Shown piece by piece: positions 1-64,000 of a DNA stretch of 64,000 bases. The DNA lies in contig NZ_PDKB01000008.1 of assembly GCF_003316695.1 (NCBI RefSeq), positions 62,001 through 126,000 on the forward strand. Reading direction: 5' to 3'. Below the pieces are notes generated by a model that had not been told where the DNA came from, ran no database searches, and was given only the letters and a program-made list of their open reading frames with translations. The translations under genes were made by a program, and so were the position numbers. The DNA is from Aliarcobacter vitoriensis (GTDB taxonomy: Bacteria; Campylobacterota; Campylobacteria; Campylobacterales; Arcobacteraceae). Positions within the stretch are counted from its first letter, which is position 1, and every line of letters starts with the position of its first letter.

Positions 1-1
1 T

Positions 2-118
2 TTTACTGGTGGAGATGGAGAATTTTTAAGCCAATTTTTTGAAAATAGCCAATATAAAAAAGATTTAATATTTGAAAATATGAAAAGGATAATAGATGCT
101 AACGATTGCATTGCCTAA
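2..118 (+). CDS. coaX: Type III pantothenate kinase, C-terminal fragment
   Basis: Only the last 38 codons lie in the window; the gene begins upstream. The reading frame from base 2 contains a TGGDG motif near its start and ends at TAA 116-118. Type III pantothenate kinases carry a conserved TGGD element near the C-terminus, and they phosphorylate pantothenate in the first step of coenzyme A synthesis. The frame overlaps the hisG start by 23 bases, so the two are probably cotranscribed. Identification rests on a short tail and on the usual coaX-hisG neighbourhood in Arcobacter-type genomes, so it is likely but not certain. Confidence 0.7.
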   Translation, partial: FTGGDGEFLSQFFENSQYKKDLIFENMKRIIDANDCIA

Positions 119-704
119 GGGAAGAATTGCTGATGAGACTCTTGATAGATTTGAAAAAGCTTTTGGAGAGAAGTTTATTTTTGAAGATAGAAAACTTATT
201 ATGGAAAAAGCTGGATTTAAATTTTTAAATGTAAGAAATCAAGATGTTCCAACTTATGTTATGCACGGAGCTGCTGATTTGGGTGTTGTTGGGCTTGATG
301 TTTTAGAAGAAAAAGAGTATGACTTGATAAAACTTTTGGATTTAAAACTTGGTCGTTGTAAAGTTGCTTTTGGTTTAAGAGCAGGTGAGAAATTAAATTT
401 TGATAAAAGTAAAATAACAATTGCTACAAAACATGAGAAAATAGCTAAAAAATATTTCGAACAAAAAGCTATGGCAGTTGAGATTATAAAGCTTTATGGT
501 TCTATAGAATTAGCTCCTTTAGTTGGTCTTTGTGACTGTATAGTTGATATTGTTGAAACTGGCGAAACTATGAAGCAAAATGGTCTTGAAGTGGGTCCAA
601 CTATTATGGAAACAACAGCACATTTAATAGCAAATAAAAACTCATTTTATGCAAAAAAAGATTTGATATTTGACTTAAAAGATAAATTAGAGAAGTTTTT
701 ATAA
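96..704 (+). CDS. hisG: ATP phosphoribosyltransferase, short form (HisG-S)
   Basis: This enzyme condenses ATP with phosphoribosyl pyrophosphate, the first committed step of histidine synthesis, in the cytoplasm. The 202-residue protein starts with the family signature LTIALPKGRI and has the typical segment ending in GAADLGVVG near residues 59-67; the PRPP-binding region near residues 143-160 includes IVDIVETG. Its length fits the short form, which lacks the C-terminal regulatory domain and in known systems works as a complex with HisZ. No hisZ is in this window. The start lies inside the coaX tail, and the stop TAA shares its last base with the ATG of the next gene, so translation is probably coupled. 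Confidence 0.95.
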   Translation: MLTIALPKGRIADETLDRFEKAFGEKFIFEDRKLIMEKAGFKFLNVRNQDVPTYVMHGAADLGVVGLDVLEEKEYDLIKLLDLKLGRCKVAFGLRAGEKLNFDKSKITIATKHEKIAKKYFEQKAMAVEIIKLYGSIELAPLVGLCDCIVDIVETGETMKQNGLEVGPTIMETTAHLIANKNSFYAKKDLIFDLKDKLEKFL

Positions 705-1399
705 TGGGTTTAGATTTATATGCAAAAATAGAAGGATTTTTAGATTTTGAAGAGGAAATTTATACTCTTCATAAAGAGTTTTTAAAATTTATCATTGTAA
801 ATGATATAGATAATATTATAGATATTGGTTGTGGACAAGGTTATTTTTTAGAAAATTTAAAAATCAATAAAAAAAGATCTTTTGGAATAGATTTGAGTAT
901 TGAGCAAATAAAAATTTGTGAAGATAAAAACTTAAATGCAAAAGCTATGCCTTTATGTGAAGTTAAAGATAAATTTGATTGTGCAACTGCTATTTTTGAT
1001 GTATTAAACTATATTCCAAAAAGTGAAATAGAAACTTTTATAAAAAATGTTAGTGATATTTTAAATCCAAATGGGTATTTTATTTTTGATGTAAATACAT
1101 ATTTTGGATTCGATGAAATTGCACAAGGAACTATCACAATAGATAATGAAGATAATTTTATAGCAATAGATGCAAATTTTGAAGATAATAAACTTCAAAC
1201 AGATATTACACTTTTTGAAAAAGATGAAAGTGGAAAATTCATAAAAGAGCAAGATAGTATAATACAAGAGTACCATACAAAAGAAGATATTGAAAAACTT
1301 TTAAATATAAATTTTGAACTTATTGAAATAAAAGAGTTTTTTTTACATACAAATGAAGAAGCAGATAAATTAATATTTATTTGTAAAAAAATAAAATAA
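704..1399 (+). CDS. Class I SAM-dependent methyltransferase, substrate unknown
   Basis: A 231-residue cytoplasmic protein with a Rossmann-type methyltransferase fold. The SAM-binding motif I (IDIGCGQGYF) is at about residues 40-49, an acidic motif II residue follows in FGIDLS near 60-65, and a post-motif stretch FDVLNYIP lies near 98-105. It resembles small-molecule or ubiquinone/menaquinone-type methyltransferases (Methyltransf_11/25 group), but nothing in the sequence fixes the substrate. It overlaps the hisG stop by one base and is probably the last gene of a coaX-hisG operon. An AT-rich non-coding stretch of about 140 bases follows. Confidence 0.75.
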   Translation: MGLDLYAKIEGFLDFEEEIYTLHKEFLKFIIVNDIDNIIDIGCGQGYFLENLKINKKRSFGIDLSIEQIKICEDKNLNAKAMPLCEVKDKFDCATAIFDVLNYIPKSEIETFIKNVSDILNPNGYFIFDVNTYFGFDEIAQGTITIDNEDNFIAIDANFEDNKLQTDITLFEKDESGKFIKEQDSIIQEYHTKEDIEKLLNINFELIEIKEFFLHTNEEADKLIFICKKIK

Positions 1400-1525
1400 T
1401 ACTTTAAACTATGTGTAAAAAATACACATAATTAAATAATAATTATTAACTATTCTTATTTTAACCCCTATAAAATAATCTAGTAAATATAATAAAAACA
1501 GTTTATAATAAATATAAGTTAAAAA

Positions 1526-1532
1526 AGGGGAG
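1526..1532 (+). promoter_or_regulatory. Ribosome binding site that fixes a TTG start
   Basis: The string AGGGGAG sits seven bases before the TTG at 1539. No ATG lies in frame near this point and the hydrophobic first membrane segment begins directly after the TTG, so this strong Shine-Dalgarno sequence supports the non-ATG start of the chemoreceptor. Confidence 0.6.
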
Positions 1533-1538
1533 ATAAGC

Positions 1539-3467
1539 TTGAATTTAAACTCATTAAAAATAAAAATCTTAGTAATTACGTTGATACCAGTTATAATAGG
1601 TATATTTGTTCTTTCTGGTATAAATTTTGAGAAGACTCAGAATACATTAAATAGCACTTTAGATAAGTTTGAGATTGCTATTACAAAAGAGAAAGAATCT
1701 CTTATTAGACATGAATTTGAAGTTGCTAAAAGTTTAATTGATACTATAATTGCAAAAGAAAGTGATATAGAAACTGCAAAGTTGAAAGTTATTGAACTTC
1801 TAAGTGGAATTAGATATTTAGATGACAAAAGTGGATATTTTTTCGCTTATGAACAAAGAGCTGATGGATACTATTTTGGCTTTCATCCTGCAAATCCATC
1901 TTTAAATAACAAAAAAACTGATATAAAAGCACCTGATGCAAAAGGATATGCTTTTAGAGAAGATTTAATCAAATACGCAAAAGAACAAAAATATATAAAT
2001 TACCATTATGAAAACCCTACAACTAAAGAAGTTGTATTAAAAATGGCGTCTTCTATATATATACCTGAATTTAATTGGATTTTAGTAACAGGAATTTATG
2101 CAGATGATATTCAAAAAGGTATTAATGAGTTAAAAAAAGAAGTAAATTCAGATATAAATATACTTTTTACAATAGCTATAACAGTAACAATAGTCCTCTG
2201 TATTATGCTGGTATTTATTATAATCCCAGCAGTAAATAAAATCATTATAAAACCTTTAAATATTTTTCAAAATACTTTGGAAGAATTTTTCAATTATTTA
2301 AATGGTGAAACAAATGAAGTGCATAGAATAAAAAACTATTCAAAAGATGAAATAGGGCAAATGTCAAAAACACTTGATAGAAATATAGAAATAGCAAGAA
2401 AAGATATAGATGATAATAATATTTTTATAGAAAATACAATAGATATTTTAGGAAAATTCCAAAATGGTGATTTATCTCAAAGATTGAATATTGAAGTGAA
2501 TGATGCAAATTTGATAAAGTTAAAGTCAGTTATGAATCAAATGGCACAAGAGTTAGAGCAAAATATTGTAAATGTTTTAAAAATTATTGATGAATATAGT
2601 CACTACAAATATATAAATAAAGTAGATACAACAAAAGTTTCAAATCATATTTTAAAATTAGCAAATGGTGTGAATACTTTAGGTGATTCTATAACTAAAA
2701 TGTTGGTTGAGAATAAAAAAAATGGAACAACATTATCATCTAGCTCTAACACACTTTTGAAAAATGTTGAAAAATTAAATGATAGCTCTACAAGTACGGC
2801 TGCAAATCTTGAAGAAACTTCTGCATCACTTGAAGAGATGACTTCAAACTTGAGAAATAGTACTCAAAATATGCAAAAAATGTCACATATTGCTTCAAAT
2901 GTTACACAAAAAGCAAAAAGTGGTGAGAATTTAGCAAATCAAACGATGAATGCTATGGAAGAGATAAACAATCAAGTTACATCAATAAATGAAGCTATTG
3001 CTGTAATTGATAATATAGCTTTCCAAACAAATATATTATCTTTAAATGCAGCAGTAGAAGCAGCAACAGCAGGAGAAGCAGGAAAAGGATTTGCTGTTGT
3101 TGCTGGAGAAGTACGAAACTTAGCAAACAGAAGTGCCCAAGCAGCAAAAGAGATAAAAGATATAGTTGAAAAGGCTACAACAAAAGCAAATGATGGAAAA
3201 ATAGTAGCTTCACAAATGATAAATGGCTATACAGAATTAAATAGTGATATTAACAATACTATTGAATTGATAAAAGAGTTCGAGAATTCAAGTAAAGAGC
3301 AACTTCTAGGAATAGAGCAGATCAATAATGCAGTATCTATTTTAGACCAAAAGACACAACAAAATGCACAAGTTACATCTGAAACTAAAGAAATTGCGTT
3401 ATTAAATGATAAAATAGCGAAATTGATTATTGAGGATGTAAATGAAAAAGATTTTGAAGGCAAATAA
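1539..3467 (+). CDS. Methyl-accepting chemotaxis protein with periplasmic single Cache domain
   Basis: A transmembrane chemoreceptor of 642 residues. Membrane segments lie at about 9-27 and 207-232. The periplasmic part between them (about 35-200) is an sCache_2-type sensor: it has GYFFAYE near 100 and the typical [14 protein letters not shown] at its end. A HAMP-like linker follows, then the cytoplasmic signalling domain with the hairpin-tip sequence [17 protein letters not shown] near residues 487-503 and a conserved [12 protein letters not shown]. Ligands of this domain class are usually small organic acids, but the ligand here is unknown. The start is TTG behind a strong ribosome binding site. 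The next gene starts 26 bases before this one ends. Confidence 0.93.
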
Positions 3468-4326
3468 AAAATTATTAATATTTTTTTCTTTTTTAATCAG
3501 CACTTTTGTGCTGGTGCACTATACAGATTTAGATGATAAACTTCTTTTTAAACTTTTTGCTTCAGAAACTAGCATAATTCCGAAGAGTGAATATAGATAT
3601 AATCTAAAAGAGATTAAAGAAGTTAAAAAAAATCTTTCAGGTATTACATATAATGATAAAACAGATACTTTATTTGCTATAACAAATTCTCCAAGAGACA
3701 TCTATGAATTTGATAAAGAAGGAAATGTATTAAGAATTATTGATTTAAAAGGATTTAGAGATACTGAAGATTTGACATACATAAAAGATGATATGTTTGC
3801 TATTCTTGATGAAGAACTTAGTGCTTTTTTTATAGTAAACATATATAAAGATACAAAGCTTATAGATAAAAAACATATCATAAAAGAGTTTTATTTAGAT
3901 GTAAGAAATTTTGAGAATTTTGGTTTAGAAGGTATCTCTTATGATAATATTGATGATATCTTTTATCTTGTAAATGAAAGAAATCCAAAAAAAATTGTTT
4001 TAGTAAAAGGTGTTATGAAAAATAACCCAATAGAAATAAAAATTAAAGATAAACTACTTGATAATAATACATACTTAAGTGATTTTTCAGCTATTCACTT
4101 TGATGAGAAAACAAGACATTTTTATGTTTTGAGTGATGAATCATCACTTTTAGGAAGAGTTGAAGATAAAAAAGATTTCAGTAAATATTTGGATTTGATG
4201 GATAATGAAATCTCTTCAAAGATGGTAAATCCAGAAGGTATTACAAAAGACAGTAAAGGAAATATATATATTGTAGGAGAGCCAAATTTGTTTTTGAGTA
4301 TAAAAAGAGATGAGGTTTTAGATTAA
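3442..4326 (+). CDS. SdiA-regulated-like beta-propeller protein, membrane-anchored
   Basis: A 294-residue protein with an N-terminal hydrophobic segment (about 11-27) that probably acts as a signal anchor, placing the rest in the periplasm. The remainder matches the pattern of the SdiA-regulated (YjiK-like) family: an LSGITYND motif near residue 66, FGLEGISYD near 158, and repeated short beta strands ending in [19 protein letters not shown]. The family is a six-blade propeller of unsettled function. It overlaps the chemoreceptor gene by 26 bases, so it is likely cotranscribed, and it converges on trpS with a 9-base overlap. The family call is by motif recognition only. Confidence 0.65.
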
Positions 4327-5283
4327 ACCTATAATATCTCTTATCTTTTCCATTTTATTTTGAGCAATTTTTCGAGCTTTTGAAGCTCCAAATTCAAGTA
4401 TTTCTCGAACTTCTTGTTTATGATTTAAGTAATACTCTCTTTTTTCTTCATAAGGTTTAAAATACTCCTCTATTTTTTCAAGAAGTGTTAATTTAAAGTG
4501 TCCATATCCTTCTCCAGGAGTTGCATATCTTTGTCTTAAATTTGCTAATTCATCTTCATTCATAAATAGTTTTGAAATCGCATAAATATTACAATTTTCC
4601 CACTCTTTAGATTCATTTAGTTCTTTTGAATCAGTTACAATTGACATAACTTGTTTTTTTCTTTGTTTAGAAGATGTAAACATATCAATAGTATTATTAT
4701 ATGATTTACTCATTTTTGCTCCATCTGTTCCTGAAACTGTTGCTACATTTTCATCTACTTTTGCAACTGGTAATACAAAAACTTCTTCATTATAAGCATG
4801 ATTAAAAGATGTTGCTATATCTCTTGTCATTTCAACATGTTGTATTTGATCTTTTCCTACAGGCACTATATTTGAGTCAAATAATAAAATATCAGCTGCC
4901 ATTAAAACTGGATATGAAAACAGTCCATGATTTGCACTTATTCCTCTTGAAGTTTTATCTTTATATGAATGTGCTCGTTCAAGTAGTCCCATAGAAGTAT
5001 GATTTGATAGTAACCAATAAAGTTCTAAAACTTCTTTTACATCATGTTGTATCCAAAAAGTTGATTTTTCTGGATCCATTCCAAGTGCCAAAAAGTTTAT
5101 AGCTGCTTCATAAGAGTTTTTTTCTAAGTCTTCTTTGCTTTTTACAGATGTTAAAGCATGATATGAAGCAATAAAAGCAAATAGTTCACCATCATTTTGT
5201 GATTCTATCATCTTTTTTACCATTCCAAAGTAGTTACCTATATGTATTGTTCCTGAGGGTTGAATACCTGATAAAATTCTCAA
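4318..5283 (-). CDS. trpS: Tryptophanyl-tRNA synthetase
   Basis: This class I aminoacyl-tRNA synthetase charges tRNA-Trp in the cytoplasm. The 321-residue protein has the first ATP-binding signature at residues 10-17 (SGTIHIGN) and the second one, KMSKS, near residue 191. Further family blocks are the segment ending in PVGKDQIQHVEMTRDIA and the GEGYGHFK region near 260. Length is normal for bacterial TrpRS. It stands alone on the minus strand, with its 3' end overlapping the convergent SdiA-regulated-like gene by 9 bases. An AT-rich gap of 86 bases separates it from the next gene upstream. Confidence 0.97.
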   Translation of the reverse strand: MRILSGIQPSGTIHIGNYFGMVKKMIESQNDGELFAFIASYHALTSVKSKEDLEKNSYEAAINFLALGMDPEKSTFWIQHDVKEVLELYWLLSNHTSMGLLERAHSYKDKTSRGISANHGLFSYPVLMAADILLFDSNIVPVGKDQIQHVEMTRDIATSFNHAYNEEVFVLPVAKVDENVATVSGTDGAKMSKSYNNTIDMFTSSKQRKKQVMSIVTDSKELNESKEWENCNIYAISKLFMNEDELANLRQRYATPGEGYGHFKLTLLEKIEEYFKPYEEKREYYLNHKQEVREILEFGASKARKIAQNKMEKIRDIIGLI

Positions 5284-5338
5284 ATCAATTCTCCTATTTT
5301 TGTTTGGATTATATCAAAAATAGCTAAAATCTTTCAGC

Positions 5339-5365
5339 TTACAAAGAGAGTAATTCTCTTTGTAA
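5339..5365 (-). terminator. Hairpin downstream of the DUF4198 gene
   Basis: Perfect 11-base-pair inverted repeat TTACAAAGAGA / TCTCTTTGTAA with a 5-base loop, directly after the stop codon of the DUF4198 gene. The T-run expected after a strong intrinsic terminator is weak on the minus strand, so this may act as a terminator or only stabilise the mRNA end. Confidence 0.5.
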
Positions 5366-5369
5366 TATT

Positions 5370-6125
5370 TTAATTAACTTGAAAAGTTAAAGATGAAGAA
5401 TAAGCTACTTCATCGCAAGTATCATTTTCATAAGCTTTTTTGCTTTTTGTCATTAAAATCCATTTCCCACTTCTTAAAGCAGTTACTTCAATCTCCCCTT
5501 TTAAATCAGTAGTTCCAAAAAAGGCAAATTTGTTTGATGGGAAACCATCAAAAGTACCTTTTACTTCAACTGTCTTTGCAGGTTTTCCATCAAGTAAAAC
5601 TTGAATTTTAAAAGGAACTCCAACTTTAAAATTTGCTGGATTATCTAACGGTATAATTTCAAGATTTTGTCCAATATGTTTTGTTACAAAATCACTTTTA
5701 TCATTTCCTATATTTACAATATTTTTTGCAAACATTGATGTTTGTTGGCAATATTGTGCATTGTCAAAATCTTTTTTTGTTTTTCCAATGTGCCATTTGT
5801 TATCACTTGTTTTTGTCCAAAGAGTTGGTTTATAAGTACCTTTTAAAATATAACTTCCATCATCTAATGCTTTTTTTGAAACATATTGATAATTTTCTCC
5901 TTCATTTTTCAAAGTTGTGCTTTTTAAATCTTTATTTATTAAAACCAATGGCTCAAATATAGAAACTCTATCTTCAGCTATTTTTTCAGGTGTAAAATCA
6001 TGTCCGTATCCTAAAGTCGCTTTAAATGTTGAACTATTATATCCATCAACCCAAAAATCATGGGCTAAACTTTGTACAGTTGAAAGTGTAGTAAAAATAA
6101 CTACTAATCCTAATTTTTTTATCAT
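5370..6125 (-). CDS. Periplasmic DUF4198 protein next to a TonB-dependent receptor
   Basis: A 251-residue secreted protein: a signal peptide ends at about residue 22 (cleavage after VQSLA) and the mature protein opens with HDFWVDGYN, the His-Asp-Phe-Trp start that is typical of the DUF4198 family. Members of this family (NikK-like proteins) accompany nickel or cobalt importers in some bacteria and TonB-dependent receptors in others; the N-terminal histidine may bind metal. It lies 13 bases behind the receptor gene on the same strand and is probably cotranscribed with it, so it likely receives or stabilises the imported metal complex in the periplasm. The metal is not determined by the sequence. 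Confidence 0.75.
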   Translation of the reverse strand: MIKKLGLVVIFTTLSTVQSLAHDFWVDGYNSSTFKATLGYGHDFTPEKIAEDRVSIFEPLVLINKDLKSTTLKNEGENYQYVSKKALDDGSYILKGTYKPTLWTKTSDNKWHIGKTKKDFDNAQYCQQTSMFAKNIVNIGNDKSDFVTKHIGQNLEIIPLDNPANFKVGVPFKIQVLLDGKPAKTVEVKGTFDGFPSNKFAFFGTTDLKGEIEVTALRSGKWILMTKSKKAYENDTCDEVAYSSSLTFQVN

Positions 6126-6138
6126 TTCTTATCCTTTA

Positions 6139-8235
6139 TTAAAATTTATAAGTCATACTTAAAGTTGCTGTTCTAGGGCTTCCAACTGTAAGCCATGATA
6201 TATCATAACTACTTGCTATATACTCTTTATCAAATAGATTATCTATATTTAATCTAAAATCTAGGTTCTTATTTACTTTATAATATGAAACTAATTTTGC
6301 TGTTGTATAACTTGGTAAATAAAAATCGTTCATATAATTTCCTGCTTTTTTACCCATATAAGTTGCACCTGCACCTATACCATAAGAACTATCTTGGCTT
6401 AGGCTATCTTCCCACATTAAAAGAAGAGAAGCACTATTTTTAGGAACATTTAAAAGTTCTTTACCTTGATAAGTATTATCTTTTATTACTTTTGCATTTG
6501 TATAACTATAATTTGCATTTATTCTTAGATTATCTGTTACTTTTCCATTTAAATCAAGTTCAACCCCTTTACTTTTAACTTTTCCTGCTGCAATAGAGAA
6601 TTGGTCATCAGTTGGATCTTTTGTTAATACATTTTTCTTTTCAATTTGATATACTGATAGTGTACTACCAAATCTTTTGTCTTCTGATTCAAATTTCAAA
6701 CCAGTTTCAATAGAAACTCCTTTTTCCCCTTCAAAAGTATCTCCATCTTTATCTGTTCCACCATTTGGTCTAAAAGATGTTCCAGATGTTGCATATACAG
6801 ACCACATATCATTTATCAAATATGTAATTCCAATTCTAGGAGAAAGAGCATAATCATTCTGTTCTATAAAACTATTATCTAAATGATTTGAATTATCCAT
6901 TTTTACTTCATCATATCTAAGTCCTGCAAGAAATCTAAAATCTTTATAAGATAACTCATCTTGAACAAATAAGGCAAGACCTTTTTGTTTTTCATACCTA
7001 TCTGTAGTTTTACTACCCAAACCTGAATTTAAAACTGTATAAGTTGGTTTTGAAAGGATATTATCTACTCTTACTGCATTATTGTTTGCATACATCGTAA
7101 AATCTTGTTCAAATCTATATGATTCCACACCAAATAAAATAGTATTTTTTATATCTCCTATTTCTTGAATACCTTTTAAATTAGCTTGAAATTGAATATC
7201 CTCTGAACTAATATCTCTATCTCTAACTCTTAATAATGCACTATTTCCTGTAATAGCCCTAGATGGAACAATTTCAGTAGCTTTACCTTTTGTAGTATTA
7301 TCTTTATAAGCAATTCCAACGCTACTACTCCAATTATCAGAGAAATAGTGGTCAAGTTTAAGCTGATGAGTTTGATTTTTTGAAGTTATATCTCCATCAT
7401 CTGGATTTCCAAGAAATGTTTTATGATTCATAATATTTTGACCATTAACTAAAGATATTCCTCTATCAAGTGGCGTTTTTTGTTCTATAAATTCTCCAAC
7501 ATACGTTATAAATGTATCATCACTAATAGTCCAAATTAACGATGGAGCTATTATATATCTTTGGCTATCTACATAGTCTCTAAAATTTCCTTTTTTTTCT
7601 AGTGCAGCTGTTAATCTATAAGCAAAAGATTCATTTATTGGTGCAGTTGAATCAAAAGCTACTCTATAAAAATCATAGCTTCCAATATCAGTTTTGATAT
7701 AGTGTTGGTTATCAAAATTTGGTTGTTTGGTAACAACATTTAAAGTTCCACCTGGTTCACTATTTCCATATAAAGAGCCAGATGGTCCTTTTAAAAATTC
7801 TATATTTTCAATATTTATTGTATCTCTAGGAGCATTATATCCACGATTATCTGCAAAACCATTTTTAAGTGTACTTAGACCAGTATTCTCATGTCCTTGA
7901 AACCCTCTAACTGAATAATTATCGTATAATCCACCAAAATTATTTTGTCTTGAAAGACCACTTACATAATCTAAAGCATCATCAAGTTTAACAAAATTTA
8001 AATCTTCAAGTGTTTGATTTGTTATAACCGAAACTGATTGAGCTGTTTCTCTTATTGGAGTGTCTGTTTTTGTGGCAGATTGAGTTCTTGTCTTGTAGTA
8101 GGCATTATTTCCACTTAAATAATTACCTCCAGTTTCTGAAACTGTTATTTCATCAAGTTTTGTAGTATTGTTCGCAAATACTAAAGAACTTGCAAATAAA
8201 GAGATAAATACAACTTTTCTTTTTGTTTCTAACAT
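6139..8235 (-). CDS. TonB-dependent siderophore receptor (FhuE/FpvA class)
   Basis: An outer-membrane beta-barrel of 698 residues. The signal peptide (about 1-21, ending VFAN) is followed by a TonB-box-like stretch DEITVSE, a plug domain with RETAQSVSVIT (about 62-72), VRGF near 108 and the LKGPSGSLYGNSEPGG block near 148-163, and a barrel that ends in the aromatic residue of TLSMTYKF. The plug wording matches the TonB-siderophore receptor class that includes FhuE and FpvA. TonB-ExbBD are not in the window. The upstream region has two copies of a TGCAACTnAGTTGCA-type palindrome that recurs upstream of the receptor gene at 28667. The substrate is not known. Confidence 0.9.
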   Translation of the reverse strand: MLETKRKVVFISLFASSLVFANNTTKLDEITVSETGGNYLSGNNAYYKTRTQSATKTDTPIRETAQSVSVITNQTLEDLNFVKLDDALDYVSGLSRQNNFGGLYDNYSVRGFQGHENTGLSTLKNGFADNRGYNAPRDTINIENIEFLKGPSGSLYGNSEPGGTLNVVTKQPNFDNQHYIKTDIGSYDFYRVAFDSTAPINESFAYRLTAALEKKGNFRDYVDSQRYIIAPSLIWTISDDTFITYVGEFIEQKTPLDRGISLVNGQNIMNHKTFLGNPDDGDITSKNQTHQLKLDHYFSDNWSSSVGIAYKDNTTKGKATEIVPSRAITGNSALLRVRDRDISSEDIQFQANLKGIQEIGDIKNTILFGVESYRFEQDFTMYANNNAVRVDNILSKPTYTVLNSGLGSKTTDRYEKQKGLALFVQDELSYKDFRFLAGLRYDEVKMDNSNHLDNSFIEQNDYALSPRIGITYLINDMWSVYATSGTSFRPNGGTDKDGDTFEGEKGVSIETGLKFESEDKRFGSTLSVYQIEKKNVLTKDPTDDQFSIAAGKVKSKGVELDLNGKVTDNLRINANYSYTNAKVIKDNTYQGKELLNVPKNSASLLLMWEDSLSQDSSYGIGAGATYMGKKAGNYMNDFYLPSYTTAKLVSYYKVNKNLDFRLNIDNLFDKEYIASSYDISWLTVGSPRTATLSMTYKF

Positions 8236-8260
8236 TTTTTTCCTTTCTTTTTTATAATTA

Positions 8261-8273
8261 GCAACTAAGTTGC
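8261..8273. promoter_or_regulatory. Palindrome GCAACT-A-AGTTGC, copy 1 upstream of receptor gene
   Basis: Perfect 13-base odd palindrome, 26 bases upstream of the start codon of the receptor gene that ends at 6139. The same sequence type recurs at 8311, 30694 and 30727. Position and symmetry suggest an operator for a dimeric repressor. Confidence 0.6.
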
Positions 8274-8310
8274 AAAATGTTTTTGAGATTTTAATATTAT
8301 TTGTCTTTTA

Positions 8311-8325
8311 TGCAACTTAGTTGCA
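8311..8325. promoter_or_regulatory. Palindrome TGCAACT-T-AGTTGCA, copy 2 upstream of receptor gene
   Basis: Perfect 15-base odd palindrome, centred 51 bases (about five helical turns) from copy 1. Two such sites on one face of the DNA fit a cooperative operator. Confidence 0.6.
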
Positions 8326-8340
8326 ATATATTGCTTTTAA

Positions 8341-8354
8341 TGTTCAATTGAACA
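8341..8354. promoter_or_regulatory. Palindrome TGTTCAATTGAACA upstream of the XRE regulator gene
   Basis: Perfect 14-base palindrome between the receptor operators and the XRE-type gene, 48 bases before its ATG. Its sequence differs from the neighbouring GCAACT sites. XRE proteins often bind palindromes in front of their own gene, so this is a candidate autoregulatory operator. Confidence 0.5.
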
Positions 8355-8402
8355 TTGATAGAGAATATTAACTTTAATAAACTTACAAGAAAATTAATAC
8401 CT

Positions 8403-8687
8403 ATGGAACATTTAATAAAATTGGAAAATTATTATAAAGATGAAAAACTAGAACTATTTTATAAAAAAATTGGTGAAAATGTAAAAAAAGCAAGAATGAA
8501 AAAAGGTTTTAGCCAATTAAAACTTGCAAATGCTATGGGTTATGATTCTGTTGGACACATTGCAAAAGCAGAAATTTATAAGTACAATAAAAAGTTTAAT
8601 TTAGAACATATTTTTAAAATTTGTTCCATCTTAAATGTATCAATAGATGATATATTTGATGGAACAGATGATATTATAATAGATTAA
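8403..8687 (+). CDS. XRE-family helix-turn-helix transcriptional regulator
   Basis: A small cytoplasmic DNA-binding protein of 94 residues. The helix-turn-helix (about 24-80) reads GENVKKARMKKGFSQLKLANAMG, with the usual Arg/Lys-rich first helix and the FSQLKLA turn, and ends in INVSIDDIF-like sequence (here LNVSIDDIF). I chose ATG 8403; the frame is open to a TTG at 8355, but that start would abut the 14-base palindrome at 8341 and has no ribosome binding site. The gene diverges from the receptor at 6139 and its stop overlaps the convergent MFS gene by 4 bases. It may control itself and possibly the receptor operon; this is inference from position. Confidence 0.75.
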   Translation: MEHLIKLENYYKDEKLELFYKKIGENVKKARMKKGFSQLKLANAMGYDSVGHIAKAEIYKYNKKFNLEHIFKICSILNVSIDDIFDGTDDIIID

Positions 8688-9856
8688 AATTTTTTATAAA
8701 TAACAAAAGTAATAAAAATTAGAAAAATAAGTTCAAAGATAAACATTCTTTCAAAGCCAAAATTTGAAACAATTATCCCTGCAATTACAGCTGATAAAAT
8801 TCTTGTAAGTGAAAAGATACTTGATTGTATTGAGTAATCGATTGCTCGTGATTCTTTTCTTGAATAGTCCATAATCATAGAAAAAACTATTGCAGAAGAT
8901 AAAGCGATAGCCAAGGCTACAAAAGTAACACATATAATCAAATAATAAAATGTTAGATTATAGAATTCAATAAAAATTAATATTGATGTACTAAAAATAT
9001 TAAAAAACATAAAAATAATAAGTAGATTTTTCTTTGAAAATTTTTGTCCAATATAGTTGCTTAAAGCCCCTCCTAAAATGGCTATAAAACTTCCGTAAAT
9101 TCCCACATAAATAGCTACATCATCAGCTTTTATACCTTTGCTTATTAAATATGGTTTCATAAATACCCATAAAGCACTTATAGGAACAAAATAAAAACTT
9201 AAAATAAAAATCCAAATCCCTATATTTTCTTGTTTAAAAAAAGTGATAATATTTTTTAAAGATATTTTTTGAGAGTCAATTATTTCATCCTTTTCTTCTA
9301 TAAAATATAAAGCAAATAGGGAAAAAAGTATAAAACAAGCCATTAAAATAAATGTTAATCTCCAACCAAGATGATTAAAAATCAGTAAAAAAACACCTCC
9401 ACCTAACAAAGATGCCATACTATAAGCACTTATTTTATAACTTCCAGCACTAATTCTTTCTTCTTTTTTAAAAGTTTTTATAGCTAAAGCATTTAGTGGA
9501 ATATCCATAAAAGTTGAGATAAATGCAGTTACTAAAATAGCTATAAACACAGTATAAATACTATGCTCTAAAGATAAAAAACTGATGAAAATAAGTAAAA
9601 ATATATAGCTTATTCCTATATAAAATGTCCATTTTTTATAATGCTTTTTTTCAAATACAATTTTATCTATTGGTGGGGACATTAAAAACTTAAATACCAT
9701 AGGTAATCCCGCTAATTGAAAAAGCCCAATCAATGAAGCATCAAAACCTTTTATTTGTAAAATCATAGGAAGTCCCATCACAAAAAAAATCATAGGGGTT
9801 AAAATGGCTGTAAATAAAACTGAAAATAGGATATTCTTTTTTGTTAATTGATTCAT
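8684..9856 (-). CDS. MFS permease of the RhtX/FptX siderophore-uptake type
   Basis: An inner-membrane carrier of 390 residues with about 12 predicted membrane segments. The N-terminal block (MGLPMILQIKGF, then AGLPMVFKFLMSPPIDK near 47-63) has the pattern of RhtX and FptX, single-subunit permeases that move iron-siderophores such as rhizobactin 1021 and pyochelin across the inner membrane. It is the last gene of a four-gene operon that runs receptor, DUF2798 protein, methyltransferase, permease, with gaps of only 9, 2 and 1 bases. That order fits import through the outer membrane, then the inner membrane. The actual siderophore is not known. Confidence 0.8.
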   Translation of the reverse strand: MNQLTKKNILFSVLFTAILTPMIFFVMGLPMILQIKGFDASLIGLFQLAGLPMVFKFLMSPPIDKIVFEKKHYKKWTFYIGISYIFLLIFISFLSLEHSIYTVFIAILVTAFISTFMDIPLNALAIKTFKKEERISAGSYKISAYSMASLLGGGVFLLIFNHLGWRLTFILMACFILFSLFALYFIEEKDEIIDSQKISLKNIITFFKQENIGIWIFILSFYFVPISALWVFMKPYLISKGIKADDVAIYVGIYGSFIAILGGALSNYIGQKFSKKNLLIIFMFFNIFSTSILIFIEFYNLTFYYLIICVTFVALAIALSSAIVFSMIMDYSRKESRAIDYSIQSSIFSLTRILSAVIAGIIVSNFGFERMFIFELIFLIFITFVIYKKF

Positions 9857-9857
9857 T

Positions 9858-10847
9858 TTATTTCCTACAAATATGGATTTGACTAGGAGTCATAGGTGTA
9901 TCAAAGCTTGTATATGAGTTGATAGATTTAAAGCCAATATCTTCAAATATATTTGATAGTTCCATAGGTTTTAATATATCTTTACCTTGTAAATTTAAAG
10001 ATAAAAAGTAAAAAAAACTATTTTCATCAAGGCTATTTTTTGTATCTATTTCAACATGACAACTTACTAAGATACCGTTTGGATTTAAAGCATCGTAAAT
10101 CTTTTTTATCACATCTTTTTTATCTTTTAAAAAATAAAAAATATTGCTACACCAAATCAAATCATAGTTTTTACCAATATCATTTTTTTCAATATCACCA
10201 CTTAAAATTGAAACTCTTTTCTCTAATTTATACTCTTTGATATGCTCTTTTACTATATTTGTAACTTCTTTATAATCAAACAAAGTTGTTTTTAGTGTAG
10301 GGTGGTTTTTTGTAATTTCTAAACCAATAATCCCTGATGCACAACCTAAATCTAGCATTTTATCAAAGCTAGAAAACCCTTTTAGATTTTTTATAATATT
10401 CAGTGCTATTGGAGATATAAGGTTTTTTTGTTCTTGTTTTAAGAAAAGTTTTGAAGCATTTGCCCAAAGTTTTTCTGTTTTATTGTTTTCTAATTGTATA
10501 TCATCTTCTAAAATAGATTTAATCATATCTTTTCCATAAGTTATTAACTGTTTTCTATGTAAAAAGATATCGCCACAATATGAAGAAGTTCCATAAATAA
10601 AAGATTGTTTTGAAATAGTTGTATTAAAGTATTTATCTTCATTTATTTCAAGTAGTTCTATAAAAACTAAACTATCTAATAATATTTTAGTTTTATGTTC
10701 ATCTAATTTTATTTTTGAAGATAGCATAGAAACCGTATTTATACTTTCTTCAATTAGTTTAAAAAGTTTAAAATTTAAGGCAATTTCTAAAATTTCAGTT
10801 TTTTGTTGTACTAATAACATATTTAGATATTTATTTATATTTTGCAT
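9858..10847 (-). CDS. SAM-dependent methyltransferase in a siderophore-uptake operon
   Basis: A 329-residue protein with two parts: an N-terminal helical, winged-helix-like dimerisation domain (about 1-110) and a C-terminal Rossmann methyltransferase domain with SAM motif I (MLDLGCASGIIGLE) near residues 163-176. The layout is that of small-molecule O-methyltransferases (Methyltransf_2 with dimerisation domain). It is the third gene of the operon receptor-DUF2798-methyltransferase-RhtX-like permease; a GGA ribosome binding site overlaps the DUF2798 stop. No siderophore synthesis genes are nearby, so its substrate may be the imported siderophore or another metabolite. That role is inference. 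Confidence 0.75.
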   Translation of the reverse strand: MQNINKYLNMLLVQQKTEILEIALNFKLFKLIEESINTVSMLSSKIKLDEHKTKILLDSLVFIELLEINEDKYFNTTISKQSFIYGTSSYCGDIFLHRKQLITYGKDMIKSILEDDIQLENNKTEKLWANASKLFLKQEQKNLISPIALNIIKNLKGFSSFDKMLDLGCASGIIGLEITKNHPTLKTTLFDYKEVTNIVKEHIKEYKLEKRVSILSGDIEKNDIGKNYDLIWCSNIFYFLKDKKDVIKKIYDALNPNGILVSCHVEIDTKNSLDENSFFYFLSLNLQGKDILKPMELSNIFEDIGFKSINSYTSFDTPMTPSQIHICRK

Positions 10848-10849
10848 TT

Positions 10850-11074
10850 TTATCCTTTTATTATTTTAGAAACAATTTTTCGTACCAATGGTACAACAAC
10901 GCTGATAATGGGCACAGCAATAATAAATGCTTTTATCCATGCTTCAATCCACTTTATAAAAAAATCATCAATAAATCCTAAATTTATAAAAGTTACAACA
11001 AAGCTCATAATAAAGCTCATTATGGCACTCATAACAATAGCAAAAGCATATTTTTCATATTTTTTATTTATCAC
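10850..11074 (-). CDS. Small DUF2798 membrane protein
   Basis: A 74-residue protein with two membrane segments (about 9-31 and 43-66) joined by a short loop with a conserved-looking WIEAWIKAF stretch, and basic residues at both ends. Size and pattern match the DUF2798 family of short two-helix inner-membrane proteins of unknown function, often found near iron-uptake genes. It lies 9 bases after the receptor gene and 2 bases before the methyltransferase gene, so it is part of that operon. It could assist the permease; nothing in the sequence shows a catalytic site. Confidence 0.75.
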   Translation of the reverse strand: MINKKYEKYAFAIVMSAIMSFIMSFVVTFINLGFIDDFFIKWIEAWIKAFIIAVPIISVVVPLVRKIVSKIIKG

Positions 11075-11083
11075 TTTTAGTCC

Positions 11084-13063
11084 TTAAAATCTATAAGCTA
11101 ACTTGATACCAAATTCTGGTTCTTCTCTTAAAATAGTTGTTGTACCATTGAAATATGCACCTATTGCATCATGTTTTTTATCAAAAATATTATTCGCATA
11201 AAAATATATGTCGAAGTTATCGGCTTCATAACCTATTTTTGTATTTGCTAAAGTATAAGCTTTTTGTGAGTATTTATTTGCTTTGTCAAAATATGTCTTT
11301 CCATAACCATTAAAATCGATTCTGGCATATAATCCACTATTTGCTCTATATTGAGCTCCTAAATTAAAGTTATATTTTGGAGCAAGAGGATTGTAGTTTC
11401 CATCATAATTACCTACAACATCACTAAATTTATCAAAAGTTGTTTTATTGAAACCTCCACTTGCAAATAAACTTAATTCATTTGTCACTAAACCTTCAAT
11501 TTCTAACTCTATTCCTTTTGAAGTTGCACTTGCAGAGTTTGTTATAAAAACCGTGCCAACCATCAAAGTTTCTTCAACTTGCATATCTTTTATGTCCATA
11601 AAGTATATATTTGCATTGAATTTTAAACGATTATCAAAAAACATAGATTTAAATCCTAGATCATAAGATATTAAATTCTCTTCTTTGTAAGATTGTAAAT
11701 TAGTTGATGGTGCTAAAGGATTAAATCCACCACTTCTATATCCTTTTGCAACTGTAAAATAAGTCATTTGATTTTGGTTTATATCGTATTGAATTGCTAT
11801 TTTAGAAGAGATACTAGAAAAATCTTCTTCTAAATTTGTAGGAGTATTTTTAACTTTTAGTTCTTTTTTTTCCTTGTCATATCGAATACCACTATTTAAA
11901 GTCCAGCTATCACTTAAAGGATGAATAATATTAGCAAAAACTCCAATACTTTTTGAACTCATATCTTGTGGATTTGCAAAACCAGTAGGATTAAAAGGTG
12001 CAAATACTCTTGTGTATAAATCGTTATCTTGTTTATCTAAATAAATTCCAGATATAAATTCAGTTTTATTAAACATAGTTTCATATCTAAACTCTTGAGA
12101 AATTGTATCTAGTTTGTTTTGTTTATAAATATGTCTTAAAGTTAAAGGAGTAAAATCTGCATCTACTATAGCTTTATCCTTGTACTCTTTTTTTGTTGTT
12201 ATAGATTTTATTTTAGAGTTTTCATCTATATTATAATTTACATTTAAAGCAAAAGTTGTATCTTTTGGAGTAGAATTTCCTTTTAAATTTGAACTAACTT
12301 CTTTATTATTGTTTGTTGCACTTACCCAATTATGTGCTCCATTATCTTCTTTGTGAATTGATGATATTAAAGATATATCAAGATTATCAGTTGGAGTTGT
12401 TCTAAGGATTAATTTTCCATAATCACTTTTTTTGTCATTTTCATAGTCATTTGTAAGAGTGTTTTTTATAAAACCATCTTTTTGTTTATGTTTATAAGCT
12501 ATACCTACATAAAATTTATCTTTTACTATTGGAGTTGAAATATTTAGTCCAAAATCTCTTCTTCCTTCATTTCCGATTGTTGAAAAGAGTTTAGTTCGTA
12601 GTTCATTATCTGGTTGTTTTGTGATGATGTTTATAACTCCAGCTTCACTATTTTTACCATATAAAGTTCCTTGAGGTCCTCTTAAAACTTCAATTCTTTC
12701 TATATCTCCTAAAGAATCATCAAAGCCAAAAGCACTAGTATTTGGAACTCCATCTACATAAAGCCCAACTGGAGTAGAAAAAGATAAAACATTTCCACTA
12801 ATACCTCGAATTGAAGGCACAATTAATCCTTCTTGAGCAGTATTATAAAGCATCAAATTTGGAGTATATTTTGCAATATCTTCTAAACTTTCAATAGATT
12901 TATCTTCTATTGAAATATCATCAAAAGCAGAGATTGAAATAGGAACTTTTTGTATATTTTCCTCTTTCTTTTGTGCAGTTACTGTAATACTATCTAAGAT
13001 AGTTGTTTGTGCAAACAAGCAATTTGCTAGTAAAATAGAAATTGTTAGTTTTGATTTAAACAT
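11084..13063 (-). CDS. TonB-dependent receptor, first gene of uptake operon
   Basis: An outer-membrane receptor of 659 residues. The signal peptide ends at about residue 18 (LLANCLFAQ), then a TonB-box-like DSITVTAQK and a plug with NIQKVPISISAF, IRGISGN and RIEVLRGPQGTLYGKN (about 129-144). The barrel ends in FGIKLAYRF with a C-terminal aromatic residue. The plug words and barrel repeats resemble the receptors at 20675 and 25451, a FyuA-like/CirA-like group. It heads the operon with DUF2798, methyltransferase and permease genes and diverges from an AraC-type activator gene 109 bases away. The substrate is most likely a ferric siderophore. Confidence 0.9.
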   Translation of the reverse strand: MFKSKLTISILLANCLFAQTTILDSITVTAQKKEENIQKVPISISAFDDISIEDKSIESLEDIAKYTPNLMLYNTAQEGLIVPSIRGISGNVLSFSTPVGLYVDGVPNTSAFGFDDSLGDIERIEVLRGPQGTLYGKNSEAGVINIITKQPDNELRTKLFSTIGNEGRRDFGLNISTPIVKDKFYVGIAYKHKQKDGFIKNTLTNDYENDKKSDYGKLILRTTPTDNLDISLISSIHKEDNGAHNWVSATNNNKEVSSNLKGNSTPKDTTFALNVNYNIDENSKIKSITTKKEYKDKAIVDADFTPLTLRHIYKQNKLDTISQEFRYETMFNKTEFISGIYLDKQDNDLYTRVFAPFNPTGFANPQDMSSKSIGVFANIIHPLSDSWTLNSGIRYDKEKKELKVKNTPTNLEEDFSSISSKIAIQYDINQNQMTYFTVAKGYRSGGFNPLAPSTNLQSYKEENLISYDLGFKSMFFDNRLKFNANIYFMDIKDMQVEETLMVGTVFITNSASATSKGIELEIEGLVTNELSLFASGGFNKTTFDKFSDVVGNYDGNYNPLAPKYNFNLGAQYRANSGLYARIDFNGYGKTYFDKANKYSQKAYTLANTKIGYEADNFDIYFYANNIFDKKHDAIGAYFNGTTTILREEPEFGIKLAYRF

Positions 13064-13113
13064 TATGTTTCCTTTAATATGAAATTTATTTTGGCTAGTA
13101 TATACTTCAATAA

Positions 13114-13126
13114 ATTGATAGTCAAT
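13114..13126. promoter_or_regulatory. Palindrome ATTGA-TAG-TCAAT in receptor/AraC intergenic region
   Basis: Perfect 13-base palindrome in the 109-base gap between the divergent receptor (11084) and AraC (13173) genes, 50 bases before the receptor start. It has an iron-box-like AT-rich look but does not match the Campylobacter Fur consensus well. Candidate repressor site. Confidence 0.35.
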
Positions 13127-13134
13127 CTTAAGAT

Positions 13135-13168
13135 TATTCTAAAAGGTTTTATTTCTATTCTAAAGGTT
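13135..13168 (+). promoter_or_regulatory. Two direct repeats TATTCTAAA(A)GGTT spaced 21 bases: AraC-type operator
   Basis: Copies at 13135-13148 and 13156-13168 share the sequence TATTCTAAA, then GGTT, with starts 21 bases apart, which is two helical turns. AraC-family activators bind tandem direct repeats on one face of DNA. The second copy includes the ribosome binding site of the AraC gene, so binding would also block the activator's own expression. Confidence 0.55.
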
Positions 13169-13172
13169 AAAA

Positions 13173-14099
13173 ATGACTAAATTTTATTTAAAAGATTTGA
13201 TAACTTCAAATTTAAATAGTGAAAAAAATATTATAAAAAATAGTTTTCCCATAGAAGTAGGTAGTGATTATATGGAAAAAACACATATCCAAGATGGTTT
13301 GATTTTTTCAAAAACAAACTATAAATTAGAAAAAGAGATATTTTTAGAAGCAAAACAAAAAGAAAGAAAATTTGTAATTACAATATCACTTAATGGAAAT
13401 ACAAATTATATAAATAGTGATAAAAAAATCATTCCTTTTAAAGAGGGCTTTACAACAATATCATTATTTGAAGGGACACAAGGTTTTAGAGAGTTTAAAG
13501 ATAGATATATAAATCAAGTTAGATTGATATTAAGTGAAGAGTTTTTATTAAGGAATTTTAAAAAAAGTTTGGTTGAAAAATACTTTTATAATAGACAAAA
13601 TCTTCAATTATTAAGTTTTACAAAAACTTCTATTCATTCACAGCTTTTATTGAATGATATATTAAATTGCAAGTTTATTGGAGAGTTAGCAAGCATATAT
13701 AAACAAGGTAAAATTTTTGAATTATTATCTTTTGAAATTGCAAAACTTGAACAAAATGAAGATGATGTTTATCTTGATATGTATGATAAAAAAGCTCTTT
13801 ATAAAGCTAAAGAACTTTTATTACAAAATATACAAAATCCACCTTCAATTGTTGCTTTGTCTAAAATGGTTCATTTAAGTGAAGTAAAGCTAAAAAAAGG
13901 CTTTAAGCAACTATATAAAGCTAGTCCCTATCAATTTTTATTAACTCATAAAATGGATATAGCAAAAAATATGCTACAAAGTGGTGAATATAATATCAAT
14001 GAAATAGCTTTGCAAGTTGGTTATAAATTTGCAAATAATTTTACAAATGCTTTCTATAAAGAGTTTAAAATTCTCCCTAAAGATATTTTAAAAAAGTAG
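13173..14099 (+). CDS. AraC-family activator paired with receptor operon (PchR/YbtA type)
   Basis: A 308-residue cytoplasmic regulator. The C-terminal AraC DNA-binding domain (about 205-305) has two helix-turn-helices: one around IVALSKMVHLSEVKLKKGFK and one around INEIALQVGYKFANNFTNAF, followed by the family ending PKDILKK. The N-terminal part is a poorly conserved effector domain, as in PchR and YbtA, which sense the imported ferric siderophore and switch on the receptor gene. The gene diverges from the receptor operon at 11084 and has a direct-repeat operator upstream. Its 3' end overlaps mntP by 12 bases. The siderophore it would sense is unknown. Confidence 0.88.
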   Translation: MTKFYLKDLITSNLNSEKNIIKNSFPIEVGSDYMEKTHIQDGLIFSKTNYKLEKEIFLEAKQKERKFVITISLNGNTNYINSDKKIIPFKEGFTTISLFEGTQGFREFKDRYINQVRLILSEEFLLRNFKKSLVEKYFYNRQNLQLLSFTKTSIHSQLLLNDILNCKFIGELASIYKQGKIFELLSFEIAKLEQNEDDVYLDMYDKKALYKAKELLLQNIQNPPSIVALSKMVHLSEVKLKKGFKQLYKASPYQFLLTHKMDIAKNMLQSGEYNINEIALQVGYKFANNFTNAFYKEFKILPKDILKK

Positions 14100-14627
14100 T
14101 ATTTTAAAACCTATTAATATTAAAACAACTCCACCTAAAATTTCAGCTTTTCTCTCATATTTTTCACCACCACGGCTTCCAACATAAACACCAATATAAC
14201 TAATAACAAATGTAGTAAATCCAATGATAAATAAAGATAAATATATATTTACACTGAATAGATGAAGACTATATCCAGCTGCCATTGCATCAAGGCTTGT
14301 AGCTATTGCTAAAGTCAATAATATTTTATTTGTTACTTGTGATATCTCTTCTTCCACATTTTCATTAAATGCTTCATATAACATTTTCCCACCAATAAGT
14401 AAAAGCAAGATAAATGCTACGATTTTATCATATCCTTGAATATACTCTTTTAGTCCAATTCCACCTAAAAACCCTAAAAATGGCATAAGTGCTTGAAAAA
14501 TACCAAAAAATAGTCCAGCTTTTAAAGCCATAATTTTTAAATTTTGTCTGTTTTTTATTCCAAGCCCAATAGAAACTGCAAATGCATCCATACTTAGAGC
14601 AAATGCCAAAATTATAACTTCTAACAT
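14088..14627 (-). CDS. mntP: Manganese efflux pump MntP
   Basis: An inner-membrane protein of 179 residues with six predicted helices. The first repeat carries FALSMDAFAVSIGLG (about 9-23) and the second ATSLDAMAAGYSL (about 109-121); these paired Asp-containing helices form the manganese pathway in MntP (formerly YebN). Length matches the family. The gene overlaps the upstream MFS gene by 7 bases, so it is the last gene of the uptake operon that begins with the ABC half-transporters, or with the receptor at 20675. Its place there suggests that manganese is exported when iron-scavenging genes are active; that link is inference. No mntP-type yybP riboswitch is seen. Confidence 0.92.
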   Translation of the reverse strand: MLEVIILAFALSMDAFAVSIGLGIKNRQNLKIMALKAGLFFGIFQALMPFLGFLGGIGLKEYIQGYDKIVAFILLLLIGGKMLYEAFNENVEEEISQVTNKILLTLAIATSLDAMAAGYSLHLFSVNIYLSLFIIGFTTFVISYIGVYVGSRGGEKYERKAEILGGVVLILIGFKILLF

Positions 14628-15796
14628 AAAATCCCTTTTCTTTTATATAAAAGCGAGATTATAACCAAAATAGCAAAAATTAAACTTGCAAAAAAGAATG
14701 GAGCTTCGGGAGATATTTTATATAAAATTGTACTTAAAAGAGGTCCAACTATAATTCCAAAACCTTGAGCAGATGATACAGTTCCAGCTGCAACTCCTTG
14801 TTCATTTGCTTCTACACTATTTGAAGTGATTGCCATAAATGCAGGCATTATCATACCTAAACCAATAATTCCTATACAAAAAGCTAGAGTTAATTCAACT
14901 TGTGTAGAAATAATACCTATTAAAAAATATCCTATTGTTGCAAAAATTGAACCCAAAATAAGCCAAGTTATAGATTTGACATTTTTTAGTTTTGAAACAA
15001 TAATTTGAGTAGCTATAAATACAACTCCAATTATTGCTAAGATATATCCAGTAACTTTTGCAGCCTCAATTTCACCCATTTGAAATTTATCTAAGATAAA
15101 AAATCCTAAACAAACTTGTGAAGTAACAATACTAAACATAGTTATAAATGATGCAATCATAGGAAGTCGTAATCTCTTATCAAAAAAACGTAATGGAGTA
15201 TCTTTTGTTTTTTCTATTTTCTTATCTTTTTCTAAAAAGAAAAATACTATAAAAACTGCGATTAGTGGCAAAATTGCTGCTACATAAAGTGGAGTTGCAA
15301 GTCCAAAACTAGCCAATGTTCCACCTAAAACTGGTCCTAAAATCATACCTAAACCGTTTGATGCTCCAAGACTTGCCATATATGAAGTTCTTTTTTCTGG
15401 TGCAACCTTATCTGCAATTAAAGCATTTGATACAGGAGGAACAGCTGAATAAAATACTCCTATTAGCAATCTTGTAGTCATCAAAACTAAAAGTGAAACT
15501 ATCACAAGAGGAACAGTAACAACTGCATAATTTACAAATATTGCTAAAAGTAAATATGATATAAAAAATCCAAATATTGCAAGAAGTAAGATATTTTTTC
15601 TTCCGTGAATATCACTTTTTTTACCCCAAAATCTTGATAAAAATATCCAAGCAACTCCTGCAAGTGCAACCATAACTCCTGCGTGCCACTCTTGTAAGCC
15701 TAATTTTCGTATGATTGGACCAACTACGGCTAAAAAAGCCATCATTGAAGATACACATAAAATTGTAATAAGCATTAAAGGTTTAATCTCTTTCAC
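14621..15796 (-). CDS. MFS transporter, DHA1-like, in siderophore operon
   Basis: An inner-membrane carrier of 391 residues with about 12 membrane segments. The loop after the second helix has the MFS motif A variant SRFWGKKSDIHGRKN (about 54-68), and helix 5 has the LGMILGPVLGGTLA antiporter-like motif C near 148-161. Motif C is typical of proton-driven exporters, so this protein more likely exports than imports. It overlaps the upstream RhtX-like gene by 14 bases and mntP by 7. In a scavenging operon it could expel the iron-free siderophore after iron release, but it could also be a drug exporter. Confidence 0.75.
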   Translation of the reverse strand: MKEIKPLMLITILCVSSMMAFLAVVGPIIRKLGLQEWHAGVMVALAGVAWIFLSRFWGKKSDIHGRKNILLLAIFGFFISYLLLAIFVNYAVVTVPLVIVSLLVLMTTRLLIGVFYSAVPPVSNALIADKVAPEKRTSYMASLGASNGLGMILGPVLGGTLASFGLATPLYVAAILPLIAVFIVFFFLEKDKKIEKTKDTPLRFFDKRLRLPMIASFITMFSIVTSQVCLGFFILDKFQMGEIEAAKVTGYILAIIGVVFIATQIIVSKLKNVKSITWLILGSIFATIGYFLIGIISTQVELTLAFCIGIIGLGMIMPAFMAITSNSVEANEQGVAAGTVSSAQGFGIIVGPLLSTILYKISPEAPFFFASLIFAILVIISLLYKRKGILC

Positions 15797-17003
15797 TATT
15801 TTCCTTTTTTAAAATATATTCGATTTTTGTTGATAAAAGCATTGCTAATACTCCTATAAAAGCACAAATAAATATGATTTTCTCATAACCTAAAATTCCT
15901 GACATTGATACAGATAATGAGCTAAATAATATTCCTGAAAACATATAAATACTATGTTGTACTGCAAACTGTGAAGCTGGAGTTTTAGAAGATGATAAGT
16001 CCATCATAATTGTTGTCATAAGAACTTGTGATGGAGTATAAAACATAAATATAACTCCTATTATAAACATTACAAATATTTCATTATGGTGATATTTAAA
16101 TAGTAATAACATCATCAATATACCAACAATTTGTCCAATCGCAGCAAATATTAAAATATTTTTTTTACCAAATTTATTTATGACATAAGAAGCACCAAAA
16201 GATGCTAGAAATCCTATTCCATAACCTATTATATGAACAGCAAAACCAATTTTGGCTAAATCCCAACCTAAATCAACTAAAAGTGGAGTTGTAAGTCCAA
16301 AAGCTGAACTAATTGTAGCTGGATATAAAAAAAGTAAAATAAACCAAAGCTTTTTTTGTTTTGTTTTCCAAAAAGTTAAAAATTGTTTATAATCAATTTT
16401 TTCTATCAAATTTGGGTGTTTCATAGTTGGTTCAGTAAAAAAAAGTATTTGAATAAGTGAAATTGCAGTGATTATAGTCATAATATACATAGTAAAATGC
16501 CAACCAATTTTTGAGTATAGTATAAGTCCTATTCCTCCACCTAAAACCATACCAATAAGTCCACCAGATACTTTGATAGCATTTATTATAGAACGCTCTT
16601 TTTTAAATGTTATTTTAAATGCAAAAGCATCAAGTGCAACACTTTGTGAAGATGCAAAAAATGCAACCAATATTGCTAAAATTATGATTATTTTTAAGTG
16701 GTCATTTATATGCAAAATAGAGATTGAAAATAATGCTATGACCATCAAAGATTGGAAAATGATAATCCAAGCTCGATAGTGTCCCATTTTCTTAAAATAT
16801 ATTCTATCTATAAATGGAGCCCATAAAAATCTAAATACCCAAAAAAGCCCAAGCATATATATAAATCCAAGATTTTCTAAAGGAACACCATTTTGTCGTA
16901 AAATCCCTATAAAGGCTTCCATAAAGAAGCCTAAAGCTAAAAATTGAGTTGTATAAAGGCTAAACAACAAGGTCAAATTTGACCAAGTTAATTTTTTTTT
17001 CAT
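15783..17003 (-). CDS. MFS permease of the RhtX/FptX/YbtX group
   Basis: A 406-residue inner-membrane protein with about 12 helices. The start region (FMEAFIGILRQNGVPLENLG, then FRFLWAPFIDRIYF near 55-68) has the same pattern as RhtX and FptX, and as the permease at 8684. These permeases carry iron-loaded siderophores into the cytoplasm. The gene sits between a DHA1-type MFS gene and two ABC half-transporter genes, with 14-base and 4-base overlaps, so all are translationally coupled. Having both an MFS permease and an ABC pair in one operon is like the yersiniabactin locus (ybtPQX). Confidence 0.8.
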   Translation of the reverse strand: MKKKLTWSNLTLLFSLYTTQFLALGFFMEAFIGILRQNGVPLENLGFIYMLGLFWVFRFLWAPFIDRIYFKKMGHYRAWIIIFQSLMVIALFSISILHINDHLKIIIILAILVAFFASSQSVALDAFAFKITFKKERSIINAIKVSGGLIGMVLGGGIGLILYSKIGWHFTMYIMTIITAISLIQILFFTEPTMKHPNLIEKIDYKQFLTFWKTKQKKLWFILLFLYPATISSAFGLTTPLLVDLGWDLAKIGFAVHIIGYGIGFLASFGASYVINKFGKKNILIFAAIGQIVGILMMLLLFKYHHNEIFVMFIIGVIFMFYTPSQVLMTTIMMDLSSSKTPASQFAVQHSIYMFSGILFSSLSVSMSGILGYEKIIFICAFIGVLAMLLSTKIEYILKKENSERD

Positions 17004-18781
17004 ATAGTGCCTTTATTGTTTATGTTCCACTCTTTTACTCTTTGTTGTGCTTCAAACATAGAGTAATATTTCCCTTTTAAATCTACCAAATCTTTATGAT
17101 TCCCTTGTTCTTTTAATTCTCCATTTTCAATTACTAAAATATTGTTTGCATGAGAAATTGTTGTTAGTCTATGAGCTATTACTATTACAGTTTTGTTTTT
17201 TATCAGTTCATCTAAAGCACTTTGAACTGCTACCTCACTTTGTGTATCTAAAGCTGATGTTGGTTCATCTAAAATAACTATTGGGCTATCTTTTAAAATT
17301 GCTCTTGCTATACTTATTCTTTGTCGCTCACCACCACTTAAACTTCCACCGATTTCTCCAACTTTTGTATCATAACCTTTTGGTAATCTTGATACAAACT
17401 CATGTGCATAAGCAGCTTTTGAAGCAGCTAAAACTTCATCATCAGTAGCACTTGGTTTTCCCATTCTAATATTGTTTAAAATAGTATCATCAAACAAATA
17501 TACATCTTGAAAAACAACAGAGATAAACTTCATCAAAGTTTGTTGCTCCATTGCTTTTATATCAATATTTCCTATTTTTATAGTTCCGTTTGATGGGTCC
17601 GCATATCTCATAATAAGTTTTGTAATAGTTGTTTTTCCACTTCCAGATGGTCCAACAATAGCTGTAAGAGAGTTCTCTTTGATATTTATAGAGAAATCTT
17701 TTAAAACTTTTTGATTGTTGCTATCGTAGTTAAATGAAACATCATTAAAAGTAATATCAAAGTTTTTTGGTTTTTCTATTGGTTTTATAACTTCAAACTC
17801 TTTTATATCAAGTAATTTTTTAATATTTGTAAATCCAGCTTCCATTACATCAAGTGCAGAAGTAACTGCTAAGAAATTTGCCAAAGGTTCACTCAATCGT
17901 GCTAAGATAATCAAAAGAGCAAGTAAAGTAGCTATTGTTAATTCTCCTTTGAAGATAAAAAGTGTTCCAATAGCTAAAATAGTTAAAAACAAAAATTCAA
18001 TTAAAGTGTTCATTACAACCATTGGAATAGATGAACCAAATAAGCCTTTTTTTTGAATTTCTCTTACCGTTGAGATTGATTTTTGAAGTTGTTTGGCATT
18101 TGAACCAATTTGATTAATAGCTCTTAAAACTGGCAATCCTTGAATATACTCAATAGTATCTGCTTCAAGTGTTGCATTTGCTTTTGATACTTCTATTTTT
18201 TCCCATTTTGTACCATTTCTTTTCCATTTATAAATAGGATAGGCTAGTGGTATTGCAAATATAAGTACAATAGCCAAAATTGGATCTATAAAAAAAGTAG
18301 CTATTATGATAACAACTGGTACAACTGCTACTTCAAAAAACATTCCCGCAATTATTCCCATATGTAAAACAGAAGAATCAACGTCATTTGCTAATATTGA
18401 GTTTAGTTCGCCCGTTCTGTATGAGTAGAGTTTTTGTAAAGGCATAGTTTTTATTTTTTCGCCTAATTTTACTCTTAAATTATGAGTTGTTTCTACTAAA
18501 TCACCTGAATAGTTAAAATCACTTGCTTTCCACTTAAAGATAAAAGAAAATATACTTAAAATAACAATAAGGCTGAACCAAAATAGGGTATTGTTTAAGT
18601 TAAATTCATCTACAAAAATAGTATTTAACAAAGGATAAAAAAATGCAAATGCCAATCCTTGGAAAACATACGACATAATAAAATAAAAATAGCTTTGTTT
18701 AATTAAATATTTTTTATCTTGTGCAATTTCAAGAGTGATTTTGTACGAGTCCCAAAATGAAGATAGTTTTTCTTTACTCAT
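17000..18781 (-). CDS. ABC half-transporter, YbtQ-like
   Basis: A fused membrane-ATPase half-transporter of 593 residues. Six membrane helices occupy about 1-310; the nucleotide-binding domain has Walker A GPSGSGKTT near 377, signature LSGGERQRISIARAIL near 478 and Walker B with VILDEPTSALD near 497-507, then an HRL switch. The fold is that of exporters, but the pair with the next gene resembles YbtP/YbtQ and IrtA/IrtB, exporter-type ABC proteins that work as importers of ferric siderophores. It overlaps its partner gene by 8 bases and the RhtX-like gene by 4. Transport direction is inferred from family and context. Confidence 0.85.
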   Translation of the reverse strand: MSKEKLSSFWDSYKITLEIAQDKKYLIKQSYFYFIMSYVFQGLAFAFFYPLLNTIFVDEFNLNNTLFWFSLIVILSIFSFIFKWKASDFNYSGDLVETTHNLRVKLGEKIKTMPLQKLYSYRTGELNSILANDVDSSVLHMGIIAGMFFEVAVVPVVIIIATFFIDPILAIVLIFAIPLAYPIYKWKRNGTKWEKIEVSKANATLEADTIEYIQGLPVLRAINQIGSNAKQLQKSISTVREIQKKGLFGSSIPMVVMNTLIEFLFLTILAIGTLFIFKGELTIATLLALLIILARLSEPLANFLAVTSALDVMEAGFTNIKKLLDIKEFEVIKPIEKPKNFDITFNDVSFNYDSNNQKVLKDFSINIKENSLTAIVGPSGSGKTTITKLIMRYADPSNGTIKIGNIDIKAMEQQTLMKFISVVFQDVYLFDDTILNNIRMGKPSATDDEVLAASKAAYAHEFVSRLPKGYDTKVGEIGGSLSGGERQRISIARAILKDSPIVILDEPTSALDTQSEVAVQSALDELIKNKTVIVIAHRLTTISHANNILVIENGELKEQGNHKDLVDLKGKYYSMFEAQQRVKEWNINNKGTI

Positions 18782-20573
18782 TATTTTCTCCTTTTTTATC
18801 TTCTATCTTTTCTAAGTTCCATGAACTAGCTTTTTCATAGTTACTCCAAAGTTTGCTATAAACACCTTTAGTATTTAACAGATCTTCGTGTTTTCCAATT
18901 TCAGATATTTTTCCTTCATCAAATACTACTATTTGTTCAGAGTCTTTGATAGTTGAAAGTCTATGAGCTATCATAATTACAGTTTTATTTACTGTTAAGT
19001 TTGCTAAAGCTTTTACTATCTCTTCTTCATTTTCTGGGTCTGCAAAAGCTGTTGCTTCATCTAAAACAATGATTGGAGTATTTCGCAAAATTGCTCTAGC
19101 AATTGTAATTCTTTGTTTTTGCCCACCAGATAGGTTTGCTCCTCTATCTCCTGCAAGTGTTTCATAACCATCTGGTAAACTTAAAATAAAATCGTGGATT
19201 TGTGCAGCTTTTGAAGCATTTATAATCTCTTCATCTGTTGCATTTGTGTTTGCCATTTTTATATTGTTATAAATTGTATCTTGGAATAAAAAAGTATCTT
19301 GAAATACAAAAGAAACTGTATCCATAAGATTTTCACTACTAACTTCTTTTATATCAATACTACCTATTTTAATCGCTCCACTACTTACATCCCAAAATCT
19401 AGGAATGAGTTTTGCTACTGTACTTTTTCCTGCTCCACTTGGACCTACAAGAGCAGTTACACTTCCACTTGATACTTTAAAATTTATATCTTTTAAAGCA
19501 TAATTTTCAACATTGTCATACTTAAATGAAACATTTTTAAACTCTATATCAAAACTATTTATAGTTTTTGGCTCTTTTGCAATTTCAAGTGCTTTTACAC
19601 TTAAAACTTCTTGAATTTTAAGTGCTGAGGTTTGAGATTTTTTAATATGGTTATTTAACCACATAAGTGGCATCATAGCATCTGCCATTCCTGTACTTAA
19701 AAACAAAGCACTTATAAAAGCAAATAACTCCAAAGAACTAAAGTTTAAAAGAAAAATAGCAGTGATAATAACTGCTAAAAGTGTTGGAAGTGGACTTAAT
19801 ATAATCATTCCAAGTTTTGCACTAAAAGCACTTACACTCATCCAATGATGAAGATTGTTTTTAAACTCAATCAAAGCATCATTATATCTTTTAAATGAAG
19901 TTGTACCATCATCAAAAGTTCGTACAACTGGCATAGCTTGTGCAAACTCTATAACAGCTCTGTTTATATTTGATTGACTTTGTTCATACTTTATTCTTAA
20001 ACTTTTTGAGTCTTTCATAGCAACTGCCATAGTAATCCAACCTAAGATAAATACGCTAAGTGTTGCAAGAGCAAATCTATAATCAATCACTAAAAGTATA
20101 ATTAAAGTAGTAATTGGTGCAACTATACTTTTTGCAATCATTGGAGTGCTATCTGCAACAAAAGCATGTAAAGTTTTTACATCATCTTGAACTACTTTTT
20201 TTAAAGCTCCTGAACCATTTGATATAATATATCCTAAAGGCAACTTTGCTAAATGTAAAGATAGTTTTGTTCGCAAAATTTGTTCTAGATGAAAAGCACC
20301 CAAGTGTGAAACTGCAAAGGCTCCAAATCTTGATAAAAAAGCAATGATAGTTAAAAGTGCTAATAAAAGTATAGTATTAACTAAATTTAGTTCAAATCCA
20401 AAAACAACTAAAGGAGTGTTTTGTAAAATATTTGTTAGTGCAAATGATAAAAGTAATAGGCTTAAAATCAAGCTTATTGCTCCAATACTTGCTAATAACA
20501 TAGCCATTCTTATTTTAAATTTAACAGGTGACATAATAGCCCAAAGTCCCTGTTTTTGTTCTTCTTTTTTCAT
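18774..20573 (-). CDS. ABC half-transporter, YbtP-like
   Basis: A 599-residue half-transporter with six membrane helices (about 20-310) and a C-terminal ATPase domain. Walker A GPSGAGKST lies near 378, signature LSGGQKQRITIARAIL near 480 and the Walker B region reads IVLDEATAFADPENE near 500-514; the ADPENE continuation is typical of the YbtP/IrtA siderophore subgroup, in place of the common ALD of exporters. It likely forms a heterodimer with the overlapping gene at 17000 and imports a ferric siderophore in the inner membrane. A 101-base gap with a 12-base-pair hairpin separates it from the receptor gene upstream. Confidence 0.85.
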   Translation of the reverse strand: MKKEEQKQGLWAIMSPVKFKIRMAMLLASIGAISLILSLLLLSFALTNILQNTPLVVFGFELNLVNTILLLALLTIIAFLSRFGAFAVSHLGAFHLEQILRTKLSLHLAKLPLGYIISNGSGALKKVVQDDVKTLHAFVADSTPMIAKSIVAPITTLIILLVIDYRFALATLSVFILGWITMAVAMKDSKSLRIKYEQSQSNINRAVIEFAQAMPVVRTFDDGTTSFKRYNDALIEFKNNLHHWMSVSAFSAKLGMIILSPLPTLLAVIITAIFLLNFSSLELFAFISALFLSTGMADAMMPLMWLNNHIKKSQTSALKIQEVLSVKALEIAKEPKTINSFDIEFKNVSFKYDNVENYALKDINFKVSSGSVTALVGPSGAGKSTVAKLIPRFWDVSSGAIKIGSIDIKEVSSENLMDTVSFVFQDTFLFQDTIYNNIKMANTNATDEEIINASKAAQIHDFILSLPDGYETLAGDRGANLSGGQKQRITIARAILRNTPIIVLDEATAFADPENEEEIVKALANLTVNKTVIMIAHRLSTIKDSEQIVVFDEGKISEIGKHEDLLNTKGVYSKLWSNYEKASSWNLEKIEDKKGENNE

Positions 20574-20608
20574 ATAAATTCCTACAAAATTTTTGAGATA
20601 AAAGTTTA

Positions 20609-20637
20609 TAGGTATTGATAAAATATATCAATACCTA
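20609..20637 (-). terminator. Hairpin between receptor gene and ABC transporter genes
   Basis: Perfect 12-base-pair inverted repeat TAGGTATTGATA / TATCAATACCTA with a 5-base loop, in the 101-base gap between the receptor gene (20675) and the ABC genes. There is no long T-run after it on the minus strand. It may be a partial terminator that lowers transporter expression relative to the receptor. Confidence 0.45.
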
Positions 20638-20674
20638 GTTTACTTTAAAAGGATTATTTTTTATTTAATAAGGA

Positions 20675-22852
20675 TTAAAATTTATAAATTGCTCCAACTC
20701 CAAACTTTCTTGGTTCATTAAAACCAACCCAAGATGAGCCAGATTTAGACATATAAGATATTACATAATCTTCATCTGTGATATTTTTAACATATCCATA
20801 AATATCAAAATTTCCTACTTTATATCCAACTTTTGCATTTGCAGTTATTCCCCCATCTGCTCTTATCAATCTACCATTATTTGCTCCATCGCTATAACTT
20901 GTATTTCCTCTTGCATTTAAATCTACTCTTCCATAAAATCCACTATCAGCTAGATATGAAACACCTAAACTTGCTGTATAAGAAGGTGTGTTTTCTATCT
21001 TTTCTCCATTATATTTTCTATTTCCATCATCATAGTCATCATATTTTGCTTGTATTAGTCCCACACTTCCCAAAAGACTTAAATTGTCAGTTAAAAAATA
21101 AGTTCCATCCATTTCTATACCTTGAGAGTGAGCTTTTTTAGCATTTCCAGTAGCAAATACAGTTCCTCCCATAAGTTGTTTATAAATATGAATATCTTTT
21201 ATATCCATTCTAAATATACTTGTATTTAAAGCAAAACTATCTCCTATATATTTTGCTCCTATTTCATAGTTTATAGATTTTTGTGCTTCAAATGTATTTT
21301 CTTCACTTATATTATTTGAGGGATAATAGTTAAATCCTCCTGGCATATAACCTTTTGAGATTGAAACATAAGTTGTAAGATTGTCATTGATTTTATATGA
21401 AAGTGCAGCTTTGGGTAAAAAAGAATTCCAAGTTTTTTTATCACCATAATTTACATCAGGAAATTGCATACCTGCAAAACTAGATTTTGCTATTACATCT
21501 ATCTCTTTTTTTATTTTTTGATATCTTCCCCCTAAAGTAAGTTCAAAATCTTCTCCTAAAGGAATCATTGTTTGTCCAAAGATAGCATAAGTTTTACTAT
21601 CGGTTTTAGAGTAGGCATCTCCAAAATATACTCCTTGTCCCATACCATAATATGACATATCTGCCCATTGTTCTCCACCATAAGGACCTTGTTCTCTTTT
21701 TTCTTTATCAAAATATAGTCCAGTTACCCATTTTATATCTTGATTTTTACTTGAAAGCTTAAACTCTTGAGATAAAGTTTCAAGATCAGTATAATTCCAT
21801 TGTCCTAATCCATCTTCTTGTCCTTGATTTGCTCTATTATCTATATCAAATTCTGCATCTAAATCCATCTTTTTATGAGTTGTAGTAGAGTCAAATTTTA
21901 CTTTGTCAAGTTCATAAGAGAGATTTAAAGCTTGAGATTGAACTTTTGTTTTATCCCAAGCTGGTACATCAAAGCTTACATTTTTAGCATCATCTCTTTT
22001 TAAACTATTTATATCAAGATTAGGGTCTGAACTGAACCCATCCATAAAGTATTTTTTCTCATAGTTATCAGCTATTGTTAATCTAGCTGAAAAATTATCT
22101 GTTGGTTTCCACAGTAAAAAACCGCTTGTTTTTCTATCATTTTTTTCATTTGCATCTTTTCTCATATTTGAATAATTGTTTGTAATCCAACCATCAGTAT
22201 GATAGAAAGAGCCATTTATTCCTGCAAATAGTTTATTATCAACTATCGCTCCACTTGTATTTAGCTTTGTATTAAAAGTATTATCATTTCCATATTCTGC
22301 TTCTATACTTCCACTCCATTTATTTTTAGGAGTTTTTGTTGTGATATTTATAACAGCACCAATGGCATCTTTCCCATATAATGTTCCTTGGGGACCTCTT
22401 AAAACTTCTATTTGCTCTACATCTGCTAAACTTGGATTAAAATCAAATCTATCATAGTATGGAACACCATCTACATATATAACAACAGGATTGTTATTTG
22501 TAAACATAGAACTATTTAATCCTCTAAATGAAACTGCTGCTCCATTTGCTGCATTTAATATATTCATATTTGGAACTTCTTTTACTATATCTGATATATT
22601 TTTAATCCCTTTTTGTTCAATCTCTTCTTCAGATATTACAGAGATACTTTGAGGAACATCTTTTATATTTTCCTCCATTTTATTTGCACTAACAGTTATT
22701 TCTTCTAATTTTGTAGTTTCATTTGCATATAGCAGTGAACTTACAAATAGTGATGCAAGTATTAACTTTCTTTCTTTCTTTCTTTCACTTTTTATTCCTT
22801 TACTAAACTTTAAATAAGTTTGAATTATAATAATAATATTTGTCAATTTCAA
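20675..22852 (-). CDS. TonB-dependent receptor, probably phase-variable
   Basis: An outer-membrane receptor. The mature part has a TonB-box-like EEITVSANK, the plug words IKDVPQSISVIS, FRGLNSSMF and QIEVLRGPQGTLYGKDAIG, and a barrel that ends in FGVGAIYKF; it resembles the receptors at 11084 and 25451 (FyuA-like group). The open frame runs up to a TTG at 22852, but that start has no ribosome binding site. The best start is GTG at 22788, seven bases after AAGGA, followed at once by five AAAG units. In this assembly that GTG frame stops after eight codons. With three or six units it would read into a normal signal peptide. So the gene is probably switched by repeat slippage and is off here. Confidence 0.85.
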   Translation of the reverse strand: MKLTNIIIIIQTYLKFSKGIKSERKKERKLILASLFVSSLLYANETTKLEEITVSANKMEENIKDVPQSISVISEEEIEQKGIKNISDIVKEVPNMNILNAANGAAVSFRGLNSSMFTNNNPVVIYVDGVPYYDRFDFNPSLADVEQIEVLRGPQGTLYGKDAIGAVINITTKTPKNKWSGSIEAEYGNDNTFNTKLNTSGAIVDNKLFAGINGSFYHTDGWITNNYSNMRKDANEKNDRKTSGFLLWKPTDNFSARLTIADNYEKKYFMDGFSSDPNLDINSLKRDDAKNVSFDVPAWDKTKVQSQALNLSYELDKVKFDSTTTHKKMDLDAEFDIDNRANQGQEDGLGQWNYTDLETLSQEFKLSSKNQDIKWVTGLYFDKEKREQGPYGGEQWADMSYYGMGQGVYFGDAYSKTDSKTYAIFGQTMIPLGEDFELTLGGRYQKIKKEIDVIAKSSFAGMQFPDVNYGDKKTWNSFLPKAALSYKINDNLTTYVSISKGYMPGGFNYYPSNNISEENTFEAQKSINYEIGAKYIGDSFALNTSIFRMDIKDIHIYKQLMGGTVFATGNAKKAHSQGIEMDGTYFLTDNLSLLGSVGLIQAKYDDYDDGNRKYNGEKIENTPSYTASLGVSYLADSGFYGRVDLNARGNTSYSDGANNGRLIRADGGITANAKVGYKVGNFDIYGYVKNITDEDYVISYMSKSGSSWVGFNEPRKFGVGAIYKF
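22766..22786 (-). repeat. Tetranucleotide tract, five AAAG/CTTT units, at receptor start
   Basis: On the plus strand this is five CTTT units plus one C. On the coding strand the tract begins in the GTG start codon at 22788-22786 and runs to the signal peptide. A change of one unit shifts the frame by one base. Units of 3, 6 or 9 put the receptor in frame with the GTG. Confidence 0.85.
22786..22800 (-). promoter_or_regulatory. Ribosome binding site and GTG start of the phase-variable receptor
   Basis: The coding strand reads AAGGA, seven bases, then GTG. It is the only well-placed Shine-Dalgarno and start pair before the signal peptide, and it decides that the AAAG tract lies inside the coding region. 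Confidence 0.65.
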
Positions 22853-22900
22853 AAATAAATATAATATTTTTGGATTTTTTTTAAATATAAAAGGATAAAA

Positions 22901-23878
22901 ATGTCTTATACTTTTACAATAGATGACATAAGTGAATTTATGTCTTCTTCCTCAAACAATGATTTTACTTTATCTTTGCCAAATGACTTAGGATATATGC
23001 GTTCTAAAAAAGAGGTTATAAATGATGATATTTTGATATTTAAAACTCAAGCTAAATCAAATGAAAATATTTCTATACATTCAAATTCAGATGTTGATAT
23101 ATTATTTATAAATATTATTTTAGAAGGGAAAATGGAGTATAGGGCTAATTCTTCAGATAAATCTGAACTTTTTAAGAAAAATGATTTGTATATAAAATAT
23201 ATAGATAAGTGTGAATCTACATCTAAACTTGAAAAAAATAGTTTTTCAAAAGGCTTGGCAATAGGTATAAAGAGTGATTTTTTAGAGAAATATCTATCAA
23301 AAGAATTTTGTTTACTTGAAAAGCTTAGAAAATCGAAAGATAAAAATGTATCAACATTTATACATAAACAAGATACCTTAGCAAATATAAAATTAGCAAA
23401 TGAACTTTTTAATTCACCATTTTGTGGAAAATTAAATGATATATATTTACAAAGTAAAGTTTTAGAGATAATTTATAATGAATTCAATGAAGTAAATAAT
23501 TGTTTTTGTAAAACTAAATGTAGCTGTGAAAATATAAAACTTTCAAATGATGATATTGATGCTTTATATAGAGCAAAAGATATTATTCTTTTAACTCAAG
23601 ATTTTCCAGATTTACCAACATTGGCTAGAAAAGTAGCAATAAATGAATTTAAATTAAAATTTGGATTCAAAAAACTTTTTAATACAACTGTTGGACAGAT
23701 GATACTAGAACAAAAAATGCTCTATGCAAAACAACTTCTTGAAAATAGTGAATATTCTGTTTCAGAAGTAGCATTTTATGTTGGATATAAGTATCAACAA
23801 AGTTTTTCAAATGCCTTTTTTCAATTTTTTGGTGTTCGTCCAAAAGATGTTATGAAAACAAGAAAATATTACTATTAA
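22901..23878 (+). CDS. AraC-family activator divergent from phase-variable receptor
   Basis: A 325-residue regulator with a C-terminal AraC domain (about 225-322): first helix-turn-helix around LPTLARKVAINEFKLKFGFK and second around VSEVAFYVGYKYQQSFSNAF, ending RPKDVMK. The N-terminal half is an effector domain with several cysteines near 202-213 (NCFCKTKCSC), a pattern that could bind a metal but is not a known motif. It closely resembles the regulators at 13173 and 27686, so the three are paralogues, each divergent from its own receptor gene. It probably activates the receptor at 20675 and perhaps the transporter genes behind it. Start ATG follows AAAGGA. Confidence 0.87.
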   Translation: MSYTFTIDDISEFMSSSSNNDFTLSLPNDLGYMRSKKEVINDDILIFKTQAKSNENISIHSNSDVDILFINIILEGKMEYRANSSDKSELFKKNDLYIKYIDKCESTSKLEKNSFSKGLAIGIKSDFLEKYLSKEFCLLEKLRKSKDKNVSTFIHKQDTLANIKLANELFNSPFCGKLNDIYLQSKVLEIIYNEFNEVNNCFCKTKCSCENIKLSNDDIDALYRAKDIILLTQDFPDLPTLARKVAINEFKLKFGFKKLFNTTVGQMILEQKMLYAKQLLENSEYSVSEVAFYVGYKYQQSFSNAFFQFFGVRPKDVMKTRKYYY

Positions 23879-23890
23879 GTCATTGACAAA
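23867..23890 (+). repeat. 24-base direct repeat, copy 1, at the AraC stop codon
   Basis: Reads TATTACTATTAAGTCATTGACAAA and covers the last codons and stop of the AraC gene. A copy with one mismatch lies at 25201-25224. The two flank the DUF4143 ATPase gene. Confidence 0.7.
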
Positions 23891-23893
23891 ATT

Positions 23894-23921
23894 AATATTT
23901 CGTCCTATACTACGAAATATT
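23894..23921 (+). terminator. Hairpin after the AraC gene at 22901
   Basis: Inverted repeat AATATTTCGT / ACGAAATATT, 10 base pairs with an 8-base loop, followed by a T-rich stretch TATATATTTT. Likely intrinsic terminator of the AraC gene, lying between its stop and the ATPase gene. Confidence 0.5.
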
Positions 23922-23943
23922 TATATATTTTAAGGATTACAAT

Positions 23944-25191
23944 ATGAATAATGTAATAATATCTCAGAATAAACATTGGGAAAGTGAATATGATGGTTTG
24001 TATGAAAGAGATATTTTTTATAAACTTATTGATAATCTAAAAACAAAACAGATTCAAGTATTACAAGGTGTAAGAAGAAGTGGTAAATCATCACTTTTTA
24101 AACTACTTATAAATCATCTTTGTCAAAGTATTGATAAAGAAGAAATTTTGTATCTTAACTTAGATGACCCATTTTTTATAAAGTATTCAAACAATCCACA
24201 AAGCTTTTATGAAATAATTCAAACAGCAAAAAAACTAACACAAAAAGATATAAAATATTTATTCTTAGATGAAGTTCAAGCAATTAATAGTTGGGAAAAG
24301 TATGTAAAAAGTGTTTATGATAGTAATGAATTTATAAAAATTTTTGTTACAGGCTCAAATTCATCACTTTTAAATACAGAGTTTTCAACTTTATTAACAG
24401 GCAGATATCTTTCAACACAAATTTATCCTTTAAAATTTAAAGAGATTTTGAAAATAAACCAAATAAATAGCTATTTAGAATTAAATAAGAATTTGCCAAA
24501 GGTTTTAAAAATAGTAGATGATATGCTTTTGTTTGGCTCTTTTGTTGAAGTTTATGAGATAGAAGAAGATTTAAAAAGAGATTTAATAAGTAGTTATTAT
24601 GAAACTATTTTATTAAAAGATTGTGTTGCAAATAATCAAATTAGAGATATAAAAAGTTTTAAAGAGTTGAGTTTTTATTCACTTACAAATCTTACTTCTT
24701 TGTATTCTTACTCATCTTTATCAAAAGTTTTAAAACTCAATGATAAATCGATAAAAGAGTATATTTGGGTTTTAGAAAGTTGTTATCTATTTAGTGAAAT
24801 AAAACAATTTTCATACTCTTTAAAAGAGCAAATGAATAATAAAAAGAAACTATATTTATGTGATAATGGATTTATGAATTTAGGATATAGTTTTTCTTCA
24901 AATTATGGAAAACTTTTAGAAAATTTGACTTTTAGTGAACTTCAAAAAAGAGATTTTGAGATATATTTTTATAACAAAGATTTTGAGTGTGATTTTATAG
25001 TGAAAAAAGATAATCTTATTATCGCTATTCAAGTTTGTTATCAGTTAAATGAACAAAATAAAATAAGAGAATTAAATGGTTTGATGAAACTTCCTTTTAA
25101 AGTAGATGAAAAATATATTATAACTTATAGGCAAAATGATATTTTAGAAGATGTAAAAGTTGTACCTTTTTGGGAATATTTTTTTGAATAA
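23944..25191 (+). CDS. AAA ATPase with DUF4143 domain
   Basis: A 415-residue soluble ATP-binding protein. The N-terminal AAA_14 domain has Walker A GVRRSGKSS (about 42-50), Walker B YLFLDEVQAI (about 104-113) and a sensor-like VTGSNSSLL near 137. The C-terminal DUF4143 part has a nuclease-like fold segment with FYNKDFECDFIVKKDN near 342-357. The family is widespread and of unclear function, often found in accessory DNA. It interrupts the row of receptor and AraC genes, is flanked by 24-base direct repeats, and is followed by a decayed fragment of a similar gene. It is likely a late arrival here with no role in metal uptake. Confidence 0.85.
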   Translation: MNNVIISQNKHWESEYDGLYERDIFYKLIDNLKTKQIQVLQGVRRSGKSSLFKLLINHLCQSIDKEEILYLNLDDPFFIKYSNNPQSFYEIIQTAKKLTQKDIKYLFLDEVQAINSWEKYVKSVYDSNEFIKIFVTGSNSSLLNTEFSTLLTGRYLSTQIYPLKFKEILKINQINSYLELNKNLPKVLKIVDDMLLFGSFVEVYEIEEDLKRDLISSYYETILLKDCVANNQIRDIKSFKELSFYSLTNLTSLYSYSSLSKVLKLNDKSIKEYIWVLESCYLFSEIKQFSYSLKEQMNNKKKLYLCDNGFMNLGYSFSSNYGKLLENLTFSELQKRDFEIYFYNKDFECDFIVKKDNLIIAIQVCYQLNEQNKIRELNGLMKLPFKVDEKYIITYRQNDILEDVKVVPFWEYFFE

Positions 25192-25200
25192 ACAATAACT

Positions 25201-25224
25201 TATTACTATTGAGTCATTGACAAA
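25201..25224 (+). repeat. 24-base direct repeat, copy 2
   Basis: Reads TATTACTATTGAGTCATTGACAAA, 23 of 24 bases identical to copy 1 at 23867. It looks like a copy of the AraC gene end without the gene. Copy starts are 1,334 bases apart and enclose the ATPase gene. Confidence 0.7.
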
Positions 25225-25269
25225 TTTATATAATATGTTAATCTAAATTTACAAAATAATATAAAGGTT

Positions 25270-25420
25270 GTAAATACGGATTTACATTTTTTAAATTGGT
25301 GGGAAAAACAAAGATTTTTCACAAGTAAAAGATATTGAAAATAGTTTTGTTGTGAGCGATGATATTGAAATAGGGTTTAAAAATAAAATTCCACTTTGGC
25401 TATTTGCGTTTTTGTATTAG
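25270..25420 (+). pseudogene. Remnant of an ATPase C-terminus, frameshifted
   Basis: Two short frames can be read: one with VNTDLHFLNWWEKQRFF and, after a frameshift near 25314-25335, one with FSQVKDIENSFVVSDDIEIG and the ending KIPLWLFAFLY before TAG 25418-25420. The ending IPLWLFxFLY is one I associate with C-termini of AAA/DUF4143-type ATP-binding proteins in this phylum. There is no start, and the region is too short to be a gene. The rest of the 260-base gap is AT-rich without other features. Confidence 0.4.
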
Positions 25421-25442
25421 ATATAAAAATATTATGAATAAA

Positions 25443-25463
25443 ATACTCTTTTAAAAAGAGTAT
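25443..25463 (-). terminator. Hairpin at the 3' end of receptor gene 25451
   Basis: Perfect inverted repeat ATACTCTTTT-A-AAAAGAGTAT that spans the stop codon of the receptor gene, followed on the minus strand by TTTATTC. Likely terminator; the T-run is short. Confidence 0.5.
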
Positions 25464-27568
25464 TTTAATCCAACGCCTATAAATCTTCCTTTTCCATAAG
25501 TTAATTGTCTAAATTCAGCCATTTCTTCAAGAGCAACTATATAACTTTCATCTGTAATATTTTTAACATAAGTATATACATCAAAATCATCAAACAAATA
25601 ACCAATTTTTGCATTTGCAATAGTATAAGAGTCTTGTTTTAAACTATTTTGTGCATTAAAATACATATCTCCTTGATTTCTTATATCAACTCTTCCATAA
25701 AATCCACTATCACCATAATATGAAACTCCAAAATTTGCTGAATGAGAAGGTGTTCTTTCTATTTTATTGTTTTTATTGTTATTGTCACTTGCATCAATAA
25801 AATTTGAGTAAGTTGCTTTCATTATACCAATAGAAGTATCTACTCTCCAATTATTGTTTATATTGTAAGCTAGTTCCAATTCTACTCCTTTAGAATCAGC
25901 TTCTCCCGCATTTGAAGTGTACATCATACCAGTTGTTTTATCAGTGCTATAAACATGAATATCTTTTATATCTAAATAAAATAATGATGTTGCAAATAAA
26001 AGTTTATCATCTAAAAATGACCCTTTTAATCCTACTTCATAGTTCATTGATGTTTGAGCATCAAATCTATTATCTTCTTCATTTCCAGAAGAAGCATAAT
26101 TATTATAACCTCCTGGAAGATAACCTTTTGAGGCAGTCACATAAGTTGTTAGTTTATTATCAAATTTTTTTGAAATAGCAACTTTTGGTAAAAAACTATT
26201 CCAAGTATGCTCTTCATCAAATTGAAAAATTGGATTAGCTGATACATTTATAGGATTGTAATAATAATCTAAGTTCATCTGTTTTTTTATTTTTTGGTAT
26301 CTTCCACCTAGAGTTAATTCATAACTTTCCCCAAAAGGGATAATAACTTGTCCAAAAGCTGCATAAGTAGAACTATCTGCTTGTGATACAGAGTTAAATT
26401 TCACTCCAACTCCAGCACCAAATGGATCTCCTAATAAATACCCTGGATATTCATTACCATAATTGTCGAAATCAAAACTATCTTTTTCAAAATATATTCC
26501 AGTAATGTATCTAAATAGATTATTTTCACCAGCTAGTCTAATTTCTTGAGAAAAATTTTTAGATTTTGCATCTTGGAACATAGACATTCCATCATAACTT
26601 GGATTGTTTCCTAAATCAACATCCCAAGTTCCATCTATATCCATATTTTTATTTGCTGTTATTGATGTCAAAGAATTATTATCATCAAAAGAGTATTCCA
26701 TTTTTAGTGATTGGGCATTTGATTTATTTTTCATATAAGTATCAGTTTCGTAATTTACATCTTTAAAATCTTTTCTTTTAAAATCGTTTATATTTTGTGT
26801 TTGATGAACAGCTCCACCTTCAAAACCATATTTATAATCTTTGTCATTAAAAATATTTAAAGCCATAGTAAAATTATCTGTGGCTTTAAAAGTTAAGTTT
26901 GCATTTAACTGATGAAACTCTTTTCTTGTAGAATCTTTGTCTTGATTTGGATTATGATTTGTTTGCCAACCATCATCTTTTCCAACTTTTCCATTTATTC
27001 CTAAAAAAAGCTTATCAGTAATTACTGCTCCATTTGCATTAAAAGTTGTTTGCATAAAGTTATCTGTACCATATTCTGCTCCAATATGTCCATTTAACTC
27101 ATTTTTATGTTTTTTTGTGATGATGTTTATAACTCCACCAATACTATCTTTTCCATATAATGCACCTTGAGGTCCTCGTAAAATCTCAACTTGTTGTGCA
27201 TTTTGTAAAGATGCATCAAAACCATAAACACTACTATGTGGAACTCCATCTATATAAATAACAACTGGATTATTATTTGTAAAAACAGAAGTGTTTATAC
27301 CTCTAAAATTAACTCTTTCAGAATACATATATGTTGAAGATAGATTTGGTATTTTTTCAATAATATCTGGAACACTTTTTATTGCTTTTTCTTCCATATC
27401 GTTTTCACTAACTACACTTATACTTTGAGGTACATCTTGGATATTTTCTTCCATTTTATTTGCACTTACAGTGATTTCTTCCAAAGTAGTTGTTTTTGAA
27501 TCATTTGCCAAACATATTTGACTGGCAATAAGTGACATAATTGTAAATTTTGATAATGCTTTATACAT
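25451..27568 (-). CDS. TonB-dependent receptor, third of the FyuA-like paralogues
   Basis: A 705-residue outer-membrane receptor. The signal peptide ends near residue 22 (SQICLAND), then a TonB-box-like EEITVSANK and plug words IQDVPQSISVVS, FRGINTSVF and QVEILRGPQGALYGKDSIGG (about 118-137); the barrel ends in FIGVGLKYSF. It is closely similar in wording to the receptor at 20675, so one probably arose by duplication. It starts with ATG behind GGGAG and has no repeat tract. It stands alone on its strand, divergent from the AraC gene at 27686 by 117 bases. The ligand is unknown, probably another ferric siderophore. Confidence 0.9.
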   Translation of the reverse strand: MYKALSKFTIMSLIASQICLANDSKTTTLEEITVSANKMEENIQDVPQSISVVSENDMEEKAIKSVPDIIEKIPNLSSTYMYSERVNFRGINTSVFTNNNPVVIYIDGVPHSSVYGFDASLQNAQQVEILRGPQGALYGKDSIGGVINIITKKHKNELNGHIGAEYGTDNFMQTTFNANGAVITDKLFLGINGKVGKDDGWQTNHNPNQDKDSTRKEFHQLNANLTFKATDNFTMALNIFNDKDYKYGFEGGAVHQTQNINDFKRKDFKDVNYETDTYMKNKSNAQSLKMEYSFDDNNSLTSITANKNMDIDGTWDVDLGNNPSYDGMSMFQDAKSKNFSQEIRLAGENNLFRYITGIYFEKDSFDFDNYGNEYPGYLLGDPFGAGVGVKFNSVSQADSSTYAAFGQVIIPFGESYELTLGGRYQKIKKQMNLDYYYNPINVSANPIFQFDEEHTWNSFLPKVAISKKFDNKLTTYVTASKGYLPGGYNNYASSGNEEDNRFDAQTSMNYEVGLKGSFLDDKLLFATSLFYLDIKDIHVYSTDKTTGMMYTSNAGEADSKGVELELAYNINNNWRVDTSIGIMKATYSNFIDASDNNNKNNKIERTPSHSANFGVSYYGDSGFYGRVDIRNQGDMYFNAQNSLKQDSYTIANAKIGYLFDDFDVYTYVKNITDESYIVALEEMAEFRQLTYGKGRFIGVGLKYSF

Positions 27569-27606
27569 TTTTACTCCCTAAGTTTTATTTTAAAAATATT
27601 ATAATC

Positions 27607-27619
27607 AATACTTAGTATT
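27607..27619. promoter_or_regulatory. Palindrome AATACT-T-AGTATT in receptor/AraC intergenic region
   Basis: Perfect 13-base palindrome, 39 bases upstream of the receptor start. Its centre ACTTAGT is the same as in the TGCAACTTAGTTGCA sites at 8311 and 30727, but the outer bases differ. Confidence 0.35.
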
Positions 27620-27643
27620 ATTAATGCTGATTTTTTTAATTTA

Positions 27644-27675
27644 TTAGTATTAGTTTTTATTCTAGTAGTATTTTA
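27644..27675 (+). promoter_or_regulatory. Direct repeats of TAGTATT type, 21 bases apart, before AraC gene
   Basis: TTAGTATTA at 27644 and GTAGTATTT at 27665 start 21 bases apart; a third TTAGTATTA lies at 27612. The last copy ends directly before the AAAGGA ribosome binding site of the AraC gene. The layout is the same as at 13135-13168 although the sequence differs. Confidence 0.4.
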
Positions 27676-27685
27676 AAGGATAAAT

Positions 27686-28636
27686 ATGTCTTCAAATGAA
27701 ACAATTTTTCAATTTTGTGATAATCAAGGAATGATGTTTCTTCCAAAAGAGAAAGTTGAATTTTCTATTTTTGATAAAAAAGTGGTTGATGATGTCTATT
27801 TTGTAAAAGCAAACCTGACTTTAAAAGATGATATTACAGTTCAATCAAAGTCACAAGTTGATGGAATATTACTTGATTTTAATCTTATTGGAGATGTAAG
27901 TTATAAATCAAAAATCCATAACTACGGCTTTTCAACTTCAAATAATAGAACAGATATAGAACTAATAAAAGAAGAAAGTAGCGAATCAAAAGCAAAAAGG
28001 GGTGAAATAAATAAAATTTCGTTGATTGTAAAAAAAGATTTTTTAGTTAAAAATTTGCCATTGAATAAAAAAAGTGATTATGTTCTAAATGCTTTAGAAA
28101 AAAATAGTTGCCAAGAACTTCTAAAAAGCGAAGCTACAAATTTTTTAACAAATAAGATTTTAAATCAACTTTACCATTTTGATATGTATGAAGGAAATCT
28201 AGGAGATATTTTTTTACAATCAAAAGTTTTAGAGCTTTTGTATTGTGAGTTTTTTGAACTTTTTAAAGAAAAAACAATATCTAAAAATAGTATTGTAAAG
28301 TTTGATGAAAAAGATATACAAGCTTTATATAAAGCAAAAGAGTTGATTTTATCTTTGCAAGAAGATTTTACAATATCAACTTTATCAAAAAAAGTTGCAT
28401 TAAATGAGTTTAAATTAAAAACAGGATTTAAAAAATATTTTAACACCAGTCCTGGAAATTTGATGATTGAACAAAAAATGTTAAAAGCTAAACAACTACT
28501 TGAAACAGGCGAATATAATATAAATGAAGTTTCTATTATTTTAGGATATAAATATCAACAAAGTTTTACGGCTACATTTAATAAATATTTTAGATTTAAT
28601 CCAAAAGAACTTTTAAAAATAAAAAAATATTATTAA
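27686..28636 (+). CDS. AraC-family activator divergent from receptor 25451
   Basis: A 316-residue regulator. The AraC DNA-binding domain fills about 215-314: first helix-turn-helix around ISTLSKKVALNEFKLKTGFK, second around INEVSIILGYKYQQSFTATF, ending NPKELLKIKKYY. The N-terminal effector half is divergent from those of its paralogues at 13173 and 22901, which fits recognition of a different siderophore. It is separated from the receptor gene by 117 bases that hold a palindrome and direct repeats. A perfect 12-base-pair hairpin follows the stop. Confidence 0.87.
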   Translation: MSSNETIFQFCDNQGMMFLPKEKVEFSIFDKKVVDDVYFVKANLTLKDDITVQSKSQVDGILLDFNLIGDVSYKSKIHNYGFSTSNNRTDIELIKEESSESKAKRGEINKISLIVKKDFLVKNLPLNKKSDYVLNALEKNSCQELLKSEATNFLTNKILNQLYHFDMYEGNLGDIFLQSKVLELLYCEFFELFKEKTISKNSIVKFDEKDIQALYKAKELILSLQEDFTISTLSKKVALNEFKLKTGFKKYFNTSPGNLMIEQKMLKAKQLLETGEYNINEVSIILGYKYQQSFTATFNKYFRFNPKELLKIKKYY

Positions 28637-28662
28637 ATATCTCGTAATTATACGAGATATTT
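28635..28662. terminator. Bidirectional terminator between AraC and receptor genes
   Basis: Perfect inverted repeat AAATATCTCGTA / TACGAGATATTT, 12 base pairs with an ATTA loop, exactly between the convergent ends of the AraC gene (28636) and the receptor gene (28667). Flanks are A- and T-rich on both sides, so it can serve both strands. Confidence 0.6.
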
Positions 28663-28666
28663 ATAT

Positions 28667-30667
28667 TTAAAATTCATATTTTAAAGCAACTCTATAATCT
28701 CTTCCCATTTCATGTCTATATTCACCCATTCTATCAAGTGTTGTATGTTTTCCATAATCTTTATTTGTTAGGTTATTTATAGTAGCAAAAAGTGTTAAAT
28801 TTTTTAAGACTTGATATTTTGCATTGATATTATGAGTTGTATAACCACTTCTTATTAAAGGGTCATTTATTCCAGAAACAGCATTTAAAGTATAATCTAG
28901 TACCAGATTATTTATAGGTTCAATTCCAATATTCCAAATAAAATTTTCACTATCGTAAGCTCCAACTCTTCTTAAAGTGATTGATTCATCAACTCCTGCC
29001 ACTAAACCTGAGTCATCATTTATAGTATTTGTTTTGATTTTTGTATATCCTAAACTTGTAGAGAAAATATCATAAGAATAAGATAGTTTTAATTCATAAC
29101 CTTTAGATTCAAATTCACTAGAACTATTAAAAATATCAACTAAAGTTCTTCCTCCTTCTCCACTTCCACCATTTGTAGCTTTTGCAATTATTAAATCTTT
29201 AATTTCAGTTTTAAATAAATTTGCATTAAAAACTAAATAATCATCAGATAATAAAAGACTATTTTTATCATATTTATATCCAACTTCATATCTTTTAGAT
29301 TTTTCAGCATCAAGTTTTGATGAGTATTTTGTATCTTTTTTGATTTGTGTCATCCAAGTAAAAGGAATAATCCCATTCATTCTACTACTTTGCCCATAAT
29401 TTGCATATATTAAAGAGTTAGAAGTTATTTCATAATCAAGTCCAATATTTGGGGAAAAAGTATCATCACTAGCTTTTCCAAACCCAGTTTCAAATTCATA
29501 ATCATCAAATCTTAATCCATAATCAATACCTAAAGACCCAATTGAAGTTCTATTTTGTATAAATAAAGCTTGATTTTGCGATTTTACAGGAGAATATTTT
29601 GTAATTGCCTTATCTAAATTATGTGGATCAAAGCTTCCTTTTCCATCTTCTTTTTGAAGTTCTGCACCAACAGAAACTCTGTTTTGAGATTTTGCTATGT
29701 CAAAATCAAAGTGATTTTGAATTTTTAACCCAAAAGCATCATTTTTGTACTCTTTATGATTTGTTTCTCTATCAATTTTTACTTCACTAAAATTTAAATT
29801 TGTTTCTAAATTTATTAAATTATTTGGATTATAGTTGTGATTTAAAGCATAATTTGTTGTTGTCATTATGATTTTTTCAAGCAGTGTTGGATCAGTAGCC
29901 AATCCAACATCGCTTCCAGCTCTTCCCCACTGATAGATTCCACTATTTTCATTTTGGCTAATAGTTGTTCTTAAATCATTATCTTTTACATCTAATAAAC
30001 TTAATTTAAATAGATAATCTCTATCTTTATACCCAGTTGCTAAAACTTTATTTCCAGCTCCATTTTCATAATTTTTGCTATTTACTCCACCGATAGTTAT
30101 ATAAGTTCCTAAATGTTCATTAAAAACTTGATAGGCTGTTGCATTTCCAAGTTTTTGTTCGGCATTTGTGTTATATCCTACTTTAAAAATGGCTCCATAA
30201 TTTTTATCACCTTTTACAAAATCTTGTGCATCTTTTGTAGTCATATTTATGCTTCCTCCTAGTGCTCCACCTTTTGAGGCATCAGGAGATGTTTTAATAT
30301 TTACAACTTTTAGTAAATCTGGATTAACACCAAGTTCATTTCCTCTATGTTGGAACATATTTTTACCTTGTTTTGCTCCATCTAAAGATATATTAAAGTT
30401 TGAACTTTCTAAACCTCTTATATAGATTCTTTGTGCATTTTTAGCACCACCACCAGTGTCAGTTGAAGAGTTGTTTTCGAATAAATCAAAAAAAGAATTT
30501 GCTTGATTTTGTTCAGTTTTTGCTAAATTTACATCAATAGAATTTGTTTTTATTTCTTTATTCTCTTGTACTTTAATCTCGTTAAGAACAGTTGTTTGTC
30601 CAAATAATATGCAAGGTAATATAGCATAAGATAAAGAGATAATTTTTCTAGGTTTATTTGTTTTCAT
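28667..30667 (-). CDS. TonB-dependent receptor next to Ni/Co efflux genes
   Basis: A 666-residue outer-membrane receptor. ATG 30667 follows AAGGA and begins a clear signal peptide (MKTNKPRKI to LFGQ); the frame is open 14 codons further up, but that start would lie in the operator palindromes. The plug has FFDLFENN, YIRGLESSNF, SLDGAKQGKNMFQHRGN and GALGGSINMTT, a wording closer to heme/enterobactin receptors (HmuR, CfrA types) than to the three FyuA-like receptors here. The barrel ends in RVALKYEF. Upstream are two palindromes shared with the receptor at 6139. The neighbouring dmeR/dmeF genes suggest a metal link, but the substrate is open. Confidence 0.88.
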   Translation of the reverse strand: MKTNKPRKIISLSYAILPCILFGQTTVLNEIKVQENKEIKTNSIDVNLAKTEQNQANSFFDLFENNSSTDTGGGAKNAQRIYIRGLESSNFNISLDGAKQGKNMFQHRGNELGVNPDLLKVVNIKTSPDASKGGALGGSINMTTKDAQDFVKGDKNYGAIFKVGYNTNAEQKLGNATAYQVFNEHLGTYITIGGVNSKNYENGAGNKVLATGYKDRDYLFKLSLLDVKDNDLRTTISQNENSGIYQWGRAGSDVGLATDPTLLEKIIMTTTNYALNHNYNPNNLINLETNLNFSEVKIDRETNHKEYKNDAFGLKIQNHFDFDIAKSQNRVSVGAELQKEDGKGSFDPHNLDKAITKYSPVKSQNQALFIQNRTSIGSLGIDYGLRFDDYEFETGFGKASDDTFSPNIGLDYEITSNSLIYANYGQSSRMNGIIPFTWMTQIKKDTKYSSKLDAEKSKRYEVGYKYDKNSLLLSDDYLVFNANLFKTEIKDLIIAKATNGGSGEGGRTLVDIFNSSSEFESKGYELKLSYSYDIFSTSLGYTKIKTNTINDDSGLVAGVDESITLRRVGAYDSENFIWNIGIEPINNLVLDYTLNAVSGINDPLIRSGYTTHNINAKYQVLKNLTLFATINNLTNKDYGKHTTLDRMGEYRHEMGRDYRVALKYEF

Positions 30668-30693
30668 AATTTTCCTTTTATAAGATAAATTAA

Positions 30694-30708
30694 TGCAACT
30701 AGGTTGCA
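30694..30708. promoter_or_regulatory. Palindrome TGCAAC-TAG-GTTGCA upstream of receptor 28667
   Basis: Inverted repeat with 6-base arms and a 3-base centre, 27 bases before the receptor ATG. One base pair of the inner arm deviates from the perfect copies at 8311 and 30727. Confidence 0.55.
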
Positions 30709-30726
30709 AATGTGAATAATATTATT

Positions 30727-30743
30727 ATGCAACTTAGTTGCAT
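30727..30743. promoter_or_regulatory. Palindrome ATGCAACT-T-AGTTGCAT upstream of receptor 28667
   Basis: Perfect 17-base odd palindrome; its inner 15 bases are identical to the site at 8311-8325. Centre-to-centre distance to the site at 30694 is 34 bases, about three helical turns. Likely operator. Confidence 0.6.
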
Positions 30744-30786
30744 CTTAAGAATAAAGAAATAATATTTATTTAAGTTTGAATATTAT

Positions 30787-30806
30787 ACTATACCCCCCTA
30801 TGATAT
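30787..30806 (+). promoter_or_regulatory. RcnR/CsoR-type operator with C6 tract before the DmeR-like gene
   Basis: The sequence ACTATACCCCCCTATGATAT has a six-C tract flanked by ATA and TAT. RcnR-type repressors bind a G/C tract with AT-rich inverted flanks. It lies about 30 bases before the ATG of the regulator gene, where the promoter would be, so it fits autorepression of the dmeR-dmeF pair. Confidence 0.6.
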
Positions 30807-30830
30807 ATTATAGATTAAATAGGAGAAAAA

Positions 30831-31130
30831 ATGGCATATTGTTGTGATGTAGAACGAAAGAAACTTCAAAATAGAATAAATAGAATTCACGGTCAAGTTC
30901 ATTCATTGAAAAATAGATTTAATGATGAAAATTTAAAGTTGGAAGATGATCCTTATGAAATAATTAGACAATTAACTGCAATTAAAGGTGCTGTAAATGG
31001 TATGATAAACTCATATATTGAACATTTTGCAAAAGGTCATATGATAGAAAATATTAAAAATGGTAATTCTGCTGATGCAGAAGCACAAATTGATAATTTA
31101 CTTGAAATTATTAAAGTATATGGAAAATAA
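30831..31130 (+). CDS. RcnR/CsoR-family metal-sensing repressor, DmeR-like
   Basis: A 99-residue helical DNA-binding protein of the DUF156 family. The core RINRIHGQVHSLKNRF (about 15-30) and IIRQLTAIKGAVNGMI (about 44-59) fit the RcnR/CsoR pattern. The usual metal-binding cysteine before the second helix is missing: where RcnR has Cys-Ala-Ala, this protein has Pro-Tyr-Glu at residues 41-43. It has a Cys-Cys pair at residues 4-5 and His at 20, 24, 65 and 70 instead, so the metal site must be built differently. Ten bases separate it from the CDF transporter gene, as in dmeRF operons for Ni/Co resistance. A strong AGGAG lies before its ATG. Confidence 0.85.
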   Translation: MAYCCDVERKKLQNRINRIHGQVHSLKNRFNDENLKLEDDPYEIIRQLTAIKGAVNGMINSYIEHFAKGHMIENIKNGNSADAEAQIDNLLEIIKVYGK

Positions 31131-31140
31131 AGGATAAAAA

Positions 31141-32202
31141 ATGGCAAGTTGTAAATTTGGTTTAAATGATCATAAACCATTTTTAGGTAAAGAATCTGAC
31201 CATCATCACCATGATGATGAACATAAACACAATTTAGCAAATACTAATTCAAAACAAAACTTGGAACAAAAGTTTATTTTTAGTGCAAAAAAAAAGCAAG
31301 ATAGTCATTCTCATACACATACTAATTGTGGGCATGATCATGGAATAGGGGGGCATACACATGACCATAGAGGAACTGATAAAAAAGTTTTAAAGTGGGC
31401 CTTAGGAATTACACTTATTACAATGTTTTTAGAGTTTTTTTATGGATTTTTATCAAACTCTTTAGCACTTATTTCAGACGCAATTCATATGTTTACACAC
31501 TCTTTTGCTTTGATTGTCTCACTTATTGCGATAATTTTAGCAAGTAAAGTTGCACCAATTTCTAAAACATTTGGATATTATAGAGTTGAAGTAATAGCTG
31601 CTTTTATAAATGGAATTACTATTATTTTATCAATAATATGGATTGTTTATGAAGCTTATGAGAGATTTATTGAACCTCAAACAATAGATATAAAAACTGC
31701 TATGTTAGTTGCAATAATAGGGCTTGTTGTAAATATTGTTACTGGAATTATCTTGATGCAAGGTGATAAGAATAATATCAATCTAAAATCAGCATTTGTG
31801 CATATGCTAACAGATGCTTTATCTTCAGTTGCAATTATTATAGGTTATATTGTTATTTATTATACTTCTTGGTATTTTGTAGATGTTCTTTTAGCTTTGT
31901 TAGTTTCTATTGTAATTTTAAAATGGGCTATTGATATTTTAAAAGTTTCTGTAAATACACTACTTGAGAGTTCACCAGTTGATATAAAAGAAGTTCAAGA
32001 ATATATCGAAAAAAATGAAAAGGTACTGGAACTTCATGATATTCATATTTGGGAAATAACTCAAGATATGTATAATATGACAGCTCATGTAAAAATAGAT
32101 AAAAAAGATTTGGATAACTATGAAGAGATATTGAATAAAATAAATCATAATTTAAAAGAAAAGTTTAAAATAGTTCATACAACTTTTCAGTTTGAATGGT
32201 AG
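31141..32202 (+). CDS. dmeF: Cation diffusion facilitator, DmeF-like Ni/Co exporter
   Basis: An inner-membrane metal/proton antiporter of 353 residues. The N-terminal cytoplasmic part is very rich in histidine (a DHHHH cluster near 20-24 and HSHTHTNCGHDH near 57-68). Six membrane helices follow; helix 2 has SDAIHMFTHSFAL, with His where most zinc exporters have Asp, and helix 5 has HMLTDALSS. The C-terminal ferredoxin-like domain holds LHDIHIWEI near 297-305. The His-rich N-terminus, helix-2 variant and RcnR-type partner fit DmeF, which exports cobalt and nickel. Zinc cannot be excluded. Six G occur in a row at 31348-31353 inside the His-rich region. Confidence 0.82.
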   Translation: MASCKFGLNDHKPFLGKESDHHHHDDEHKHNLANTNSKQNLEQKFIFSAKKKQDSHSHTHTNCGHDHGIGGHTHDHRGTDKKVLKWALGITLITMFLEFFYGFLSNSLALISDAIHMFTHSFALIVSLIAIILASKVAPISKTFGYYRVEVIAAFINGITIILSIIWIVYEAYERFIEPQTIDIKTAMLVAIIGLVVNIVTGIILMQGDKNNINLKSAFVHMLTDALSSVAIIIGYIVIYYTSWYFVDVLLALLVSIVILKWAIDILKVSVNTLLESSPVDIKEVQEYIEKNEKVLELHDIHIWEITQDMYNMTAHVKIDKKDLDNYEEILNKINHNLKEKFKIVHTTFQFEW

Positions 32203-32223
32203 CTTTTTTTTGTTAAACTTTGA

Positions 32224-32229
32224 TATAAT
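32224..32229 (+). promoter_or_regulatory. Minus-10 box before serS
   Basis: TATAAT preceded by TTTGA lies 28 bases before the serS ATG, in the 54-base gap after dmeF. It fits the extended minus-10 promoters of this phylum, which need little minus-35 sequence. Confidence 0.45.
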
Positions 32230-32256
32230 CGCCCAAAATTTAAATAAAGAGTTAAT

Positions 32257-33498
32257 ATGATAGATATAAAATTACTTCAAAAAGATTTTGATTATGTAGT
32301 AACATCTTTGAAAAAAAAAGGTGTTGATGATGAACTTTTAAATAGTTTAAAAGCATTGGCACAAAAAACAAAAGATAAAAGACAAGCTATGGAAGAGGTT
32401 ACAGCTGAACAAAATATTTTATCAAAAGAGTTTGGAAGATATAAAAAAGAAAATCTTGATATTAGTGAACTTCAAGAAAAAATAAATGGCTTAAAAACTA
32501 CAAAACAAAGCCTTGAAGATGAGGTAAGAATTTTAGAAGAAGAACTAAACTCAATAATTTTAGGAGTACCAAATCTTCCTGATGAAAATGTTCCTTTTGG
32601 AGTTGATGAAGATGAAAATGTTATTTTAGAAGTAATTGGAAATAAACCAAATTTCACTTTTGAACCAAAAGAGCATTGGGATCTATCTTGCGATTGGCTA
32701 GATTTTCAAAGAGGTGTAAAATTAGCAAAATCAAGATTTACCGCTATTAAAGGTGATGGGGCTAGATTAGAGCGAGCTTTGATAAATTATATGCTGGATT
32801 TTAATAGACAAAGAGGTTTTAATGAGTGGTATGTTCCATTTATGGCAAATTCAAATACACTTCAAGGAACAGGGCAACTTCCAAAATTTGCTGATGATTT
32901 ATTTAAAATTGAAGGCGAAGATTTATACTTAATCCCAACTGCTGAAGTAAGTCTTACAAATTTATATAATGATGAGATTATTGATATTAGTGAATTACCG
33001 CTTCTTCTTACTTCATACACTCCTTGTTTTAGAAAAGAAGCAGGAAGTGCAGGGCGAGATACAAGAGGACTTATAAGACAACATCAGTTTGATAAAGTTG
33101 AAATGGTTGCGATTACTTCACAAGAACAATCAAATGAGATTTTTGAAAGAATGGTACAGTGTGCAAGTGATTTATTAACTTCTTTAGGACTTTGTCACCA
33201 AAAAGTACAACTTTGTAGTGGAGATTTAGGATTTAGTGCAGCAGTTACTATTGATTTAGAAGTTTGGCTTCCTGGACAAAATAAATTTAGAGAAATTTCT
33301 TCTATTTCAAATACAAGAGATTTTCAAGCTAGACGTGCAAAAATAAGATACAAAGAAGATAAAAAGAATATTTTAGCTCATACATTAAATGGTTCAAGTT
33401 TAGCAGTTGGACGAACATTATTAGCTATTATGGAAAATTACCAAAATGAAGATGGAAGTGTAAACATTCCAGAAGTATTAAAACCATATATGAAATAA
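32257..33498 (+). CDS. serS: Seryl-tRNA synthetase
   Basis: This class II synthetase charges tRNA-Ser and tRNA-Sec in the cytoplasm. The 413-residue protein begins with a coiled-coil arm (about 25-100) that contacts the tRNA. Class II motif 2 is seen as [21 protein letters not shown] (about 259-279, shown in part by its AGRDTRGL core) and motif 3 as [14 protein letters not shown] near 382-395. Length is normal. It has its own probable promoter and a hairpin after the stop, so it stands alone between dmeF and a structured intergenic region. Confidence 0.97.
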
Positions 33499-33499
33499 A

Positions 33500-33522
33500 C
33501 TATTGAGATAAAATCTCAATAG
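33500..33522 (+). terminator. Hairpin directly after serS
   Basis: Perfect 10-base-pair inverted repeat CTATTGAGAT / ATCTCAATAG with an AAA loop, two bases after the serS stop. No T-run follows on the plus strand, so termination would be weak; it may protect the mRNA end. Confidence 0.45.
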
Positions 33523-33571
33523 CTAAAAAATATCCAAATAAATCATAAAACTTTAAAACTAAAAATAACTA

Positions 33572-33736
33572 TGTGGGGGAAGGAAGACAGGAGAGCTATC
33601 TTCCTTTTATCAGGTTTTAAAAAAATATTAAAACTATACATAAACCTAATATTTAACAGAACGACCTTTGAAAGAGGTTTTACCAAAATTGCTACATTTT
33701 TAACTAAGGAGAGATAAGTTATAGATAAAACCTCTT
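33572..33736. other. Structured intergenic stretch, candidate small RNA
   Basis: The 320-base gap between serS and the next gene has no open frame. It has a G-rich start (GTGGGGGAAGG), an 8-base-pair stem AAGGAAGA / TCTTCCTT at 33580-33606 followed by TTAT, and an 11-base-pair long-range stem AAGAGGTTTTA (33672) / TAAAACCTCTT (33726) with a 43-base loop. GC content of the first part is higher than in the surroundings. It does not match SRP RNA, 6S RNA or RNase P RNA as far as I can see. The last 85 bases show nothing. Confidence 0.35.
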
Positions 33737-33821
33737 GATCAATGAAATCTTACAACTTCTAAACTTAAACTTTGCTATTTTAATGCTACTTTTCTAAGAA
33801 AATTTAAGAATTTGGTAAATC

Positions 33822-34214
33822 TTATTTTACAAAAACTTTTGTATCATATAACTTCCCATCAACAAAAACTTCAAAATATCCTTTTTTCGGTATATTATTG
33901 TGCTTAAAAGTTAATTCTGTTCCAAAAACTTTCTTATTTATATCATTATAAAGTGTTAATTCATCTAGCAATTTACCTTCGATTCCTGCTAGTTTTACTA
34001 TAACTTTTGTATTCTTATTGTAGTTTCCTATAATAGCAACTTTTGAAATTATTTCACCTTTATTTACATAACTTAGAGTTGTAGTAATTTTATGTTGTAC
34101 ATTTTCACCTTTGCCATTATTTGTAAATAATGCTACAAGAAAAGCTTTTTGAATTTCATTTGATGCAAAAGCATAACTTACAACAAATAATAAAGCAAAG
34201 ATATACTTTTTCAT
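33822..34214 (-). CDS. Small secreted protein of unknown function
   Basis: A 130-residue protein. It has a typical signal peptide (MKKYIFALLFVVSYAFA) with likely cleavage after residue 17, leaving a periplasmic protein of about 113 residues that is rich in Lys, Asn and beta-forming residues and ends in DTKVFVK. No cysteine and no known motif are visible. It starts one base after the stop of the PAS-GGDEF-EAL gene and is therefore probably cotranscribed with it. I do not recognise the family. Confidence 0.6.
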   Translation of the reverse strand: MKKYIFALLFVVSYAFASNEIQKAFLVALFTNNGKGENVQHKITTTLSYVNKGEIISKVAIIGNYNKNTKVIVKLAGIEGKLLDELTLYNDINKKVFGTELTFKHNNIPKKGYFEVFVDGKLYDTKVFVK

Positions 34215-34215
34215 A

Positions 34216-35832
34216 TTAGAATGATTCGGGTTTACCTATATGGAAACCTTGTGCACAAGTAATCCCAATATTTTTAATTGTTTTAAGGATTTCATCATCA
34301 GAAACAAACTCTGCAACTGTTTTAATACCAATTCTTTTAGCAAAGCTAACTATAGTTTCGACTATTAATCTATGTTTATCATCTTCTACTATGTTTTTTA
34401 TTAAAGAACCATCAATTTTTATATAATCAACATCTAATCTTAGAATATGTTCAAAGTTTGAATAGCCAGTTCCAAAGTCATCTATAGCAATTCTTGCACC
34501 TAATTTTTTTATTTTATTAATAAATGTTATTACCTCGTTATAATTTTCAATTCCTTCTGATTCTAAAATCTCAAAAGTAACTTTTGGTGCAGTTTTTGTT
34601 TTTTTAATTGTTTTTAATATGAAATCAACTGTTTGTGAATCTTTTATATCATCAATACTAAGGTTGATTGAGAAATTTTCATCTCGATCTTGAAAAGTTT
34701 TACAAGCTTCTTCTACAACTTTTTTTGTAATACTTGAATAAAGTCTAATTTTTTTAGAAAATTTTAAAAATTTTAGTGGAGAGATAAGATTTCCTTTTTT
34801 ATCTATCATCCTAACTAATGATTCATAAGAATATATTTCGCCATTTTCTATATTTAATAAAGGTTGATAGTAACATACTATTCTATTTTCTAAAATTGCA
34901 TCTTTTATCTCAGCTGCTAATTCTATATTTTCTTTATATTTCTCTTCAATATTGTGGTTTTCGTCATAAATACAAATATGATTATCTGAAGTTTTTGCAT
35001 TATTTACTGCAATATCGGCTTTTGTTAAAAGATTATCATTGCTCTTTGCAATTCCAACTGAAAAGCCTATTAAAATCTCTTTGTCTTCTATATAAAAAGG
35101 TTTTTCATCTAGTAAATTTAATATATTTTGTGCCTCTTTTTTTAAATTTTCTAGTGATTTATCATCAAAAAATAGTACTGCAAATTCATCTCCATCTATT
35201 CTATATGTATCGTATTTATAGTCTATAAATCTTTGTGCTACATCTTTTAAAATTTGATCAGCATTTTGTGTACCAAAAAAATCATTTACTTCTTTAAAAT
35301 CATCGATATTAAAAATAATACAAGAAGTTGGATTTTTTTCCAAAATATCTATAATAATTTTTTGTCTATTTGGCAAAGATGTGAGTTGATCAAAATACAT
35401 AAGATGATTGTTTTTTTCTTTTAGAATAGTCTCTTCTGTAATATCTCTAGCTGTACCTATAATTCCAACTAGTTCATTGTTTTTATTAAAAAAAGGAGCT
35501 TTATCAACTTGAAGATAAGTCATTTTACCTTTTATATTACCATACTCCAAAAACCTAGATGGTTTCATAACTTTGATAGTTTCTTCATCTGTATTTTTAC
35601 ACAATTCCCCAAAAGTGTGCCATTCTTTATTGTCTTTATATTTTTCTCGCTCTCGTTTAGCAAAGAAGATATCGGTATTGCCTAAGACTTCATCCTCTGT
35701 TGCCATAAGTAAACCAGTACATATAGCACTATTTGCATATAGATACTTTCCTTCTAAATCTTTTACCCATAGCATATCAGGAGAGTGTTTTGATATTAAT
35801 TTTAAAAGGGTTTTTGATTTTATGTTATTCAT
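34216..35832 (-). CDS. PAS-GGDEF-EAL cyclic-di-GMP protein
   Basis: A soluble 538-residue signalling protein. The PAS domain (about 8-125) begins ISKHSPDMLWVKDLEGKYLY and ends in the PAC-like GIIGTARDITEE. The GGDEF domain (about 135-285) has the active-site variant DGDEF near 215, which keeps the catalytic Gly-Asp-Glu-Phe core. The EAL domain (about 300-538) has YESLVRM as its ExLVR motif and the metal-binding DDFGTGYSN near 450. Both halves keep key residues, so it may make or break cyclic di-GMP, depending on the PAS signal. It lacks membrane segments. It is the first gene of a pair with the secreted protein at 33822. Confidence 0.9.
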   Translation of the reverse strand: MNNIKSKTLLKLISKHSPDMLWVKDLEGKYLYANSAICTGLLMATEDEVLGNTDIFFAKREREKYKDNKEWHTFGELCKNTDEETIKVMKPSRFLEYGNIKGKMTYLQVDKAPFFNKNNELVGIIGTARDITEETILKEKNNHLMYFDQLTSLPNRQKIIIDILEKNPTSCIIFNIDDFKEVNDFFGTQNADQILKDVAQRFIDYKYDTYRIDGDEFAVLFFDDKSLENLKKEAQNILNLLDEKPFYIEDKEILIGFSVGIAKSNDNLLTKADIAVNNAKTSDNHICIYDENHNIEEKYKENIELAAEIKDAILENRIVCYYQPLLNIENGEIYSYESLVRMIDKKGNLISPLKFLKFSKKIRLYSSITKKVVEEACKTFQDRDENFSINLSIDDIKDSQTVDFILKTIKKTKTAPKVTFEILESEGIENYNEVITFINKIKKLGARIAIDDFGTGYSNFEHILRLDVDYIKIDGSLIKNIVEDDKHRLIVETIVSFAKRIGIKTVAEFVSDDEILKTIKNIGITCAQGFHIGKPESF

Positions 35833-35893
35833 ATAGTTTTACCTTGTGTTAAAAAATAAGAATATATTATAACAAATCAAACAAATAGAAAAC

Positions 35894-38800
35894 TTATAAG
35901 ATTTTCCTATTTTTAAATGAAAGTAATATAGTTAATATTATAATTATTAGTATAAAGTATATAAAATTCGGTATATGTATAGGTTCTCCTGCTGCATAAG
36001 AGTGCTTTCCACTTAAAAAATAATTTACTCCAAAATATGTCATAATGATGCTAAAATAACTAATAACAGATAATAGACTTAAAATATAATCATTAATTAC
36101 ATTTTTTATATATTTTAAATGGATAATTATCACATAAATTATAATTGAGATTAAAGTCCATGTCTCTTTTGGATCCCAAGCCCAATATCTTCCCCAAGAT
36201 TCATTTGCCCAAATTCCTCCTAAAAAGTTACCAATAACTAAAAGTATAATACCAATTAAAATAGAGATTTCATTTATTCTTGAAGCCTCTTTTATACTAA
36301 GAAGTATTCTAAAAAATCTTTCATTTTCATTTTTAGGATTTGCAAAAATATATAAAATTAAAGAAAAAAATCCAAGAAGACAACTAAGTGCTAAGAATCC
36401 ATAACTAGCAGTAATTACACTTACATGAATAGTTAGCCAATATGATTTTAAAACTGGTGCTAAAGTTGTAATTTGTGGTTCTAACCAACTTAAATGAGCA
36501 ACAAAAAGTGTAATTCCACTTAAAATAGCTGTACAACTAAGTGCTAAATGAGATTGTTTAGAAAAAAATATTCCTGATATTGTAATAGCCCAAGAGATAT
36601 AAATCATAGATTCATAACCATTTGTCCAAGGGGCATGTCCTGCAATATACCATCTTAAAGCCAATCCAAAAGTATGAAAAATAAAAGCAAGAATTAAAAG
36701 ATAGAAAGTTAATTTTGTGATTTTTTCTACTTTTAGATTTGGATTTATGATATTTATAAAAACAATAAATAGAAGAATAATTCCTAAAACTAAATAAAAA
36801 GGCATTAATCTTTCAAAAATATCAAATTTATTAAAAAGAAGTTCAGCTTTGATTTTGAACTTATTTGGAACAATATTTGAAGCAAGATTATTTTGGTAAG
36901 ATTTTATTTCATCAAGATAGATATTTGCTTTTTCCCAGTTGTTTTCTAAAAGTGAAAAATAGTAGTTTTTTACTAAAGTATTTATTTCAACTGATTGTGC
37001 ATTTTCATAAGAGTTTGCTTCAATTATATTTAGCCATTTATTATTTAAATTATTTTTTAGAGGAAAAACTTTGAAAAAATCACCATTAAATAATGAATAA
37101 GTGATATTTAGAGCTTCATCTATTTTTATTAATTCTTTATCATAGTTTGTTCTATTTGAACTACTTTTATTGTTACTAATCTCAAGTTCATTAGCTAACT
37201 TATAACCACCATATTTATCATAAACATCATCAAAAGAAAAATAAGATTTATCTAAAGAAAGTTCTAAAATCTTTTTTATATTGTAATCTTTTACTTTAAA
37301 AATTGGGATTGTTCTCCATATTTCAGGATACATCATCATACTAATAAAAAATTGATTCTCATCTAAGTTTTTAATTAAACTTTTTTTTGTAGTTTTATTT
37401 AAAATTTCTATTGCTAGAGAGTTAAGTGGTTTTATCCTTCCTTGATAATCTTGAACTAAAAGTGAAGCTAAGTTTTGGCTATGAGTTTTGTCTATATTAT
37501 AAATTTTTTCTAAATCTTGAGTAAAACTTTTTTGTGGTAAAGAAATAAACAAACAAACTATTAATAAACTTAAATTTTTTTTCAAATAGTAAGATTTTTT
37601 TATATCTTCTAAACTATATTTTTTATTGATAAGTTTTGAAAATCTACTATTTTTTACAAATAAAGTTAATATTAGACCAAAGAAAAGTAAAAAATATCCA
37701 ATATAAGTTGGGATTTTTCCTGGGTCTTTATTTACTGAAAGAATTGTTGCTGATTCATCCATTTTGTATGAAGATTGAAAAAATCTATATCCTTTATAAT
37801 CTAAAACATTATTCATAAAAATAGTGTATTCAAAAGAGTTATTTGCAATTGAGTCATATACTTTTATAAAACTTGAATATGTCGAAGGTGAGTTTGAACC
37901 AGGATATCTTTCAAGTACAAAATCATTTAATAAAATAGAAAAAGGTAATATTATCTCTTTTGCTCCCCATTGAAGTTCAATTTTCTTATCTTCAATCAAT
38001 AGTGTTTGAGTAGCTCCTAAAGATGAATTAGCTTTTTTATAAAGTGGAATTTGTGAAGTTTTATTGTCATATTCTAAATCGACAATAACAGCATTGATTT
38101 GTTCATCTTTTTCAAACATTTTATCACTATTTATAACTTGAAGCTTACCATTCATTAAGGCATCAAAGATTTTAAATTGAGTTTGACCAACTTTATAAAT
38201 TTTATTTTTTTCAATCTTTATTTTAGTATTTGCATTTATAGTTGTTTGATTTTCTAAATCATTTGAATATAAAGTAATTTGAAGGTTTGAAGTTAAATAA
38301 AATTCATCATTTATAGATTCAAAATTTATTGTTGGTTTAGTTTCATTTTTTATATTGTTATTAAGAGTAAAAGTTAAAAATGAAGAGTCAAATAGTTGTT
38401 TGTCTTCTAAAAGAATATTTTTTGCTCCCATTGTTTCAGATAATAAAATATCCATTACGATTTTACCATCACTACTTGGAACTAATTTTTCAATAGCATT
38501 ATTTATATATTTATTATATTTTATAGTTAAAGTTTTATTATTTATATTAATTTTATACTCAAAATTTGTTTGATTTAAAGAAGTCATCATAACTATTTTC
38601 TCAAAATAGTCTTCATCATTAATTTTTATTTGTATATATTCATCTGTTGAATAAACTTTATTCTCCATAGTTCCTTCATCTATTGTCATTACAGCTTCAT
38701 AGCCCAGATATCTAGTCATTGCTGAACCTATAAAAATAAAAATTATTGAGATATGAATTAAAAAAGTAAAAAATTTATTTTTTTTGTACATTTTGAAAAG

Positions 38801-38998
38801 AATTATATTAAATGCTATTCCAATTGTTAAAATAAGCATTATAAGTTCAAACCAAGTTTGTCCATAAACAAATGATTTTGCACCAAGAACTCCAAAATCA
38901 TTCTCTATAAATGTAGCAACAGCACAAGCTAAAGCCATAAATATTAAAAAAATTATCATAACAGGCATAGCAAAAAGATTTTTAAAAAAATTAGTCAT
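35894..38998 (-). CDS. nrfI: Fused CcsB-CcsA heme lyase, NrfI type
   Basis: A 1034-residue inner-membrane protein that attaches heme to c-type cytochromes in the periplasm. The N-terminal part is ResB/CcsB-like (membrane segments near 13-33, 48-68, 80-98 and 440-460, with a large periplasmic domain between). The C-terminal part is CcsA, with eight or so helices and the tryptophan-rich heme-binding motif WGRYWAWDPKETW near 934-946; HAPWTNGYESM lies near 795. Such fusions are typical of Campylobacterota. It follows nrfH and nrfA; in Wolinella the NrfI of this position is needed for the CxxCK heme of NrfA. A 14-base-pair hairpin separates it from nrfA. Confidence 0.9.
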   Translation of the reverse strand: MTNFFKNLFAMPVMIIFLIFMALACAVATFIENDFGVLGAKSFVYGQTWFELIMLILTIGIAFNIILFKMYKKNKFFTFLIHISIIFIFIGSAMTRYLGYEAVMTIDEGTMENKVYSTDEYIQIKINDEDYFEKIVMMTSLNQTNFEYKININNKTLTIKYNKYINNAIEKLVPSSDGKIVMDILLSETMGAKNILLEDKQLFDSSFLTFTLNNNIKNETKPTINFESINDEFYLTSNLQITLYSNDLENQTTINANTKIKIEKNKIYKVGQTQFKIFDALMNGKLQVINSDKMFEKDEQINAVIVDLEYDNKTSQIPLYKKANSSLGATQTLLIEDKKIELQWGAKEIILPFSILLNDFVLERYPGSNSPSTYSSFIKVYDSIANNSFEYTIFMNNVLDYKGYRFFQSSYKMDESATILSVNKDPGKIPTYIGYFLLFFGLILTLFVKNSRFSKLINKKYSLEDIKKSYYLKKNLSLLIVCLFISLPQKSFTQDLEKIYNIDKTHSQNLASLLVQDYQGRIKPLNSLAIEILNKTTKKSLIKNLDENQFFISMMMYPEIWRTIPIFKVKDYNIKKILELSLDKSYFSFDDVYDKYGGYKLANELEISNNKSSSNRTNYDKELIKIDEALNITYSLFNGDFFKVFPLKNNLNNKWLNIIEANSYENAQSVEINTLVKNYYFSLLENNWEKANIYLDEIKSYQNNLASNIVPNKFKIKAELLFNKFDIFERLMPFYLVLGIILLFIVFINIINPNLKVEKITKLTFYLLILAFIFHTFGLALRWYIAGHAPWTNGYESMIYISWAITISGIFFSKQSHLALSCTAILSGITLFVAHLSWLEPQITTLAPVLKSYWLTIHVSVITASYGFLALSCLLGFFSLILYIFANPKNENERFFRILLSIKEASRINEISILIGIILLVIGNFLGGIWANESWGRYWAWDPKETWTLISIIIYVIIIHLKYIKNVINDYILSLLSVISYFSIIMTYFGVNYFLSGKHSYAAGEPIHIPNFIYFILIIIILTILLSFKNRKIL

Positions 38999-39013
38999 TT
39001 GTACTCTTTAAAT

Positions 39014-39045
39014 AAATTAAGAGAAGATATTTCTTCTCTTAATTT
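39014..39045 (-). terminator. Strong hairpin between nrfA and nrfI
   Basis: Perfect 14-base-pair inverted repeat AAATTAAGAGAAGA / TCTTCTCTTAATTT with a TATT loop, directly after the nrfA stop. On the minus strand it runs into TTTATTT. It can act as a partial terminator that lowers nrfI relative to nrfHA, or as an mRNA end stabiliser. Confidence 0.65.
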
Positions 39046-40539
39046 TTAATATGAAGTTTTATTTTCTATACCTTCTCTACTTTTTGGATTAAAAAGCCCT
39101 TTTTCTTCAGCTTCTTTTTTCCACTCTTGAAGTAAACCATTTGTAAATTCTTTTTTCTCTTCAATTAGTTTTTCCATTGGTAAACCAATAAGCTCTTGAG
39201 CTTGTTTTTTATCAGTTATAACTGGTGCAACATAATCACTAGCCCCATATTTTGCCAATATTTTAGCTAGTTTTATTCTAGCATTTGCTACTTTATCTAA
39301 AGCTGTTCCTAGAGTTTTAAGAGTCTCTTCTGGTGCATGAAAAAATGCTGAATGTGAAGCTGCAGAAAAATCCCATCTCCATTGAGCATGTCTAATATCA
39401 GTTAAAATATCTTTCATTTCTTCTTGTGTCGCTCCTAGTTCCCAAGCTTTACCAGCTTCTAAATGAGCTGCAACTAATTGTTCTAAAGCTCTTTGGTTTA
39501 AGTCATCTTTTCTGATTTTTTTATCTTGAATATTTGCTAATAAAGATTTCTCACTAACTCTATGACAATTCATACAAGTTTTATCCATATTTTCCAAAGG
39601 ATTCCCAATTTTATGGTCAGTATATTTTATACCACCTTCTTGAGTATATGGCATATGACAATCTGCACAAGATACATTATTTCTTCCATGAGCTCCTGTT
39701 TTCCAAGTTTCATATTCAGGATGTTGAGCTTTTAACATAGGAGTTTTAGAAATTTGATGTACCCAGTCACTAAATTCTATATTATCATAATATTTTTCCA
39801 TATCTTCAACTGTTGTTCCATCTGCCCAAGGTAATGTTACAGCCATTGCTACTTTACCATTTTCTAAAGGAGTCTTTTTAAAATAGTATTCAACGTGACA
39901 TTGTGCACAAACTAAAGTTCTCATATCTTGTTGTGTTGCATTTTCAAATGTAGGACTTTTACCTTCTGCTTTTAAAGCATCATTTAGGTAACTTCTCCCA
40001 ATTTGAAGCTCCATAGTTTTAGGATTGTGACAATCTAAACATCCAACAGGGTTTACTATATCAGCACCATATTTTGCCCATTTACCTGTAAAATATTCCG
40101 AATTTCCTTGTTCATCCATTATTCTTGGAACATCTGGAGATTTACATGTCCAACAGGCACTAGGAAGTGGACCACTTTCTTTATCTACTGGTGCAGCAGT
40201 TCTTAATGTATTACTTACATCATCAATTGCATAAAAGTGACCTCTTGGAGCATTATAATCCTTTGAAAAAGGATAACCAGCCCATAATACAACCATTTCA
40301 GGATGTGCCTTTAGCATATCATCAATATTATCAGAGTTTTTTGTTTGTTTCCATGAATCAGTTTCTCTTGGATAATGTTTTCTAAACTCCTCACTTTTTG
40401 TTTCCCATTTCTTTTCAATTTGAGGTACAGCTAAAAGTTGTTCTTTTTCTGCTTTTTTTTCATTTATTGAAGCCAGTAATACCGACATTAAACCTATTGC
40501 AATAACAGAAATTGCAAATAAAAACTTATATTTTCTCAT
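39046..40539 (-). CDS. nrfA: Ammonia-forming cytochrome c nitrite reductase, catalytic subunit
   Basis: A periplasmic pentaheme enzyme of 497 residues that reduces nitrite to ammonium with six electrons. The signal segment is at about 5-22. Five heme sites are visible: the catalytic CWTCK near 128, with lysine as the iron ligand, then CLDCH near 168, CAQCH near 211, CADCH near 293 and CMNCH near 322. Distal-site residues expected around YYDN and HPEYE-like stretches fit the family. Electrons come from menaquinol through NrfH, encoded 20 bases upstream. The CxxCK site needs the dedicated lyase encoded next (nrfI). Confidence 0.97.
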   Translation of the reverse strand: MRKYKFLFAISVIAIGLMSVLLASINEKKAEKEQLLAVPQIEKKWETKSEEFRKHYPRETDSWKQTKNSDNIDDMLKAHPEMVVLWAGYPFSKDYNAPRGHFYAIDDVSNTLRTAAPVDKESGPLPSACWTCKSPDVPRIMDEQGNSEYFTGKWAKYGADIVNPVGCLDCHNPKTMELQIGRSYLNDALKAEGKSPTFENATQQDMRTLVCAQCHVEYYFKKTPLENGKVAMAVTLPWADGTTVEDMEKYYDNIEFSDWVHQISKTPMLKAQHPEYETWKTGAHGRNNVSCADCHMPYTQEGGIKYTDHKIGNPLENMDKTCMNCHRVSEKSLLANIQDKKIRKDDLNQRALEQLVAAHLEAGKAWELGATQEEMKDILTDIRHAQWRWDFSAASHSAFFHAPEETLKTLGTALDKVANARIKLAKILAKYGASDYVAPVITDKKQAQELIGLPMEKLIEEKKEFTNGLLQEWKKEAEEKGLFNPKSREGIENKTSY

Positions 40540-40559
40540 AATTTTCTCCTCCTACTTAA

Positions 40560-41093
40560 TTACTTTAAGTGTTCTTTTATTCCCAAATTATATGGAGTTG
40601 AAGTTAAACTTCTAACTTTACCATGAGGAACATATTTATGGCAATCCCAACATTTCCTACTATTGTCAAAATTGCTATTGTTGTGATAAAAACTTGCATT
40701 TTTTTGTACAGTTTCACTCACACTACTGTGGCATCTAATACAGTTTGCTTGTACACGTTCTGCAGCATTTTCACTTATTCTAATGTTGTTTTTATAAGTA
40801 TTTAAAGTAAAAGCTACTGAGTGATTCCATCCATCAATTGCTTTTGCTGTGTACTTAGCGATTTCATCTCCAACAGGAAGATGACAATCAACACATTTAG
40901 CCACATTTTTATGTGAACTATTATCCCATGTTGTATAGGCTGAATGCATAACATGGCAGTTTATACAGGCTTTGGGATCACTAGAAAGATATGACAACAT
41001 TGAAGAAGCATACATCGTGTAAATAAATAATCCAGCAGCAATTATAACGCTTAAAATTGCTCCATAGAAAATTATTTTTCTATTTTTTTCCAT
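40560..41093 (-). CDS. nrfH: Cytochrome c nitrite reductase small subunit, menaquinol oxidase
   Basis: A membrane-anchored tetraheme protein of 177 residues in the NapC/NirT family. One membrane helix spans about 8-30 and the periplasmic part has heme sites CINCH (about 40), CVDCH (66), CIRCH (118) and CWDCH (149). It takes electrons from menaquinol and passes them to NrfA. It is the first gene of nrfH-nrfA-nrfI; a 179-base gap upstream separates it from the nap operon and holds a 17-base palindrome that may be a regulator site. Confidence 0.95.
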   Translation of the reverse strand: MEKNRKIIFYGAILSVIIAAGLFIYTMYASSMLSYLSSDPKACINCHVMHSAYTTWDNSSHKNVAKCVDCHLPVGDEIAKYTAKAIDGWNHSVAFTLNTYKNNIRISENAAERVQANCIRCHSSVSETVQKNASFYHNNSNFDNSRKCWDCHKYVPHGKVRSLTSTPYNLGIKEHLK

Positions 41094-41133
41094 CGTATAT
41101 CCTTATCTATTAGATATAAAGAAGTATATAGTT

Positions 41134-41150
41134 ATTAACCTTTTGTTAAT
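41134..41150. promoter_or_regulatory. Palindrome ATTAAC-CTTTT-GTTAAT upstream of nrfH
   Basis: Inverted repeat with 6-base arms and a 5-base centre, 41-57 bases before the nrfH ATG. The arms equal those of the TTAAC-N4-GTTAA site reported for the Crp/Fnr-type regulator NssR of Campylobacter jejuni, but the spacer is one base longer. Candidate regulator site. Confidence 0.35.
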
Positions 41151-41195
41151 CTTAAATAAGTCGTTTTTATCGGTATTACAGGAAATATGGTAAAG

Positions 41196-41225
41196 TAAAG
41201 TTTACTATTTTAATAATAAACTTTA
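41196..41225 (-). terminator. Hairpin after the nap operon
   Basis: Inverted repeat TAAAGTTTA / TAAACTTTA, 9 base pairs with a 12-base loop, between the end of the PAS gene (41273) and nrfH. AT-only stem and weak T-run make it a doubtful terminator. Confidence 0.3.
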
Positions 41226-41272
41226 ATATTAAAAAGTCTATTTAGAGTTAGCTTAATTAGGCTATAAAATAA

Positions 41273-41716
41273 TTATTTATAAGATATGATTCTTTTTACT
41301 TCATTGTTTCTTTCTCTTAATTCATCATATAATAGTTGATAATTTTTCTTGTCTTGAAAAGATATTGGACTTCTTATTGATTTATATTCAACTAATTTGT
41401 CATTTCTAAATACTTGAGAAACCTCTGCATAAACCCAATAAAATCCTTCATCTTTTCTAAGATTTTTTACAATACCACTCCATCTTCCTTTTGTGTGTAA
41501 ATCACTCCACATATTTTTAAAAATGAATTTTGGCATATCTGGATGTCTTACAATATTGTGTGATTTTCCAATAAGTTCATCTGAGTTATATCCTGATATC
41601 TTTGCAAATGTTTCATTTGCATAAGTTATAATTCCTTTTAAATCAGTTCTTGATACTATAAGTTCATCTTTTGGAACTATGGTTTCAATTAAAAAATTTC
41701 CAGATAAAAATTCCAT
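41273..41716 (-). CDS. PAS-only sensor protein at the end of the nap operon
   Basis: A 147-residue soluble protein that consists of one PAS domain: SRTDLKGIITYANETFAKISGY (about 22-43; core ITYANETFAKISG), then IVRHPDMPKFIFKNMW near 56-71 and a WYAEVSQVF-type strand end. The wording is that of the Aer/CetB group, whose PAS domains bind FAD and sense redox state for energy taxis. There is no output domain. I chose ATG 41716 behind AGGAAAA; a TTG eleven codons upstream would overlap napD. It lies one base after the napD stop and is thus the last gene of the nap operon. Partner protein unknown. Confidence 0.75.
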   Translation of the reverse strand: MEFLSGNFLIETIVPKDELIVSRTDLKGIITYANETFAKISGYNSDELIGKSHNIVRHPDMPKFIFKNMWSDLHTKGRWSGIVKNLRKDEGFYWVYAEVSQVFRNDKLVEYKSIRSPISFQDKKNYQLLYDELRERNNEVKRIISYK

Positions 41717-41717
41717 T

Positions 41718-42104
41718 TTATTTTCCTGTATTATCAAATTCTTTTGCAAAGCCTATTAAATCTTTCCTTTTTAAATCACCATGATATACTATATCTTCAA
41801 CTTTAATATCTTTGTCATTTAAAACTTTTGGAACGGCATCAGAGTTTTCTAAAACTTCCAAATGAGAACTTAACTCTTCTTCACTATAACTCATTTGCAT
41901 ATCAGCACTAATTACATTTGGTATTGCTTCAATAACTTTTAATTTTTTTAGCTCCTCTTCAACATTTTTACCTTCAATAGTTACGATAACTCTTCCTATT
42001 TCATCATGCATATGATAGTCGCATATTCCAGACTTTTTTAAACTCTCTATTACATTTTCTAAATTTTTTGGCAAAGTTTGCACTACAATACTTGAGATAT
42101 TCAT
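41718..42104 (-). CDS. napD: NapD, chaperone for the NapA signal peptide
   Basis: A small cytoplasmic protein of 128 residues with the ferredoxin-like fold of NapD: ISSIVVQTLPKNLENV at 3-18 and GRVIVTIEGKN near 38-48. NapD binds the twin-arginine signal of NapA and holds it until the molybdenum cofactor is inserted. It is longer than the E. coli protein by an extra C-terminal tail of about 40 residues (after about 85), as is common in this phylum. It begins two bases after the napL stop. Confidence 0.9.
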   Translation of the reverse strand: MNISSIVVQTLPKNLENVIESLKKSGICDYHMHDEIGRVIVTIEGKNVEEELKKLKVIEAIPNVISADMQMSYSEEELSSHLEVLENSDAVPKVLNDKDIKVEDIVYHGDLKRKDLIGFAKEFDNTGK

Positions 42105-42106
42105 TT

Positions 42107-43063
42107 TTATTCCTTTATTTTGAGATTGTAAAAGTTTATATTTTCATCATCACTTGAGATAGCTATATTGTCTTCATCTAAAAATAGAATTTTTGTTAAT
42201 ATAGCTCTATTTTGTGTAAGTAAATATTTATTTTCATTTGTATTTATATCAAATACTAAAGCATTATTATTTTCATCATTTGAAACACAAGCAAGATTTG
42301 ATGATGGACTTAAAGAACCAGCATAAACTAAAAAATCAAAAGATTTGTAAAAAGGTGCTTTTCCATTTGTAAAGTAAATAGATGCTCTTCTATCTTGACC
42401 TGATGCTAAAATCGTATCTTTTTTTATATCTACTTGAAAAACTCTATCTACATTTTGTCCTTTAAAAGTTTTAAGTCTTTTTAAATTTTTTGTATCATAC
42501 TGGTTTATTACTCCACTTTCATCTGTGACTAAAATTGTTTTTTTATCATCACTTAATACAAAATGAGAAAATGAAGATTGTGAAACTTGAATTTCATTTA
42601 TAATCTTAGAATTTTTTATATCATATATAAAAATTTGATTTGATAAAAGAGTGTATATTATGTTGTTTTCATCTAAAAATTTTGCTTGGGCAATAAATAG
42701 CCTATCTTTCGCATTTATGATATTTTGTAGTTTATTATCTTCATATATAAAAATATTTCGTCCACCATTTTCACCTTGAGATAATATTAAAATTTTATTA
42801 TTGATTTTATCTACACTAAATATTTTTGCATCTATTATATCACCTAGAAAATCTTTTATTTTAGGTACTTTTATAGAATTTATTTTTTCTTTTTCTTCTA
42901 AAGAAAATATATCAACACTACTAGCTGTTGTTGCAACATATAAAACAGTATCTTCTACGATAAAATCTGTAATAGCTCCAGAAGTTTTTAAAGAAAACTC
43001 TGGACTTATTTCTTTTGCATTTAAAACTAAACAAAATAGAGTAAAAAATATAATTTTTAACAT
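42107..43063 (-). CDS. napL: NapL, periplasmic beta-propeller accessory protein
   Basis: A 318-residue protein with an N-terminal signal peptide (MLKIIFFTLFCLVLNA) and a series of WD40-like beta repeats, such as FVLSDDKKTILVTDESG and ILASGQDRRASIYF. NapL is known only from Campylobacterota nap operons and its exact job is unsettled; deletion in Wolinella has a mild effect on nitrate reductase. I placed the start at ATG 43063, which overlaps the napF stop by one base and has AAAGG before it; a longer frame to 43114 exists but would run through napF and lose the signal peptide at the N-terminus. Confidence 0.85.
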   Translation of the reverse strand: MLKIIFFTLFCLVLNAKEISPEFSLKTSGAITDFIVEDTVLYVATTASSVDIFSLEEKEKINSIKVPKIKDFLGDIIDAKIFSVDKINNKILILSQGENGGRNIFIYEDNKLQNIINAKDRLFIAQAKFLDENNIIYTLLSNQIFIYDIKNSKIINEIQVSQSSFSHFVLSDDKKTILVTDESGVINQYDTKNLKRLKTFKGQNVDRVFQVDIKKDTILASGQDRRASIYFTNGKAPFYKSFDFLVYAGSLSPSSNLACVSNDENNNALVFDINTNENKYLLTQNRAILTKILFLDEDNIAISSDDENINFYNLKIKE

Positions 43064-43536
43064 TAAAGTACCTTTATAGCATTTGTTGGACAAACTTTTA
43101 TACAAAATCCACAACTTGTGCAGTTATCATTTATAGTTGGTTTAAACATTGCTAAAAAATTTATAGCATCATCTAAACAAGGATCTTTACAAGAAAAACA
43201 CATTGTTTGATTCCAAGCAAGACAAGATTGTGTATCTATTTGTATTCTAGCATTTATATGTTTTTTTTCTTCCAAGTTTAAGACATCATTTTTACAGGCT
43301 TCTGCACACAAATCACAATAAGTACATCCAGAGTTTGTAAAATCTATTTTAGGTGTTAAATCTTCTTGAATAACAATAATATTTTCTTCGCAAACTGTAC
43401 TACAAGGTTTCTCAATACATTTTGTACAGTTTGTAAAAAAAAGATTTTCATCTTTAAAATATGGTGGACGAATTATGCTTTCTTGCTTTTGCCTAAAAGG
43501 TTTAGCAAGAGAGCTGAAAAGCTCTCTTCTTTTCAT
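43063..43536 (-). CDS. napF: NapF, ferredoxin-type accessory protein
   Basis: A cytoplasmic iron-sulfur protein of 157 residues. Cysteine groups are seen at CTKCIEKPCSTVC (about 36-48), CTYCDLCAEAC (71-81), CFSCKDPC (114-121) and CTSCGFCIKVC (138-148), enough for up to four 4Fe-4S clusters. NapF is thought to help mature NapA in the cytoplasm. An N-terminal RRELFSSLAKPF stretch is typical of NapF. It starts directly after the napB stop. Confidence 0.9.
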   Translation of the reverse strand: MKRRELFSSLAKPFRQKQESIIRPPYFKDENLFFTNCTKCIEKPCSTVCEENIIVIQEDLTPKIDFTNSGCTYCDLCAEACKNDVLNLEEKKHINARIQIDTQSCLAWNQTMCFSCKDPCLDDAINFLAMFKPTINDNCTSCGFCIKVCPTNAIKVL

Positions 43537-44139
43537 CTATTTAACACCTTCAGTTATTACATCTAAAAGGTTTGATTTATCATTTAAATCACTACTTCTA
43601 AAATCAGGAGTAAAATTGTTTTTTGGAATATTTGCACTATCTGATTGTGGAGCATGACAAGCTGAACAATTAAATCTAGCATTTGCTAACATATCAAGTG
43701 GTTTTTTAATAGTTTTTAAATCACTACTATTACCTACAACTTTTCCATCTCTTTCTAACTGTCCATCTTTATTTAAAGCAACATATTCTCTAAAATTTGT
43801 AAAGTGAGATTTTGGAATAGGAGTTGCTCCCATACTTTCAGCTACCAATGGATCGTGACAAGATGTACACATATTATTATCTATTGTAATTGGAAGTAAT
43901 CCTTCTGTATCATGTGGAATCATTGGTGGAGCATTTTCAAAAGCTCTTTTAAATTTTGTACTTGTTCCAGCTGGATCTGTACCATATTTTGTTTCATCCC
44001 CTGTAACTTTATCCTCTTTTAATAAACTTTCATGTCTTAATCCTAAAGAATCATCTTTGATACTATTTGCAGCATTCATAGATACTACCAAAATAGATGA
44101 GAAAGTAAGAATACTTAAAGTTAATTTTGATAAATTCAT
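43537..44139 (-). CDS. napB: NapB, diheme electron-transfer subunit of nitrate reductase
   Basis: A periplasmic diheme cytochrome of 200 residues with a signal peptide (about 1-23, ending MNAAN). Heme sites are CTSCH near 91 and CSACH near 159; the family word PPMIPHD lies near 70-76. NapB passes electrons to NapA. Its start overlaps the napH stop by 4 bases. Confidence 0.95.
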   Translation of the reverse strand: MNLSKLTLSILTFSSILVVSMNAANSIKDDSLGLRHESLLKEDKVTGDETKYGTDPAGTSTKFKRAFENAPPMIPHDTEGLLPITIDNNMCTSCHDPLVAESMGATPIPKSHFTNFREYVALNKDGQLERDGKVVGNSSDLKTIKKPLDMLANARFNCSACHAPQSDSANIPKNNFTPDFRSSDLNDKSNLLDVITEGVK

Positions 44140-44939
44140 TTTTTATCCTTTATATAATTTCGTAATTCAAAATTAAGTGCATCATCATCACACACTTCAA
44201 CACATCTACCACAATTTGTACACTCTTGAAGAATTGGTTCACTCGATTTTGTAATCATATGTAAAACCTGATTTTCAGGGCAAACAACTTTACACTTCAT
44301 ACAAGCAGTACAATTATTGTGGTTATGATGGACTCTTATTAGACTAAATCTTCCAATTAATGAATAAAATCCACCAAGTGGGCAAATATGTCCACACCAA
44401 CCATTTTTCAAAACAAACAAATCAAATAAAAATATTACAAGAATTGTTGCAAAACCAAAGCCTAAACCAAAAATCAAACCTCTATGTACCATTGATACAG
44501 GTGATATTAGTTCAAAAGCTGCAACTCCCATAAAATAAGATATTATAAAACTTATTCCTATCACCCAATATCTAATATTTCTTGAAGCTGGTTGTTTTTT
44601 TTCTATTTGGTTTAAGTTTAATTTTCTTCGCAAAAAATTTGCACTATCAGTTATAATATTGACTGGGCAAACCCAAGAACAAAATGCTCTTCCTCCAATA
44701 AAAAGATAAAAAACAGATACTATTATCGCACCTAATAAAATATCAAACGATATAACTGCACCTGCAAAGAACATCTGTAAAACTGCAAAAGGATCACTTA
44801 ATGGAATAGTTTGTAAAACTAATGAAGAACTTAAATTACCCATTAAAAAATTTATTCCATATACATTTGCTAAAATGTAAAGAAGCATAATAGATATTTG
44901 TGTAACTCTTCTTGCTATTAAAAATCTATACTTTTTCAT
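44136..44939 (-). CDS. napH: NapH, membrane quinol-oxidising iron-sulfur protein
   Basis: An inner-membrane protein of 267 residues with four helices (about 12-30, 55-85, 125-150, 155-180) and two cytoplasmic-side CxxxCP motifs (CSWVCP near 88 and CGHICP near 183). The C-terminal end has two 4Fe-4S sites, CTACMKCKVVC near 215 and CTNCGRCVEVC near 241. NapH with NapG oxidises menaquinol; in this phylum it replaces NapC, which is absent here. It overlaps both neighbours by 4 bases. Confidence 0.95.
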   Translation of the reverse strand: MKKYRFLIARRVTQISIMLLYILANVYGINFLMGNLSSSLVLQTIPLSDPFAVLQMFFAGAVISFDILLGAIIVSVFYLFIGGRAFCSWVCPVNIITDSANFLRRKLNLNQIEKKQPASRNIRYWVIGISFIISYFMGVAAFELISPVSMVHRGLIFGLGFGFATILVIFLFDLFVLKNGWCGHICPLGGFYSLIGRFSLIRVHHNHNNCTACMKCKVVCPENQVLHMITKSSEPILQECTNCGRCVEVCDDDALNFELRNYIKDKK

Positions 44940-45739
44940 TCTAATAAATCCTTCATACCACTATTTAAAGAGTCTATTGCATTTTTTTGATTTATTGTTC
45001 TTTCATTCGTATCACTAGATGCATTTTTTACTCTTTTTTCATCACTTTCATCCCAACCTTTGATATAGTGATCTCCTACTTTTCCCAAGGCAATTTCTCT
45101 TGGTAAAACCAAAATTGCTGGTTTTTCAGTAATACAAGCTTTTTCACAAAGTCCACAACCTGTACAAATATCACTATTTACAACTGGTTTTAAAAAGGCA
45201 TGTTTTCCTGTTCTATCATTTTTTTCATAAACGATATTTATAGCTTCACCTAAAAGTGGACAGGCTCTATAACAAGCATCACATTGTATTCCCCAAAAAG
45301 CTACACAAGATTTCTCATCTACAATAGCAACTCCCATTTGCATTTGTCTGATTTCAAACTCATTTTTACTATTTTTTACAAGTTTTTCATCAAGTGCGTC
45401 TGTTGGACAAATAGGAACACAAGGAATATCAACGCACATATAACAAGGTATTTCTCTTGGAACAAAATATGGAGTTCCTAAAGGCATATTATCACCTGGT
45501 TTTGCCAATTTTAAAGTGTCAAAAGGACAGGCTTCAACACATAAACCACACTTAATACAGGTTGCTAAAAAATCATTTTCGGCTAAGGCTGCTGGTGGTC
45601 TTAAAATTAGTGAAGTTGCTTTCACTTCACTTAAATAGGCACTCCAAGTTAAACCCCCAAGAATAGCTAGTCCAATGGCTCTAGCACTAGAAAGAATAAA
45701 TTTTCTTCTATCTTCTTTGGGTTTATTTAAGATATCCAT
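44936..45739 (-). CDS. napG: NapG, periplasmic iron-sulfur protein
   Basis: A 267-residue protein with a twin-arginine signal (DRRKFILSS near 10-18) and four 4Fe-4S sites: CIKCGLCVEAC (about 61-71), CYMCVDIPCVPIC (98-110), CDACYRAC (153-160) and CTGCGLCEKAC (191-201). It passes electrons from NapH to NapB or NapA on the periplasmic side. It lies 9 bases after napA, in the usual order napA-G-H. Confidence 0.95.
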   Translation of the reverse strand: MDILNKPKEDRRKFILSSARAIGLAILGGLTWSAYLSEVKATSLILRPPAALAENDFLATCIKCGLCVEACPFDTLKLAKPGDNMPLGTPYFVPREIPCYMCVDIPCVPICPTDALDEKLVKNSKNEFEIRQMQMGVAIVDEKSCVAFWGIQCDACYRACPLLGEAINIVYEKNDRTGKHAFLKPVVNSDICTGCGLCEKACITEKPAILVLPREIALGKVGDHYIKGWDESDEKRVKNASSDTNERTINQKNAIDSLNSGMKDLLE

Positions 45740-45748
45740 AATTTACCT

Positions 45749-48559
45749 TTATGCTTTGTAAACTTTAACTGCACATTTTTTAAAGTCTGTTTGCCCTGAT
45801 TGTGGACAAGTTGCATCTAAACAAACTTTATTGATAAATACTTTTTCATCAAACCAAGGAACATATACTAAACCTCTTGAAGGTCTATTTCTTCCTCTTG
45901 TTTCAACTCTTGCTTTTACTTTTCCTCTTCGGCTTTCAACCCAAGCTAGTTCACCTTGTTTTACACCATATTTTGTTGCATCTTCAGGGTGCATATAGCA
46001 AAGTGCTTCTGGAACAGCACGATATAGTTCAGGAACTCTCATAGTCATAGTTCCACTATGCCAATGTTCTAATACTCTTCCTGTGCTAAGCCAAACTGGA
46101 TATTCATTATCTGGCATTTCAGGTGGATCCATATAAGGACGAGCGAAAATTTTTGCTTTATTTTTTAAAGATTTTTTAGTTTCATCTTTTACACCTAATA
46201 AATCACCTTGAGCTAACTCTTTTGCCAAAGTTCCATAGAATGCAAAATCACTATTTGGATTTGCTTTTTTTGCATAAGGGTCATATTTTGTATTAAATCT
46301 CCAAGATGTCTCTTTTCCATCAACAACTGGCCATTTAAGTCCTCTTACCTTGTGATATGTGTCAAAATCTGCTAAATCGTGAGCATGACCTCTTCCAAAG
46401 TCTGCATACTCTTCAAATAGATATTTTTGAATGAAGAATCCATATCCTTCCCAAGGTTTCCCATCGCTTCCTAATACTTTTCTATTATCTCCAAATGCTT
46501 CAGTATTATCAAATCCAGCTTGAATAGGGTCATTTTTGTCTGCTTTATATGATTTTGCTCTTTCATTTGCAAATAAAATCTCATACATAGTTGTATTTTC
46601 ATCATACCCCATAGCACGAGCAGCTTCAATCATATCTGGAAGTTTAACTTCCCCTTTTGAACTTAATAGTGTTTTTTCACCCCATAAATCTTTAACTGTA
46701 AATCTTTTTGAAAGTTCAACCCATTGCCAAGTATCACTCATCGCATCACCAACAGGGACTACTTGTTGTCTCCAAAGTTGTGTTCTTCTTTCAGCATTTC
46801 CGTATCCACCCCATTTTTCATAAATCATAGCTGATGGTAGAATTAAGTCAGAAACTTTTGCTGAAATACCAGGATAACCATCACTTGTAACTATAAAATT
46901 ATCCATTTCACGTGCTGCTTTTATCCAGTGAGTTGCACTTGCTGTATCTTGATATGGATTACAAACATTTACCCAAGCAAATTTTATATTTCCATCTTCA
47001 ATATCTCTATGAATTTTCATGATATGTTGATGACCTTTTGGATTTAAAGTTCCTTTAGGTAAATTCCAAGCTTTTTCAGTTATCTCTCTATGTTTTGGAT
47101 TTTCAACCATCATATCTGCTGGAAGTCTATGAGTAAATGTTCCAACTTCTCTTGCTGTTCCACAAGCACTTGGTTGTCCTGTAAGTGAGAACGCTCCACT
47201 TCCTGGTTTAGCTTGTTTATTTAATAAAAAGTGAACATTATAGGCTAAAGTATTTACCCAAGTCCCACGTGTATGTTGGTTCATACCCATAGTCCAGAAA
47301 CTTACAACTTTTCTATCTTGTTCAATATACCAATTTGCTAATTGTTGAAGTTTATTTTTAAACTCTTCAATATCTTCATCAGGATTTCCTTTAGAAATTT
47401 TTGCAACATAATCTAGTGTGTAAGGTTCAAGAAATTTTTTATACTCTTCAAAAGATATTTCCCAGTGAGCAAGACCTGTATTTTTATTTGTCATTTTATC
47501 ACCAGCTTTATATCCATAAGGAGCAAGTGCTGGAGCTTCAGTTTCAGAAACTGTTTTTTCCATCTCTTTGCTTATTATTTCCATTTCAGCTTTTGAGTAT
47601 TTACCATCTTTGATTGATTTTTCATCACTTCTTCTCATACCATAACCAATGTTTACTGGACTTGCCGCAAAAACAATATGTTCTTTAACAAAATCCCAAT
47701 CAATAGATTCAGGATGATTATAAACAATCTCTCTAGCTATATAATTCCATAAAGCCAAATCTGTATTTGGAGTAAATATGATTTCTAAATCAGCAATATC
47801 AGATGTTCTATGTCTATATGTAGATATATTTACAACTTTTACTTTATCTGGATTACTTAATTTTCTATCAGTAACTCTTGACCATAAAATAGGGTGCATT
47901 TCTGCCATATTTGAACCCCAACAAACAACAGTATCAGTTAGTTCAATATCATCATAACAACCACTTGGTTCATCTATTCCAAATGTTTGGTAAAAACCAA
48001 CAACAGCAGATGCCATACAGTGTCTTGCATTTGGATCAATTGCATTTGATCTAAATCCAGCCTTCATCATTTTAAGTGCAGCATATCCTTCCATAATTGT
48101 GTGCTGACCACTTGCAAAGATACCAATTCCCTCTGGACCTTTTTCTTTTAATGCAACTCTTATATGTTTTTCCATCTCATCAAATGCTCTTTGCCAAGAA
48201 ACAGGAGCAAAATCACCTTTTTTATCAAAGTCACCTTTTTTATTTACTCTTAATAAAGGAGTCTTTAATCTATCAGCACCATACATAATTTTTGCATTAA
48301 AATATCCTTTAATACAGTTAAGCCCTCTATTAACAGGAGCTGCTGGATCTCCTTTTACTGCAACAATCTTTCCTTCTTTTGTTGCAAGCATAATTCCACA
48401 GCCTGTTCCACAGAACCTACAAGCTGCTTTATCCCAACGCCAACCACTTTCAGCAGTGTTTGCTTGTGCTTGTACATTTGATGGTATATTCATACCAATC
48501 GCTGCTGCTGCACTTGCTGCTGCTGAACTTTTTAGAAAATCTCTTCTTGAAAGCGACAT
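45749..48559 (-). CDS. napA: Periplasmic nitrate reductase catalytic subunit
   Basis: A 936-residue molybdoenzyme that reduces nitrate to nitrite in the periplasm. The twin-arginine signal (SRRDFLKSS, residues 4-12) leads to a 4Fe-4S site with CRFCGTGC near 47-54 and a fourth cysteine in LNCIKGYF near 81. The molybdenum-ligating cysteine is in [11 protein letters not shown] near 180. The protein binds bis-MGD and its length matches Campylobacterota NapA. It heads the operon napA-G-H-B-F-L-D plus a PAS gene. An FNR-type box lies 67-80 bases before its ATG. Confidence 0.98.
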
Positions 48560-48625
48560 CTTTTCTCCTTTTTTTGAAATAAATTAATAACAAAGTAATC
48601 TTAACTGAAAGCATAAAGTTTATTC

Positions 48626-48639
48626 TTGACGGATGTCAA
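48626..48639. promoter_or_regulatory. FNR-type box TTGAC-GGAT-GTCAA upstream of napA
   Basis: Perfect 5-base inverted repeat with a 4-base spacer, differing from the FNR consensus TTGAT-N4-ATCAA by one symmetric base in each arm. It lies where an activator of napA would bind. The Crp/Fnr protein encoded at 55023 has the matching ExxSR recognition helix. Confidence 0.6.
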
Positions 48640-48799
48640 ACTTTTTAAGTATTTAAGTAAAAATTAATATTTAGAAGTAAAATTTGTCAATATTTATAAA
48701 ATAAATATATTAGTTTATAAATTTAAGCAAGATTAAATATAGCTTAAAAGAAATTCAATAATTTCGATTTTAATACATAATAGTTACATAACTTTTAAA

Positions 48800-48805
48800 T
48801 ATAAT
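48800..48805 (+). promoter_or_regulatory. Minus-10 box before dctP
   Basis: TATAAT, 33 bases before the dctP ATG, preceded by AT-rich sequence as in promoters of this phylum. No sigma-54 minus-24/minus-12 pattern was found. Confidence 0.45.
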
Positions 48806-48837
48806 CCATTCTTAACCAAAATTTTAAGGAGCCCCTT

Positions 48838-49830
48838 ATGAAAAAAGTAGTTTTAGGAACGATTGCAGCAGCAATGCTAGCAACTTCGAGTTTCGCAGCT
48901 GATTATGTTATGAAGATTAGTCACGTTGTAAGTGACAATACTCCAAAAGGTATGGCAGCTAATTTTTTAGAAAAAAGAATTGAAGAATTAACTGGTGGAA
49001 AGATTGATGTTCAAGTTTTCCCTAACTCACAATTATATGGTGATGCTGATGAGATGAAAGCTTTGGCTATGAATAATGTTCAATTAATTATGCCAAGTTT
49101 ATCTAAATTCCCATCTATCGTACCTCAAATTCAACTTTTTGATTTACCATTCTTATTTAGAGACAAAGAACACTTATATAAAGTTATGGATGGAGAAGTT
49201 GGAGCAAAGCTTAAATCATTTGTTGATGCTAAAAAACAGATGAAAGCATTTGATTATTGGGATGCTGGATTTAAACACTTCTCAAGTTCTAAACAAGCAA
49301 TTATTAATCCTGACGATGCTAAAGGTCAAAAATTTAGAATTCAATCTTCAAAAGTTTTAGAAGAGCAAATTAAAGCTATTGGTGGAAGTCCACAAATTTT
49401 GCCATTCTCTGAAGTTTATTCAGCACTTCAACAAGGTGTTGTTGATGCAACAGAAAATCCATTATCAAATCTTTGGACAAAAAAATTCCATGAGGTTCAA
49501 TCTAGTCTTACTTTAAGTAATCACGGATATTTAGGTTATTTAGTTGTTATGAATCAAAAATTCTGGGATAAATTACCAAAAGATTTACAAGAAAAAGTAT
49601 CTCAAGCTATGAAAGAAGCAACAGAATTTGAAAGAAAAGCAACTGAAGAAGATGATGCAAAAATTATGACTGAATTAAAAAAATATGCTGATGAGTCAAA
49701 AAGACTTGAGATATATGAGCTAACACCTGAGCAAGTTGCAAACTGGAGAAAAGTTATGGAAGAAGTTTATCCAAAATTCTATAATGTAATTGGTGAAGAC
49801 TTAATCAAAAAAGCTATTGAAACAAAATAA
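48838..49830 (+). CDS. dctP: TRAP transporter substrate-binding protein, DctP type
   Basis: A periplasmic solute-binding protein of 330 residues. The signal peptide (about 1-20, ending SSFAA) is followed by DYVMKISHVVSDNTPKG, the start typical of C4-dicarboxylate DctP proteins; the carboxylate-contacting arginine region KGQKFRIQSS lies near 161-170 and the LPFSEVYSALQQGVVDATEN block near 186-205 (core ALQQGVVDATEN). It delivers succinate, fumarate, malate or similar acids to DctQM. Start is ATG behind AAGGAG. It heads the operon dctP-dctQ-dctM. Confidence 0.93.
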   Translation: MKKVVLGTIAAAMLATSSFAADYVMKISHVVSDNTPKGMAANFLEKRIEELTGGKIDVQVFPNSQLYGDADEMKALAMNNVQLIMPSLSKFPSIVPQIQLFDLPFLFRDKEHLYKVMDGEVGAKLKSFVDAKKQMKAFDYWDAGFKHFSSSKQAIINPDDAKGQKFRIQSSKVLEEQIKAIGGSPQILPFSEVYSALQQGVVDATENPLSNLWTKKFHEVQSSLTLSNHGYLGYLVVMNQKFWDKLPKDLQEKVSQAMKEATEFERKATEEDDAKIMTELKKYADESKRLEIYELTPEQVANWRKVMEEVYPKFYNVIGEDLIKKAIETK

Positions 49831-49843
49831 TTAAAGAAGAACA

Positions 49844-50389
49844 ATGGATAAATTTTTTAAAATCATGGATGTTATAGTTGGTACGATAAACCAAACCATA
49901 GCCGTTTACGGTATGGTTTTGGGAGTCTTATTGGCCTTCGTTAATGTTATACTAAGATATGCCTTTGGAGCTAGTTTACCATGGGCTGGAGAACTTACAC
50001 AATGGTTATTTATTTGGTCAGCTCTCTTTGGTGCTGCTTATGGATTTAGACAGGGAGCTCACATTTCTATTACACTGTTAATAGCAAAATTATCTCCTAT
50101 TATGACAAAAACTTTTTTAGTTTTAGCAAACTTATTGTCTATAGCTTATCTTCTTTTAATCTCTTATTTAGGTTATCAATTAATTTTAATGTTAATGGAT
50201 TTTGGAGAAATAAGTGTTGATTTACAAGTTCCTATGTGGATACCACAACTAGTTATTCCTATTGCATTCTTACTTGCAGCTTATAGAGTTTTTGAAAAAT
50301 TAGTTGAATTACTTAAAACTGATTCAAAAGATATAAAAGTGTTTAGTGAACATGAACATATTGTTGATGAAATAAAAGGAGAAAAATAA
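49844..50389 (+). CDS. dctQ: TRAP transporter small membrane subunit
   Basis: A 181-residue inner-membrane protein with four helices (about 17-37, 50-68, 90-110, 130-150). The family signature GASLPWAGELTQWLFIW is near 42-58. DctQ links the binding protein to the large subunit DctM. It lies 13 bases after dctP and one base before dctM, so the three form one unit. Confidence 0.93.
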   Translation: MDKFFKIMDVIVGTINQTIAVYGMVLGVLLAFVNVILRYAFGASLPWAGELTQWLFIWSALFGAAYGFRQGAHISITLLIAKLSPIMTKTFLVLANLLSIAYLLLISYLGYQLILMLMDFGEISVDLQVPMWIPQLVIPIAFLLAAYRVFEKLVELLKTDSKDIKVFSEHEHIVDEIKGEK

Positions 50390-50390
50390 T

Positions 50391-51674
50391 ATGGTTATAG
50401 TTACACTTTTTAGTTTGCTTTTTGGATTGATGTTAGTTGGGGTTCCAGTTGCTGTATCGCTTGGAATTAGTACTTTAGCTTCAGCATTTTTATTTACAGA
50501 TAATGATTTAATGGGAGTTGCATCTCATATTTTTGATGGTTTAAATAAATATACACTTATGGCAATTCCAATGTTCGTTTTAGCTGGTTCACTTCTAGCA
50601 CGTGGAAGCGCAGCAACTAGAATTGTTAATTTTGCTAAAAGTGTTGTAGGACACTTACCTGGTGGTCTTCCAATTGCTGCTATTTTAGCTTCAGTTATTT
50701 TTGCAGCTATTAGTGGTAGTTCTCCTGCAACTGTTGCTGCTATTGGTTCTGTTATGTATGGTGCTATTAAACAAGCTGGATATAATAACCAATTTGCTAT
50801 TGGTACAATCACAACAGCTGGAACATTAGGTATTCTTATCCCACCATCTATTGTATTTATCGTATATGGGGTAAGTGCAGAACAATCAATTGCAAAACTT
50901 TTTATGGCTGGAGTTGTTCCTGGACTTATGCTTGGTGCTATGATGATGATAGCTACTTATATTTTAGCTGTAAGAAGTGGATATAAGGGAAGTAAAAGAG
51001 CACCTTTTTCTGAAATGTTTAGAACATTTAAGGAATCTGTTTGGGCTTTATTAATCATTATTGTGGTTATTGGAGGAATATATGGTGGTATATTCACACC
51101 AACAGAAGCAGGTGCAGTGAGTGTTGTTTATGCATTATTTATATCTTTCTTTGTTTATAAAGATTTAAAGATAAGAGATTTATATAAAATTGTATTAGAT
51201 TCAGCACAAACAAGTTCAATGATTTTCTTCATTATTGCAAATGCTATGATTTTTGCACACTTCTTAACAGATGAGCAAATTCCACAAACAATTACTCAAA
51301 TGATATTAGATGCAAATGTTACACCATTAATGTTCTTAATTATAGTAAATATTTTACTTTTAGTAATGGGACAATTTATGGAACCTAGTTCTGTTGTTAT
51401 GATTACAGTACCACTTTTACTTCCAATAGGAGTAGCTCTTGGAATTGATCCGATTCACCTTGGAGTTATTATGGTTGTAAATATGGAAATAGGTATGATT
51501 ACCCCACCAGTAGGTCTTAACATCCTTGTTGGTAGTGGTATTACAGGACTTAGTATGGGAACAGTTACGAAAGCCTCTATTCCTATGACTTTAGTTTTAT
51601 TATTAGGACTTATTTTAGTTACATATATACCAGCTATATCTTTATGGCTTCCAAATTTAATGTTTGGATATTAA
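50391..51674 (+). CDS. dctM: TRAP transporter large membrane subunit
   Basis: A 427-residue inner-membrane carrier with about 12 helices. Conserved words are AIPMFVLAGSLLARG near 59-73, ISGSSPATVAAIGSVM near 107-122 and TPPVGLNILVGSG near 367-379. It drives sodium-coupled uptake of the acid bound by DctP. A bidirectional hairpin terminator follows. The gene converges on the sensor kinase gene. Confidence 0.95.
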   Translation: MVIVTLFSLLFGLMLVGVPVAVSLGISTLASAFLFTDNDLMGVASHIFDGLNKYTLMAIPMFVLAGSLLARGSAATRIVNFAKSVVGHLPGGLPIAAILASVIFAAISGSSPATVAAIGSVMYGAIKQAGYNNQFAIGTITTAGTLGILIPPSIVFIVYGVSAEQSIAKLFMAGVVPGLMLGAMMMIATYILAVRSGYKGSKRAPFSEMFRTFKESVWALLIIIVVIGGIYGGIFTPTEAGAVSVVYALFISFFVYKDLKIRDLYKIVLDSAQTSSMIFFIIANAMIFAHFLTDEQIPQTITQMILDANVTPLMFLIIVNILLLVMGQFMEPSSVVMITVPLLLPIGVALGIDPIHLGVIMVVNMEIGMITPPVGLNILVGSGITGLSMGTVTKASIPMTLVLLLGLILVTYIPAISLWLPNLMFGY

Positions 51675-51684
51675 AAAATTGTTC

Positions 51685-51716
51685 AAAAAGTAAGAGTTTT
51701 AACTCTTGCTTTTTTA
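51685..51716. terminator. Bidirectional terminator between dctM and the kinase gene
   Basis: Inverted repeat AAAAAGTAAGAGTT / AACTCTTGCTTTTT with one wobble pair and T-runs at both ends, between the convergent dctM and sensor kinase genes. Confidence 0.7.
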
Positions 51717-53267
51717 TTTTGGAATATAAATAGCAAATCTAGCACCTATATTTATATTATCTACTTTTAATTTTCCCTTCATATTTCTTTCGACAATAAT
51801 TTTAGACATATAAAGTCCAATTCCAGTACCATTACTTTTATCTTTTGTTGTAAAATATGGTTCAAAAATTTTACTTTTTGGTTCTGTTATAATTCCTCCA
51901 CCATTGTCTTCAATAAATAAAATAGTGTGATGTTCATTATCTTTTGAATATATTTTGATTAGAGGACTTTCTATAGATTTTTCTTCTAGTATATCCTGTG
52001 CATTTTTCAAAATATTTAAAACAACCTGTTGATATTCATTTAAAAATGTTTTTAATTTTATATCTTTGTCTATATCTATTTCAACAACAATATTGCTACT
52101 ACTTAATCCACTTGCAACAATACTCATAACACTATTTATAGCTTTGTATAAATAAAACTCTTCTTTATCTTTTTTAGGTAAAAAGAAGTTTCTAAAATCA
52201 TCAATCGTTTGTGACATATACTCTAAAACTTTAGTTGCTTCATTTGATTTTTTATCCATAGTTTGACTGTCTAAAGCATTTAAATCATATTTGAATTTTA
52301 TAAACATTAAAATAGAAGATAGTTCAGATAGTGGTTGTCTCCATTGATGGGCAATATTTGAAATCATTTCTCCTAATGCTATAAATCTTGATTTTTGTAT
52401 TAAAATTTGTTCATTTTCTCTATTTTCTTCAATTTGTGTTTTTATTTTTTCTTCTAAACTTGCATTTAGCATTTCTAAATCATTTGCATAGTTTCTTACT
52501 TTTTCTTCATATTTTTTTAAAATATCATCAATTTTATATGAAATAGTAAATAATACTATTATCGCAACTGTTAAAAACATTAAAAAAAGAACAATATTTT
52601 GATTTATCTGTTTTTTTATTTTATTTTCTAAAGCAACTTTCTTGAGTGCAATTTTACTTTCTATATCATCTGTATATACACCTAAAGCAATTACCCAATT
52701 AAATCTATCAAAATATTTAAAATATGATAGCTTATATTGTAATTCACTTGTATTTGGCTTTTTATAAGAGTATTTTGAATAAGACTCTTTATTTTGCTTT
52801 ATATTTTGCATAAACTCTTCACGAAATTTTTTACCATCAGCATCTTCATAATTTGTAGAGATTTTAGTTCCTACTAAATCTGTTCTATTTGGATTAACAA
52901 TCATTGTAGCAAAATCATCTCCACCACTCATATTTTCTATGTCATATACAAAAAAATAGTTACTTTTATTGATTTCGAAATTTATATTATTTAGAAGTTG
53001 TATAGCATTTTGCTTTAATTCTTCATCACTTAAATCTGATGTTGCAATATTATAATTTAATATATCTATTACTGTATTTACCTCTTTTTTTAGTCCCTTT
53101 GCTTCTTCATCATAATACTCTTTTACAAATCTTTGCATATCTTCTTCAAAATCCTCATAAGTATTTTGTACATAAAAGTAAGATATTGCAAATATCATAG
53201 CAGACATGATTATAATAGATGTAGAAATAATTATTTTAGATAAATTTTTTTCAATTGAATATTTCAA
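51714..53267 (-). CDS. Sensor histidine kinase with Cache domain, near dctPQM
   Basis: A 517-residue membrane kinase. Two helices (about 13-32 and 222-243) enclose a periplasmic Cache_2-type sensor (YFFVYDIEN near 103, then FNWVIALGVYTDDI near 194-207). A coiled coil leads to the phospho-acceptor box ALGEMISNIAHQWRQPL with His near 308, and the ATPase domain has NAQDILEE-type N-box, IEDNGGGI near 453 and GTGIGLYMSK near 487. It diverges from a response regulator gene by 66 bases and the two are likely partners. Next to dctPQM they may sense dicarboxylates, like DctB/DctR-type systems; that is inference. Confidence 0.88.
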   Translation of the reverse strand: MKYSIEKNLSKIIISTSIIIMSAMIFAISYFYVQNTYEDFEEDMQRFVKEYYDEEAKGLKKEVNTVIDILNYNIATSDLSDEELKQNAIQLLNNINFEINKSNYFFVYDIENMSGGDDFATMIVNPNRTDLVGTKISTNYEDADGKKFREEFMQNIKQNKESYSKYSYKKPNTSELQYKLSYFKYFDRFNWVIALGVYTDDIESKIALKKVALENKIKKQINQNIVLFLMFLTVAIIVLFTISYKIDDILKKYEEKVRNYANDLEMLNASLEEKIKTQIEENRENEQILIQKSRFIALGEMISNIAHQWRQPLSELSSILMFIKFKYDLNALDSQTMDKKSNEATKVLEYMSQTIDDFRNFFLPKKDKEEFYLYKAINSVMSIVASGLSSSNIVVEIDIDKDIKLKTFLNEYQQVVLNILKNAQDILEEKSIESPLIKIYSKDNEHHTILFIEDNGGGIITEPKSKIFEPYFTTKDKSNGTGIGLYMSKIIVERNMKGKLKVDNINIGARFAIYIPK

Positions 53268-53333
53268 AATAACCCCTTAATTAGCAATGTTTTGTTATGA
53301 TAACATATCTTTTATAATATGGGTTTTTAAAGA

Positions 53334-54023
53334 ATGAAAAATAATTTCTTAAATAAGCTAAATGCCTTTACTGTTTTGTATGTTGAAGATGAAGATGGAA
53401 TAAGAAATAATATTGAAGAGATATTAAGCCATCTATTTAAAGAAGTTTATAGTGCTTCAAATGTTACAGATGCTAACTCTTTATATTTACAACATAAACC
53501 TGATTTGATAATAACAGATATAAGAATGGGAAATGAAACGGGAATAGATTTTATAAAGAATATAAGACAAACTGATTTAAAAACAAGAGTTATTATAACT
53601 TCAGCTTACACTGATTTGGATTATTTATTAAAAGCAACAGAATTATATTTGGTGAAATATATAGTAAAACCTATTACAAATGAAAAATTAATGGATGCTT
53701 TAGAATCTTTTGTAAATTCTTATGATGAGAATAAAATCTATGTTTTAGATGAATCTTGGGTTTTTGATTCTAGGAAATCTTTAGTTTCAAATGGTGAATT
53801 TGAAGCTATATTGACAAAAAAAGAAGCAATCTTCTTAAAGCTTTTAATTACTAAAAATAGAATTATAACTTATGAAGAACTTGAAAATGCTATTTGTGAA
53901 GATACAGTTTTAACTCCAAATGCAATGAGGCTTTTTATCAAAAATTTACGAAAAAAACTCCCTGATAATTTTTTAAAAAATATGCAAGGAGTAGGATATT
54001 ATTGTAAAAATAAGAGTATTTGA
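53334..54023 (+). CDS. Response regulator with winged-helix output, likely partner of the Cache kinase
   Basis: A 229-residue regulator. The receiver (about 12-130) has the acidic pair in VEDEDG near 17-22, the phospho-acceptor Asp in LIITDIRMG near 60, a Thr/Ser in IITSAY near 86 and Lys in IVKPI near 109. The C-terminal OmpR-type winged helix (about 140-228) has LTKKEAIFLKLLI and GVGYYCK at its end. It diverges from the kinase gene at 51714. Target genes are probably dctPQM, but no binding repeats were recognised. Confidence 0.87.
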   Translation: MKNNFLNKLNAFTVLYVEDEDGIRNNIEEILSHLFKEVYSASNVTDANSLYLQHKPDLIITDIRMGNETGIDFIKNIRQTDLKTRVIITSAYTDLDYLLKATELYLVKYIVKPITNEKLMDALESFVNSYDENKIYVLDESWVFDSRKSLVSNGEFEAILTKKEAIFLKLLITKNRIITYEELENAICEDTVLTPNAMRLFIKNLRKKLPDNFLKNMQGVGYYCKNKSI

Positions 54024-54030
54024 TAAAAAT

Positions 54031-55026
54031 TTAATCTTTTTTATTAAATGATTCTAAAATTTTGTCTAACTCATTTTTAAGTTCAAGTAATCTTTTATTT
54101 GAGTTCATTAAATCTTCTTGGGATTGAATTACTATATCTTCACTTCTATTTAGATGTTTTGAAATTTCAGAAGAGTTCGTAAGATTTTCTATAATATCAT
54201 TAAATTCATTTGTTAGTTCATCAAGTTTTAATGAAGCATTTTTAGATTGTATCATAGCATTTGCTGAATCATCCATAACCAAATTTATTTTTTGTATAAA
54301 TTTATTTAATGTATTTGTAGCTTCAACAATTTCTCCTTCAGCCTCAATTTTTATAGGTGTTAATGGAGCTTGTAGGTTTTGTTCCATAACTTTTTTTGAT
54401 TCTTCTAAAAATCTTATTGCATTTGCTTCCATAGCTTTTAATTTTAAAAAACTATAAAGTATTAATACTAAAATTAAAATTGCAAATAAATACTGCAAAT
54501 ATCTTATTGTTGCTATTTTTGATTCACTATAAACTGTGTATAAAGATACTAAAGTATCAACTTCATTTAGTAAAATAGTGTTTGAAGAATGAATAGATTT
54601 TAAAATAGTTTGAATTTCATTTTGTGAATTATCTTTATTTAATAACTCTTTGAAGTGTACAATATTTTGATAGAAACTACTCCATAAAATTTCTACTTTC
54701 ATAAGTTGATTTGCAATTTGAGAAGTTGGAGCTTCTTTTATTTTTGAAAGATTATTTCCATCTTTTAAAGTTTTAAGATTATAAATAAATTCTGCTGTTG
54801 AACTATCTAATTCATCGAGAGAATTATTTTTAAATTGTGATAAATAAAATATATTTTTTGATATATTTTGTGTAAGCATTCTTTGTTTTCCAGCAATATT
54901 TATAATAAGTGCATCTTTCTCATTTTTATTATTTAGATAAAAAGTTATAGCAACTATACTTAACATCAAAATAGCAAATAACGTTCCAATAATTTTTATA
55001 TTTGTACTTATTTTATTTTTTTTCAT
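54031..55026 (-). CDS. Membrane protein with NarX/PilJ-like nitrate-sensing motif and no output domain
   Basis: A 331-residue inner-membrane protein. Helices lie at about 10-28 and 180-198 and enclose a periplasmic helical domain with INIAGKQRMLTQNISK (about 41-56), which matches the PilJ/NarX N-terminal motif; in NarX the equivalent P-box with an Arg at this spot binds nitrate. The cytoplasmic part (about 200-331) is only helical and coiled-coil, with no kinase, GGDEF or chemotaxis signalling domain. It starts 4 bases before the stop of the Crp/Fnr gene, so the two are translationally coupled. It may pass a nitrate signal to that regulator by direct contact; this is a hypothesis. Confidence 0.75.
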   Translation of the reverse strand: MKKNKISTNIKIIGTLFAILMLSIVAITFYLNNKNEKDALIINIAGKQRMLTQNISKNIFYLSQFKNNSLDELDSSTAEFIYNLKTLKDGNNLSKIKEAPTSQIANQLMKVEILWSSFYQNIVHFKELLNKDNSQNEIQTILKSIHSSNTILLNEVDTLVSLYTVYSESKIATIRYLQYLFAILILVLILYSFLKLKAMEANAIRFLEESKKVMEQNLQAPLTPIKIEAEGEIVEATNTLNKFIQKINLVMDDSANAMIQSKNASLKLDELTNEFNDIIENLTNSSEISKHLNRSEDIVIQSQEDLMNSNKRLLELKNELDKILESFNKKD

Positions 55027-55688
55027 ATACCAACACCTCTAAAAATTGAGTTTAAAACTCCTTCATTTTTGATAGATATTTTATTATTTTCAATATCTAT
55101 AATTCCATCTCTTGATAACTTCTTTAGAACTCTTGATAGAGTTTCAGGTTGAATATGTAGCATAAATGATACATCTTGTCTTTTAATATTGTTAAACATT
55201 TTTAAATCATTTGATAACATAAAAGCAACTTTTGCTGTTGCATCAAAAACTAATTCACGATTTACAATACATTGAAGTTGATGAGTCTTTCTAAGTAAAC
55301 TTTCCATAAGTTCTTTTATTAATATATTTTTTGATAAAAAATTTTCTTGAAGCTTTTCAAAATTTATAGATAAAATTGTAGAATCTTCGATAAATGAAGC
55401 ATTTGAAAAGCAATAAATTTCATCTGCAATAAGTGAACTAATCTCACTAATCATAGAATTCTCATAAATATGATATAAAAATATCTCATTATCAAATTTA
55501 TCATATTTATAAATTTTTATTAAACCTTTGATTAAAAATAGAATATTCTTTTGTGATTCACTTTCATAATACAAAATAGAATCTTTCTCATAGTGTTTAA
55601 TAGAAGAAAAAGAGCTTAATATTTCTAATTCGTCGTTATTTAAGTTTTTAAAAAAGTCTAGTGCCTGAATATCTTGTAATAAACCCAT
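55023..55688 (-). CDS. Crp/Fnr-family regulator coupled to a nitrate-sensor-like protein
   Basis: A 221-residue regulator with an N-terminal cyclic-nucleotide-type beta barrel (about 10-120), a long dimer helix (about 120-150) and a C-terminal helix-turn-helix. The recognition helix reads PETLSRVLKKL near 183-193; its E-x-x-S-R pattern is that of FNR, which reads TTGA half-sites. The four-cysteine cluster of FNR is missing (only two scattered cysteines), so it is not an oxygen-sensing iron-sulfur protein; it fits the Nss-type group. The next gene (54031) overlaps it by 4 bases. Candidate target is the TTGAC-N4-GTCAA box before napA. Confidence 0.85.
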   Translation of the reverse strand: MGLLQDIQALDFFKNLNNDELEILSSFSSIKHYEKDSILYYESESQKNILFLIKGLIKIYKYDKFDNEIFLYHIYENSMISEISSLIADEIYCFSNASFIEDSTILSINFEKLQENFLSKNILIKELMESLLRKTHQLQCIVNRELVFDATAKVAFMLSNDLKMFNNIKRQDVSFMLHIQPETLSRVLKKLSRDGIIDIENNKISIKNEGVLNSIFRGVGI

Positions 55689-55775
55689 AAATAACCTTAA
55701 GAATAGTTTCGTTTAAGTAAGTATATATTATCCTTGTAAAAATATTAATTAAAACGCTATAAAATGGGATATATA

Positions 55776-56693
55776 ATGGAATTTAAAAAATTTATAAAAG
55801 CAGTTGGAACTGGACCAAAGGGAAATAAAGATTTAACTCTTGAAGAGACACAAAGAGTTATTGAAATGATTTTGAATAGAGATTTAAGTGATGCTCAAAT
55901 TGGTGCTTTTTTGATAGCTTGGAGAACGAGACTTGAAACAAATGAAGAATTAAAAGGCTGTATAAATACTCTTGATAGTTTTATACATAAAAAAGAGATA
56001 AAAGACTCTATGGTTTTGGGATATAACTTCAATGGAAGAACAAATAATCCATATTTATTTCCATTTTTTGAAAACATCTTAAGTGATTTTTATAAAAAGA
56101 ATAGGGATATAAAAAGATTAAATCTTGTGATTAGTGGAGATTTTTTGCAACCAGCAAAAGATGGTGTTACAACAAAAGATATTTTTACTAATATTGACAA
56201 GGGTCAATTTGTACACTATTTTGATAGGATAGAATACTTAAGAGAACTTAGTAATTTGACAAAATTAAGAAAAGAGTTAGTTATGAGAACAGCTTTTAAC
56301 ACAGTTGAAAAACTTTTAAACCCGTCTTTAAGTGAATATGCAATCACGGGAGTTGTTCATAAACCTTATGTTGCTAAATATCTTGATATTTTTAAAAATA
56401 GTTATAAAGATATTACAGTAATTAGAGGAGTTGAGGGCGATGTTGAAGTTTTTAAAGACTCTAAATATTGGCAAAAAGTTGATGATGAAATAAAAGAGTT
56501 TAGCTTTAGTTTAAAAGATTTTGGAATAGATTATAAAAAAGAGTATGAGAATATTAGTTTACAAGAGTGTTTAAATATTGTAAAACAACCAGATGAAAAT
56601 ATCTTGAAACTTGCTAAATTTAATATTGCATTATATTTGTTGTTCTCAAAAAGAGTAAGTTCTTTAGATGAAGCTTGGCAAAGATTGAATTAA
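55776..56693 (+). CDS. TrpD2-like protein (anthranilate phosphoribosyltransferase fold)
   Basis: A 305-residue cytoplasmic protein related to TrpD. The N-terminal helical domain has [16 protein letters not shown] near 5-20 and [13 protein letters not shown] near 37-49, as in the YbiB/TrpD2 group. The usual PRPP loop GTGGD of true TrpD is not found; near residue 93 the sequence instead has FNGRTNNPY, so it likely is not an anthranilate phosphoribosyltransferase. YbiB of E. coli binds nucleic acid. I chose ATG 55776, whose product starts like other family members; ATG 55764 is possible. It lies 13 bases before moaA. Confidence 0.75.
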
Positions 56694-56706
56694 AAAGGTT
56701 TATATT

Positions 56707-57678
56707 ATGTTAATAGATGGATTTGGTAGAAAAGTTGATTATTTACGAGTTTCTGTAACTGAAAGATGTAATTTTAGATGTCAATATTGTATGCCAGAAA
56801 AACCTTTTTCTTGGGTTCCAAAAGAAAATTTGTTATCTTATGAAGATTTGTTTAAATTTATAAAAGTGTCTATTGATGAGGGTATAAAAAAAGTTAGAAT
56901 TACAGGTGGAGAACCACTTTTAAGAGAAGATTTAGATAAATTTATAAAGATGGTATTTGATTATAAAAATGATATAGATTTGGCTTTGACTACAAATGGA
57001 TTTTTGTTATCTTCTATTGCAAAAAAACTAAAAGAAGCAGGACTTAAAAGAATAAATATATCTTTAGATACTTTAAACAAAGATAGAGCAAAGCAAATAG
57101 CTCAAAAAGATGTTTTAGATAAAGTTCTTGAAGGAATTGAAGAAGCTTCAAAGGTAGGTTTAAAAGTTAAAATAAATTGTGTTCCTATAAAAGGGATAAA
57201 TGATATTGATATAGTTGAAGTTTTAGAGTTTTGTAAGAGTAAGGCTTATGTAATAAGATTTATAGAATTTATGGAAAATAATCATGCAAAAGCTGGTGCG
57301 AAAGGTTTAAATTCAGATGAGATCTTAAAAGTTATTTCAAAAAAATATCCAAATTTTGTGAAAGTACCAAGAGACACAAGTTCTCCTGCACAATATTATA
57401 GATTTGAAGATGGATATGAATTTGGAATAATAGAACCACACAAAGATGATTTTTGCTCTTCATGTAATAGAATAAGATTAACAGCTGAAGGTTTTTTAAT
57501 TCCCTGTTTATATTTTGAAGATGCAATGAGTATAAAAGATGCAGTACGAAATAATAGAATTGATGAAGCAGTAAATATTTTGAAAAAGGTTTTAGAAAAT
57601 AAACCAGAGAAAAATAAGTGGAGCTCAAAATCTGATAATGAAATTTCAACAAGGGCATTTTATCAAACAGGTGGATAA
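56707..57678 (+). CDS. moaA: GTP 3',8-cyclase MoaA
   Basis: A radical-SAM enzyme of 323 residues that with MoaC turns GTP into cyclic pyranopterin monophosphate, the first step of molybdenum cofactor synthesis. The N-terminal 4Fe-4S site is CNFRCQYC (residues 21-28), the SAM-binding GGEPLLR lies near 65-71, and the second cluster is in CSSCNRIRL near 249-257 with the last cysteine in IPCL. The C-terminal double glycine (TGG) needed for activity is present. The product serves NapA in this window. Confidence 0.97.
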
Positions 57679-57766
57679 TATAAGTAAGAATAAAGCAATT
57701 TTTTAATAAAATTTGCACCTATTTCACTAGAAATAAATTTAAACATATACCTATTAGGAGGTCAAA

Positions 57767-58039
57767 ATGGCTTTAGATCAGGAAGTAAAAGTAAGTATTA
57801 TCTCAAAATATGCAAGAAAAGAAGGTGACACAGGTTCAGCTGAAGTTCAAATAGCATTATTAACAGAGCAAATTAAAATTTTAACAGAGCATTTAAAAGT
57901 GTTTAAAAAAGATCACTCTTCAAGATTAGGTCTTTTAAAAATGGTTGGTAAAAGAAAAAAACTTTTAGCATATTTAAGAAGAACTGATTATGCAAAATTT
58001 GTTGAATTAGTTGCTTCTTTAGGAATTAGAGCAAAATAA
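57767..58039 (+). CDS. rpsO: Ribosomal protein S15
   Basis: A 90-residue small-subunit protein. It has [15 protein letters not shown] near 22-36 and the 16S rRNA-binding stretch [21 protein letters not shown] near 46-66 (core [12 protein letters not shown]). The start follows a perfect AGGAGG ribosome binding site. A strong intrinsic terminator follows, so it is its own transcription unit. Confidence 0.98.
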
Positions 58040-58063
58040 TTCTTTTTATTTATACTAACTTAG

Positions 58064-58100
58064 AAAAAGGGTTGTAACTTTTGTTACAGCCCTTTTTTTA
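58064..58100 (+). terminator. Intrinsic terminator after rpsO
   Basis: Stem AAGGGTTGTAAC / GTTACAGCCCTT, 12 pairs with one wobble and a TTTT loop, followed by seven T. This is the clearest rho-independent terminator in the window. Confidence 0.9.
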
Positions 58101-58171
58101 TATCTACTAACGAATATTAATCATAGTTTCTGTAAAATGTAGCAAAATAATGAAAATTGGAAAAATATAAT

Positions 58172-58573
58172 ATGTTATTAACAAAAAAAAGTGAATATGC
58201 TCTATTATCACTAATATCAATTTCAAAAAGTAATACTCCTGTAAATGTAGATGTTTTATCAAAAGAGCTAGATATTTCAAAATCTTTTTTGGCAAAGATT
58301 ATGCAAAATCTTTCTAAACAGGATTTAGTAATATCTCATAGAGGTGTAAATGGAGGATTTGTCCTTAAAAAACCAATAGATGAGATAACTATTTTAGAAA
58401 TAGTTGTAGCAGCTGAAGAGCGAAATCCTATGGTTTTTGAATGTTCTGATTCTATACAAAGTTGTCCAAATAATAAAGCAAAACTTTGCGGAATCTGGCC
58501 TTTACTAAATAATTTACAGTTTAAAGTAAATGATTTTTTAGATAAATTGACATTGAAAGATATTGCACAATGA
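58172..58573 (+). CDS. Rrf2-family transcriptional regulator with cysteine cluster
   Basis: A 133-residue winged-helix regulator. The N-terminus MLLTKKSEYALLSLIS and the DNA-binding DISKSFLAKIMQNL near 30-43 fit the family, as does HRGVNGGFVLKK near 55-66. Three cysteines in CSDSIQSC and KLC (near 90-107) have a spacing close to that used for iron-sulfur clusters in IscR and NsrR, so it may sense iron-sulfur state or nitric oxide. I chose ATG 58172, which gives the usual N-terminus; an in-frame TTG lies five codons upstream. The stop overlaps the DHH gene by 4 bases. Confidence 0.87.
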   Translation: MLLTKKSEYALLSLISISKSNTPVNVDVLSKELDISKSFLAKIMQNLSKQDLVISHRGVNGGFVLKKPIDEITILEIVVAAEERNPMVFECSDSIQSCPNNKAKLCGIWPLLNNLQFKVNDFLDKLTLKDIAQ

Positions 58574-59604
58574 GACTATTTCATATTTCACATACAGATT
58601 TAGATGGGTTTGGCTGTCAATTAATCACGAAAGAGTTTTTTAAAAAAGTTCATTACTATAATGCAAACTATGGAGTAGAGGTAAAACTTGCTCTAAAGAA
58701 AGTAATTTTAGATATAAAAAATCACAAAGATGAAAAACTGTTCTTAATTATTAGTGATTTAAATTTAACTCTACAAGAAAGTGATGAATTAGATAAAGAG
58801 GTAAATCTTCTAAAAGAAGATGGATTTGATATAACTTTACAACTTTTGGATCATCATATCACAGGAAAAACAAGTGCAGCAAAATATGATTGGTATTTTT
58901 TAGATGATAAAAGATGTGCAACAAAGATTGTATATGATTTTATGATAGAAAAATTTGATGCGGATATTGTATATCTAAAATCATTGGTTGATGCTATAAA
59001 TGCAGTTGATATTTGGCTTGAGAATGAAGAAAAGAATTTTGAATTTGGTAAAGTTCTTATGTCTATGGTTATAAAAGCAAGAGAGATAAATTCTATATTA
59101 TTTGCAAATCTTGATAGAGAACTGAAGTTTTTTTTACTACAAAATGCTATTAAATATTTAGATTTAGAAGATGGACATATAAAATTAGACAATGCTGTTC
59201 ACTCGTTAAAAAAAGAGTTTTTAAAAGAACATGAAGATGATACATTAGATAATTTAAGTGCTAAATATTTAGTTAAATGCTTAGATGATGTAAAAGATGA
59301 ATTAACTATTTTCTATAAAGGACAAAAAGGGCTTTTAACTTATTGTTTAGGTTCTATTTCAATTCCTGCAAATAGTTTTTTAAGAGCAAATTATGATTAT
59401 GATTTTTTTATAGATATTAATAGAAAAGGTAATAGTTCATTTAGAGCTGATGGAAAACTTGATGTTTCTCAACTTGCTTCAAAATTAGCAAATGGTGGAG
59501 GACATATAAATGCAAGTGGTTGTAAATTTGAGGATTTTACTGATACAATAGATTTGTTAGAAGTGAAAGCTTTTATTCAAAATAAGCTAGATAAACTAGA
59601 CTAA
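58570..59604 (+). CDS. DHH-family phosphoesterase
   Basis: A 344-residue cytoplasmic metal-dependent phosphoesterase. Metal sites are HTDLDG (residues 8-13), a Asp in ISDLNL near 58-63, and LDHH near 93-96; the C-terminal DHHA1-type domain has GGGHINASG near 309-317. Such proteins hydrolyse nucleotide substrates, for example nanoRNA or cyclic dinucleotides; which one is not clear. It is coupled to the Rrf2 gene upstream by a 4-base overlap and followed after 10 bases by a CoA-binding-domain gene. Confidence 0.85.
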   Translation: MRLFHISHTDLDGFGCQLITKEFFKKVHYYNANYGVEVKLALKKVILDIKNHKDEKLFLIISDLNLTLQESDELDKEVNLLKEDGFDITLQLLDHHITGKTSAAKYDWYFLDDKRCATKIVYDFMIEKFDADIVYLKSLVDAINAVDIWLENEEKNFEFGKVLMSMVIKAREINSILFANLDRELKFFLLQNAIKYLDLEDGHIKLDNAVHSLKKEFLKEHEDDTLDNLSAKYLVKCLDDVKDELTIFYKGQKGLLTYCLGSISIPANSFLRANYDYDFFIDINRKGNSSFRADGKLDVSQLASKLANGGGHINASGCKFEDFTDTIDLLEVKAFIQNKLDKLD

Positions 59605-59614
59605 GGAGAAGTAT

Positions 59615-60055
59615 ATGGAGTGCGAATTCCCTACAATTAATTCAAACAAAGAAGAAATAAAAAAGATATTTCATGAAACAAAAACGATAGCTATTGTTGG
59701 ATTATCACCAGATTCTGAAAAAGCTTCATATCGAGTTGCTTCATATTTACAAAAAGCTGGATTTAAAATAGTTCCAATTTATCCTAAAGAAGATACAATT
59801 TTAGGTGAAAAAGTTTATAGAAGTTTAAGTGAAATTCCATTTGATATTGATTTAGTGGACATTTTTAGAAAACCAGATGCGATTGCTAAAGTTGTAGAAG
59901 AGGTTTTAAAAATAAAAGATGAAAAAAATATAAAAACTGTTTGGTTTCAATTAGGACTTGCAAACAATGAAGCTGCAGATATTGCTAAAAATGTTGGATT
60001 AAATGTAGTTCAAAATAAGTGTACAAAAATAGAACACCAAGCTTTAATTATTTAA
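59615..60055 (+). CDS. CoA-binding domain protein (YccU-like)
   Basis: A 146-residue Rossmann-fold protein. The binding loop is AIVGLSPDSEKASYRVA (about 25-41), then IYPKEDTILGEKVYRSL and VDIFRKPDA near 87-95, as in YccU-type CoA-binding proteins related to succinyl-CoA synthetase. Function in the cell is unknown. It is the last gene of the Rrf2-DHH unit and overlaps the convergent kinase gene by 4 bases. Confidence 0.87.
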   Translation: MECEFPTINSNKEEIKKIFHETKTIAIVGLSPDSEKASYRVASYLQKAGFKIVPIYPKEDTILGEKVYRSLSEIPFDIDLVDIFRKPDAIAKVVEEVLKIKDEKNIKTVWFQLGLANNEAADIAKNVGLNVVQNKCTKIEHQALII

Positions 60056-61326
60056 TCTTGTTGAGGTTTGTTGCTTAATACAAGTTTTGCAACACACCCG
60101 TTTTTACCATCTTGCCTATTTTTTATGGATATTTGTGCATTTAATGCATCAGAAGCTATTTTTGCTAAATATAAGCCAAGACCCACGCCATTTTCTTTTC
60201 CTACTTTTTTAAATGGAGCAAATAAATCTACATTTTCATCGATTCCAATTCCATTATCGAATACGGATACTGTTACTTCTTCATCAAGCTTTTTTATTTT
60301 TACTTCTATTAATTTATGATTAGGAGTGAATTTTATAGCATTTTGTACAAAATTTTGTAAAATTTGATTAAATAGAGTTTCTTGAATAATAATATCAAGT
60401 TGAGAAATATTTGAACTAAATTTTATTTCTATATCTTTTTTAGAAGATAGCATTTTATAGTCATTCACTTTATTTTGAATATATTTTACTAAGTCAATGT
60501 TTTTAGCCTGTTCAAACTGTGCTCCCTCAGTTCTTCCAATATCTAAAATAGAGCTTATCATTATATTCATATTATCTATTTCTTTTATATTTAGTTTTAA
60601 TGCATCTTCATACTCTTGCTTTGTTCTATCCTTTTTCAGCATTAATTCATTCTTTAGTTTCATAACTGCTAATGGAGTTTTAAGTTCATGAGCAATTCCT
60701 ATAAAAAGCTCTTTTTTAAATTTTACATAAGTTCCAATACGATTTGTTAAAGAGTTTATAGAGTTTGCTAAAGTTAGAAACTCCATTGGCAAATCTTTTG
60801 TATCAATTTGAGATAATGAATTTTCATCCATATTTGATAGCTTTTTGTTTATTTGAACTATAGGTTTTAGTAAAGATTTTGAAACAACAAGTGAGTAAAT
60901 AAGCATTAAAATAAAACTAGGAATTGCTAAAGCAAAAAAGTTTTTAAATATTATAGAATATAGTAAATCTCTCTCTAAAGTTATATCTCTAGTAATTTGT
61001 AAGAATGCATTATCATACATAGGAAATAGTAATTTAGTATATGATTTATTGTCTTTATTAAATTTGGAAAAACTGATTTCTTTTTTTATCGTCTGATTTG
61101 ATATTATTTCAATAATTTGGAATTGTGAGATTACATTTTGGAACTTATCAGCTGTTATATAACCTTTTTCAATTTGTTTTGCTTGATTTAAAAGATTGTC
61201 CTGAATATTATCATAAAAAGAACTTTTTGCATATTCATAGAATATTATAGATAAGGTAATTATAAAAAGAGAAGTAGCAATAATAAGTTTTATATAAAAC
61301 TGTCTATATATACTCCTACTTTCCAT
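60052..61326 (-). CDS. Sensor histidine kinase, partner of HsrA/CosR-like regulator
   Basis: A 424-residue membrane kinase. Two helices (about 10-30 and 130-152) enclose a periplasmic sensor of about 100 residues without a recognised fold. A HAMP-like linker is followed by the phospho-acceptor box GIAHELKTPLAVMK with His near 213, then an N-box region QNFVQNAIKFTPN near 338-350, FDNGIGIDE near 370 and GVGLGLYLAKIA near 390. It starts 10 bases after the regulator gene at 61337, so the two form a two-component system. Confidence 0.9.
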   Translation of the reverse strand: MESRSIYRQFYIKLIIATSLFIITLSIIFYEYAKSSFYDNIQDNLLNQAKQIEKGYITADKFQNVISQFQIIEIISNQTIKKEISFSKFNKDNKSYTKLLFPMYDNAFLQITRDITLERDLLYSIIFKNFFALAIPSFILMLIYSLVVSKSLLKPIVQINKKLSNMDENSLSQIDTKDLPMEFLTLANSINSLTNRIGTYVKFKKELFIGIAHELKTPLAVMKLKNELMLKKDRTKQEYEDALKLNIKEIDNMNIMISSILDIGRTEGAQFEQAKNIDLVKYIQNKVNDYKMLSSKKDIEIKFSSNISQLDIIIQETLFNQILQNFVQNAIKFTPNHKLIEVKIKKLDEEVTVSVFDNGIGIDENVDLFAPFKKVGKENGVGLGLYLAKIASDALNAQISIKNRQDGKNGCVAKLVLSNKPQQD

Positions 61327-61336
61327 AACTGAAAGA

Positions 61337-62020
61337 TTATTTTTCCTCAGATACTACATTTGGATAACAAAATCTATAACCTCTTCTTCTAATAGTTTCA
61401 ATAGTTGAAATATTTAGAGGTTTATCCATTTTTTGTCTAATCTGATTTATTGCAACTTCAATAACATTTGGAGTTACAAGCTCTGGCTCTTCCCAAATTG
61501 CATCAAGTAATTGCTCTTTTGAGACAATTTGATCTCTATGTCTAGCTAAGTGAGTTAAAACTTCAAAAGGTTTACCTTTTAGTTCAATCTCTTCTCCTGC
61601 ATACTCAATTTTTTCTTCATCTGGATTTATTACTAAATCATCAATTTCTATTATATTTGTTCCACCAAATCTAAGTCTAGCTTCGATTCTAGCTAGTAAA
61701 ATATCAAAATCAAATGGTTTTTTTATAAAATCATCAGCTCCAGATTTTAGTGCTTCAATTTCGCTTTCTTTGTCATCTCTTGCAGAAATAATAACAACAG
61801 CAGTTCTTGAACTTCTATTTTTTACTATTTTACAAAGTTCAATTCCATCTCCGTCTGGTAACATCCAATCCGTTAAAACTAAATCATAGTTTCTAATATC
61901 AATAAAATACTCAGCATCTTTATAATTTTCAGCTGTATCTACTTGATAACCAAAATCTATTAATCCTTCTTGTAGTGTTCTATTTAGTGTAATTTCATCT
62001 TCTATTATCAAAATTCTCAT
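61337..62020 (-). CDS. OmpR-type response regulator of the HsrA/CosR group
   Basis: A 227-residue regulator. The receiver (about 1-115) keeps all key residues: Glu-Asp at 7-8, phospho-acceptor Asp51 in LTDWMLPDGDG, Ser in IISARDD and Lys in IKKPFD. The winged-helix part (about 125-222), with GKPFEVLTHLARHRDQIVSK and RRRGYRFCYP, is nearly word for word that of Helicobacter HsrA and Campylobacter CosR, which are orphan regulators with damaged receivers. Here the receiver is normal and a kinase gene follows, so this looks like a complete form of that regulator. It diverges from the peb4-like gene. Confidence 0.88.
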   Translation of the reverse strand: MRILIIEDEITLNRTLQEGLIDFGYQVDTAENYKDAEYFIDIRNYDLVLTDWMLPDGDGIELCKIVKNRSSRTAVVIISARDDKESEIEALKSGADDFIKKPFDFDILLARIEARLRFGGTNIIEIDDLVINPDEEKIEYAGEEIELKGKPFEVLTHLARHRDQIVSKEQLLDAIWEEPELVTPNVIEVAINQIRQKMDKPLNISTIETIRRRGYRFCYPNVVSEEK

Positions 62021-62215
62021 AAAAATCCTTAAATTTAAGTTAATCTTAATTTTTTGCGAAAGTATATCATAAAAAAATGTTTTTTTAAAGAGTTTTTAAG
62101 TTAAATGTTAAAAATTGTAAAAAAAGATATAAAAAGCTAATTTATAGTGTAAAAAATAAACTATTTATTAACTATGAAAAGATAAAATACCGCAAATTAA
62201 TTTCTAAGGAACAAA

Positions 62216-63022
62216 ATGAAAAAAATAGTTACGAGCTTTATAGCTTCAATTGCTTTGGTTTCAACTTTAAGTGCAGCAGATTTCTATGCAACAGTTGATG
62301 GAGATAAAATAACAAAACAAGATATAGATATGCTTTTACAAGATCCAAGAGTAAATTTTGATCAACTACCACAAGAAGCAAAAAGTCAAGTTTTAGAGGG
62401 GGCAATTAATCGAAAATTAATTGCAAAAAAAGCTATCAAAGATGGAATAGAAAAAGATTCTCAATATGTTGAAGAAATTAATTCTATAAAAGAGAGTTTA
62501 GCTCTTCAAATTTGGCAATCAAAAGAGATAGAAAAAATCAAATTTTCTGATACAGAAAAAAGAGATTTTTATGAAAAAAATAAGGCTAGATTTGTGATTC
62601 CTGAAACTTTTGAAGCAAGTCATATTTTAGTTGATAGCGAAACTGATGCAAAAAATATTATAAAAGAAATTGAAAAAGCTTCAAACAAAGATGCTAAATT
62701 TAAAGAGTTAGCACAATCAAAATCAAAAGATCCAAATAAAGTAAATGGTGGTCAAATTCCTAGATTTGCTGCTGAACAGATGGTTCCTGAATTTGCAAGT
62801 GCTGTAAAAGCTTTAGCAAAAGGTGCTTATTCTAAAACTCCTACAAAAACTCAATTTGGTTACCATGTAATTTTTGTAAAAGATAAAATCGCAGGAAAAT
62901 CTTTAACTTATGATGAAGTAAAAAATGATGTAGAGCAAATATTAACTGCTGAAAAATTCAATAAAAAAATTGATGAATTAGTGCAAAGTTTAAGAAAAGA
63001 CGCAAAAATAGTAATTAAATAA
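62216..63022 (+). CDS. Periplasmic peptidyl-prolyl isomerase/chaperone, PEB4 type
   Basis: A 268-residue secreted protein. The signal peptide (about 1-20, ending STLSAA) leads to a SurA-N-like helical part and a parvulin domain (about 130-235) with ETFEASHILVDSE, SKDPNKVNGGQIPRF and TQFGYHVIFVKDK. Parvulins turn prolyl bonds; PEB4 (Cbf2) of Campylobacter helps fold outer-membrane proteins. It lies 11 bases before fba, the same order as peb4-fba in Campylobacter. Its product may help assemble the many TonB receptors encoded in this window. Confidence 0.92.
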   Translation: MKKIVTSFIASIALVSTLSAADFYATVDGDKITKQDIDMLLQDPRVNFDQLPQEAKSQVLEGAINRKLIAKKAIKDGIEKDSQYVEEINSIKESLALQIWQSKEIEKIKFSDTEKRDFYEKNKARFVIPETFEASHILVDSETDAKNIIKEIEKASNKDAKFKELAQSKSKDPNKVNGGQIPRFAAEQMVPEFASAVKALAKGAYSKTPTKTQFGYHVIFVKDKIAGKSLTYDEVKNDVEQILTAEKFNKKIDELVQSLRKDAKIVIK

Positions 63023-63033
63023 GGATAAAAAAT

Positions 63034-64000
63034 ATGGGTGTTTTAGATGTTGTAAGTGCTGGAGTTTTAACAGGAAGTGAAGCAAAAAAACTTTTCTCTT
63101 ATGCAAAAGAGAAAGGTTTTGCGATACCTGCAGTGAATGTTGTAGGAACAGACTCTGTAAATGCAGTTTTAGAAGTAGCAAGTAAAGTGAAATCTCCAAT
63201 AATTGTACAATTTTCAAATGGTGGAGCAGGATTTTATGCTGGAAAAGGTTTAAAATCTTCAAATGCAGCTGTTTTGGGAGCAATTAGTGGAGCAAATCAT
63301 GTTCATACTATGGCTAAAGCTTATGGGATTCCTGTTATTTTGCACACTGATCATGCTGCAAAGAAACTTTTACCTTGGATAGATGGACTCTTAGAAGCTG
63401 GAAAAGAGCATTTTAACAAAACTGGAAGACCACTTTTTACTTCTCATATGTTAGATTTAAGTGAAGAGAGTTTACAAGAAAATATTGAAATCTGTGTTGA
63501 GTATTTCAAGAAAATGAATGATCTTGATATGATGATTGAAATTGAACTTGGAATTACTGGTGGAGAAGAAGATGGTGTTGACAATAGTAGTGTTGATAAT
63601 TCACTTCTTTATACACAACCAAGTGAAGTTGCATTTGCTTATGAAAATTTAAGTAAAGTTAGTCCAAACTTTACAATAGCTGCTAGTTTTGGAAATGTTC
63701 ATGGGGTTTATAAGCCTGGAAATGTTGTATTAAGTCCAGTTATTTTGGATAATTCTCAAAAATTTATTCAGGAAAAATATCAAACTGTTTCTAAACCTGT
63801 TGATTTTGTATTCCATGGGGGAAGTGGTTCATTAATTGAAGAAATCAGAGAAGCTATATCTTATGGTGTTATTAAGATGAATATAGATACTGATACACAA
63901 TGGGCATTTTGGGATGGTGTAAGAGCTTATGAAGCTAAAATTCATGGTTATTTACAAGGTCAAATTGGTAATCCAGAGGGTGATGATAAACCAAATAAAA
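63034..64000 (+). CDS. fba: Class II fructose-bisphosphate aldolase, partial at window end
   Basis: The first 322 codons of a zinc-dependent aldolase that splits or forms fructose 1,6-bisphosphate. ATG 63034 follows AAGGA. Visible motifs are VILHTDHAAKK near 101-111 with zinc and catalytic residues, EIELGITGGEEDG near 169-181, FGNVHGVY near 221-228, VFHGGSGS near 258-265 and MNIDTDTQWAFW near 281-292. The frame is open to the window end, so the C-terminus is missing. The family is usually about 350 residues. Confidence 0.95.
   Translation, partial: MGVLDVVSAGVLTGSEAKKLFSYAKEKGFAIPAVNVVGTDSVNAVLEVASKVKSPIIVQFSNGGAGFYAGKGLKSSNAAVLGAISGANHVHTMAKAYGIPVILHTDHAAKKLLPWIDGLLEAGKEHFNKTGRPLFTSHMLDLSEESLQENIEICVEYFKKMNDLDMMIEIELGITGGEEDGVDNSSVDNSLLYTQPSEVAFAYENLSKVSPNFTIAASFGNVHGVYKPGNVVLSPVILDNSQKFIQEKYQTVSKPVDFVFHGGSGSLIEEIREAISYGVIKMNIDTDTQWAFWDGVRAYEAKIHGYLQGQIGNPEGDDKPNK

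Follow-up and report, generated by a model that had tools for sequence, protein, structure and literature searches.

Phase-variable genes for TonB-dependent receptors are, to our knowledge, known one or few at a time. In Haemophilus influenzae the hgp genes for hemoglobin and hemoglobin-haptoglobin receptors carry an array of CCAA units within the 5' coding region, which switches the gene by moving the reading frame. These arrays are usually longer than the one described here, and they vary among isolates. The HmbR and HpuA receptors of Neisseria have poly-G tracts in their coding sequences, and one or a few receptors per genome are switched in this way. Poly-G tracts also make up the phasome of Campylobacter jejuni and C. 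coli, which belong to the same phylum as the species studied here and likewise have a low G+C content; a survey of these tracts found that 9G is the commonest length (52%), with 10G at 30% (PMC6321876). The (GACGA)4 array of the H. influenzae hsdM gene matches much longer tetranucleotide tracts in its rate of switching (PMC2651432). It is a short array of about 20 bases, like the one described below, although its unit is a pentanucleotide and the gene is a restriction-modification gene, and its switching rate is high.

The locus described here lies in a window of 64,000 nucleotides, the whole stretch of DNA that was analysed, from Aliarcobacter vitoriensis. Like the hgp genes it has a tetranucleotide array in the 5' coding region of a TonB-dependent receptor gene, where a switch would be of the frame type. 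It differs from them in that the unit is AAAG, there are five units, the variation is putative, a siderophore-type receptor is encoded and the host belongs to the Campylobacterota. A direct check of the sequence shows that the minus strand runs AAAGGA-ATAAAAA-GTG-(AAAG)5-TTAATACTTGCATCA..., followed by the signal peptide and the receptor. The Shine-Dalgarno-like AAAGGA (22796..22801) stands seven bases (ATAAAAA) 5' of the GTG start codon (22786..22788), and the (AAAG)5 array (22766..22785) follows within the 5' coding region. This is the layout that a sequence-only reading of the same DNA had claimed, with a ribosome binding site, seven bases, GTG, five AAAG units and a signal peptide. Its number of units stands, its span for the array (22766-22786) does not; the exact span is 22785-22766, base 22786 being the last base of the GTG.

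The repeat between the start codon and the mature protein is uninterrupted, and its unit size is not a multiple of three. With five units the peptide translated from the GTG is (V/M)KERKKES, and a TAA codon read directly from the minus strand (22762..22764) closes the frame after eight codons, so no full-length receptor can come from the GTG by ordinary translation. When the number of units is changed and the frame is again translated from the GTG, it runs for 701 codons with three units, 705 with six and 709 with nine, and it reaches a stop within 25 codons with one, two, four, five, seven or eight. The receptor frame (22768-20675) has no stop and no frameshift. The eight-codon peptide MKERKKES, the off state in this assembly, the read-through at three or six units and the otherwise intact receptor frame had all been proposed earlier, and each of them was borne out, with nine units as a further permissive number. 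Ribosomal frameshifting on the array was also considered and rejected, as reading of the sequence gave no tandem slippery heptamer that would fit a -1 shift.

The receptor frame (20675..22768, minus strand) encodes a signal peptide, a TonB plug (PF07715) and a beta-barrel (PF00593). The NCBIfam model for TonB-dependent siderophore receptors (TIGR01783) matches it with 226.2 bits, above the curated cut-off of 223.5. By measures taken from its sequence the gene shows no decay: dN/dS between the receptor and five orthologs is 0.19-0.28, compared with 0.20 between two of the orthologs, and its rate of change is not significantly raised in Tajima relative-rate tests (largest chi-square 3.4). If it is off, the gene would have been so only for a short time, or it would be on often enough to be maintained.

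An AraC-family regulator (PF12833; 22901..23878, plus strand) lies upstream of the receptor gene and is divergent from it. Downstream, on the same strand as the receptor, come two genes for ABC transporters and two for MFS proteins. The first ABC transporter gene (18774..20573), which encodes a membrane part plus an ATPase, is 101 bases 3' of the receptor and is overlapped by the second (17000..18781); both were assigned by Pfam. One MFS transporter (15783..17003) is RhtX/FptX-like or AmpG-like, both matches being below cut-off. As judged from the gene families, this arrangement of regulator, receptor, ABC and MFS genes is compatible with siderophore uptake. A Fur box in the promoter was rejected as a candidate; scored against an E. 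coli-type 19-base consensus, the promoter matches at 13/19 positions in the window and 13-15/19 in homologs, but 13/19 occurs 63 times in the window. Four further TonB-dependent receptors without repeat tracts are present in the same 25 kb (6139-30709), at 6139-8235, 11084-13063, 25451-27568 and 28667-30709. Two of these four face AraC-like regulator genes (13173-14099 and 27686-28636).

The genome from which the window comes contains 58 TonB plug domains, compared with 2-35 in the other genomes of the genus. Poly-G runs of at least nine bases gave 34 hits in it, which correspond to 32 tracts, whereas 30 other genomes of the genus have 0-5 tracts each. All 32 tracts (loci L095-L126, for example C65:6500, C33:73048, C63:128582 and C8:33264) were extracted and classified. 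TonB receptor genes carry 29 of them at their 5' ends, and three are elsewhere. The placement of poly-G in a receptor coding sequence is as in HmbR and HpuA, whereas the genome described here has 29 such tracts, nearly all of them G9 and off. As in the Campylobacter phasome 9G is the commonest length, whereas poly-G is here almost confined to TonB receptors, of which the main text of the Campylobacter survey names none (PMC6321876).

The receptor tracts fall into two classes. Class A has seven tracts, inside the signal peptide of the receptor and 44-48 bases after the ATG, all of which are G9. Class B has 22 tracts in a second receptor family, about 183 bases after the ATG, 21 of which are G9 and one G10. 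Plug and barrel were found by Pfam in representatives of both classes. The tract puts 27 of the 29 genes out of frame and leaves two in frame (C8:33264 and C44:38480), a count in which the class B copy C5:81265, which begins at a contig end without its ATG, was scored as out of frame by analogy with other copies. Downstream of the tract, 25 of the 29 genes continue for over 640 codons with no stop. Three of the remaining four reach a contig end within 54 codons, and the class A gene C12:36943 stops after 147 codons.

Several further features of these loci were recorded. A class A paralog without a tract is present in the same genome (C63:133976). Two class B copies at the ends of contigs C7 and C18 (L102 and L114) have one extra base before the tract, which gives them a different in-frame tract length. 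An STN domain was considered for class B and rejected, since there is no Pfam match even in the in-frame copy of G014, a related species. At C63:110175 (L122) a G10 tract follows the start of a receptor-like signal peptide; no receptor frame comes after it, and the locus is an apparent remnant beside an intact receptor. A 242-codon open frame at C65:19537 (L126), not recognised as a receptor gene, has a G9 tract at its 5' end and is possibly switchable. Neighbouring FecI or FecR genes were looked for at six poly-G receptor loci by reading the neighbouring frames, and none were recognised; the receptor genes at these six loci stand alone among other genes. Contigs of the assembly break within receptor paralogs (C22:186636, C10:1, C9:50260 and C6:65830) and have identical ends of 127 bases, which is probably the assembly k-mer. 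Portions of at least two further receptors are missing from the assembly.

Twenty-seven out-of-frame receptor genes, mostly intact and each at a mutable repeat, can hardly be independent dead genes, and they are best explained as switchable and mostly off. We infer from the tracts and their frames that the poly-G loci of this species switch. Receptors that are off by a repeat are the rule in this genome, and the AAAG locus is probably one more of them, with another type of repeat. Phase variation at the AAAG locus is plausible, and it is strengthened by the presence of 29 poly-G receptors, 27 of them out of frame, in the same genome; with this context switching is likelier than it would seem from the AAAG locus alone. 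We hypothesise that the AAAG array, situated between the GTG and the signal peptide, gates translation of the TonB-dependent siderophore receptor. Five units would be the off state, and three or six units would bring the full-length receptor back. Slipped-strand mispairing would add or remove AAAG units, giving a population with many off cells and few on cells. The AAAG receptor would be one member of a large, randomly switched set, most of which have G9 and are assembled out of frame. We favour this explanation, in which the locus is a phase-variable siderophore receptor gated by its array and one of many receptors switched at random, with moderate confidence.

There are also points against switching at the AAAG locus. 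The other switch-like receptors of the genome carry poly-G and not tetranucleotides, and five units are few relative to most H. influenzae switches. The switching of hsdM (GACGA)4 shows that short arrays are capable of it (PMC2651432).

The array is more than a product of chance. Under a fourth-order Markov model of the window, the number of arrays expected in 2.43 Mb is about 1e-4 for (AAAG)5 and about 0.03 for five units of any tetranucleotide, which is far below one. No other tetranucleotide run of at least 14 bases occurs within the 64,000 nucleotides of the window, and nowhere else in the genome do four or more AAAG units stand in a row. The array is also the only (AAAG)5 among 31 genomes of the genus, and one of two among 104 genomes of the family. 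In the 30 other genomes of the genus (AAAG)5 is absent and the homologs have no array or two units, so the AAAG array is not a conserved switch.

The gene would be on if TTG 22852, TTG 22846 or a non-canonical codon of the receptor frame, ATA for instance, served as the start of translation, the array then adding harmless residues at the N-terminus. The receptor frame is indeed open from TTG 22852 through the array, but we consider this explanation very unlikely. Both TTG codons (22844..22852, minus strand) lie upstream of a TATAAT -10 element (22824..22829, minus strand), which is conserved in the homolog alignment and stands 35 bases 5' of the GTG, and they are therefore probably outside the transcript. 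They have no fitting ribosome binding site, the N-terminal extension that they would encode is not conserved in homologs, and the frame that they use is interrupted by stops in the matching region of the homologs. The next start in the receptor frame after the array is ATG 22678, which is already beyond the signal peptide. In an alignment of the window with 11 homologous start regions, comprising orthologs in five other species, paralogs from the same genome and two G014 paralogs, the GTG sits in the start-codon column. The ortholog in G012 (L003) likewise starts with GTG. TATAAT stands 35 bases before the GTG here, and a count by hand gave the same spacing to the ATG in those paralog start regions that are closest. 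The match in the start column, the position of the TTG codons 5' of the -10 element, the stops in homologs and the late position of ATG 22678 together point to the GTG, which is very probably the true start, with the assembled allele off. The sequence-only reading had likewise preferred the GTG to TTG 22852, which it placed in promoter-like sequence, and the conserved TATAAT agrees with both of these claims.

The assembled allele may also be off through a recent ordinary loss of function, which is the main rival to switching, although we judge it rather unlikely. Here a rearrangement of the start region would have turned ATGG(AAAG)2 or a similar start into GTG(AAAG)5, with no programmed switching, and paralogs would cover the siderophore. 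The nearest start regions read AAAGGAATAAAA-ATG-G-(AAAG)2-TTAATACTTGCATCACTATTTGTAAGTTCACTG, in frame, and such ancestral-type ATGG(AAAG)2 starts were located in paralogs at contig ends of the same genome (C22:186636 and C10:1) and in G014. The window allele differs from them by a net 11 additional bases and a change of start codon, not by whole units. No other finding speaks as strongly against a history of unit steps alone or in favour of a one-off frameshift, and because of it a recent fixed frameshift stays the main rival. The array has grown from about two units to five, but the loss of frame also includes changes other than whole units. A loss of function is further favoured by the array being private to this genome among the 31 of the genus, and by related copies of the receptor, at least four of them, in the same genome. 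Opposed to it are the fully intact and constrained coding region and the perfect five-unit array, since an array of this kind in itself points to repeated slippage. In many receptor genes of this genome a mutable repeat breaks the frame while the downstream part is intact, and so many independent recent losses are hard to credit. It is highly improbable that the start region was misassembled, has a wrong consensus or shows a minority allele picked by the assembler. The genome is a draft in 66 contigs, rich in receptor repeats and with breaks inside receptor genes, but the locus is deep within a 130 kb contig, the closest long copy in the rest of the genome shares only 79% identity with it, and a tetranucleotide array of 20 bases is atypical of short-read errors.

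Returning to switching, G9 is the commonest length in Campylobacter (PMC6321876), so a frame that is off at G9 would yield mostly-off receptors by mutational drift alone. A wider proposal, which we put forward tentatively, is that about thirty TonB-dependent receptors are held in reserve behind slippage-prone repeats (mostly G9, and one AAAG), the commonest length being off and rare cells expressing one or a few receptors each. Such a repertoire would resemble antigenic variation, and may give up some nutrient uptake for protection from phages, bacteriocins or recognition by the immune system. If this is true, receptor phase variation would be a strategy at the level of the repertoire, in a genome where about half of the 58 receptors stand behind mutable repeats and almost all of that half are off. 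The receptor family would then be a clean system in which to ask why bacteria conceal receptors for nutrients, be it under pressure from phages, toxins or the immune system. Counts of iron-uptake genes from such genomes would overstate expression per cell, and automated annotation may label many such receptor genes as frameshifted. Taken alone the AAAG locus is a candidate addition to a known type of switched receptor; the receptor repertoire that surrounds it is the unusual part.

No report of phase variation in Arcobacteraceae, or of poly-G receptors in the genus, was found in the open-access literature. Three class B homologs are present in the related species G014, one with G8 (out of frame), one with G10 (in frame) and one with the interrupted tract GGGGGAGGG (out of frame), so tract length does vary within the class B receptor family. 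The G014 paralog with the ATGG(AAAG)2 start (L042, G014:C1:2213960-2216039) has a frameshift near residue 500 that splits the gene in two. In a third species (G029) a receptor at C53:17483 (L019) has an in-frame G9 tract in its signal peptide and looks switchable. The same genome has a G11 tract directly upstream of a lipoprotein-like gene (L128, C15:9409), which also looks switchable.
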